Under the pieces are notes generated by a model. That model was not told the DNA's origin. It ran no database searches and saw only the letters and a program-made list of their open reading frames with translations. A stretch of 36,694 bases of DNA from Rhizobium sp. (lineage in GTDB: Bacteria > Pseudomonadota > Alphaproteobacteria > Rhizobiales > Rhizobiaceae). The position numbers and the translations under genes were made by a program. Position 1 is the stretch's first letter; each line of letters starts with the position of its first letter. Shown piece after piece: positions 1-36,694 of the stretch. Location of the stretch: the NCBI GenBank assembly GCA_020621905.1, contig JAHRYZ010000012.1:1-36694 (forward strand). The letters run 5' to 3'.

Positions 1-849
1 GCCCTGGTTCCAGAAGATGCCGAACATGATCCATTCGACGGCTTTTTCAATGTCGCTGTCGGCGAAGACGACGAAGGGCGACTTGCCCCCGAGTTCGAGG
101 CTGACATTCTTGATGTCGCGGGCGGCAGCCGCCATGATCTTCGCGCCGGTCGGCACCGAGCCGGTGAAGGCAAGCTTGTCGACACCCGGATGCTCGGACA
201 GCGGCCGGCCGGCATCGGGGCCGAGGCCGGTCACGACATTGAGCACGCCGGCCGGCAGCCCCACCTCCTCGGCGATGGCGGCGAGTTCGAGTGCCGTCAG
301 CGGGGTGAGTTCGGAGGGTTTCAACACCATGGTGCATCCCGCGGCAAGCGCCGGCGCGACCTTCCATGAGGCCATCAGCATCGGGTAGTTCCACGGAATG
401 ATCGCGCCGGCGACGCCGATCGGCTCGCGCACGACTTTCGAGGAAAAGCGCGGCTCGGAGAGTCTGATCGGCTCCTCCGGGTTTTCGTCCAGCTCTTCCG
501 CCAGCTTGGCGTAGAAGGAGAAACAGCCGGCGGTATCTTCCATGTCCCAGACGGCTTCCGGCAAGGGCTTGCCGTTGTCGATGACTTCCAGGCGACCCAA
601 TTCCTGCTTGCGTTCCAGAATCTTCTCGGCCATGGCGCGCAGGTATCTGGCGCGCTCGGCTCCGCTCATCCTCGGCCAGGGACCGGTGTCGAAGGCCCGC
701 CTGGCGGCCTTGACCGCCAGGTCGATGTCCTCGGCCGTGCCGGCCGGCGCCTGGTGGATGACTTCTTCCGTTGCCGGATTGACGACCGGGAAGGTGCCGC
801 CCTTGACGGGTGCCAGCCACTGACCGTCGATGAAAAGCTTGTGCTTCAT
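1..849 (-). CDS. Aldehyde dehydrogenase, betaine-aldehyde-dehydrogenase-like (3' part beyond window)
   Basis: NAD(P)-dependent ALDH that would oxidise an aldehyde, possibly an amino- or betaine aldehyde, to the acid. The visible 283 residues begin [11 protein letters not shown] and hold the N-terminal cofactor-binding part: [14 protein letters not shown], the FTGSVPTG nucleotide loop and ELGGKSP with the catalytic Glu near residue 252. The window ends about where the catalytic-Cys segment would start, so that residue cannot be verified. The ATG is preceded by AAGGGG. It lies 53 bases after the glycosyltransferase stop on the same strand and is probably the third gene of a leftward GntR-glycosyltransferase-ALDH unit. 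The family is certain; the betaine-type subclass is inferred from overall resemblance only. Confidence 0.9.
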
Positions 850-902
850 TTTTTCCCCTTCTTGGCTTTTGGTTCTTGCGCAGGCGACGGGGCAAAACCC
901 GG

Positions 903-2171
903 TCAGCCTGTGACTTTGAGGATCGCCTCGGCGGCGCGGGTCGCCCCGGCAAAGGCCTGCATCTTGCGGGCATTGTCCCTGAGGCGGGCCTGCATGGCGC
1001 GGTCGGAGAGAAGCCCGCCGATGACGTCTGCCAGTTCGTCCGGCGACCAGTCGTAGCGATGGAGCATCCTGCCGACACCGGTTTCCTCGGCGCGGCGCGC
1101 ATTGTCGTGTCCGTCCCAGCAATAGGGCATCACCAGCGACGGAACGCCGTAATAGAGCGCCTCGCAGAAGCTGTTATTGCCGCCGTGGTGGATGAAGAGG
1201 CTCGACTGTTCGACCACCGATGGCTGCGGGAACCAGCTGTCGATGAAGACATTGTCCGGCACTTGCACATATTCGTCCCGCCAATGGCCGGCATTGACGA
1301 GGAAGCGATAGGGCAGGGTGGCGAAGACGTCGATCATCCGCCGCAGCATGTCGACATCCATGGCACCCAGCGAACCGAAGCTGGTCAGCACGAGTTCCGC
1401 ATCATTGTGGCTGGCAAAACGCGGCACCTGATAGGGCGTTTCGCGCCGCACGCAGCCGTCCAGGAAGACGAAACGCTCGGGGTCGAGCGGTTCGGCGCGG
1501 CGATGGCGGATGATCTCGGGCGCGAGCAGCAGGTTGAGATCGGGCGAGGCGTCGAGAAACAGGGGTGCGGCGGGCGGCTTCAAGCCGCACTCGCTCATGA
1601 ACGCGGAGAGCCGCTTGTGGGAGGCGGCCGTCACCTTGTCATAGGCTGCGGAAAAGGCCTTCCAGTCCGCGCCCGGCGTTTCGCCGAGACCCGACAGATA
1701 GGGCGGCACCAGCGGGTCGGGGATTTCGGTCTCGGCACAGGACACGACGCGGATCCACGGCACGCCAGCCGTCGCGATCGCCGGAAACATCACCACGTTG
1801 TCGAGCACGATCGCATCGGGCTTCAGCCTTGCCAGCAATTGGCGCAGCGGATCCTCGACGCCGATCGCCGTCTCGACGATGGCGTCCCAGGTCGGCCCGA
1901 CATAAGAGGTGAGCTGTTCGAAGGGCGATTGCCGGAAGGCATCCTGGTGGCGGCTGATGAAGTCGTTCCAGTCGGTCGTCTGGGCCGGACCGCTCTCGCC
2001 TAGCTGATATTCGGCAAAGCCATATTCGGCGAAGACGCCGATGAAACCCGGATGACAGATGAAGACGGGCCGGGCGCCGAGCCGGCGCAGCTCCTGGGCG
2101 ATGCCGACGCAGTTGAGGGCGGCGCCGTAGCTTGCTTCGGGGAACAGGGCGATGGTCTTTTGTGCTGCCAT
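903..2171 (-). CDS. GT1-type glycosyltransferase (copy 1)
   Basis: Predicted 422-residue cytosolic GT-B fold glycosyltransferase resembling the UDP-glycosyltransferase/MGT family, which moves a sugar from a nucleotide donor to a small acceptor. The N-terminus has the acceptor-domain opening ([12 protein letters not shown], then [10 protein letters not shown]). The C-terminal donor-binding signature is HHGGNNSF at residues 328-335, followed by E..YYGVP...PYCWDGHDN. The usual DQ near the end of that motif is replaced by WDGHDN. It has a clear paralogue at 7262-8557 on the opposite strand. It sits 19 bases after the GntR regulator gene and 53 bases before an ALDH, so it is likely co-transcribed with both. 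No signal peptide or membrane segment is evident. Donor and acceptor are unknown. Confidence 0.85.
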
Positions 2172-2190
2172 GGATTTGTTTTTGCTGGCC

Positions 2191-3123
2191 TTATCGCGAA
2201 ACGAGCTTGAAGGCGGGAGGGACGCCGCGGCCGGCGAGGCGCGGCCTCAGCGATTGCGACAGCTGTATATGCACACGCATCAGATCGGCGGCAAGCTCCA
2301 TCTGGCCGCGCTCGATCTGCTCGAGAATCTGGATATGTTCGAGATTGGACTGCATCAGCCGGTAGGTGTTCACGTGGCCCGCCGCGGCATTGGCGCGGCG
2401 CCGGCGATGGTGGTTGGTCAGGGCTTCCGCCATGAAGGGATTGCCGCAGCCCCGCGCCACCAGCATGTGGAAGTCGAAATCGGTGCGCTCGAACAGTTTG
2501 CGGTCGAAATCCGCCTCGCTCATGCTCCTGAGGATGAGCATGGACTGCCTCAGCGAGGTCAGCGCCGGCAGGTCGCGGCGGAATTCGGGCAGGGTCAGTG
2601 CCAGCGGCTCGGTCGCCAGCCGGAACTCGTAGGACTTGGCGACCGCATCGGCGCCCAGCGCAAACTGCTTCAGCAGCCATTGCTGGCCGGCACCGCGTTC
2701 GGCCAGATTATCCTCGGAGAGTTTTTGTAGCGCGTTTTGTACCGTCTGGCGGGAGACGTCATAGCGCCGCTGCAGTCCGGCAACCGTCTGCGCCTCGGCA
2801 ATCCGGCCGGCGGAGAGGTCGCGCAGGATGGCGCTGTAGATCTCCGTTTCTCCATCGCTTTCGCCGACGTCGTCGAGCCGCGCGATGGCCACCGGATCGA
2901 CGGCGAGCAGAAAGCCGCCATCGGCATCGGCGGTCACCAGTTCACGCTCCGCAAGGACATGAAGCGCCTTGCGGACCGGTGTTCGCGAGACATTGCAGTG
3001 CGAGGCGAGCGCCTGCTCGGCTGGCCGTTCGCCGGGCGACATGCCGCGCTCGCTGGCGAAATCCAGTATTCTTTGCGCCAATTCCACATGGCGGTGATGA
3101 ATGCGTCCCGGCTCTGTCGCCAT
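2191..3123 (-). CDS. GntR-family regulator with two winged-helix domains and an FCD-like C-terminus
   Basis: Predicted transcriptional regulator of 310 residues, longer than the usual 220-250 of FCD GntR proteins. Two winged-helix segments are visible: residues about 12-75 (ASHCNVSRTPVRKALHVLAE) and about 92-150 (LQRRYDVSRQTVQNALQKL). An all-helical FCD-like ligand domain with FDFHMLVARGCGN follows. The ATG at 3123 is preferred because AGGTGGGG lies just upstream; an in-frame GTG at 3141 adds six residues. It is the first gene of the leftward unit with a glycosyltransferase and an ALDH and diverges from the polyamine-type ABC operon, so it probably controls the shared intergenic region. The effector is unknown. 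Confidence 0.85.
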   Translation of the reverse strand: MATEPGRIHHRHVELAQRILDFASERGMSPGERPAEQALASHCNVSRTPVRKALHVLAERELVTADADGGFLLAVDPVAIARLDDVGESDGETEIYSAILRDLSAGRIAEAQTVAGLQRRYDVSRQTVQNALQKLSEDNLAERGAGQQWLLKQFALGADAVAKSYEFRLATEPLALTLPEFRRDLPALTSLRQSMLILRSMSEADFDRKLFERTDFDFHMLVARGCGNPFMAEALTNHHRRRRANAAAGHVNTYRLMQSNLEHIQILEQIERGQMELAADLMRVHIQLSQSLRPRLAGRGVPPAFKLVSR

Positions 3124-3339
3124 GCCCCACCTGTCTCTCACAAAGGCCGCATGCTGACCTTAGCCGGCTCTTTTCGCAAGCCTTTCCCTGTCAATTCTGG
3201 CAGCAGTTGAGAAAATGTAAATTCCCTATTGACGTATTTTTTTTATAAATAATACTGTTCACCAACGGCGACACGAGATCGGGACACCGACGCCTCGCCG
3301 AATGAGGTTGGAACAATCATCAAAAATAGGGAGAGATCC
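3124..3339. promoter_or_regulatory. Divergent promoter region between the GntR unit and the polyamine-type ABC operon
   Basis: This 216-base stretch holds no gene. It contains an AT-rich island unlike its surroundings. A rightward sigma-70-like promoter can be proposed: TTGACG at 3229-3234, 16 bases, then AATACT at 3251-3256. An imperfect AT-rich palindrome (GTATT-N12-AATAC, 3234-3255) overlaps it and could be an operator for the adjacent GntR protein. GGGAGAG before the GTG at 3340 is the ribosome binding site. These are pattern matches only. Confidence 0.45.
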
Positions 3340-4410
3340 GTGCGAACGAAAAGCGGATACGCCAGAACCAGCGCCTTTGCCGTCAAACTGCTCGCCGCAA
3401 CCGTACTCGCCGGCAGCGCCGGTGTCGCCAACGCGGCCGATCTCGTCATCTCGAACTGGGATGGCTACATGGCGAAGGACATCGCCGAGAGCTTCAAGGC
3501 CGCAACCGGCCTCGAAATCGAAGTGGTGAACCACGCCACGAACGAAGAAATCATGGGCAAGCTGATGGCGAGCCAGGGCAAGGGCTATGACGTCGTCTTC
3601 GTCTCGTCGCCCTTCGCCGAGATTCTCAACCATCAGGGTCTGGTCGAGCCGCTCGATGGCGCCGCCATTCCGAACCTCGCCAACCTCTATCCCGAGGCGG
3701 TCAATCTCGCCTACGACCCGGGCAATGTCTATTCGGTGCCCTATACCTGGGGCACGACCGGCCTGTGCTATCGCTCCGATCTGGTCAAGACCGCGCCCGA
3801 CAGCTGGATGAACCTGCTGGCCCCGTCCGACGACATCAAGGGCAAGACCACGATGCTGGCGACCGATCGCTGGCTGATGGCGGCGGGCGAGCTCGCCAAG
3901 GGCTATTCGGTCAACGAAGCGGACCCGGTGAAGATCGCCGAGGTCAAGGATCTGCTGATCCAGGCGAAGAAGACGCTGCTCGCCTATGACGACACGACCT
4001 TCTATTCCAAGCTGGTATCGGGCGAAGCCTCGCTCGTGCATGCCTGGGACGGCTGGTGCAATTACGGCATCACCGAGAACAAGGACATCAAGTTCGTCGT
4101 GCCGAAGGAAGGCTCCGATCTCTGGGTCGACACGATCGTCGTGATGAAGAACTCGGAGAAGAAGGATGCGGCGATGAAGTTCATCAACTTCATCCTCGAC
4201 GCCTCCAACCATGCCTGGGCTGCCGAAAACATCCTCTACAAGGTGCCGAACCGCGCTGCGATGGAGAGCCTCGACAAGGCGCTGATCGATCAATACCCGA
4301 ACATGGGCATGACGCCGACTGAACTGACCAAGTACGAACTGCTGCGCGATCTGGGGGCGGCCCAGAAGGACTATTCTCGCGCCGTCAGCGAGATCAAGGC
4401 CGCGAACTAA
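3340..4410 (+). CDS. Polyamine-type ABC transporter substrate-binding protein (PotD/PotF-like)
   Basis: Periplasmic binding protein of 356 residues that would deliver ligand to the permeases encoded next to it. A signal peptide is visible (basic start, hydrophobic core, cleavage near ANA-AD at residues 32-33). The mature start ADLVISNWDGYM and the YDVVFVSSPFAE, VPYTWGTTGLCYRSD and VHAWDGWCN segments are typical of the spermidine/putrescine (SBP_bac_8/PotD) group. The start is GTG, with GGGAGAG about 6 bases upstream. It is the first gene of a rightward unit. The family commonly binds polyamines or related cationic amines, but the co-transcribed glycosyltransferase and kinase mean the ligand may be different. 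Confidence 0.9.
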   Translation: MRTKSGYARTSAFAVKLLAATVLAGSAGVANAADLVISNWDGYMAKDIAESFKAATGLEIEVVNHATNEEIMGKLMASQGKGYDVVFVSSPFAEILNHQGLVEPLDGAAIPNLANLYPEAVNLAYDPGNVYSVPYTWGTTGLCYRSDLVKTAPDSWMNLLAPSDDIKGKTTMLATDRWLMAAGELAKGYSVNEADPVKIAEVKDLLIQAKKTLLAYDDTTFYSKLVSGEASLVHAWDGWCNYGITENKDIKFVVPKEGSDLWVDTIVVMKNSEKKDAAMKFINFILDASNHAWAAENILYKVPNRAAMESLDKALIDQYPNMGMTPTELTKYELLRDLGAAQKDYSRAVSEIKAAN

Positions 4411-4539
4411 GGCCTTAAGCGGAGAAGACCCGAACACTGCAAGACGATGGGGGAGATGTCGGTCTCCCTCATCGCCACCCCTTCGGCTGCCGCGCTCCCT
4501 TGCCGGTCGTCATGGCAATCCCTCGTCTGGAACTCGTGC

Positions 4540-5403
4540 ATGTCCTATCAGTCCGCCCGATCGAACCTGCTTACCGCGCCGGCCGTCGCCTGGCTCGTGG
4601 CGTTCATGGTGGCGCCGTGCCTGCTGATCCTGTCATACGCCTTCTTCCAGCGCGGCATGTGGGGCGGCATCGAATATACCTTCACGCTTGAAAACTTCGC
4701 CCGCGTCGTCGATCCGCTCTATGCGAAGATCTTCCTCACTTCGGCGCGCATCGCCGGTCTTGCGACGCTGCTGGCCATCCTGATCGCCTATCCGGCGGCC
4801 TATGCGATCAGCCGTGCGCCGCGCATGCGCCAGCCCATGCTGCTGTTTTTTGCCGTTCTGCCGTTCTGGAGCAATTATCTGATCCGCACCTATGCCTGGA
4901 TGGTGCTGCTCAACCGCGAAGGCCTGATCAACAACCTTTTGCGCTGGTTCGGCTATCAAGGCGAGCCGCTGTCGCTGCTCTACACGGAAGGTGCGGTCAT
5001 CGTCGGCCTCGTCTACAACTACCTGCCCTTCGTGATCCTGGCGATCTATTCGACGCTGTCGCGGCTCAACCCCGAGCTGATGGAAGCCTCCCGCGATCTC
5101 GGCGGCGGGCCGATCCGGACCTTCTGGCGCGTCACCCTGCCGCTCACCCTGCCGGGCGTGGCTGCCGGCGGTGTCTTCGTCTTCGTCCTGTCGATCGGCA
5201 ATTTCGTGACGCCCGCGCTGCTTGGCGGCGGCCGCTTCCAGATGATCGGCAACGTGGTCTACGACCAGTTCCTCACCGCTAACGACTGGCCCTTCGGTGC
5301 AGCCCTCGGTCTCGTGCTGATCGCCATCATGATCCTCCTCCTGATGCTGCAGGCCCGGGCGACCGCGCGTGCCAGCGGCGAGCGCGGGAGGGCGGACGCA
5401 TGA
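4540..5403 (+). CDS. Polyamine-type ABC transporter permease (PotB-like)
   Basis: Inner-membrane permease of the BPD_transp_1 family, about 287 residues with roughly six hydrophobic segments. The ATPase-coupling EAA loop (EASRDLGGG...FWRVTLPLTLPG) starts near residue 182. The start is uncertain. The ATG at 4540 (MSYQSARSN) gives the usual family length. In-frame ATGs at 4447 and 4456 would add an atypical 28-31 residue extension, although GGGGGAG sits close to them. It ends by overlapping the next permease at ATGA (5400-5403), so the two are probably translationally coupled and form a heterodimeric channel. Confidence 0.88.
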   Translation: MSYQSARSNLLTAPAVAWLVAFMVAPCLLILSYAFFQRGMWGGIEYTFTLENFARVVDPLYAKIFLTSARIAGLATLLAILIAYPAAYAISRAPRMRQPMLLFFAVLPFWSNYLIRTYAWMVLLNREGLINNLLRWFGYQGEPLSLLYTEGAVIVGLVYNYLPFVILAIYSTLSRLNPELMEASRDLGGGPIRTFWRVTLPLTLPGVAAGGVFVFVLSIGNFVTPALLGGGRFQMIGNVVYDQFLTANDWPFGAALGLVLIAIMILLLMLQARATARASGERGRADA

Positions 5404-6188
5404 GAATGGCAAATTCCTCGCGCCTGCCCGGCCGTCTCGTCCTGCTTGCCGTCTTCGGCTTTCTCTACCTGCCGATCGCGGTCCTGGTGGCGCTGTCGTT
5501 CAACGAGGCGGGCCTGCCGACAAGCTGGTCCGGCTTCTCGTTCAAGTGGTACGCCGCGCTCGCCGGCAATGGCGAGATCCTCGGGGCGGCCTGGAATACG
5601 CTGGTCGTCGCGGTGTTCGCGACGCTGATCTCGACGGCGCTCGGCACGCTTTTGGCGCTCGGCATGGAGACACGGCGCCGCAAGAGCACGGGGCTCGAGG
5701 CTCTCGCGTTTGCGCCCATGGTCATTCCGGACATCGTGCTTGCCGTCGCACTCCTCACCTTCTTCTCGCTGCTCAACGTGACGCTTGGCCTGCACACGAT
5801 CATCATCAGCCACGTGATCTTCGACCTCGCCTTCGTGAGTTCGGTGGTCCGGGCGCGGCTCAAGCATTTCGACTATTCGATCGTCGAGGCTTCCCGCGAT
5901 CTCGGCGCCTCGGGCTGGACGACCTTCTGGCGGGTGACGTTCCCGGTACTCCTGCCGGCGATCATCGCCGGGGGGCTGCTGGCCTTCACGCTCTCGGTCG
6001 ACGAGTTCATCATCGCCTTCTTCACCGCCGGCGCCGGCCGTTCCTCGATCACCCTGCCGATCCAGATCTACTCGATGATCCGTTTCGGCATCACGCCGGA
6101 AATCAACGCCCTCGCCACGATCGTCATGGGGGTGAGCGCGCTTGCGCTGCTCATCTCCCAATGGCTCAACAAAGAACAGATGCAATGA
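5400..6188 (+). CDS. Polyamine-type ABC transporter permease (PotC-like)
   Basis: Second inner-membrane permease, 262 residues, with the multi-span pattern of PotC. It carries the EAA loop EASRDLGASGWTTFWRV near residue 163 and the conserved SVDEFIIAFF segment. GGGAGGGCGG precedes the ATG, which overlaps the upstream stop. Its own stop overlaps the ATPase start (ATGA, 6185-6188). It should pair with the PotB-like permease and the PotA-like ATPase. Confidence 0.92.
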   Translation: MRMANSSRLPGRLVLLAVFGFLYLPIAVLVALSFNEAGLPTSWSGFSFKWYAALAGNGEILGAAWNTLVVAVFATLISTALGTLLALGMETRRRKSTGLEALAFAPMVIPDIVLAVALLTFFSLLNVTLGLHTIIISHVIFDLAFVSSVVRARLKHFDYSIVEASRDLGASGWTTFWRVTFPVLLPAIIAGGLLAFTLSVDEFIIAFFTAGAGRSSITLPIQIYSMIRFGITPEINALATIVMGVSALALLISQWLNKEQMQ

Positions 6189-7243
6189 CCGACGCGCCCC
6201 ATTCCCACGAGCCGATCCTGACGATCGACGGCCTCCACAAGAGCTTCGGCCCGGTGAACGCTGTGGACCACGTGTCGCTGGAGATCCGCAAGAACGAATT
6301 CTTCGCGCTGCTCGGCCCCTCCGGCTGCGGCAAGACCACGCTTTTGCGCATGCTGGCCGGTTTCGAGACGCCGACCGGCGGGCGCATCCTCCTGGAAGGC
6401 AATGACATCTCCGCTTTGCCGCCGGAAAAGCGGCCGCTCAACCTGATGTTCCAGTCCTATGCGCTCTTCCCACACATGACGGTCGCCAAGAACCTCGCCT
6501 ACGGGCTTGAGATGGACCGGTTGCCGAAGGCGGAAATATCCCGCCGCGTCGAGGAGATCATGGCGGTGACCGACCTTGGCCAGTTCGCCGGCCGCAAGCC
6601 CGACCAGCTGTCGGGCGGACAGAAGCAGCGCGTTGCGCTGGCGCGCGCTCTGGTCAAGCGCCCGAAGGTGCTGCTGCTCGACGAACCGCTCGGCGCGCTC
6701 GACAAGAAACTGCGCGAACGCATGCAGCTCGAACTGAAGCGCCTGCAGCACGAGGTCGGCATCACCTTCATCATCGTCACCCACGACCAGGAAGAGGCCC
6801 TGGTCATGGCCGACCGGATGGCGATCCTGAAGGACGGCAAGCTGCTGCAATGCGGATCGCCCGAGGCCGTCTACGAAACGCCGGCCGACCGCTTCGTCGC
6901 CAACTTCATCGGCGTGATGAACTTCATCGAAGGTGCGGTCGGCAACGACGGCAATTTCGCTGCCGACGGACTAAACCTGGCGGTCGGAACCGACATCCGT
7001 GGTGCTGCGACGCTTGCCGTGCGGCCCGAGAACATCACGGTGACGGCAGGCGGCGCCGGCAGCGCAGGAAAGATTGTCGACATGGCCTATCACGGTCTCG
7101 ACCGTGTCCTGCACGTCAAGATCGCCGCCAGTGCAACGCCGCTGCAGGTTCGGGTTCCGGCCAATGCCGCCGTGCCGCACACCGTCGGCGACACCATTCA
7201 CATCGCGATCGACCCGGATCGCACCCGGCTATTCAAGAACTAA
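6185..7243 (+). CDS. Polyamine-type ABC transporter ATP-binding protein (PotA-like)
   Basis: Cytosolic ATPase of 352 residues that powers the importer. Visible motifs are Walker A GPSGCGKTT (44-52), the Q-loop in MFQSYALFPHMT, signature LSGGQKQR (from 142), Walker B LLLDEP (163-168) and the H-loop His at 200. A C-terminal TOBE-like domain (AVRPENITV) follows, as in PotA/UgpC-type ATPases. The open frame runs far upstream, but the ATG at 6185 overlapping the permease stop is the natural start. The glycosyltransferase gene begins only 18 bases after the stop, so the transporter and the enzymes are likely one transcript. Confidence 0.92.
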   Translation: MTDAPHSHEPILTIDGLHKSFGPVNAVDHVSLEIRKNEFFALLGPSGCGKTTLLRMLAGFETPTGGRILLEGNDISALPPEKRPLNLMFQSYALFPHMTVAKNLAYGLEMDRLPKAEISRRVEEIMAVTDLGQFAGRKPDQLSGGQKQRVALARALVKRPKVLLLDEPLGALDKKLRERMQLELKRLQHEVGITFIIVTHDQEEALVMADRMAILKDGKLLQCGSPEAVYETPADRFVANFIGVMNFIEGAVGNDGNFAADGLNLAVGTDIRGAATLAVRPENITVTAGGAGSAGKIVDMAYHGLDRVLHVKIAASATPLQVRVPANAAVPHTVGDTIHIAIDPDRTRLFKN

Positions 7244-7261
7244 AAAATGAAGGGGAACCCC

Positions 7262-8557
7262 ATGTCGCAAAAGACAATCGCATTCTTTCCAGAAGCCGCC
7301 TTCGGACCGGCGCTGAATTCCGTCGGTATCGCGCAGGCCATCGAGGCGCTTGGTCACAAGGCCGTCTTCCTGTCCGATCCGGGTTTCGTCTCGGTCTATC
7401 AGGGCTATGGTTTCGAGGCCCATCCGGTGAATCTCTCCGAGCCGATGCCGCCGGAGCAGATGGCGAAGTTCTGGGAAGACTTCATCAACGGCCACATTCC
7501 GAACTTCCGCAAGAGCCCCTACGACCAGATCGACAACTATGTGAAGGACTGCTGGACGGCGATCGTCGACAGCGCCAAATGGGCGGAAAAGGACCTCCCG
7601 GGCGTGCTGGCCAGGATCAAGCCGGACCTGATCTGCGTCGACAACGTCATCCTGTTTCCGGCCATCAAGCATTTCGGCAAGCCGTGGGTGCGCATCATCT
7701 CCTGCTCGGAAAACGAGATCGAGGATCCCAAGATCCCGCCGCATCTCTCCGGCTGTGGCGCCAAGGATTATGCCTGCCATGCGGCCTATCGCGACCATTT
7801 CAACGAGGTCATCAAGCCGATCCATGACGACTTCAACGAATTCCTGACATCGACCGGCGAGGACGCCTATCCGATCGGCCAGTTCTTCGAGGCCTCGCCC
7901 TTCATGAACCTGCTGCTCTATCCGGAGCCGGTGAAATTCGAGCGCGAACACCCGCTGAACCCGAGCCAGTTCCAGTATCTCGAAGGCTGCGTGCGCTCGG
8001 AAAAGCCCTACGAAGTGCCGGTCTTCAAGGCCAACAACGACAAGCCGCTGCTCTATGTCAGCTTCGGCAGCCTCGGCGCCGGCGACACGGATCTGCTGAA
8101 GCGGATCATCGCAACGGTCGGCAAGCTGCCGTACCGCGCTCTGGTCAATGTCGGCGACTACAAGGACCAGTACGAAAACCTGCCCGACAACGTCATCGTC
8201 GAGAGCTGGTTCCCGCAGCCATCTGTCATCCCGCTCGTCGACGCCGTGATCCATCACGGCGGCAACAACTCCTTCACCGAGTGCCTCTACTTCGGCAAGC
8301 CGGCGATCATCATGCCCTATGTCTGGGACGGCCACGACAACGCGACCCGCGTCGACGAGACAGGCCACGGCTTCAAGATGCCGCGATACGACTGGACCGA
8401 CGCGGAACTGGCGGCAAAGATCGACCACATGATCAACGACCCGGCGATGAAGGCCAAGCTCGCCGCTGCCGCAAAGCACATGCAGAGCCAGAACGGGCCG
8501 CAGAAGGCAGCCGGTATTCTCGACGAACTGGTGAAGACCGGGAAATACAATGGTTGA
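7262..8557 (+). CDS. GT1-type glycosyltransferase (copy 2)
   Basis: Predicted 431-residue GT-B glycosyltransferase, paralogous to the gene at 903-2171. The two share the opening (QKTIAFFPEAAFG versus [13 protein letters not shown]), the [22 protein letters not shown] segment and the donor site. Here HHGGNNSF lies at 331-338, followed by MPYVWDGHDNATR and RYDW. AAGGGGAA precedes the ATG at 7262, which I prefer over an in-frame ATG at 7247. It follows the ABC ATPase by 18 bases, and its last codons overlap the cupin start by 8 bases. Its placement inside a transporter operon suggests it modifies, or acts with, the imported compound. Sugar donor and acceptor are unknown. Confidence 0.87.
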   Translation: MSQKTIAFFPEAAFGPALNSVGIAQAIEALGHKAVFLSDPGFVSVYQGYGFEAHPVNLSEPMPPEQMAKFWEDFINGHIPNFRKSPYDQIDNYVKDCWTAIVDSAKWAEKDLPGVLARIKPDLICVDNVILFPAIKHFGKPWVRIISCSENEIEDPKIPPHLSGCGAKDYACHAAYRDHFNEVIKPIHDDFNEFLTSTGEDAYPIGQFFEASPFMNLLLYPEPVKFEREHPLNPSQFQYLEGCVRSEKPYEVPVFKANNDKPLLYVSFGSLGAGDTDLLKRIIATVGKLPYRALVNVGDYKDQYENLPDNVIVESWFPQPSVIPLVDAVIHHGGNNSFTECLYFGKPAIIMPYVWDGHDNATRVDETGHGFKMPRYDWTDAELAAKIDHMINDPAMKAKLAAAAKHMQSQNGPQKAAGILDELVKTGKYNG

Positions 8558-8912
8558 GACGCTGAATACGACGGCCCCGCACATCCACGGCGCCACGACC
8601 TTCGACGACCTCGTCGACTGGGGCGTGCAGTCGGATGCGATCGAGGGTGCTTCGAAATCGACCGGCCGCCTGCTGTTCAAGGGGCCGAACAACCAACCGG
8701 AAACCGGCATCTGGGTCTGCACGCCCGGGCGCTGGCGGCTGTCGATCCCGCGCGACGAGTTCTGCCACTTCGTCGCCGGCTCTGCGACCTACCGGTCGGA
8801 CGACGGCGAGGTGATCGACGTCACCCCCGGCACCGCCGTGATGTTCAAGGCCGGCTGGACCGGCGAATGCACGGTCCACGAGACCATGCGCAACATCTAC
8901 ATGCTGGCCTGA
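8550..8912 (+). CDS. Small cupin protein (Cupin_3/DUF861-like), copy 1
   Basis: A 120-residue single-domain beta-barrel protein of the Cupin_3 type, the fold seen in EutQ-like and ureidoglycine-aminohydrolase-like proteins. Key stretches are GIWVCTPGRW, then DEFCHFVAGSATY with possible metal ligands (Glu, His), then VTPGTAVMFKAGW and VHETMRNIYML near the end. It starts inside the glycosyltransferase tail (8-base overlap). It is followed after 26 bases by a second cupin with the same layout, so it is a tandem duplicate. Members of this family often bind or process small amine or sugar ligands. The precise activity cannot be read from sequence. Confidence 0.82.
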   Translation: MVETLNTTAPHIHGATTFDDLVDWGVQSDAIEGASKSTGRLLFKGPNNQPETGIWVCTPGRWRLSIPRDEFCHFVAGSATYRSDDGEVIDVTPGTAVMFKAGWTGECTVHETMRNIYMLA

Positions 8913-8938
8913 GCCGGCCCACTCGAAAGGACATGACC

Positions 8939-9286
8939 ATGACCACCGCACCTTTGATGCGCAATCCGCTCGAACAGACCGATCTCGTCGACTGGGGCAT
9001 CATCCCGACCATGATCGAGGGCGAGAGCCACGTCTCCGGCCGGCTGATCCACAAGGGCCCGAACGGCGAGAGCGAATGCGGGCTCTGGGTCTGCACGCCG
9101 GGCAAGTGGGAGTGCCACGTGACCCGCGACGAGTTCTGCCACTTCCTCGAAGGCCGCAGCACCTATGTGCACGAGTCGGGCGAGGTGATCGAGATTACGC
9201 CGGATACGGCAGCCTTCTTCCCCAAGGACTGGAAGGGCGTCTGCACCGTCCATGAGACGATCAAGAAGGTCTACATGATCCGCTGA
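8939..9286 (+). CDS. Small cupin protein (Cupin_3/DUF861-like), copy 2
   Basis: A 115-residue cupin, a tandem paralogue of the preceding gene: LVDWG, GLWVCTPGKW, RDEFCHFLEGRSTY, ITPDTAAFFPKDW and VHETIKKVYMI align segment by segment. The ATG at 8939 is chosen because AAGGA ends about 7 bases before it; the in-frame ATG at 8933 is too close. The two cupins could form a heteromer or act on related ligands. It probably belongs to the transporter-glycosyltransferase transcript. Confidence 0.82.
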   Translation: MTTAPLMRNPLEQTDLVDWGIIPTMIEGESHVSGRLIHKGPNGESECGLWVCTPGKWECHVTRDEFCHFLEGRSTYVHESGEVIEITPDTAAFFPKDWKGVCTVHETIKKVYMIR

Positions 9287-9337
9287 ACAGCGGAACGAAA
9301 CGCCGCCCTGGCGGCCGTTCGAGGCAAGAGATTGACC

Positions 9338-10375
9338 ATGCTGCAAAGCCAAACGCTGCCGGACGCGCGCCGGGAGTTCATTGCCGCGCATTTCGACGCG
9401 ACACCGGAGGCAAGGGCGCTGCCGGCGGATGCCTCGCCGCGCCGCTATTACCGGATCGAGGTCGCGCCGAAGCTGTTGATGGAGGTCGAGCCCGGCACGC
9501 CGGACTTCGAGGCCTTTGTTCGCATCAGCCGACATCTGAACGCGCTCGGGTTGTCGGCGCCGAAGGTCTTTTCGGTGGATTTCGAGCGCGGGCTGGCGCT
9601 GATCGAGGATTTCGGCCACGGCACCTTCACCCGGCTTCTTGGCGCCAGCCATTCGGAAGAAAAGCTTTACGGCCTGGCCGTCGATGCGCTGATCCACCTG
9701 CATGAGGCACCTGGCGCAGCCCGGATCGATGTGCCGGCCTATGACCATGGTCCGCTGTTCGAAGAACTCGCCATGTTCACCGACTGGTTCGTGCCGCAAT
9801 GCGCGCCGGGCTGTGACGCGGCCGTCTTCAAGGACCGGTTCCTCGGCCTATGGAAGTCCGCGCTTACCGATGTGGCGGAAAGCCGCGACGCGCTGGTGCT
9901 GCGTGACTATCACGTCGACAATCTGATGGTGATCGGAGACCGCCAGGGCGTCGCCGCCTGCGGGCTGCTCGATTTCCAGGACGCGCTGATCGGCTCGGCG
10001 GCCTATGACCTCGTGTCGCTGACCCAGGACGCCCGGCGCGACATCGATCCCGCGCTGGAGGAACGACTGATCGAACGGTACTTCGCCGGACGACCATGCC
10101 TCGACCGTCAGCGCTTCCTCACCGAATACTGGCTGCTCGCCGCCCATCGGCACACGAAGATCCTCGGCAATTTCGAGCGATTGTCGAAGCGCGACGGCAA
10201 GCACGGTTATCTGATCCATCTGCCGCGCGTCGCGCGTCTACTCGACAAGGCGCTGATGCGCGCCGGCCTCGATGATATCCGCGCCGTCATGGACGCGGCA
10301 CTTCCCTCCTGGCGCGACCACGCACCGGTCGCGCCGAATTCCTCTCCGACTTCCGAAGCAGGCAGGACGCCATGA
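9338..10375 (+). CDS. APH-fold phosphotransferase (aminoglycoside phosphotransferase/AmgK-like small-molecule kinase)
   Basis: Cytosolic kinase of 345 residues in the APH/choline-kinase fold. Seen in sequence: ALPADASPRRYYRI at the N-terminus, the hinge-type LALIEDFG, catalytic loop RDYHVDN with Asp190 and Asn195, the metal-binding LLDFQDA (Asp212), and YDLVSLTQDARRDI. This combination resembles AmgK-type anomeric kinases that phosphorylate N-acetylmuramate/N-acetylglucosamine, but the operon does not suggest cell-wall recycling. The ATG at 9338 is preferred over a TTG two codons earlier. The stop overlaps the ALDH start at ATGA (10372-10375). Together with the glycosyltransferase and cupins it suggests phosphorylation of an imported sugar- or amine-containing compound. 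Confidence 0.83.
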   Translation: MLQSQTLPDARREFIAAHFDATPEARALPADASPRRYYRIEVAPKLLMEVEPGTPDFEAFVRISRHLNALGLSAPKVFSVDFERGLALIEDFGHGTFTRLLGASHSEEKLYGLAVDALIHLHEAPGAARIDVPAYDHGPLFEELAMFTDWFVPQCAPGCDAAVFKDRFLGLWKSALTDVAESRDALVLRDYHVDNLMVIGDRQGVAACGLLDFQDALIGSAAYDLVSLTQDARRDIDPALEERLIERYFAGRPCLDRQRFLTEYWLLAAHRHTKILGNFERLSKRDGKHGYLIHLPRVARLLDKALMRAGLDDIRAVMDAALPSWRDHAPVAPNSSPTSEAGRTP

Positions 10376-11934
10376 GCGCTTATGACATTTCCAAGCCCAC
10401 CTATTTTGCGGCGGGAGAATACAGACGCAGTCTCGGCCGGATCATCGACGTGATCGATCCTGCCCGGATCGAGAAGGTCGGGGTGATCACCGAGGTCACC
10501 GAGGACGAGCTTTCCGCCACGCTGGATGCCGCAACGGCCGCCCAGCGCAAGTGGAAGGTTCTCGACGCCAAGACCCGCGCCTCCATCCTGCACAAGGTGG
10601 CCAACCGCATCGAGGCGACCGACATGCGGCGCTGTGCCGAGATCATGTCGCGCGAAATGGGCAAGCCCTATCCGGAAGCGATCGGCGAGGTGGCCAACTG
10701 CGCCGGCGCTTTCCGCTATTTCGCCGAAATGGCGCGCGACGAGGCGGGCAAGATCGCCGGCACCACGCAGACCGGCTCCTTCCAGTTCGCACGCTACGAG
10801 CCGCTGGGCTTGTCCGTCCACATCATGCCGTTCAACTTCCCGATCCTTCTGATGTGCTGGACGGTCGCGGCCTCGCTGGCCTCGGGCAACGGCTGCATCA
10901 TCAAACCGGCACCGGCCACGACGCTGTCGACGCTCGAATTCATGCAGATCTTCGCCGACCTGCCGGAGGGCCTGATCGCCTGCCTGCCGGGCGGCGTGGC
11001 GCTGGCCGAGGCGCTGATCGCCTCGCCGAAGACCCATGCGGTGGCATTCACCGGCTCGGTTGCCGCCGGACGGGCGGTCGCCATCGCCGCGGCCGGCCAG
11101 ATGAAGCCAGCTGTGATCGAGGCCGGCGGTTCCGATCCGATGATCATCACCGCCAACGCTCCCCTCGACGTTGCCGCCGCCGGCGCGGTCACCGCCGCCT
11201 TCCACATGTCCGGCCAGGTGTGCACCTCGGCCGAGCGCTTCTTCGTGGTCGACGCTGTGCATGACGATTTCATCGCGAAATTCGTCGCCGAGACCAAACG
11301 TCTGCGCATTGGCAATGGTCTCAGCAAGGCCGAGATCGGGCCGCTCGTTTCCGAAGCCGCCCGCGCCAAGGTCACCCGGCTGGTGGAGGACGCGGTCGCG
11401 AAGGGCGCCAAGGTCGAGATCGGCGGACGAATCCCGCCGTCCGAGCCGGTCGGCTGGTTCTACGAACCGACCATCCTCACCGGCTGCACGTCCGACATGG
11501 CGATCATGCAGGAGGAGTGCTTCGGACCCGTCGCCGCCGTCATGCGGGTCGGGGATTTCGACCAGGCGATCGAGAAGGCGAACGACAGCGAATTCGGCCT
11601 TGGCGCCTCGGTTTTCACCACCTCTCTTCAAGAAGCGATGGGAGCGGCGGAGCGGCTGGAGGCCGGCATGGTCTGGGTCAACAATCCGCTGATCGACAAT
11701 GACGCGTTGCCTTTCGGAGGCTGGAAGAAATCCGGTATCGGCCGGGAGTTGTCCAAGCTCGGGCTCGACACCTTCCGCCGGTCCAAGATGGTAATCATCG
11801 ACCACAACCCGGTGCGCCAGGAGTGGTGGTATCCCTATCCGGATGCGTGGTTCTACGAAACGGGCGGCCGCAAGCACGCGTCAAGGGCGCTTCGGCCCCG
11901 AACAGATTTCATGACAAGAGGAATTTCGAAATGA
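10372..11934 (+). CDS. Aldehyde dehydrogenase family protein
   Basis: A complete 520-residue NAD(P)-dependent ALDH. Visible are PFNFPIL, KPAPATTLS, FTGSVAAG, the Glu-bearing VIEAGGSDP (Glu250; LGG is replaced by AGG) and the catalytic Cys284 in SGQVCTSAER. EECFGPV and PFGGWKKSGIGRE lie near the C-terminus. About 40 extra residues after the core (QEWWYPYPDAWFYETGG) are not common in the family. It overlaps the kinase upstream and the saccharopine-dehydrogenase-like gene downstream by four bases each, so the three are tightly coupled. It would oxidise a semialdehyde; which one is unknown. Confidence 0.9.
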   Translation: MSAYDISKPTYFAAGEYRRSLGRIIDVIDPARIEKVGVITEVTEDELSATLDAATAAQRKWKVLDAKTRASILHKVANRIEATDMRRCAEIMSREMGKPYPEAIGEVANCAGAFRYFAEMARDEAGKIAGTTQTGSFQFARYEPLGLSVHIMPFNFPILLMCWTVAASLASGNGCIIKPAPATTLSTLEFMQIFADLPEGLIACLPGGVALAEALIASPKTHAVAFTGSVAAGRAVAIAAAGQMKPAVIEAGGSDPMIITANAPLDVAAAGAVTAAFHMSGQVCTSAERFFVVDAVHDDFIAKFVAETKRLRIGNGLSKAEIGPLVSEAARAKVTRLVEDAVAKGAKVEIGGRIPPSEPVGWFYEPTILTGCTSDMAIMQEECFGPVAAVMRVGDFDQAIEKANDSEFGLGASVFTTSLQEAMGAAERLEAGMVWVNNPLIDNDALPFGGWKKSGIGRELSKLGLDTFRRSKMVIIDHNPVRQEWWYPYPDAWFYETGGRKHASRALRPRTDFMTRGISK

Positions 11935-13121
11935 TCATCACCCTTCTCGGCGGCGCGGGCTTCATGGGCGCCGGCATTGTCCGCGACCTCGTCTCCGACC
12001 GCGCCATCGTCGACATCACGAAGATCCGCGTCTGCGATGCGGCGCGCGACAAGATGGAAGCGCTAAAGGAAGAGCTCGGCGATGCGCGCCTGGAACTGGT
12101 TGACCTCAACGTGACCGATCCGGCCGCGCTCAATGCCGCGATTGCCGGTGCCGACATCTGCATCAATTGCGTGCCGACCCTGCTCGGCTTCCAGATGGCA
12201 ATCTTCGAAGCGGCGCTTGCGGCCAAGGTGCCCTATATCGACCTCGGCGGGCTTGGCACCTTCACGGTCAAGCAACTGGCCGAACACGACCGTTTCAAGG
12301 CGGCAGGCGTGACCGCCGTGATCGGCGTCGGTGCCGATCCGGGCATGTCGAACGTGATCTGCCGGGCAGTGGCCGACGAGTTGGACGAGATCGACAAGAT
12401 CAACCTCTACTGGGCCGCGGAACTGGTCGGCGACGAAAACCCGGTTCTCGTTCCGCCCTACAGCGTCTCGACAGTGCTCGCCGAATATGCCCATGAGAGC
12501 ACGCAGTTCTACGAGGGCAAGCATGTGACCTGCCCGCCGATGAGCGGCAGCGAGTTCCTCGACCTGCCGGAACCCTGGGGACGCTGCGAATTCATGCACT
12601 CTCCGCATTCCGAGCAACTGACCGTGCCGCTGGCCGACGGCATCAAGGAAAAGGGCATCAAGGAATTCTCCTGGAAGCTGCACCTGCCGCATCGTGAACA
12701 CGAGGCCTGGGTGGGTCTGGTCAAGGCCGGCTTCGGCGACTTCAACGATCCGGTCGAAGTGGGGGGTGTCAAGGTTCGCCCGCTCGACGTGCTGAACAAG
12801 GTGATCGAACGCAATATCAAGAAGAATGCGGCCAAGATCCCGGCGCAGGACAGTCACGAGATCCACTTTGCCATCGGCAAGGGTCGCAAGAACGGCGTCG
12901 AAACGACGGTGACGGTCGAGGTCGTGGTCAAGCCGGATGCGATGTACGCGCCTTACGTCGACGCCTGCACATCGATGAACGGCTCGATCGCCGCGCAGCT
13001 GATCCTCGCCAATCCGAAGAGGCCGGGCGTCTGGGCGCCGGAAGAATATTTCGACGTCGCGGCCTATTTCAAGGAACTGGAAAAGCGCAAGTTCATCATC
13101 AACAAGCGCGTCGACGCATAG
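11931..13121 (+). CDS. Saccharopine-dehydrogenase-family oxidoreductase
   Basis: A 396-residue NAD(P)-dependent enzyme with an N-terminal Rossmann domain (LLGGAGFMG, residues 5-13). The substrate-domain layout is that of saccharopine dehydrogenase, lysine 6-dehydrogenase and carboxynorspermidine synthase (NCVPTLLGF, YIDLGG, GVGADPGMSNV). These enzymes form or cleave a secondary amine or imine next to an amino acid. The ATG at 11931 overlaps the ALDH stop (ATGA), with AAGAGGAA upstream. It is the last gene of the ten-gene rightward unit. An ALDH beside this family fits oxidation of an amino semialdehyde, but that is inference. Confidence 0.87.
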   Translation: MIITLLGGAGFMGAGIVRDLVSDRAIVDITKIRVCDAARDKMEALKEELGDARLELVDLNVTDPAALNAAIAGADICINCVPTLLGFQMAIFEAALAAKVPYIDLGGLGTFTVKQLAEHDRFKAAGVTAVIGVGADPGMSNVICRAVADELDEIDKINLYWAAELVGDENPVLVPPYSVSTVLAEYAHESTQFYEGKHVTCPPMSGSEFLDLPEPWGRCEFMHSPHSEQLTVPLADGIKEKGIKEFSWKLHLPHREHEAWVGLVKAGFGDFNDPVEVGGVKVRPLDVLNKVIERNIKKNAAKIPAQDSHEIHFAIGKGRKNGVETTVTVEVVVKPDAMYAPYVDACTSMNGSIAAQLILANPKRPGVWAPEEYFDVAAYFKELEKRKFIINKRVDA

Positions 13122-13153
13122 GGCATATCGAGCCAAAGTCAGATTCCACGGAA

Positions 13154-13180
13154 CCGGGGAGGCGGCGACGCCTCACCCGG
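13154..13180 (+). terminator. Hairpin after the saccharopine-dehydrogenase-like gene
   Basis: CCGGG-GAGGCG pairs with CGCCTC-A-CCCGG around a GCGA loop, giving 11 base pairs with one bulged A. It lies between the convergent ends of the rightward operon (stop 13121) and the response regulator (stop 13239). There is no clear T-run, so it is a probable rather than classical terminator. Confidence 0.55.
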
Positions 13181-13238
13181 CTCTCGCTTTGGAGATGGCG
13201 GTACCTGTGGTTACTCGGGGCGCCGAAGACGGACGGCT

Positions 13239-13976
13239 CTAGTTGTGTCGCTGCGGCTTGCGGGCCAGCCAGTGCTCGAGGTCGGCCTCGGCCCGTTCCA
13301 GAGCATTGTAGTTGAGCAACTTGCGCAGGAGCGCCACGGTGACTGCGCGGGCACGCAGGTTGAAGCGGCCTTCTTCCGCTTCTTCGCCGACCGGCTGGTA
13401 GACGCCAAGCTTTTCGTAGAGCTGCTGCAGGCGGTTCTGAACGCTGCGAAGCGAGAGGTTGCGGCGCTTGGCGATGGCGCGGTCGGTCAGACCCAGCGCG
13501 ATGTCGACCAGGATCTCGTATTCGGATTCGCTGAAGCCGCGGGCATGGCCGAGGCTCTTCTGCTGCAGGCCCCGTACTTCACGGTCGATCACGCATTGCG
13601 CCTCGATGAAGATCGAACGGAGCGCCAGCCTCAGCCGTTCATCGGAGGCCGACTTCAGCACATAGCCATAGGCCGCCCCATCCGGCACGATGCGCGAGAT
13701 GCCGCGGACATTGGCCTCGTCGGCATAGTTCGACCAAAACAGGATGCGGGTGTCGGGACGCTCCTTCCAGATGGTGCGGGCCGCCTCGATGCCGTTTCGC
13801 GGGCTCATCTGCAGGTCCATGACGATGTGCTCGGAGCGGTGTTCGCGGGCCAGTTTCTCGCCGACCAGTCCGTTTTCAGCCTCGAATACGGTATCGCATT
13901 CCGGCAGGGCGGAACGCACGGCCTCGTTGAGATAGGCCCGGTGCAGCGCATCGTCCTCGACGATCAGAACCTTCAT
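13239..13976 (-). CDS. NarL/LuxR-family response regulator
   Basis: A 245-residue DNA-binding response regulator. The receiver domain has the acidic pair in VLIVEDDALH, the phospho-acceptor Asp54 in IVMDLQMSPRNG and the conserved Lys in YVLKSASD. A LuxR-type helix-turn-helix follows (FSESEYEILVDIALG...LSLRSVQNRLQQLYEKLGV). A 40-odd residue C-terminal tail extends beyond it. The start overlaps the kinase stop by four bases (13973-13976), so they are a coupled pair. The system diverges from the sugar ABC operon at 15479 and may control it. Confidence 0.9.
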   Translation of the reverse strand: MKVLIVEDDALHRAYLNEAVRSALPECDTVFEAENGLVGEKLAREHRSEHIVMDLQMSPRNGIEAARTIWKERPDTRILFWSNYADEANVRGISRIVPDGAAYGYVLKSASDERLRLALRSIFIEAQCVIDREVRGLQQKSLGHARGFSESEYEILVDIALGLTDRAIAKRRNLSLRSVQNRLQQLYEKLGVYQPVGEEAEEGRFNLRARAVTVALLRKLLNYNALERAEADLEHWLARKPQRHN

Positions 13977-15196
13977 TCTGCAACCTCCTGTTCCGGCATG
14001 GGCAAAGTGACGCGGACAAAGGTCTCGCCATGCTCGCGGCCATAGGTGAACCCGGCGGAGATCAGCCGCGCGCGGGTGCGCATGTTTTCCAGACCGCTGC
14101 CGGGGCGGCGGGCGACCTTGCCGATGCCGATGCCGTTGTCGCGGATTTCCAGCAGCATTTCGCCCGGCGGGCAGTCGAGGCGAACGGAGATCCGGTCGCC
14201 CTGCGCGTGGCGAATGGCGTTGTTGATTGCCTCCTGGGCGATGCGGAAGAGGGCGACGCGCACGGAATGGCCGAGCCGGTCGGTCGCTCCCTCGGTATGG
14301 TCGAGGAGCTGGTGTTCGATCGTCAGCCCGCTGTCGCGCACCGATCGCTCCAGATGGTTCTCGATCGCATCGGCAAGACCGAACAGCTGGAGAACGGAAG
14401 GGCGTGCCTCCTCGATGATCTGGCGCAGGTCCTGCATCGAGTGCTGCAGGCTGCGAAACAGCGGCTCCAGCGTCTCGCCGCTGATCGTCGGCATCAGGCT
14501 CAGCCGCTCCAGGCGCTTGGCGAAACGGGTAAGGTCGGCCAGCGTCTGGTCGTGCAGGTCCATGCCGATGCGCTGGCGCTCGGCTTCGAGCGCTTCGGTC
14601 AGCCGCAGCGCACCAAGACGCAACCCCTCCTCGCGGGCCCGGGCCTCAGCCTCGACGATCGCCGAACGCTTGGCCTGGTCGGCGGCCCTCAGCGCAAAGA
14701 AGTAGGGCGCGAGCAGGTCAGCGATCGAACGGGCCTTGGTAATGTCCGCTGGGGTATAAAAGTTCGGCTGCAGGCTGGAGCAGGACAGCGCGCCGATGGT
14801 TTCGCCCTGTACCTTGAGCGCGACATGCAGCCGGCTGCGCAAGCCGTGTTCGAAGATCGGGTGCGAAAAGGCGCCGGAGAAGTTGAATGTCGGGTCGGTG
14901 CTGGCATCGGCGGTCAGCATTTCGTCCACCTCTCCCATCAGCAGATCGCGGAGCGGGCTGTTGGCGATGAGCGCCGCGGACATCTTGCTCCATGCCGTCT
15001 CGAAGCCGCTTTCATAGGCCGTGTGATAGGTGCTTCCGGGCGTGATGATGCAGACGTCCATGTGATCGTTGGGAATGATCAGGTTGATTTCCATGGCCAC
15101 TGCGCGTATGGCGGAATGGAAATCGAGTTGGCCGGCAAGCAGGCGCGAGATCGCCAGGTACTGGCCGAACAACGAGGCCGAGGCGTCTTCCAGCAT
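13973..15196 (-). CDS. Cytosolic GAF-domain sensor histidine kinase (HisKA_3 type)
   Basis: A 407-residue kinase without transmembrane segments. The N-terminal half looks like a GAF sensor domain (LDFHSAIRAVAMEINLIIPN ... VQGETIGALSCSSLQP). A coiled-coil linker (EAEARAREEGLRLGALRLTE) leads to the HisKA_3 dimerisation segment RIGMDLHDQTLADL with phospho-acceptor His215. The HATPase_c domain follows, with FRIAQEAINNAIRHA, EIRDNGIGI and GSGLENMRTRA. HisKA_3 kinases partner NarL-type regulators, as encoded next door. It should sense a cytosolic ligand rather than an external one, and the neighbouring sugar importer suggests a sugar-related cue. Confidence 0.9.
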   Translation of the reverse strand: MLEDASASLFGQYLAISRLLAGQLDFHSAIRAVAMEINLIIPNDHMDVCIITPGSTYHTAYESGFETAWSKMSAALIANSPLRDLLMGEVDEMLTADASTDPTFNFSGAFSHPIFEHGLRSRLHVALKVQGETIGALSCSSLQPNFYTPADITKARSIADLLAPYFFALRAADQAKRSAIVEAEARAREEGLRLGALRLTEALEAERQRIGMDLHDQTLADLTRFAKRLERLSLMPTISGETLEPLFRSLQHSMQDLRQIIEEARPSVLQLFGLADAIENHLERSVRDSGLTIEHQLLDHTEGATDRLGHSVRVALFRIAQEAINNAIRHAQGDRISVRLDCPPGEMLLEIRDNGIGIGKVARRPGSGLENMRTRARLISAGFTYGREHGETFVRVTLPMPEQEVAE

Positions 15197-15377
15197 TGGT
15201 ATTCCTCCCCGGTTTCAAGGCTCCCTCCAGAGCCGTGAAACCAACTTACTTCGCACCCATTAGCGCGAAAACCGGTCGTCGCGTCTTGCGAACATCCGCA
15301 AATCGCTTGCGGGATCCCGCAGTCTCCCTGCTCGTATCCGTCTATACAGCTTTTTCGATTTCCTCCATCCTGCTTTT

Positions 15378-15400
15378 CACTGAGGCGCCAGTCCTCAGTG
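15378..15400. repeat. Inverted repeat CACTGAGG-N7-CCTCAGTG
   Basis: Perfect eight-base arms with a seven-base spacer, about 80 bases upstream of the sugar-binding-protein start. Size and position fit an operator or a leader hairpin. Confidence 0.5.
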
Positions 15401-15427
15401 GAGGAACATTTCCGGGCCAGCCGTTGA

Positions 15428-15459
15428 GGAGCGGTCCCGGAGATCCGCCGGACCGCTCC
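15428..15459 (+). repeat. Perfect ten-base inverted repeat in the SBP leader
   Basis: GGAGCGGTCC and GGACCGCTCC flank a 12-base loop that itself contains CGGAGATCCG. It ends about 20 bases before the SBP ATG, close to its Shine-Dalgarno sequence. In RNA it would form a stable stem that could affect translation or mRNA stability. Confidence 0.55.
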
Positions 15460-15478
15460 GGCATTCAGGGAGAGAGAC

Positions 15479-16492
15479 ATGACCATCAGGAAACTACTCC
15501 TGGCGTCGGCTGCGATCGTGTGCGCGGCCATGCCAATTTCGGCCCATGCCGACACGTCGACCAAGAAGATCGCGCTTTCCAACAACTACGCCGGCAATTC
15601 CTGGCGTCAGGCCATGCTGACGAGCTGGGACAAGGTCACCAAGGAAGCGGTGAAGGCCGGCATCGTCGCCGCAGCCGATCCGTTCACCACCGCCGAAAAC
15701 CAGGCGACCGAACAGGCCGCGCAGATCCAGAACATGATCCTGGAAGGCTATGACGCCATCGTCGTCAACGCTGCCTCCCCGACCGCGCTCAACGGCGCCG
15801 TCAAGGAAGCCTGCGATGCCGGCATCACCGTCGTTTCCTTCGACGGCATCGTCACCGAGCCTTGCGCTTGGCGCATTGCTGTCGACTTCAAGGAAATGGG
15901 CCGCAGCCAGGTCGAATACCTGTCGAAGAAGATCCCGAACGGCGGCAACCTGCTTGAAATCCGCGGCCTCGCAGGCGTCTTCGTCGATGACGAAATCTCC
16001 GCCGGCATCCATGAGGGCGTGAAGCAGTACCCGCAGTTCAAGATCGCCGGTTCGGTCCATGGCGACTGGGCGCAGGACGTCGCCCAGCGCGCTGTCGCCG
16101 GCATCCTGCCGAGCCTGCCGGAAATCGCCGCGGTCGTGACCCAGGGCGGTGACGGCTATGGCGCCGCGCAGGCCTTCGACGCGGCCAAGCGCCCGATCCC
16201 GACCATCGTCATGGGCAACCGCGAGGACGAACTGCAGTGGTGGAAGAAGCAGAAGGATGCCAACGGCTATGAGACCATGTCGGTCTCGATCGCGCCGGGC
16301 GTCTCGACGCTCGCCTTCTGGGTCGCCCAGCAGATCCTCGACGGCAAGGAAGTGAAGAAGGACCTCGTGGTTCCCTTCCTGCGCATCGATCAGGACAATC
16401 TCGAGAAGAACCTCGAGACCACCGAAAAGGGCGGTGTGGCCAACGTCGAATACTCGCTCGAGGACGCCCAGGCGGTCATCGCCGGCAAGTGA
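15479..16492 (+). CDS. Sugar ABC transporter substrate-binding protein (RbsB-like, Peripla_BP_4)
   Basis: Periplasmic binding protein of 337 residues. The signal peptide ends near SAHA-D (residues 24-25). The mature protein shows the RbsB/periplasmic-LacI pattern: KIALSNNYAGNSWRQ, YDAIVVNAASPTALNGAV, VVSFDGIV, GNLLEIRG, AVVTQGGDGYGAAQAFD and IVMGNRED. It is the first gene of an SBP-ATPase-permease-permease operon. Two strong hairpins immediately downstream probably keep its transcript more abundant than the rest, as is usual for binding proteins. The ligand is likely a monosaccharide or polyol; the lactonase and dehydratase downstream point to a sugar that is oxidised after uptake. Confidence 0.92.
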   Translation: MTIRKLLLASAAIVCAAMPISAHADTSTKKIALSNNYAGNSWRQAMLTSWDKVTKEAVKAGIVAAADPFTTAENQATEQAAQIQNMILEGYDAIVVNAASPTALNGAVKEACDAGITVVSFDGIVTEPCAWRIAVDFKEMGRSQVEYLSKKIPNGGNLLEIRGLAGVFVDDEISAGIHEGVKQYPQFKIAGSVHGDWAQDVAQRAVAGILPSLPEIAAVVTQGGDGYGAAQAFDAAKRPIPTIVMGNREDELQWWKKQKDANGYETMSVSIAPGVSTLAFWVAQQILDGKEVKKDLVVPFLRIDQDNLEKNLETTEKGGVANVEYSLEDAQAVIAGK

Positions 16493-16499
16493 CGGTATC

Positions 16500-16528
16500 A
16501 TCACGGCGGAGCTTCACGCCGCCGTGAT
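16500..16528 (+). terminator. First intercistronic hairpin after the SBP gene
   Basis: ATCACGGCGG and CCGCCGTGAT form a perfect ten-base-pair stem with a nine-base loop, 8 bases after the SBP stop. There is no T-run. It probably works as an attenuator or as a 3' stabiliser of the SBP message. Confidence 0.6.
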
Positions 16529-16534
16529 CTCCCG

Positions 16535-16566
16535 CCACCCGGCGCCCCCAACCTGGCGCCGGGTGG
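16535..16566 (+). terminator. Second intercistronic hairpin after the SBP gene
   Basis: CCACCCGGCGCC and GGCGCCGGGTGG form a perfect 12-base-pair stem with an eight-base loop. It lies six bases after the first hairpin and 39 bases before the ATPase start. Two such stems in tandem should strongly reduce downstream transcription or block 3' decay. Confidence 0.6.
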
Positions 16567-16605
16567 TCATTTCATGAATCTTTCGGACAGGCAGTGGCCA
16601 AGGGC

Positions 16606-18057
16606 ATGAGTATTGAAGCCGAACAGCAGGCGGTCGTCTCCGCGCGCGGGATCAGGGTCGAGTTCGGCGCGGTCAAGGCGCTCGACGGCGTCGATCTGAC
16701 GATCCTGCCGGGCGAGGCGGTCGGGCTGGTCGGCCACAACGGCGCCGGCAAATCGACCATCGTCAACGTCATCAATGGCGGCCTCCCGCCGCACCAGGGC
16801 ACGATCGCCTATGGCGGGGTGGACGGGGCCGGCGGCATTGCCACGGCGCGCGCCGGCGGCGTGCGATGTGTGTTCCAGGAACTGTCGCTCTGCCCGAACC
16901 TCACCATTGTCGAGAACACCCGCGTCATGCATGCGGGGCTATCCGGTTTCGGCTGGCGCAAGCGGGCGCTGTCGCTGATCCGCGCGAAACTCGACGAGAT
17001 CTTTCCCGGCAATCACATCGACTGCACGGCGACCGTCGGAGAACTGTCGATCGCCGAGCGGCAGATGGTGGAGATCGCCATCACCTTAGCCGCCGTCACC
17101 GACGCGCCGCGGCTGGTGATCCTGGACGAGCCGACATCGTCGCTCGATGCAGGCCTGGCCGAACAGTTGCTCGCCCATGTCCGCCGCTTCGTCGCCTCCG
17201 GCGGCGCGGTGCTGCTCATCTCCCATATTCTCGGCGAGATCCTGTCGACCTCCAGCCGCATCGTGGTGATGAAGGACGGTCGGGTCGTGACCTCGCGGCC
17301 GGCGGCCGAATTCACCGTGAACAGTCTCGTGGAAGCCATGGGCAGCGTCGTCAAGGAGCGGACCCGTGGCGCCAGGATCAGGACCGAAGCCGATTTTTCG
17401 ATCGAGCGCGCGCCACAGGCCGGATCGCCGATCGGTTTCAAGGCGCGCAAGGGCGAAATCATCGGGCTTGCCGGCCTCGGTGGCCATGGCCAGACCGACA
17501 TGCTGCTCGATCTCTTCCGCGACCACAGCGGCAACTGGTTGCCCGGCCACGGCGATGCGGTCGCCTTCGTCGCCGGCGACCGCGCGCTGAACGGCACTTT
17601 CCCGCTGTGGGCATCCTCAAACCTGTCGGTCGGCAGCTGCCGTCTTGCGCGGCTCTGGGCGATCGACGGCGGGAGCGAAACGGCGCTCGGCGCGGACTGG
17701 AAAAGCCGCATGGAAATACGCACGCCCGACATGGGCAATCCCATTCTCTCGCTGTCGGGCGGCAATCAGCAGAAGGTGCTTTTCGCCCGGGCGCTCGCCA
17801 CGAAGGCCGAGATCGTGCTGATGGACGACCCGATGCGCGGCGTCGACATCGGCACCAAGCAGGAGGTCTATGCGATCCTCAGAGCAGAGGCCGAAGGTGG
17901 CCGGACCTTCATCTGGTATTCGACCGAAATGGACGAAATCTGCCTGTGCGACCGGGTCTATGTGTTCCGGGACGGCGGGATCGTCGCCGAACTGACGGAC
18001 GACGAGATCGACGAGAGCCACGTGCTCGCAGCCTCCTTCTCGGGAGAGGCCGCATGA
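16606..18057 (+). CDS. Sugar ABC transporter two-domain ATPase (RbsA/MglA-like)
   Basis: A 483-residue protein with two fused ABC domains. Domain 1 has Walker A GHNGAGKST (43-51), a divergent signature ELSIAERQMVEIA, and Walker B with DEPTSSLD (from 174). Domain 2 lacks a proper Walker A (GLGGHGQTDML) but keeps LSGGNQQK (from 383) and MDDPMRGVDIG. The segment between the degenerate P-loop and GDRALNG appears shorter than in RbsA. The start is uncertain: the ATG at 16606 is chosen, and an in-frame GTG at 16594 has GGACAGG before it. The stop overlaps the permease start (ATGA, 18054-18057). Confidence 0.88.
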   Translation: MSIEAEQQAVVSARGIRVEFGAVKALDGVDLTILPGEAVGLVGHNGAGKSTIVNVINGGLPPHQGTIAYGGVDGAGGIATARAGGVRCVFQELSLCPNLTIVENTRVMHAGLSGFGWRKRALSLIRAKLDEIFPGNHIDCTATVGELSIAERQMVEIAITLAAVTDAPRLVILDEPTSSLDAGLAEQLLAHVRRFVASGGAVLLISHILGEILSTSSRIVVMKDGRVVTSRPAAEFTVNSLVEAMGSVVKERTRGARIRTEADFSIERAPQAGSPIGFKARKGEIIGLAGLGGHGQTDMLLDLFRDHSGNWLPGHGDAVAFVAGDRALNGTFPLWASSNLSVGSCRLARLWAIDGGSETALGADWKSRMEIRTPDMGNPILSLSGGNQQKVLFARALATKAEIVLMDDPMRGVDIGTKQEVYAILRAEAEGGRTFIWYSTEMDEICLCDRVYVFRDGGIVAELTDDEIDESHVLAASFSGEAA

Positions 18058-18998
18058 AGGGCGTTTCCGTCAATACGCTGAGGCTTGTCATTCCTGCGGC
18101 CTCACTCGCGATCCTGCTCGCGGCGGTGTTCTATATCCAGCCGCGCGCCATGAGTTATACCGGGCTCAACCTGCTGTTCAATCTCGCCGTGCCGATCGCG
18201 CTCGCCACCATCGCGCAGATGCTGATCATGGCGGTCAACGATCTCGATCTGTCGATCGGCACCTTCGTCAGCTTCGCCGCCTGCGTGACGGCCGTTTACA
18301 TGCCGACGGAGCCGGCCACGGCCATCGCCATTCTTGCCGCGGCCGTGGTGACCTATGCGGCGCTCGGCATGATCATCCACCTGCGGGACCTGCCCTCGAT
18401 CGTCGTCACGCTCGGCATGAGCTTCGTCTGGGGCGGGCTTGCGGTCATCATCCTGCCGGCTCCCGGCGGTGAGGCGCCGATCTGGCTGCGGGCCGTGATG
18501 GTGTCCAAGCCGCCCTTCGTGCCGATGGCGATCATCGCCAGCCTGCTGATCGCGCTCGTCGCCCACCTTCTCGTCATGCGCACCACCTTCGGCGTGCTGA
18601 TGCGCGGCGTCGGCGGCAATGCCCGCTCGGTCGCACGCGCCGGCTGGTCGGTGCTGTGGATCAAGGGCGCGACCTATGCGGCGGCCGGCTTCTTCGCCAT
18701 CCTGTCCGGCATCGCGCTCGTCGGCCTCGCCACCTCGGCGGATGCCAATATCGCGCTGCGCTATACGCTGCTGTCGATCGCCGGCGTCATCCTCGGTGGC
18801 GGCGAGTTCGTCGGCGGGCGCGTTTCGCCGGTCGGTGCGGTCATCGGTGCACTGACGCTGACGCTTGCCGGTTCGTTCCTCTCCTTCCTGCGCATTTCGC
18901 CCGACTGGCAGATTGGCGCCCAGGGAGCGATCCTCATCATCGTGCTCGGGCTCAGGCTGGTGCTTAATCGCCGCGGCCAGGAGGAGAAGCAGCCATGA
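18054..18998 (+). CDS. Sugar ABC transporter permease (RbsC-like) 1
   Basis: Inner-membrane permease of 314 residues with about 8-10 hydrophobic spans. Typical BPD_transp_2 features are MAVNDLDLSIGTFVSFAAC (the usual GGIDLSVG segment varied to NDLDLSIG), RTTFGVLMRGVGGNARSVARAG and GGGEFVGGRVSPVGAVIGAL. The ATG overlaps the ATPase stop, and the stop overlaps the next permease (18995-18998). It likely forms a heterodimeric channel with that neighbour. Confidence 0.9.
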   Translation: MKGVSVNTLRLVIPAASLAILLAAVFYIQPRAMSYTGLNLLFNLAVPIALATIAQMLIMAVNDLDLSIGTFVSFAACVTAVYMPTEPATAIAILAAAVVTYAALGMIIHLRDLPSIVVTLGMSFVWGGLAVIILPAPGGEAPIWLRAVMVSKPPFVPMAIIASLLIALVAHLLVMRTTFGVLMRGVGGNARSVARAGWSVLWIKGATYAAAGFFAILSGIALVGLATSADANIALRYTLLSIAGVILGGGEFVGGRVSPVGAVIGALTLTLAGSFLSFLRISPDWQIGAQGAILIIVLGLRLVLNRRGQEEKQP

Positions 18999-19945
18999 CC
19001 CGCGTAACCGCGCTCTTCAGCAAGGCCTGGATCTGGTCCTTCGTCGCCGCAATCGCCACCTGGATCGTCACCGTACTGTTCACCGGCGGTGCCAGCTCGG
19101 CCGGGCTCTCCCAGGCCGCCTTCACTTTCGCCGCCTTCTCGGTCATTGTCGGCCTCGGGCAGATGCTGGTCATCACGCTCGGACCGGGCAATGTCGACCT
19201 CTCGGTGCCGTCCACCATGACGCTGTCGGGCACCATTGCGCTCAAGCTGATGGACGGACAGGATTCGCTGATCCTCCTCGGTTTCCTCGTCGCCATCCTG
19301 ATCGGTATGGTCATCGGCGTGCTCAACTATGCGCTGATCAAGCTGCTCAGGATCCCGCCGATCATCGCCACGCTGTCGATGAGCTTCATCGTCCAGTCCT
19401 CGGCCATCTGGTACAATCGCGGCCTCAGGATCAAGCCACCGGAAATGCTGGCGCAGTTCACCACCTCGACCAGCTTCGGCATTCCCAACATTGCGCTCGT
19501 CGCGCTGCTGCTTTCCGTTGCCGTCTGGTGGCTGCTGGACCGGGCGATCTTCGGCCGCTGGATCTCGGCGATCGGCCAGAGCCGGTTCGCCGCCCGCATG
19601 GCCGGTATCCCGGTCGACGGCTCGCGCCTCCTGACCTACGTGCTCTGTGCGGTGCTGGCAGCGATCTGCGGCTATCTGCTGGCGAGCTTTTCCGGCGGCG
19701 CGGCGCTCAACATGGGTTCGGAATACCTGCTGATGTCGATCGCCGTGGTAGTCATCGGCGGTTCGGCGGTCGCCGGCGGCAATTCCAACGTTCCGGGCAT
19801 CTGGGGCGCCTCGCTCTTCATGTTCCTGGTCGTCTCGATGCTCAACACCTACGGCTTCGGCGCCGGCATCCGACTGATCCTGACCGGCCTCATCATCATC
19901 ACCGTGATCCTGGTCGCGAGCCGACCGCCGCGGGGAGCAAGATGA
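18995..19945 (+). CDS. Sugar ABC transporter permease (RbsC-like) 2
   Basis: Second BPD_transp_2 permease, 316 residues: LVITLGPGNVDLSVPSTM, IPPIIATLSMSFIVQS, GRWISAIGQSRFAARMAGI and VVIGGSAVAGGNSNVPGIWGA. It is only moderately similar to its partner, as expected for a heterodimer. The start overlaps the preceding stop at ATGA. Its own stop overlaps the start of a 16-codon reading frame that leads to the lactonase gene. Confidence 0.9.
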   Translation: MTRVTALFSKAWIWSFVAAIATWIVTVLFTGGASSAGLSQAAFTFAAFSVIVGLGQMLVITLGPGNVDLSVPSTMTLSGTIALKLMDGQDSLILLGFLVAILIGMVIGVLNYALIKLLRIPPIIATLSMSFIVQSSAIWYNRGLRIKPPEMLAQFTTSTSFGIPNIALVALLLSVAVWWLLDRAIFGRWISAIGQSRFAARMAGIPVDGSRLLTYVLCAVLAAICGYLLASFSGGAALNMGSEYLLMSIAVVVIGGSAVAGGNSNVPGIWGASLFMFLVVSMLNTYGFGAGIRLILTGLIIITVILVASRPPRGAR

Positions 19946-19992
19946 ACATCCATCTCCTCCAATTCCACATGTCTGCGGAACGACTGCCATGA
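19942..19992 (+). CDS. 16-residue coupling reading frame between permease and SMP-30 gene
   Basis: MNIHLLQFHMSAERLP. It starts at an ATGA overlapping the permease stop and ends at a TGA overlapping the lactonase ATG (ATGA, 19989-19992). It exactly bridges the 43-base gap between the two genes. No function can be read from the peptide. The geometry suggests it passes ribosomes from one gene to the next, but chance is possible and no strong Shine-Dalgarno sequence is seen. Confidence 0.35.
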   Translation: MNIHLLQFHMSAERLP

Positions 19993-20907
19993 CGACTGCC
20001 CCTTCATCGATCTACGAGATCCACGACCCGCGCTTCCGCCACCTGATCGTCGTCAGCGCCGAGTTGGAGGAACTCTATTCCGGCTGCCGCTGGGCAGAGG
20101 GTCCGGTCTGGTTCGCCGATCTCAACTGCCTGCTGTTCAGCGACATTCCCAACCAGCGCATGCTGCGCTATTCGCCGGGCCATGGCGTGTCGGTGTTTCG
20201 TGAGCCGTCGAACTTTGCCAACGGAAATACGCGCGACCGCCAGGGACGGCTCGTTACCTGCGAGCATGGCGGACGGCGCGTGACGCGGACGGAAATCGAC
20301 GGAAGCATCACGGTGCTGGCCGACCAGTTTGGGGGCAAGCGGCTCAACGCCCCGAACGATGTCGTGGTGAAGTCCGACGGCAGCGTCTGGTTCAGCGATC
20401 CGACCTACGGCATCCTGTCCGACTACGAAGGCTACAAGGCCGAACCGGAACTGCCGAACCGCAACGTCTTCCGGCTTGATCCGCAGAGCGGTGCGCTTTC
20501 CGCCGTCGTTGACGATTTTCGCCAGCCCAACGGTCTTGCCTTTTCGCCCGACGAGAAGCGGCTCTATGTTGCCGATTCCGCGCAGAGCCATGACGAGACG
20601 GCGCCGAGCCACATTCGCGTCTTCGACGTCGTCGACGGGTCGCGGCTGACAAACGGGCGGGTGTTCTGCAATCTGGACAATGGCATTCCGGACGGCTTTC
20701 GTGTCGATACCCTGGGCAATGTCTGGACCAGCGCCGGCGACGGGGTGCATTGCTGCGCCGGACGGCACGCTGCTCGGCAAGATCCTGGTGCCGCAGACGG
20801 TGGCGAACCTGACCTTCGGCGGGCCGCGCCGCAATCGACTGTTCATCACCGCCACACGTTCGCTCTATGCGGTCTATACAACGGCCAGCGGCGCCCAATA
20901 TCCATGA
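19989..20907 (+). pseudogene. SMP-30/gluconolactonase-family protein, frameshifted
   Basis: SMP-30/regucalcin-type beta-propeller lactonase that would hydrolyse a sugar lactone to the aldonate. Family features: CRWAEGPVWF with metal-ligand Glu37, NFANGNTRDRQGRL, NAPNDVVVKSDGSVWFSDP and RQPNGLAFSPDEKRLYVADS. The first frame is coherent up to DGVHC near 20752. The remainder (APDGTLLGKILVPQTVANLT...ASGAQYP, stop 20907) continues in another frame. One extra base, or two missing bases, around 20751-20755 explains this. The two halves together make a normal family length of about 306 residues. Either a recent mutation or a sequence error; otherwise the gene is intact. Confidence 0.8.
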
Positions 20908-20912
20908 GGCGA

Positions 20913-20928
20913 GCCCGCAATGGCGGGC
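20913..20928 (+). terminator. Small intercistronic hairpin
   Basis: GCCCGC and GCGGGC around an AATG loop, six bases after the SMP-30 stop and before the next gene. It is short and has no T-run, so it may only be an intercistronic stem. Confidence 0.3.
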
Positions 20929-20973
20929 GCCGAACCTTAAACGTCCGCATCGCTTTCGCCAGGGAGCCCGGCC

Positions 20974-22486
20974 ATGACCACTGCAGTTTCGCCGATCATC
21001 ATCCTGAATCCCGCCGACGACGTGGGCGTCGCCCGCAAGGTGATCCCCGCCGGTGCGCCGGCCGGGCCGGAAGGCCTGTTTGCCAGGGTCCAGATCGGCC
21101 GCGGCCACAAGATCGCGCTGCATGCCATCGCCAAGGGCAAGGAAGTCCTGAAGTTCGGCCAGGTGATCGGGGTCGCGTCGGAATCGATCGCAGCGGGTGA
21201 CCATGTGCATCTGCACAACCTTCAAATGATCGATTCGCTTAATGCCTACGAATTCGGCGGCGTGCCCGGCCCGGTCCTCCTGCCGGAGGCCGAGCGGCGC
21301 ACCTTCATGGGCTTCAACCGCGGCGTCGGCGGCATCGGGACCCGCAATTACATCGGCATCATCTCCTCGGTGAACTGTTCGGCGACCGTCTCGCGCTACG
21401 TGGCGGAGCATTTCAACCGGCATCACGGGCTCGAGGGTTTTCCCAATGTCGACGGCGTGGTCGCACTGACCCACGGAGGCGGCTGTGCCATCAATACCAA
21501 GTCCGAAGGCTACGAGATCCTGACGCGGACCATCCAGGGCTATGCCCGCCATCCGAATTTCGGCGGCATCCTGATGATCGGGCTCGGCCGAGACCAACCA
21601 GATCGCGCCCATCCTGAGCACTACAAGCTCGCCGAAGGCGCTGCTGAAGACCATGACGATCCAGCACAGGCGGGACCCGCAAGACCATCGACGCCGCCTG
21701 CGAGGCGATCAAGGAGATCTGCTCGTCAATGCGGTCGGCCGCACGGAACAACCCTGTCCGGCATCAAGCTCGCGCTCGAATGCGGCAGCTCGACGGCTAT
21801 TCGGCATTTCGGCAATCGGCGCTCAGCAGTGCCTCGACCTTCTGGTGCGGAACGGCGGAACCTCGGTGCTTGCCGAAACACCGGAGATCTACGGCGCCGA
21901 ACATCTGCTCACCCGCCGCGCGGTCAGCCCGGCGGTGGCGAAGAAGCTGCTCGACCGGATCGAATGGTGGCGTCAGTACACCGCCCGCAACGGCGACGAA
22001 CTCAACAACAATCCCTCCTTCGGCAACAAGCTCGGCGGGCTCACCACCATTCTGGAGAAGTCTCTGGGCGCCGTCGCCAAAGGCGGGTCGATGCCGCTTT
22101 CGGCGGTCTACGAATATGCCGAGATGGTGACCGAGCCCGGTTTCGTCTTCATGGATACGCCCGGCTATGATCCGGTGGCCGTGACGGGTCAGGTGGCGGG
22201 CGGCTGCAATGTCATCTGTTTCACCACCGGCCGCGGATCGGTCTCCGGCTTCAAGCCGGCGCCCTGCATCAAGATCGCCACCAATTCCGAAATGTACCGC
22301 CACATGGAGGACGACATGGACCTCAACTGCGGCGACATCGTTACGGGCGAGGATACGATCGAGGCCGCCGGCCGGCGGATCTTCGAGGAGGTGATCGCAG
22401 TCGCTTCCGGCAAGAAGACGCGCAGCGAGGAATTCGAATACGGCGACAACGAATTCGTACCGTGGCAGGTCGGCGCCGTAACCTGA
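20974..22486 (+). pseudogene. Altronate/galactarate-dehydratase-family (UxaA-like) enzyme, multiply frameshifted
   Basis: Iron-dependent sugar-acid dehydratase family. The N-terminal SAF-type domain (DDVGVARKVIPAGAPAG ... HIHLHNL-like HVHLHNLQM) is followed by the catalytic UxaA core: GGIGTRNYIGIISSVNCSATVS, GVVALTHGGGCA, and late in the gene LAETPEIYGAEHLLTRRA, FMDTPGYDPVAVTG, GCNVICFTTGRGSVSGFK and NCGDIVTGEDTI. The first frame holds to GLG at 21588. Recognisable pieces then follow in at least five further frame segments (ETNQIAPIL, GGTRKTIDAACEAI, VNAVGRT, KLALECG, DGYS) before one frame resumes near 21803. The total span of 1513 bases fits the family's usual 500-odd residues, so no large part is lost. 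The ATG has AGGGAG upstream. Confidence 0.8.
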
Positions 22487-22504
22487 GGAAGGGGCGAATA
22501 CCGG

Positions 22505-22516
22505 CAGTCGCGACTG
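22505..22516. repeat. Perfect 12-base palindrome CAGTCGCGACTG
   Basis: It lies in the 123-base gap between the UxaA-like gene and the SDR gene, which otherwise holds only the SDR ribosome binding site. It could be an operator; its significance is unproven. Confidence 0.3.
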
Positions 22517-22609
22517 TCCTCCCGTACCGCGTCCTCTATAGTCGAACGTGGTCTGCTTCGTGCCGTGGTGACGGGGAGGGAGACGCAAACGGAAACCGGG
22601 AGTACAGGC

Positions 22610-23377
22610 TTGAAGAATCCGCTGTTCAGCCTTGAAGGCAAGACCGCCCTCGTGACTGGTTCATCGCGCGGGCTGGGCTTGGCGATCGCCACGGGGCTCG
22701 CCGAAGCAGGTGCGCGGCTGGTGCTGAACGGCATGGATGCCGACCGCCTGGCGATGACAGCGGACGTCCTGCGTTCGCAAGGGCATGTCGTACTCGTCGA
22801 ACCCTTCGACGTCACCGACGAAGCCGCCGTCGTTGCAGCCTTCCAGAGTCTCGACGCCGAAGGTGTCCCGATCGACATTCTCGTCAACAATGCCGGCATC
22901 CAGCTGCGCAAGCCGCTCGTCGAGCTTGAGGCCGAGGAATGGCGGCGGGTGATCGACACCAACCTGACCAGCGCCTTCTTCGTCGGCCGCGAGGCGGCCA
23001 AGCGCATGATCCCGCGCGGTCAGGGCAAGATCGTCAATATCGGCTCGCTGATGAGCGCCTTTGCCCGTCCGACGGTCGCACCCTACACGGCAGCGAAAGG
23101 TGGCATCAAGCTCCTGACCCAGTCGATGGCGGCCGAGTGGGCCGAGCACGGCATCCAGGCCAATGCCATCGGCCCGGGCTACATGCTGACCGACATGAAC
23201 GAGGCGCTCACCAGCAATCCGCCGTTCGATGCCTGGGTAAAGGGACGCACGCCCTCGCGCCGCTGGGGGCGCCCGGAGGAACTGGTGGGAGCCGCCGTCT
23301 TCCTTGCCTCGTCCGCTTCCGACTATGTCAACGGGCAGATCATCTATGTCGACGGCGGCATGAGCGCCGTGCTCTGA
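22610..23377 (+). CDS. SDR-family dehydrogenase (gluconate 5-dehydrogenase-like)
   Basis: A 255-residue classical short-chain dehydrogenase. The cofactor motif TGSSRGLG is at 16-23, NNAG at 93-96, catalytic Ser146, and Tyr159/Lys163 in PYTAAKGG. PWxG-like GPGYMLTDM and the C-terminal YVNGQIIYVDGG are typical. Overall layout (LFSLEGKTALVTGSSRGLG) resembles gluconate 5-dehydrogenase and 2-keto-3-deoxy-aldonate dehydrogenases. The TTG at 22610 is chosen: GGGAG lies seven bases upstream and the protein then starts at the usual position. An in-frame GTG at 22565 would add 15 atypical residues. It is likely part of the sugar-oxidation pathway with the lactonase and dehydratase upstream. Confidence 0.87.
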   Translation: MKNPLFSLEGKTALVTGSSRGLGLAIATGLAEAGARLVLNGMDADRLAMTADVLRSQGHVVLVEPFDVTDEAAVVAAFQSLDAEGVPIDILVNNAGIQLRKPLVELEAEEWRRVIDTNLTSAFFVGREAAKRMIPRGQGKIVNIGSLMSAFARPTVAPYTAAKGGIKLLTQSMAAEWAEHGIQANAIGPGYMLTDMNEALTSNPPFDAWVKGRTPSRRWGRPEELVGAAVFLASSASDYVNGQIIYVDGGMSAVL

Positions 23378-23386
23378 GACGCAGAA

Positions 23387-23416
23387 ACGCCGCCGAACCT
23401 AAGGTATCGGCGGCGT
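23387..23416. terminator. Bidirectional hairpin between SDR gene and msrA
   Basis: ACGCCGCCGA and TCGGCGGCGT form a perfect ten-base-pair stem with a ten-base loop, between two convergent genes (stops 23377 and 23438). On the minus strand it is followed by TTT. It is a good candidate for a shared terminator. Confidence 0.65.
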
Positions 23417-23437
23417 CGATGATGTCGTCCTGACCTG

Positions 23438-23947
23438 TCAGGCAGCGCGGCGCGGCAGTTTCCAGTTCGGCCGCGGAAAATGGCAGGTGTAGCCGTTCGG
23501 AATGCGCTCCAGATAATCCTGGTGCTCCGGTTCCGCTTCCCAGAAATCGCCGACGGGCTCGACTTCGGTCACCACCTTGCCGGGCCACAGGCCTGACGCG
23601 TTGACGTCGGCGATGGTATCCTCGGCCACGCGCTTCTGCTCGTCGCTGGTGTAGTAGATCGCCGAGCGATAGCTCATGCCGACGTCATTGCCCTGACGGT
23701 TCGGCGTGGTCGGGTCATGGATCTGGAAGAAGAACTCCAGCAGGTCGCGATAGCTGATCTTCGACGGATCGAAAGTGATCTCGATGCCTTCGGCATGGGT
23801 ACCGTGGTTGCGGTAGGTGGCGTTGGCCACGTCGCCGCCGGTGTAGCCGACGCGGGTGGCGAGAACGCCGGGCATCCTGCGGATCAACTGCTGCATGCCC
23901 CAGAAGCATCCGCCAGCCAGTACGGCGCGTTCGGTGTTTGTCGTCAT
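23438..23947 (-). CDS. msrA: Peptide-methionine (S)-S-oxide reductase
   Basis: A 169-residue enzyme that reduces methionine S-sulfoxide in proteins and free methionine. The catalytic Cys14 lies in GGCFWG. Other family features are [51 protein letters not shown] and EPEHQDYL. The start has a strong AAGGAGG. The reading frame stays open upstream into the tail of the preceding dehydratase, but this ATG with its own ribosome binding site is clearly the start. It is a repair enzyme not obviously related to the flanking sugar-acid genes. Confidence 0.95.
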
Positions 23948-23988
23948 GCCATCCTCCTTCCGTGTGGGTTCCGCCCTTAGATGGGGCG

Positions 23989-24020
23989 TGCGGCCCGCAA
24001 CGTCAAACGCGCGGGCCGCA
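23989..24020. terminator. Hairpin between dehydratase end and msrA
   Basis: TGCGGCCCGC and GCGGGCCGCA form a perfect ten-base-pair stem with a 12-base loop. It lies downstream of the dehydratase's family-typical C-terminus (PRHNH) and upstream of msrA, both on the minus strand. There is no T-run. Its position supports the dehydratase normally ending before it. Confidence 0.45.
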
Positions 24021-24067
24021 GGGCCCGAGGATGGGATCGCGGAAGGGCTCCCGCGTCCCGCGGGGCG

Positions 24068-25851
24068 GCAGTGGTTGTGACGCGGTGGCGTCCTGGCGAT
24101 CTGACGGAAGTCGTCCGCGCCCTTGATCGTCGCGCCCTCGGAGAGCTGCGTGACGGTCTGGCGATAGATCCGCTGCCACGGGGTCGCGTCGGCGGGCACC
24201 TTGGGGATGCCTTCGCCCTTGCGACGCTCGATCTCGGCCTCGTCCACCAGCATGTCGCAATGACCCTCGTTGAAGTCGATGCGGATGATGTCGCCGGTTC
24301 TCACCCAGGCGAGACCGCCACCGGCCGCACTTTCCGGAGAGGCGTTGAGAATCGACGGGCTGTCGGCGGTGCCTGACTGACGGCCGTCGCCGATCGTCGG
24401 CAGGCTCATGATGCCCTTCTTCAGTAGGTGATCCGGCGGCTGCATGTTGACCACTTCGGCCGATCCCGGCCAGCCGAGCGGCCGGCGCCGCGGATCACCA
24501 GGATCGTGTTCTCGTCGATGTCGAGTTCGGGATCGTTGATGCGCTTGTGGTAGTCCTCTGAACCATCGAACACGACCGCCTTGCCGTCGAACACGCCTTC
24601 CCTGCCGGGCTCGCACAGATAGCGCTCGCGGAAGCCTTCCGACACGACGCTCATCTTCATGATGGCGAAGTCGAACAGATTGCCCTTCAGCACCAGGAAA
24701 CCGGCGCGTTCGCGCATCGGCGCGTCGTAGGGCTTGATGACTTCGCGGTCGTCGGATTCGCGGCCCTGCAGGTTGTCGGCCATGGTCTTGCCGGTGACCG
24801 TCGGACAGGAGCCGTCGAGCTTGCCGGCATTCAGCAGTTCCCACATGATCGCCGGTACGCCGCCGGCGCGGTGGAAGCGCTCGCCGAGATAGGCGCCGGC
24901 CGGCTGGACATTGGCTAGCAGCGGAATGTCGAAGCCGTGCACCTGCCAGTCGTCCGGGTGCAGTTCGACGCCGGCGTGCCTCGCCATGGCGGCGAGATGC
25001 GGCTGCGCATTGGTCGAGCCGCCGATCGCCGAATTGACCTTGATGGCGTTGAGGAAGGCGGCGCGGGTCAGGATGTCGGACGGCTTGATGTCCTGAAGGA
25101 CCAGTTCCACGGCGCGACGGCCGGTGCGATAGGCCATCTGGCCGCGCTCGCGGTAGGCGGCCGGAATGGCGGCGCAGCCGGTCAGGGACATGCCGAGCGC
25201 CTCGGCCATGGCGTTCATCGTCGAGGCCGTGCCCATGGTGTTGCAGTGGCCGACCGAGGGGGCAGAATCGAGCGCCGCCTCAAGGAATTCCTCGCGGGTG
25301 ATCTCGCCCGCGGCAAGCTTGCGGCGCGAGCGCCAGATCACGGTGCCGGAGCCGACCAGATCGCCGTCATGCCAGCCGTCGAGCATCGGACCGCCGGAGA
25401 AGACGATGGCCGGCAGGTCGACGGTGGAGGCGGCCATCAGCGCCGAGGGCGTGGTCTTGTCGCAGCCGGTGGTGAGGATGACCCCATCGAGCGGGTAGCC
25501 GTAGAGGATTTCGACCAGGCCCAGATAGGCGAGGTTGCGGTCGAGCGCCGCGGTCGGACGCTTGCAGTTCTCGAACAACGGATGGGTGGGAAACTCGATC
25601 GGAATGCCGCCGGCGTCGCGAATGCCGTCGCGCAGGCGCTTGGCGAGGTCGAGGTGGTGGCGGTTGCAGGGATTGAGGTCGCTGCCCGACTGGGCAATGC
25701 CGATGATCGGCTTGCCCGAACGCAGCTCTTCCGGCGTCGTGCCGTAGTTCATGAAGCGCTCGAGATAGAGCGCGGTCAGATCGATATGGTCGGGATTGTC
25801 GAACCAGTTCTGGGAGCGCAGGCGTCGGCCGGTCTTGTTTCCTTCGCTCAT
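24068..25851 (-). pseudogene. IlvD/Edd-family sugar-acid dehydratase, frameshifted
   Basis: Iron-sulfur dehydratase that converts an aldonate to a 2-keto-3-deoxy acid. Cluster-type cysteines are visible: Cys62 (LNPCNRHH), Cys129 (TTGCDKTTPS) and Cys202 ([11 protein letters not shown]). [14 protein letters not shown] and GKTMADN follow. The overall pattern fits the arabonate/xylonate dehydratase subgroup rather than IlvD proper. The first frame runs to 24421 but is wrong after RGAG near 24481. In the next frame the protein continues ([20 protein letters not shown] ... RTPPRHNH) to about 24071. One missing base in a short G run at 24480-24481 would explain it. The stop after HNH also reads TGC instead of a stop. 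The start has GGGAGGAG. Corrected length is about 594 residues, normal for the family. Confidence 0.85.
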
Positions 25852-26765
25852 TGGTTCTCCTCCCGCTGGCGATGATTGATCTTTTCGAGATGCAGCAGCA
25901 GCCCACTATGGTCTTTCTCACCGCCGCCGTCTGCGACGAATTCGCGGAATTCGTCGCGCACCTTGGCGGTGAGCGGCAGCTCGAGGCTGAACAGGTCAGC
26001 CATGGCGGCGACCGCGTCGAGGTCTTTTAGCTGCAGCCGCGACGGGCCGCCCGGCGCGAAGCTGCGGCTGACCATTCGGCCGCCATGCAGGTCGAGGATG
26101 CGGCTCTCGGCAAAGCCGCCGCGGATCGCGTCGCGGAATTTCTCGCGGCTCGCGCCACCGGCCTCGACCAGGATCATGGCTTCGGCGACGGCACCGATGG
26201 TGATCGCGACGATCTGCTGGTTGGCGAGCTTGCAGATCTGGCCGGCGCCCGAGGGGCCGACATGGGTCACCCGTCCCAGCGCCGCAAAGACGTCTGCGAG
26301 GCTGTCGACAATGGCCGCATCGCCGCCCGCCATGATGGCCAGCGTTCCCGCCTCGGCGCCGACCACGCCGCCGGACACGGGCGCATCGATATGGTGTACC
26401 TGCCGCTTGGCCAGCGTTTCGGAATGCTCGCGGGCGATCGGCGGGGCGATCGACGAGGTGTCGACGACGATGGCGCCGGGCTTCAGGGCGTCGGCGACGC
26501 CCTGGTCGAACAGAACATCCGTCACCGCCTTGCCGTCGCTCAGCATGGTGAAGACGATGTCGGCACCGCGTACAGCGTCGGCAGCCGTGGGGGAAACGGT
26601 CGCGCCGTCGGCGGACAGGGTTTCCGCCTTGGACAGGTCACGGTTCCAGACGGTGACGGTGAGGCCGGCCTTGAGAAGACGACGCGCCATCGGCGCGCCC
26701 ATCAAGCCGGTGCCGAGAAAGGCGATCCGGCGCGAGCCCCGTCCTGTGCTGGCGGCGGAGGTCAC
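25848..26765 (-). CDS. 3-hydroxyisobutyrate-dehydrogenase-family NAD(P) oxidoreductase
   Basis: A 305-residue beta-hydroxyacid dehydrogenase. FLGTGLMGAPMARR (from 16) is the nucleotide-binding motif, DAPVSGG lies around 128-133, and the catalytic Lys179 is in GAGQICKLANQQ. The family includes 3-hydroxyisobutyrate, tartronate-semialdehyde and L-threonate dehydrogenases; the sequence alone does not decide. The GTG start overlaps the DenD-like stop (GTGA, 26762-26765) and has GGGGGGAAA before it. Its stop overlaps the dehydratase ATG by four bases. In this sugar-acid operon an aldonate or threonate dehydrogenase role is plausible. Confidence 0.88.
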   Translation of the reverse strand: MTSAASTGRGSRRIAFLGTGLMGAPMARRLLKAGLTVTVWNRDLSKAETLSADGATVSPTAADAVRGADIVFTMLSDGKAVTDVLFDQGVADALKPGAIVVDTSSIAPPIAREHSETLAKRQVHHIDAPVSGGVVGAEAGTLAIMAGGDAAIVDSLADVFAALGRVTHVGPSGAGQICKLANQQIVAITIGAVAEAMILVEAGGASREKFRDAIRGGFAESRILDLHGGRMVSRSFAPGGPSRLQLKDLDAVAAMADLFSLELPLTAKVRDEFREFVADGGGEKDHSGLLLHLEKINHRQREENQ

Positions 26766-27745
26766 AGCTTTCCCCCCAGTTCGTCTTCGATGTGCACGCG
26801 GATGATCTCGTCGAACGAGTTTTCGGCGGTGAAGCCGAGCTCGCGGGCGCGCTTGGCCTCGAAGCCCGGAGCCCAGCCGGCGCACATGCGCATGACCATC
26901 TCGTCCGGTTCGCGGCGGATGAGGCTGACCGCCTTGTCGCCGGCAACGCGCCGCAGCGCCTCGATTTGCTCACCGACCGTTGCGCTGAGGCCCGGCATGG
27001 AGAGGTTGCGGCGCGGGCCGACCTTCTCGACGTCGATCGTCGCACCGTGGATCAGGAAGCCGACGGCTGAGCGGGGCGACGCGTGCCAGTGGCGCACGTC
27101 GTCGGAGACGGGAAGAACGGCTTCCTGGCCGACCAGTGGTTCGCGCAGGATGTTGGAGAAGAAGCCGGAGGCTGCCTTGTTCGGCTTGCCCGGTCGAATG
27201 CAGATGGTCGGAAGACGGACGCCGATGCCGTCGAAGAAGCCGCGGCGCGAATAGTCCGACAGCAGAAGCTCGCAGATGGCCTTCTGGGTGCCGTAGCTGG
27301 TGAGCGGCGTGGTGTGGAATTCGTCCGGGATCGGATAGGGCAGGGGCGCGCCGAAGACGGCGATCGACGAGGTGAAGACGACCCGCGGCTTGTAGCCGTC
27401 CTGGCCGTTGGCGATGCGGATGGCGTCGAACAGGTAGCGTGTACCGTCGAGATTGATGCGATAGCCCTTCTCGAAATCCATCTCGGCCTCGCCCGAGACG
27501 ATGGCCGCGAGATGGAAGATCGCGTCCGGGCGGTCGGCGATCAGGCGCTCGGCTTCACCGGGTGCGGAAAGGTCGACGGTTTCCAGCGTCACCTTACCGG
27601 TGAAACCGGCTGGAGCGTCGGGCGTGACCACGTCCACCAGGGTCATGGCGTCGATCGCCTTGCCGCCGAGCGTGCCGTCGCGCGTCAGGCGATCGGCGAG
27701 TTTGCGGCCGACCATTCCCGCGGCGCCAATGATCAGGATATGCAT
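26762..27745 (-). CDS. denD: NAD-dependent epimerase/dehydratase family protein, D-erythronate dehydrogenase (DenD)-like
   Basis: A 327-residue extended SDR. The opening MHILIIGAAGMVGRKLADRL with GAAGMVG at 7-13, TSSIAVFG, Tyr151/Lys155 in SYGTQKAICE, RPGKPNKAASGFFSNILREPL and RRNLSMPGL match the D-erythronate dehydrogenase pattern as I know it. DenD oxidises D-erythronate to 2-oxo-tetronate for later phosphorylation by OtnK. No OtnK, OtnC or OtnI gene is seen in this window, so the substrate here may differ. The start has GGAGGAGGAA. It is the first gene of the leftward unit and diverges from the FAD-oxidase gene. Confidence 0.82.
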   Translation of the reverse strand: MHILIIGAAGMVGRKLADRLTRDGTLGGKAIDAMTLVDVVTPDAPAGFTGKVTLETVDLSAPGEAERLIADRPDAIFHLAAIVSGEAEMDFEKGYRINLDGTRYLFDAIRIANGQDGYKPRVVFTSSIAVFGAPLPYPIPDEFHTTPLTSYGTQKAICELLLSDYSRRGFFDGIGVRLPTICIRPGKPNKAASGFFSNILREPLVGQEAVLPVSDDVRHWHASPRSAVGFLIHGATIDVEKVGPRRNLSMPGLSATVGEQIEALRRVAGDKAVSLIRREPDEMVMRMCAGWAPGFEAKRARELGFTAENSFDEIIRVHIEDELGGKL

Positions 27746-27900
27746 GGATTTCCTCCTCCTGCAGGGCCTGTCGCTCCGATTTGACGAATGACAAGCCGCT
27801 CAAAACAAATATTGTAAGGTTGTCTGATAACCTTATATGATAAGTTTGAAAACAGAATAATTGGCAATCCCCATCGCTGACGCTAGCAGAGTTTGGCGGG
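27746..27900. promoter_or_regulatory. Divergent promoter region of the sugar-acid locus
   Basis: AT-rich 155-base gap between the denD-like gene and the FAD oxidase. A rightward promoter can be drawn: TTGTAA (27812-27817), 18 bases, then TATGAT (27836-27841). A palindromic operator lies between these boxes. Confidence 0.5.
27815..27835. promoter_or_regulatory. GntR/FadR-type operator candidate (TAAGGTT-N7-AACCTTA)
   Basis: Seven-base arms are perfect, and the inner part keeps near-symmetry as TTGTC-T-GATAA. It sits between the proposed promoter boxes of the divergent region. TTGTC-type half-sites are common for FCD GntR regulators, and one is encoded at 29408-30124. A related repeat occurs upstream of the FAH gene (30257-30275). 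Confidence 0.6.
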
Positions 27901-29373
27901 GTGGGGCACTCGGAGAATGCGACCTTGATCGGACGGAGCGGAGCGGTAGCGGCAGCGGATGACCAGCAGGAGGCACTCGTCCGGGCACTTGGCCCGGACA
28001 TGGTTCTGGTTGGTGATGAGGTCGGGCGCTATTGCCGCGACTGGCATGGGGACGTGACGACCGGTGCGGTTGCCGTCCTCAGGCCCCGGACCACCGACGA
28101 GGTCGCGGCGGCCGTCAAGGCTTGCGCGTCTCTCGGCCTCTCGATCGTTCCGCAGGGCGGCAATACCGGCCTGGTGCTCGGCGCCGTTCCGGACCAGCCG
28201 GGCAGCCAGGTCGTGCTCAGCCTCGAACGCATGACGGCGATCCGGCGCATCGACGCGGACGATTTTTCGGCCGTGGTCGAGGCAGGCTGCATTCTCTCGG
28301 AATTCAAGGATGCGGTGGCGCGCGAGGGCATGTTCTTCCCGTTGGCGCTCGGCGCTCAGGGTTCCTGCCGGATCGGTGGCAATGTCTCCACCAATGCAGG
28401 CGGCATCAACGTGCTGCGCCATGGCATGACGCGGGAACTGGTGCTCGGCCTGGAAGTAGTGCTGCCGGACGGCACGGTCTTCGACGGACTGTCGACGCTG
28501 CGCAAGGACAATCGCGGCATCGATCTCAAGCAGCTCTTCATCGGCGCCGAAGGCACGCTCGGCATCATAACTGCCGTCTCCGTCAAGCTCATGCCGGAGC
28601 CCGACCAGGTGGCGACCGCGCTTGTCGGCCTGAATGCTCTTGACGATGCGATCGTGCTCTATCGCCGTGCGCGGCGCGATTGCTGCGATCTGCTGTCGGC
28701 CTTCGAGTTCATGCCGCCGCTGGCCTTCGTCCTCGCCCGCGAGGCGATCCCCGATCTTGCCATGCCGATGTCGGGCGACTACCCGGCCTATGTACTGATG
28801 GAAATCTCGGGCTCGGGCCTCGTCGACATCGACGACCTTATGGAGCGTTTCCTCGGTGGGGTGATGGAGGAAGGGCTGGTGGCCGACGGCGTGATCGCCA
28901 CGTCGAAGGGCCAGGCGCGCAATCTGTGGCTCTTCCGCGAAGGCATGAACGAGGGGCAGGCAAAGCGGGGCCCGCATCTGCGGACGGATATTTCCGTGCC
29001 CTTGTCGCGGCTTGCCGATTTCGTCCGCGATGCGGAGGCCGCCGTCGCCGCCGCGCTGCCGGATTGCGTATGCGTTTCCTACGGCCATGTCGGCGACGGC
29101 AATGTGCATCTGAACGTCCTGCCGCCTGCGGCGCTTTCGCCGGAGCAGTGCGCCGCGCAGATCTATCAGGCCAAGGCAGCCATCAATGTGGTGCTTGACG
29201 CCTATCATGGTTCGATCAGCGCCGAGCATGGCATCGGACGCCTGAAGAAGCCGGATTTCGACGCGCGGCTGCCGGCGGTTCAGCGCAAGCTGCTGACCGC
29301 GCTCAAGACCGCCATCGATCCTACCTTCGTCATGAATCCCGGTTGCCAATTGAATTTCGTACAGAATTCCTAG
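27901..29373 (+). CDS. FAD-linked 2-hydroxyacid oxidase/dehydrogenase (GlcD/D-2-hydroxyglutarate dehydrogenase type)
   Basis: A 490-residue flavoprotein of the VAO/PCMH fold. FAD-binding signatures are PQGGNTGLVLG (84-94), GGNVSTNAGGINVLRHG and IGAEGTLGIITAVSVKL. The C-terminal FAD-oxidase_C domain has SYGHVGDGNVHLNVL and SAEHGIGRLKKP. These enzymes oxidise D-2-hydroxyacids to 2-keto acids, passing electrons to a carrier. The GTG start at 27901 has only GGCGG upstream; a TTG at 27925 with GGAG is an alternative. It is the first gene of the rightward unit, followed by its probable regulator. A sugar-acid-derived 2-hydroxyacid is the likely substrate class. Confidence 0.88.
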   Translation: MGHSENATLIGRSGAVAAADDQQEALVRALGPDMVLVGDEVGRYCRDWHGDVTTGAVAVLRPRTTDEVAAAVKACASLGLSIVPQGGNTGLVLGAVPDQPGSQVVLSLERMTAIRRIDADDFSAVVEAGCILSEFKDAVAREGMFFPLALGAQGSCRIGGNVSTNAGGINVLRHGMTRELVLGLEVVLPDGTVFDGLSTLRKDNRGIDLKQLFIGAEGTLGIITAVSVKLMPEPDQVATALVGLNALDDAIVLYRRARRDCCDLLSAFEFMPPLAFVLAREAIPDLAMPMSGDYPAYVLMEISGSGLVDIDDLMERFLGGVMEEGLVADGVIATSKGQARNLWLFREGMNEGQAKRGPHLRTDISVPLSRLADFVRDAEAAVAAALPDCVCVSYGHVGDGNVHLNVLPPAALSPEQCAAQIYQAKAAINVVLDAYHGSISAEHGIGRLKKPDFDARLPAVQRKLLTALKTAIDPTFVMNPGCQLNFVQNS

Positions 29374-29407
29374 AAAACCGCTGGGGGCGACAAGGAGACG
29401 GGGCAGC

Positions 29408-30124
29408 ATGTCGGTGGATTTCGGTCATATCAGGCGCAATGAGCATTTGCCGGCGCGCATCGCGGCGCAGATCGGACGCGACATCGCCGAGGGCCGCATT
29501 CTGCCCGGCGAGAAGCTGCCGACCGAGCATGTACTGGCGAAGGGCTTCGGCGTCAGCCGCTCGGTGGTGCGCGAGGCGATCGCCCAGCTTCGCAACGAAG
29601 GGCTGGTCGAGACACGGCAGGGCGTCGGCGCTTTCGTCACTGAACAGCGTGCGCGACAAACGATCCGCATCGAGCAGGACGACCTGCATGATCGGGAGAG
29701 TTTCCGCGAGCTGTTCCAGCTGCGTCTGCCGCTGGAAATCGAGGCGGCGGGGCTCGCAGCGGTCCATCACGACCAGACCGACCTCGACAAGCTGGACGAA
29801 ACGCTTGCCGCCATGACCGGCGCAGACAAATGGACCGACCAAGGCATCGTGGCCGATCTCGCCTTTCATCGGATCCTGGCAGCGGCCACAAAAAACGAGT
29901 ACTTCACGCTGTTCATCGGCTTCATTGCCGAGCGAATCAGCCTGGCCATCAACGCGGCGCGCGCCGCGGCCGTGCTCGAGGAAATCGTCGAAGTGACCAT
30001 CGCCGAGCATCTGGCCATCCGCGAAGCTGTCGCGAGCCGCGACCCGCAACGGGCGCGCGAGGCCATGCGTCGCCACCTGCTCGGAGCCACCGGCCGTCTC
30101 GGCCTGCAGCTCGAATCCTATTGA
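29408..30124 (+). CDS. FadR-subfamily GntR transcriptional regulator (FCD domain)
   Basis: A 238-residue repressor or activator. The N-terminal winged helix (LPARIAAQIGRDIAEGRILPG ... FGVSRSVVREAIAQLRNEGLV, about 14-75) is followed by a helical FCD effector domain. That domain has FHRILAAATKN and HLAIREAVASRDPQRAREAM, with His residues that may bind a metal. The start has AAGGAGA. It is encoded between the FAD oxidase and the FAH-family gene and probably acts on the two TTGTC-containing palindromes nearby. The effector is presumably the sugar acid or an intermediate. Confidence 0.92.
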   Translation: MSVDFGHIRRNEHLPARIAAQIGRDIAEGRILPGEKLPTEHVLAKGFGVSRSVVREAIAQLRNEGLVETRQGVGAFVTEQRARQTIRIEQDDLHDRESFRELFQLRLPLEIEAAGLAAVHHDQTDLDKLDETLAAMTGADKWTDQGIVADLAFHRILAAATKNEYFTLFIGFIAERISLAINAARAAAVLEEIVEVTIAEHLAIREAVASRDPQRAREAMRRHLLGATGRLGLQLESY

Positions 30125-30133
30125 ACGCGCGTT

Positions 30134-30162
30134 CGCCGCATTCGGCCGGACCGAGTGCGGCG
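30134..30162 (+). terminator. Hairpin after the GntR gene
   Basis: CGCCGCATTCGG and CCGAGTGCGGCG form a 12-base-pair stem with one G-T pair and a five-base loop, 9 bases after the GntR stop. TCTTTT follows about ten bases later. It probably ends or attenuates the upstream transcript. The rest of the 207-base gap holds the FAH-unit promoter region. Confidence 0.6.
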
Positions 30163-30256
30163 CTTATGCATCTTTTCGGAAGTTGGAATTCAATCGGGAA
30201 ACCTATGTTCGGCGCTGGACAGCTGGAAAGAGTCCGACTAAAACGTTTCAGCATTG

Positions 30257-30275
30257 TTGTCAGACATCCTGACAA
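30257..30275. promoter_or_regulatory. Operator candidate TTGTCAG-N5-CTGACAA upstream of the FAH gene
   Basis: Perfect seven-base arms with a five-base spacer, about 57 bases before the FAH start. It shares the TTGTC half-site with the divergent operator at 27815-27835, suggesting the same GntR regulator. This would make FAH and the TRAP genes a separately controlled unit. Confidence 0.6.
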
Positions 30276-30331
30276 TAGGGCAAGGTGAGCTGGAGGGCGC
30301 GCCTGCAGACATTCAACGGGGGAGGGTTGTC

Positions 30332-31497
30332 TTGAGTTCCACGCATTCGCTGAGCGCCGCGCAGATTTTGCCAGACGATGCCGCCGAGGCCTTGCTGGTC
30401 GGGCGCGTGTGGTCGAAAGCCGTCGATGGGCCGTGCCCGGTCCTCGTGCGCAATGGCCGCCTGCTGGATATCTCGCCGTTCGCCGCGACCGTTTCCTCGC
30501 TTCTCGAAATCGACGGCATCGCTGCCCGCCTGAAGGGTGCGAGCGATCTCGCCGAACTCGGTTCGCTCGACGATTTCCTCTCCGGCCAGGCCGGTGAACT
30601 TCTGGCGCCGGTCGACCTTCAGGCGATCAAGGCCGCCGGGGTGACCTTTGCCGACAGCATGCTCGAGCGGGTGATCGAGGAGCAGGCCAAGGGCGATGCC
30701 TCGCGGGCCCTGGACATCCGCAAGCGTCTGGCGCCGGTCCTCGGCGACAGTCTGCGCGGCGTGGTCGCCGGCTCCGAGCAGGCGGCCCGCGTCAAGGCTC
30801 TGCTGCAGGACATGGGGCCTGGTCAATATCTGAAGTCGGTATCGGTCCCGATGCGGAGATATTCACCAAGGCCCAGCCGATGTCGGCGGTCGGCTGTGGC
30901 GCGCTGGTGGGCATCCACCCCATTTCCGAATGGAACAACCCCGAGCCGGAAGTCGTGCTCGTGCTGCGGTCCTCCGGTGAAATCGTCGGTGCGACGCTCG
31001 GCAACGACGTCAACCTGCGCGACGTCGAAGGTCGCTCAGCCCTGCTGCTCGGCAAGGCCAAGGACAACAATGCCTCCTGCTCGATCGGCCCCTTCATCCG
31101 CCTGTTCGATCAGTCCTTCGGGCTGGAGGAGCTTGGCCGCGTGCGGGTCTCGCTCAAGGTCGAGGGCAAGGACGGCTTCGAGATGACCGGCGAAAGCCCG
31201 ATGGAAGCGATCAGCCGCAAGCCCGCCGACCTCGCCCGCCAGCTCATCAACCGCAATCATCAGTATCCGGACGGCGCGGTGCTGTTCCTCGGGACCATGT
31301 TCGCCCCGGTCAAGGACCGGCGCGGCGCGGGCCAGGGCTTCACCCACGAACTCGGCGACCGCGTGGAGATCGCCACGCCCAGACTCGGGCGCCTCGTCAA
31401 CTGGGTGGAGCGCACCGATGCCTGCCCGCCCTGGACCTTCGGCACGAAGGCGCTGATCCGCAACCTGGCCGCCCGCGGCCTGCTCGACAAGGTGTGA
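30332..31497 (+). pseudogene. Fumarylacetoacetate-hydrolase-family protein, frameshifted
   Basis: FAH-fold, metal-dependent enzyme. Members cleave C-C bonds of diketo acids or dehydrate 2-keto-3-deoxy sugar acids. Visible features: AIKAAGVTFADSMLERVIEEQA, then in the second frame IGPDAEIFTKAQPMS, WNNPEPEVVLVL, LGNDVNLRDVEGRSALLLGKAKDNN, SIGPFIRLFD, and GFTHELGDRVEIATPRLGRL. The frame breaks near 30832: QYLKS should continue as QYLEVGIGP, consistent with one missing G. The combined length of about 388 residues is normal. The TTG at 30332 has GGGGGAGGG upstream. The stop is 11 bases before dctQ, so it is co-transcribed with the TRAP importer. Confidence 0.82.
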
Positions 31498-31508
31498 GGG
31501 GACTGACC

Positions 31509-32041
31509 ATGCAAAGGGCAATCGACACGTTCTATCGCATCCTCGAGATGCTGCTGATCTTCTTCCTGTCGGCGATGGCCGTGATGGTCTTCGTCAACGT
31601 CATCATGCGCTATGCGATGAATTCGGGCATCGTCGCCTCGGAAGAACTGTCGCGCTATTTCTTCGTCTGGCTGACCTTCACCGGGGCGGTGGTCGCCTTC
31701 CGGGAACATGGTCATCTGGGTATCGAGACGGTCGTGATGTTCCTCTCCCGCCGCGGACGGATCATCTGCATGATCCTGTCCAACATCATCATCCTCGCCT
31801 GCTCGGTGATCTTCTTCTGGGGCACCTGGAAGCAGTTCCCGATCAATGCCAGCATGAAGGCGCCGGTCACTGGCCTGTCGATGATCTGGGTCTATGGCAT
31901 CGGTCTGTTCACCGGCGGCGGCATGGCGATCATCGCCTTCGAACGGCTGATCCGTCTGCTGACCGGTCGGGTGACCGACGACGAAATCGCTGCTTTCGCC
32001 GGCGAAAATCTTGCCTCGAGCAGTTGGCGGAGCGTACCTGA
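31509..32041 (+). CDS. TRAP transporter small permease (DctQ-type), C-terminal frameshift likely
   Basis: Inner-membrane protein of about 177 residues with four hydrophobic spans and family features: FFLSAMAVMVFVNVIMRY, ASEELSRYFFVWLTFTGAVVAFREHGHLGIE and MSMKAPVTGLSMIWVYG-like MKAPVTGLSMIWV. The ATG at 31509 has AGGGG upstream. Past about residue 165 the frame fails to stop and would run on inside dctM to 32621. A TGA at 32039-32041, which overlaps the dctM ATG as TGATG, lies in another frame (ending LEQLAERT). A single missing base between about 31995 and 32035 would restore this natural end. The coordinates given use that corrected stop. Confidence 0.8.
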
Positions 32042-33315
32042 TGACACTCTCGTCTTTATCGGTTCGCTTCTCGGCGATGGCGATCGGTGTTCCGGTTGCC
32101 TTTGCGCTGATCTTCTGCGGCGTCGTGCTCATGTCCTACATGGGCATGTTCAACACCCAGATCATCGCCCAGAACATGATCGCCGGGGCCGACACCTTCA
32201 CGCTTCTCGCCATTCCCTTCTTCATCCTCGCCGGCGAACTGATGAATTCCGGCGGTCTGTCGCGGCGCATCATCGATTTTGCCATTGCCTGTGTCGGCCA
32301 TATCCGTGGTGGCCTCGGCATCGTGGCGATCATGGCTTCGATCATCATGGCCAGCATTTCCGGTTCGGCAGCTGCCGATACCGCGGCGCTCGCCGCGATC
32401 CTGCTGCCGATGATGGCCAAGGCCGGCTACAATGTTCCCCGTGCAGGTGGCCTCATTGCCGCCGGCGGCATCATCGCCCCGGTGATCCCGCCGTCGATGG
32501 CCTTCATCGTCTTCGGCGTCGCCGCCAACGTCTCGATCACCCAGCTGTTCATGGCCGGCATCGTGCCGGGTATCATGATGGGCATTTCGCTGGTGATCGC
32601 CTGGCTGATCGTCGTGCGTAAGGACAATGTCCAGCCGCTGCCGAAGGCACCGATGAAGGAACGCCTGACGGCCACCGGCCGCGCGGCCTGGGCGCTTGGC
32701 ATGCCGGTCATCATCCTCGGCGGCATCAAGGCCGGCATCATGACGCCGACGGAAGCCGCGGTCGTCGCCGCTGCCTACGCGCTGTTCGTCGGCATGGTCA
32801 TCTACCGGGAACTGAAGCCGAAGGACCTGCCGCACGTCATCCTGCAGGCGGCGAAGACGACCTCGGTCATCATGTTCCTGGTATGCGCCGCGCTCGTCTC
32901 GGCCTGGCTCATCACGGCGGCGAATATCCCGGCGGAGATCGCCGGCTACATCGAGCCGTTGATCGACCGTCCGATGCTGCTGATGTTCGTGATCATGATC
33001 CTCGTGCTGGTGGTCGGCACGGCGCTCGACCTGACGCCGACGATCCTGATCCTGACGCCGGTGCTGATGCCGATCATCAAGCAGGCGGGCATCGATCCGG
33101 TCTATTTCGGCGTCCTGTTCATCATGAACAACTGCATCGGTCTGATCACGCCGCCCGTCGGCGTCGTGCTCAACGTCGTGAGCGGCGTGGCCAAGATCCC
33201 GCTCGGTAAGGTCACGACGGGCGTCTGGCCGTTCCTGCTCGCCCAGACGATCGTGCTCTTTCTCCTGGTCCTGTTCCCGGACCTCGTGCTCGTACCCGCC
33301 CGCTGGCTGCACTGA
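32041..33315 (+). CDS. TRAP transporter large permease (DctM-type)
   Basis: A 424-residue membrane protein with about 12 hydrophobic spans, the ion-coupled translocation subunit. Family hallmarks: LLAIPFFILAGELMNSGGLSRRIIDFA, IMASISGSAAADTAALAAIL, AGGIIAPVIPPSMAFIVFG, AAVVAAAYALFVG and NNCIGLITPPVGVVLNVV. The ATG overlaps the likely dctQ stop by one base. Together with DctQ and DctP it imports a carboxylate, probably a sugar acid given the neighbours. Confidence 0.94.
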   Translation: MTLSSLSVRFSAMAIGVPVAFALIFCGVVLMSYMGMFNTQIIAQNMIAGADTFTLLAIPFFILAGELMNSGGLSRRIIDFAIACVGHIRGGLGIVAIMASIIMASISGSAAADTAALAAILLPMMAKAGYNVPRAGGLIAAGGIIAPVIPPSMAFIVFGVAANVSITQLFMAGIVPGIMMGISLVIAWLIVVRKDNVQPLPKAPMKERLTATGRAAWALGMPVIILGGIKAGIMTPTEAAVVAAAYALFVGMVIYRELKPKDLPHVILQAAKTTSVIMFLVCAALVSAWLITAANIPAEIAGYIEPLIDRPMLLMFVIMILVLVVGTALDLTPTILILTPVLMPIIKQAGIDPVYFGVLFIMNNCIGLITPPVGVVLNVVSGVAKIPLGKVTTGVWPFLLAQTIVLFLLVLFPDLVLVPARWLH

Positions 33316-33362
33316 CAGCCCGCAGGCCCGACTTCTCGCTCAACCATCCATGGGAGGATAAT

Positions 33363-34367
33363 ATGAGAAAACTGCTTCTGACCACCACTGCCATCGCCTT
33401 CGCCTGCTCGGCCGCTGCCCCGGCTTTCGCCGAGTTCTCCGAGCGCAACATCCGCGTCTCGAACGGCATCAATGCCGACCACCCGGTCGGCAACGGCATC
33501 AAGGCCATGCAGGCCTGCCTGGACGAGAAGTCCGGCGGCAAGCTCAAGCTCACCGCCTTCTGGGGCGGCGCGCTCGGCGGCGACCTTCAGGCGACCCAGG
33601 CCCTGCGCTCGGGCGTCCAGGAAGCCGTCGTCACCTCGTCCTCGCCGCTGGTCGGCATCGTGCCGGCACTCGGCGTGTTCGACCTGCCGTTCCTGTTTGC
33701 CAGCGCCGACGAAGCCTACAAGGTTCTCGACGGTGACTTCGGCGACCAGATGAACAAGAAGCTCGAGGAATCCGGCCTGGTGAATCTGGCCTACTGGGAG
33801 AACGGTTTCCGCAACCTGTCGAACTCGGTTCGCCCGGTCAACAAGTGGGAAGACTTCGAGGGCATGAAGGTTCGCGTCATGCAGAACAACATCTTCCTCG
33901 ACACTTTCCAGAACCTCGGCGCCAATGCCACCCCGATGGCCTTCGGCGAAGTGTTCTCGGCGCTGGAAACCAAGGCGATCGACGCGCAGGAAAACCCCTA
34001 TGTGACGATCGACACCTCGAAGTTCTACGAAGTGCAGAAATACGTCACGGAAACGAACCACGCCTACACGCCGTTCCTGTTCCTCTACTCGAAGGCGATC
34101 TTCGACACCTACGCACCGGAAGAACAGGCAGCCCTTCGTGATTGCGCCATGGTCGGCCGTGACGAAGAGCGCAAGGTCATCCAGGACCTGAACAAGAAGT
34201 CGCTGGAGAAGATCAAGGCTGCAGGCATCGAGGTCAACACGCTGTCTGCCGAAGAACAGGCGCGCATTCGCGAGAAGTCGATGATCGTCTACGACAAGCA
34301 CAAGGCCGAGATCGGCGCCGACGTTGTCGACGGCATCCTCGCCAAGCTGGCCGAGATCCGCAAGTAA
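33363..34367 (+). CDS. TRAP transporter substrate-binding protein (DctP-type)
   Basis: Periplasmic binding protein of 334 residues. The signal peptide ends near AFA-E (residues 23-24). GGALGGDLQATQALRSGVQEA, FDLPFLFAS, NGFRNLSNSVRPV, GMKVRVMQN with the Arg that contacts ligand carboxylates, and DAQENPYVTIDTSKFYEVQKYV fit the DctP/UehA pattern. GGGAGGA precedes the ATG. It is the last gene of the rightward unit and is followed by strong terminators. The ligand is likely an acidic sugar derivative such as an aldonate or uronate. Confidence 0.94.
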   Translation: MRKLLLTTTAIAFACSAAAPAFAEFSERNIRVSNGINADHPVGNGIKAMQACLDEKSGGKLKLTAFWGGALGGDLQATQALRSGVQEAVVTSSSPLVGIVPALGVFDLPFLFASADEAYKVLDGDFGDQMNKKLEESGLVNLAYWENGFRNLSNSVRPVNKWEDFEGMKVRVMQNNIFLDTFQNLGANATPMAFGEVFSALETKAIDAQENPYVTIDTSKFYEVQKYVTETNHAYTPFLFLYSKAIFDTYAPEEQAALRDCAMVGRDEERKVIQDLNKKSLEKIKAAGIEVNTLSAEEQARIREKSMIVYDKHKAEIGADVVDGILAKLAEIRK

Positions 34368-34389
34368 GCGGTCCAGGTATGACGGAGAG

Positions 34390-34413
34390 GCGGCCGTGCT
34401 CCTTCACGGCCGC
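34390..34413 (+). terminator. Hairpin after the TRAP operon
   Basis: GCGGCCGTG and CACGGCCGC form a perfect nine-base-pair stem with a six-base loop, 22 bases after the dctP stop. No T-run follows. It is probably an extra stabilising stem ahead of the main terminator. Confidence 0.5.
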
Positions 34414-34423
34414 TCTCGCAGGG

Positions 34424-34452
34424 AAGCCCGCGGCGGTCGTCGCGGGCTTTTT
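34424..34452 (+). terminator. Rho-independent terminator of the TRAP operon
   Basis: AAGCCCGCG and CGCGGGCTT form a perfect nine-base-pair stem with an eight-base loop, running into TTTTT. This is the clearest intrinsic terminator in the window. Confidence 0.85.
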
Positions 34453-34484
34453 CATGGGAGCGGCCTGGGCCGCGTAGCGGGCAT

Positions 34485-34517
34485 ACGAAAAGGGCCGCTT
34501 CGTCGAGGCGGCCCTTT
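34485..34517 (-). terminator. Terminator of the leftward EamA gene
   Basis: AAAGGGCCGC and GCGGCCCTTT form a perfect ten-base-pair stem with a nine-base loop. On the minus strand it runs into TTTTCG, 30 bases after the EamA stop, so it serves the leftward transcript. The A/T ends may let it act in both directions. Confidence 0.75.
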
Positions 34518-34547
34518 CGTCATCCTCACCAGAGTCCGTCGTGTGGC

Positions 34548-35471
34548 TCATGGAACGTCGAGTGGGCGGTCCGGCTGACGGCGCTTCAATTGCTGTTCGC
34601 GGAAGAAGATGAACATGCCGGAGCCGACGATCAGGGCTGCGCCCAGCATCATGGTGAGCCGCGGCACGTCGCCGAAGAACATCCAGCCGAACAGGATCGC
34701 CCAGAGCAGCAGGGTATATTGCAGCGGCGCGACGGTCGCGGCATCCGAGATCTTCAGCGCGCGGTTGACCAGCATATGCGCGCCCATGGCGACGACGCCG
34801 AGCAGCCCGAGCAGGGCCAGTTCGGAGGCCGAGGTCAGCGGCGTCCAGTCGAAGGGGGCAAAAACCAGTCCCGCAAGACCGGCCCCGCCCACCTGGAACA
34901 GGACCAGTGTCTTGTCCGGCGTGCCGCGCAGGCTGCGGCCGGAGAGCAGCATGAAGGCGAAGGCGAAGGTGCCGAGGATGGAGATGACGGCCGGCATGGT
35001 GAACATGGCGCTCGACGGCTCGAGCGTGATGATCACGCCGACGAAGCCGACGAAGATCGCGCTCCAGCGGCGCCAGCCGACCTTTTCGCCGAGCAGGAGC
35101 GGCGAGGCGGCGGCGACGTAGATCGGCGCGGCCAGCCAGTAGGTCATGACGTCGGCGAGCGGCAGATACATGACCGCGTAATAGAAACAGAACACCTCCA
35201 GGGTGGAGAAGACGACCCGGGCGAATTGCATCAACGGCCGCTCGGCCTCGAAGACCGGTTTCCTGCCGGCGCGCCAGAGGAAAGGCGCGAGGATCAGCAA
35301 GGCGGCAATGCTGCGGATCAGGATGACCTGGCCGAGACCGTAATTGGCGACCAGCCATTTGCCCATGGCGTCGTTCAGCGCGAACATCAGCATGCCGAGC
35401 AGCATGACCGCGGGGCCGGCCATGGCCCGGTAGCGGCCGCCGCCAAGCGCTGTTTCAGTGGTGTTGGACAT
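34548..35471 (-). CDS. EamA/DMT-family transporter
   Basis: A 307-residue inner-membrane protein with about ten hydrophobic spans in two EamA repeats (MLLGMLMFALNDAMGKWLV ... RSIAALLILAPFLW; VGVVAMGAHMLVNRALK ... ILFGWMFFGDVP). Such proteins export metabolites or amino acids, but the substrate cannot be read from sequence. The start MSNTTETALGG has GGAAGAAG upstream; the longer open frame is upstream noise. It follows the enolase-family gene by 32 bases on the same strand and is probably co-transcribed with it. Confidence 0.9.
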   Translation of the reverse strand: MSNTTETALGGGRYRAMAGPAVMLLGMLMFALNDAMGKWLVANYGLGQVILIRSIAALLILAPFLWRAGRKPVFEAERPLMQFARVVFSTLEVFCFYYAVMYLPLADVMTYWLAAPIYVAAASPLLLGEKVGWRRWSAIFVGFVGVIITLEPSSAMFTMPAVISILGTFAFAFMLLSGRSLRGTPDKTLVLFQVGGAGLAGLVFAPFDWTPLTSASELALLGLLGVVAMGAHMLVNRALKISDAATVAPLQYTLLLWAILFGWMFFGDVPRLTMMLGAALIVGSGMFIFFREQQLKRRQPDRPLDVP

Positions 35472-35503
35472 CGGTGTCTTCTTCCGTCGGATAGCTGCGG
35501 CGT

Positions 35504-36694
35504 TCAGAGGCTGGACGCGTGGGAGATGCGGCGCGAGACCGTGAAGGCCCGCTCGAGTTCGGGGTTCAGTTCCATGCCAAGCCCGGCGCCCGGCGGTACC
35601 GTGATCATGCCGTTCTTTACCTCGGGCAGGGCCGTCACCAGGTCCCGATACCATGTGCGATAGAAGGCGCGCACGCTTTCCTGCACGAGCGCATTCGGCG
35701 CGTTGAGCGACAGATGGGTGGAGGCGCAGAGCACGACCGGGCCGGTGCAGTCATGCGGGGCGACTGGCAGGTGCCAGGCCTCGGCCATGGCGGCGATCTT
35801 GCGGGCTTCCGACAGGCCGCCGCACCAGGAAATGTCCAGCATCACGACGCCGGCGGCGCCGGTCTCCAGGTAGTCGCGGAAGGCCCAGCGCGAGCCGAGC
35901 GTCTCCGAGGCGGAGATCGGGGCCGGGGAGACCTCGGCATAGCGCTTGAGGCTCGACAGGCTGTCCATCTTGATCGGATCTTCGTGCCAGAAGGCCTGGT
36001 AGGGGGTGAGCGCCTTGGCGATCTGCATGGCCGGCAGCAGCTGCCACATGGAATGGAACTCGACCATGATGTCCATCTTGTCGCCGACGGCGGCACGGAT
36101 CTTCTCGAAGGGCTGCAGCGCCTGCTTCAGATCCGGCATGGAGATGTACTGGCCCCGGGTCTTCTCCGCCGCGGCGTCGAAGGGCCAGATCTTCATCGCC
36201 GTGATCCCTTCTTCGAGCAGTGACTGGGCGAGTTCGTCGGCGTGATGGAGGAAGCCGTTCAGGTCGTCATAGTCGCGGCCTTCGGCAAGCCCGTAATTGG
36301 CGGTCGTCTGGCCGGTCGCCTTCTTGATGTATTCAGTGCCGGCGCAGGTATTGTAGGTGCGGATCTCGCGGCGGGTGAAGCCGCCGAGCAGCTGGGCGAT
36401 CGGCTGGCCGGTCGCCTTGCCGAACAGATCCCAGAGCGCGATGTCAAAGGCCGAATTGCCGCGCACCTCGGCGCCCGACGAACGGGAGCCGAGATAACCG
36501 ACGAGATCGGCGGACAGCCGGTCGATCTCCAGCGGATCGCGGCCGATCACGCGCGGCGCGATGTATTCGTGCACATGGGCTTCGACCGTTTCGGCGCCGA
36601 AGAAGGTTTCGCCAAGGCCGGTCAGGCCCTCGTCGGTGTGGACAAGCAGCCAGAGCAGATTGGCGCGCTCGGCGACGCGCACCGTTTCAAGGCG
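35504..36694 (-). CDS. Mandelate racemase/muconate lactonizing enzyme family dehydratase (5' end beyond window)
   Basis: Enolase-superfamily enzyme, 396 residues visible. The frame is open to the window end and begins RLETVRVAERANLLWLL, so only a few N-terminal residues are missing. Active-site features: MKIWPFD (Lys), DIMVEFHSMW (metal ligand), WHEDPIK (Glu), SASETLGSR (Glu) and PHDCTGPV (His). This pattern fits the acid-sugar dehydratases of the MR group (galactonate or fuconate type). It would dehydrate an aldonate to a 2-keto-3-deoxy acid, complementing the other dehydratases in the window. An EamA transporter follows it. Confidence 0.9.
   Translation of the reverse strand, partial: RLETVRVAERANLLWLLVHTDEGLTGLGETFFGAETVEAHVHEYIAPRVIGRDPLEIDRLSADLVGYLGSRSSGAEVRGNSAFDIALWDLFGKATGQPIAQLLGGFTRREIRTYNTCAGTEYIKKATGQTTANYGLAEGRDYDDLNGFLHHADELAQSLLEEGITAMKIWPFDAAAEKTRGQYISMPDLKQALQPFEKIRAAVGDKMDIMVEFHSMWQLLPAMQIAKALTPYQAFWHEDPIKMDSLSSLKRYAEVSPAPISASETLGSRWAFRDYLETGAAGVVMLDISWCGGLSEARKIAAMAEAWHLPVAPHDCTGPVVLCASTHLSLNAPNALVQESVRAFYRTWYRDLVTALPEVKNGMITVPPGAGLGMELNPELERAFTVSRRISHASSL

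Follow-up and report, generated by a model that had tools for sequence, protein, structure and literature searches.

The first 13,121 positions of the window, the stretch of 36,694 nucleotides of Rhizobium sp. DNA analysed here, hold two divergent groups of genes. They were defined from open reading frames, their translations and Pfam and NCBIfam matches, and are given below in window numbering.

1..849, reverse strand: ALDH2, PuuC-like aldehyde dehydrogenase, truncated at the contig start, ELGG motif present
903..2171, reverse strand: GT2, UGT-family glycosyltransferase, paralogue of GT1, Ala at the catalytic-His site
2191..3141, reverse strand: GntR-type regulator, an open reading frame with 36% identity to an annotated GntR regulator of Ruegeria conchae (locus L034)
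3340..4410, forward strand: SBP, PotD/PotF-like periplasmic binding protein, PotD positions 168 and 171 occupied by T and W
4447..5403, forward strand: PermB, PotB-like ABC permease, 40% identity to PotB
5400..6188, forward strand: PermC, PotC-like ABC permease, 39% identity to PotC
6185..7243, forward strand: PotG-like ABC ATPase, 50% identity to PotG
7262..8557 (alternative start 7247), forward strand: GT1, UGT-family glycosyltransferase, Pro16 at the catalytic-His site and Gly357 at the donor-Gln site
8550..8912, forward strand: cupin A (CupA), EutQ-like, Cupin_3/DUF861
8933..9286, forward strand: cupin B, EutQ-like, Cupin_3/DUF861
9338..10375, forward strand: AmgK-like sugar kinase, APH fold
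10372..11934, forward strand: ALDH1, module-specific aldehyde dehydrogenase
11931..13121, forward strand: SDH, saccharopine/carboxyspermidine-dehydrogenase-like enzyme

The original prediction that an importer is coupled here to a glycosyltransferase, two cupins, an APH-fold kinase, an aldehyde dehydrogenase and a saccharopine-dehydrogenase-like enzyme is borne out: all of these genes are present, separated by short gaps or joined by ATGA overlaps (PermB/PermC, PermC/ATPase, kinase/ALDH1 and ALDH1/SDH), and GT1 and CupA overlap by 8 bases. To the two cupins the present analysis adds the family assignment, Cupin_3/DUF861. The predicted divergent unit with a second glycosyltransferase, a second aldehyde dehydrogenase and a regulator is also there, entirely on the reverse strand, and the 3' part of ALDH2 is missing because the window starts at base 1 of the contig. 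An Rfam search of the window for RNA elements gave no match.

The module was compared across 102 loci chosen by the presence of GT1, which range from haloarchaea to alpha- and gammaproteobacteria; GT1, cupin and ALDH of the window are 58-62% identical to those of Natrialba magadii. A cupin is present in 90 of the 102 loci, an ALDH in 72 and a close SBP (at least 45% identity to that of the window) in 63, and in all 63 of the latter the SBP, PermB, PermC and ATPase genes lie immediately upstream of GT1, so that the arrangement is beyond chance. For 54 loci the flanking sequence reaches 6 kb or more in both directions, and of these 39 have a close SBP and 50 a cupin. The coupling of the glycosyltransferase and cupin to this transporter is nevertheless not universal. 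Loci of the kind originally named as counter-evidence do in part exist: GT1 and cupin occur without a close SBP in 29 loci. A Liv-type SBP is encoded in 4 of them and a distant PotD-like SBP in 9 (6 of these haloarchaeal), 2 lie on contigs that end before the SBP with permeases present, and 14, many on short contigs, have none of these. The most frequent form of the module thus includes the importer, but the core is GT1-cupin-ALDH1 and the importer is exchangeable. SDH was considered as a core member and set aside, being found in 27 of 102 loci, with the L043 match reaching no more than 29% identity. Three actinobacterial relatives were found, two with importer and glycosyltransferase (one of these also with an ALDH) and one with the glycosyltransferase only. 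The module sits on plasmids and other replicons, and its hosts are soil, plant-associated, marine and hypersaline microbes. Full-text searches of open-access papers for such a module or for glycosylated polyamines yielded no match to a characterised pathway, in agreement with the earlier statement that no described pathway has this gene set.

The importer was originally called polyamine-type, a description that holds for the overall likeness of the SBP, whose best structural relatives bind polyamines, to PotD/PotF, but not for its details: it scores below every listed NCBIfam equivalog cut-off (140 of 582 bits for PotD, 113 of 636 bits for PotF) and its ligand site is altered. The four-gene make-up, the identities of 28-50% and the conserved D257 site are shared with the PotABCD and PotFGHI importers; the difference is that all 65 close SBP rows have T168 and W171 in place of D168 and E171 (PotD numbering), while W34, Y37, D257 and Y293 are conserved in 65 of 65. 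We take D168/E171 and D257 of PotD to be the acidic residues for the two amine ends, and of these acids only D257 is found here. From these residues we infer that the ligand has a single cationic end and lacks a second amine in the usual position. Spermidine or putrescine, the obvious candidates, are weakened as ligands by T168/W171 in the close SBPs; the SBP of the haloarchaeal locus L033 retains D168 and E171, and therefore the ligand there may be a normal polyamine.

The two glycosyltransferases are 48% identical to each other, have the two-domain UGT fold and match PF06722, PF00201 and PF04101, which cover the UDP-sugar-binding C-terminal domain, above cut-off. In an alignment of 186 rows (129 GT1 and 57 GT2; 161 distinct sequences) every position of the HHGGNN motif is conserved in 184-186 rows and the partner Asp of the catalytic His in all 186. 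The catalytic His of the N-terminal GH motif, which is expected of a UGT, is itself replaced by Pro or Ala in all 161 distinct sequences (GT1 rows: Pro in 128 of 129, Ala in one; GT2 rows: Ala in 57 of 57). Three of the four control glycosyltransferases have His, both MGTs with GH included, and the fourth, from R. tropici, has Asn. H78 and H188 are conserved in 127 of 129 GT1 rows, and another residue, for example one of these, may stand in for the missing His. Seven distant glycosyltransferases of related genomes (L025-L031), where readable, mostly have a different motif, GTxGD. The best NCBIfam subfamily of both enzymes is macrolide MGT (TIGR01426), at 104 and 115 bits against a cut-off of 260, and the nearest solved structures are the detoxifying spider-mite UGTs (28-29% identity to UGT203A2). 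UGT202A2 has the motif FGPGHLN, with which the His-site region aligns with gaps. Compared with UGT203A2/202A2 and bacterial macrolide enzymes of the GT1 family, the catalytic His is changed here to Pro or Ala and the donor Gln to Gly. The catalytic His is also absent from human UGT1A4 (Pro40) and UGT2B10 (Leu34), which differ in being eukaryotic membrane enzymes with UDP-glucuronate as donor. These human enzymes are reported to N-glucuronidate amines (PMC5075577).

The only NCBIfam matches of the window kinase are AmgK models (219.7 bits, below the equivalog cut-off of 500) and its sole structure match is 3csv, so an antibiotic-resistance APH is not favoured. It contains RDYHVDN and DFQD, the catalytic motifs of APH-fold kinases, and is a second copy, with another AmgK relative elsewhere in the genome. 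AmgK-like kinases occur in 26 of 102 loci, and a gene for a GlmU-N uridylyltransferase in 13, all kinase-bearing (13 of 26 against 0 of 76 kinase-less loci) and 10 of them from one genus, Pseudomonas. Of these 10 loci, 7 have GlmU-N and ALDH2 in a shared reading frame, with both domains found by Pfam in L072; the remaining 3 encode GlmU-N separately, as do Phaeobacter (L074) and Pseudophaeobacter (L118). R18, K25, Q76, G81, T82, D105, G140, E154, N169 and N227 of E. coli GlmU, which we take to be substrate-binding, are conserved in all 12 complete rows (that of L067 is incomplete); positions 15 and 103 are variable. GlmU-N was found neither in the window nor in the matching stretches of a sister genome (G033). 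In 6 of 9 haloarchaeal loci there are a ROK kinase and a GlmM/PGM-type sugar-phosphate mutase. The sugar-reactivation set is thus limited to a minority of loci. Because the kinase is AmgK-like and has a GlmU-type partner in 13 of 26 loci against 0 of 76, it is better read as acting on released sugar. The steps originally proposed, in which an amine is imported, a sugar transferred and an aldehyde oxidised, fit the evidence, and phosphorylation of the imported compound gives way to that of the sugar. AmgK-MurU is an anomeric recycling route of MurNAc and GlcNAc, which the module resembles in its kinase and, in 13 loci, in a paired nucleotidyltransferase predicted to make UDP-sugar from sugar-1-phosphate. 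The module differs from that route in that its kinase scores below the AmgK cut-off and is a second copy located within an amine operon, and in that the partner is GlmU-N-like and not MurU.

The remaining enzymes would act in amine oxidation. ALDH2 is 85% identical to ALDH2 of R. daejeonense (L038), which in turn shares 40% identity with PuuC of E. coli. SDH falls far below the carboxy(nor)spermidine dehydrogenase equivalog cut-off (29.8 against 800 bits) and has distant structure matches to 4ina and 8deb. Some relatives encode an FAD oxidase with 28% identity to PuuB. SDH alone was counted 20 times, the oxidase alone 14 times (once, in L087, at merely 29% identity), both never and neither 13 times, a mutual exclusion that partly reflects lineage. 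In the Puu pathway of E. coli (puuPADRCBE) putrescine is gamma-glutamylated, the conjugate is oxidised and the group is then removed. The module shares with it an importer, an ALDH of the PuuC type and, in some relatives, the FAD oxidase, as well as the proposed logic of conjugating an amine and later removing the conjugated group. The differences are UGTs instead of a PuuA-type ligase (a glutamine-synthetase-family query had no match in the window at 1e-8), SDH in place of the oxidase in the window, a sugar-reactivation set in some loci and an importer with a binding protein. In 10 of 102 loci there is a glutamine-synthetase-family gene at a distance of 3.6-15 kb from GT1. The one of Natrialba does not reach the cut-off for gamma-glutamylputrescine synthetase (250 of 650), and no match was obtained between the Natrialba amidotransferase and PuuD.

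Taken together, we give about an even chance to an amine-catabolic module in which a sugar serves as a recyclable handle, being attached from a UDP-sugar, carried through the oxidation of the conjugate, freed and reactivated. The PotD-type importer would take up a cationic amine, to which the His-less GT1 and GT2 would join the sugar, most likely on nitrogen. The amine would be oxidised to an aldehyde by SDH in the window and by the PuuB-like FAD oxidase elsewhere, and the aldehyde to an acid by ALDH1 or ALDH2, as enzyme families and the exchange pattern suggest. The sugar bond would then be cut. No glycosidase was recognised in the module, and we speculate that the cupins split this bond. PpnP is a cupin that cleaves N-glycosidic bonds; a fold search with the module cupins gave 3bcw as the nearest DUF861 structure, with no known enzyme prominent among the matches. 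The AmgK-like kinase would phosphorylate the freed GlcNAc or glucose at C1, and a uridylyltransferase, for which some relatives have a gene in the module and which would come from elsewhere in the cell in the present case, would convert it to UDP-sugar. The scheme would parallel the gamma-glutamyl pathway, with sugar and not glutamate as the shielding group. More tentatively, and with somewhat less than an even chance, bacteria and haloarchaea would share the chemistry in full: N-glycosylation of an amine by base-less UGTs from UDP-GlcNAc or UDP-glucose, oxidation, N-glycosidic cleavage by small cupins and recycling through an anomeric kinase and uridylyltransferase.

Several other readings have to be weighed. 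The UGTs may O-glycosylate a toxin of plant or microbial origin, as macrolide glycosyltransferases do, and be linked only incidentally to an ordinary amine-catabolic operon. The MGT subfamily and the spider-mite structures speak for such detoxification, which we consider unlikely because the MGT scores are far below cut-off, the catalytic His present in both MGT controls is absent in all rows, linkage to cupin and ALDH persists across archaea and bacteria, and sugar-salvage enzymes would serve no purpose if the glycoside were excreted. Biosynthesis of a glycosylated solute, signal or surface compound from the imported amine appears similarly improbable. Kinase, uridylyltransferase and glycosyltransferase would equally make up a donor-supply route, but a kinase for free sugar indicates salvage and not de novo supply, aldehyde dehydrogenases with an amine oxidase or SDH indicate breakdown, and no recurrent exporter was found among the clustered neighbour families.

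Ordinary putrescine or spermidine catabolism, with glycosyltransferase and kinase having a secondary function, for instance in regulating the pools of sugar nucleotides, would agree with the PotABCD-like importer, the PuuC/PuuB-like enzymes, the glutamine-synthetase-family genes near 10 loci and the diamine residues of the L033 importer; with the second acidic site absent from 65 close SBPs and GT1 and cupin also adjoining Liv-type and other importers, we regard it as quite unlikely. Alternatively, a glycosylated amine could be taken up and broken down by a UGT working in reverse with UDP to give UDP-sugar and amine. UGT reactions can be reversible and the SBP site is Trp-rich, but there would be no need for a sugar kinase or a GlmU-type enzyme, two glycosyltransferases per locus would not be expected, and the best structural relatives of the SBP are polyamine binders, so we hold this reading very improbable.

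If the sugar-handle reading is true, amine metabolism gains a new conjugation chemistry, shielding of amines by sugar seeming a further way beside acetylation and gamma-glutamylation. The reading would also account for a module of soil, plant-associated, marine and hypersaline microbes, suggest a function for DUF861 cupins adjoining amine genes and offer a source of UGTs that are small, soluble and perhaps able to glycosylate nitrogen. Because the catalytic histidine is absent and the binding-protein signature invariant, a few purified proteins would be enough for testing it.

As regards a methylated amine as a possible substrate, GT1 in L071 is flanked by a true Tmm, which scores 834 bits against a cut-off of 675, and by a protein resembling the C-terminal half of TMAO demethylase; Tmm is present in this 1 of 102 loci. 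In wider searches with SBP and ALDH1, an SBP relative of R. etli Mim1 (45.7%) was seen to adjoin choline dehydrogenase and ETF genes.

The genes named in the original prediction were all found in the window, and ORFs, translations and Pfam families agree with it. The forward strand encodes a PotD/PotF-like binding protein (SBP), PermB, PermC, an ATPase, the UGT-family glycosyltransferase GT1, cupins A and B, an AmgK-like kinase, ALDH1 and a saccharopine-dehydrogenase-like enzyme (SDH), and GntR-GT2-ALDH2 forms the divergent unit. Of the five junctions at which genes overlap, four are of the ATGA kind. There are two pairs of paralogues, GT1 with GT2 (48% identity) and cupin A with cupin B (52%). 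The window covers bases 1 to 36694 of contig 313 of a draft genome, and ALDH2 is truncated by the contig start; the sister genome G033 has a complete counterpart (locus L121). The nearest relatives by locus are rhizobia. The original prediction also knew of no described pathway with such a gene set, and our literature search did not find the module as a described pathway: the gene families are known, and their combination and the implied chemistry appear, to our knowledge, new.

The module is real and conserved. Its content was compared among 102 loci; GT1 was the criterion for selecting every one of them, and many are close relatives.

Gene content of all loci (n = 102) and of loci with at least 6 kb on each side (n = 54)
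cupin: 90; 50
ALDH1: 72; 48
close SBP: 63; SBP 39
GntR: 62
GT2: 55; 35
ALDH2: 44
SDH: 27
AmgK-like kinase: 26; 17
FAD oxidase: 14
GlmU-type uridylyltransferase domain (GlmU-N): 13
ROK kinase: 6
sugar-phosphate mutase: 6

SBP-PermB-PermC-ATPase lies immediately upstream of GT1 in 63/63 loci with a close SBP. Natrialba magadii shares 58% identity with the window in GT1, 62% in cupin B and 58% in ALDH1; for another Natrialba ALDH the identity to ALDH1 is 31%. A search of 200 related genomes gave GT1 relatives (68-99% identity) in 22, and for 16 of these a second full-length copy of GT2 type is among the matches listed. A phylum-wide draw of 398 genomes gave 8 with a strong match among the matches listed, the window's genome included, and 6 of the 7 others carry two copies. 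A scan of named genomes contributed L039-L118, the best 80 of at least 574 matches, and plasmid records contributed further loci (Rhizobium, Shinella, Sinorhizobium, Ruegeria and two haloarchaea). A quick tree of 159 GT rows resolves two groups with support, one of 101 GT1 rows, archaea among them, and one of 54 GT2 rows; the four rows outside both are two from actinobacteria and two on long branches (L046, L048). Since GT1 of L113 groups with alphaproteobacteria, though titled Oceanobacillus sp. HTM 045, this record may be contaminated or mislabelled. A broken GT relative, nearest GT2 (51%), sits within a type VI secretion gene region of a Pseudomonas frederiksbergensis plasmid (L035:15288-15923).

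The sugar enzyme of bacterial loci is the AmgK-like kinase; 6 of 9 haloarchaeal loci have a ROK kinase and a GlmM/PGM-type mutase, which are absent from L041 within its 10 kb, while L043 and L045 are short contigs. The module kinase is an extra copy, because the window's genome and all five relatives examined with it (6/6) encode another AmgK relative (35-40% identity) elsewhere. In both Phaeobacter L074 and Pseudophaeobacter L118 the FAD oxidase is preceded by a GlmU-N-like gene of 250 residues, which itself comes after the kinase, ALDH1 and ALDH2. In the ten Pseudomonas loci with GlmU-N, the domain shares an open frame with ALDH2 in seven and is a separate ORF in three (L066, L081, L098); in one of the seven, that of P. 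laurylsulfatiphila (L072:14708-16960), a single open frame of 750 codons joins it to a PuuC-like ALDH, both confirmed by Pfam. A full GlmU adjoins ALDH2 in L078. In the GlmU-N domain the residues compared, which we take to be GlmU substrate contacts, are kept, with positions 15 and 103 varying. The kinase is present in 13/13 GlmU-N loci, and GlmU-N in 0/76 kinase-less loci; for loci with both flanks (12/5/0/37) Fisher's test gives 1.8e-8, which overstates the association because the 13 loci amount to about three lineages. The UGT adjoins enzymes that would regenerate UDP-sugar from free sugar, and this suggests that the attached sugar is released again, i.e., that it is a recycled handle.

Amines are the theme common to the ligand and neighbour-gene evidence. 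The SBP is predicted to recognize one amine end as PotD does but not the other end, since W34, Y37, S83, W229, D257 and Y293 of PotD are kept in 65/65 SBP rows together with T168 and W171, also in 65/65 (rows above 45% identity to the window SBP, including a few same-species pairs). Haloarchaeal SBPs deviate, with D168 and E171 in L033 and D and T in L032. Glutamine-synthetase-family genes lie near 10 of the 102 loci, four of them Natrialba. Beside the N. magadii module are an aminotransferase-family gene (nearest model HemL subfamily), DAO oxidases and a glutamine amidotransferase, none of which reaches the models specific to the E. coli Puu putrescine pathway. In L071:2576-12485, GT1 and two cupins have on one side a protein that resembles the C-terminal half of TMAO demethylase, and on the other a Liv-type importer with a trimethylamine monooxygenase (834 bits against a cut-off of 675) after it.

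The predicted amine-oxidising enzyme varies: of 47 loci that carry an SBP and have 5 kb or more of downstream sequence or an extension, 20 have only SDH, 14 only a DAO-family FAD oxidase, none both and 13 neither. Thirteen of the 14 FAD oxidase matches reach at least 62% identity to the Phaeobacter or Pseudomonas query, the exception being L087 with 29%; PuuB shares 28% identity with these queries. In the model that we propose, an amine would be taken up by the cell and then glycosylated, oxidation would follow, and de-glycosylation would allow the sugar to be recycled; we give this model as a whole an even chance of being right.

The commonest importer is of PotD type. A Liv-type SBP occurs in four loci, of which L047, L052 and L071 have two cupins each and L104 has one ahead of the contig end, and TTT or TRAP transporter genes lie nearby in L051 and L076. 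In several rhizobia (L089, L097, L101, L109, L115), cupins A and B are separated by an additional cupin that is more divergent (39-45%). On the Rhizobium etli Mim1 plasmid (L173:7968-11874), genes for choline dehydrogenase, ETF and a DMSP-lyase-family protein adjoin an importer related to that of the module (SBP 46%), with no glycosyltransferase found in this region. On Agrobacterium tumefaciens plasmid pAt14-818c_b (L174:1-9500), with no glycosyltransferase match there, an FAD oxidase, a cupin and an ALDH related (48%) to that of the archaeal module are close together. Downstream of the module, window:13239-36694 contains, besides a two-component system and a sugar-type ABC importer, genes for sugar-acid catabolism, among them D-erythronate dehydrogenase (377 bits, cut-off 325). 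Of the 595 positions of its model, an IlvD/Edd-type dehydratase ORF (window:24421-25851) spans only the initial 460 or so, and open-frame lengths in this region are similar in G033.
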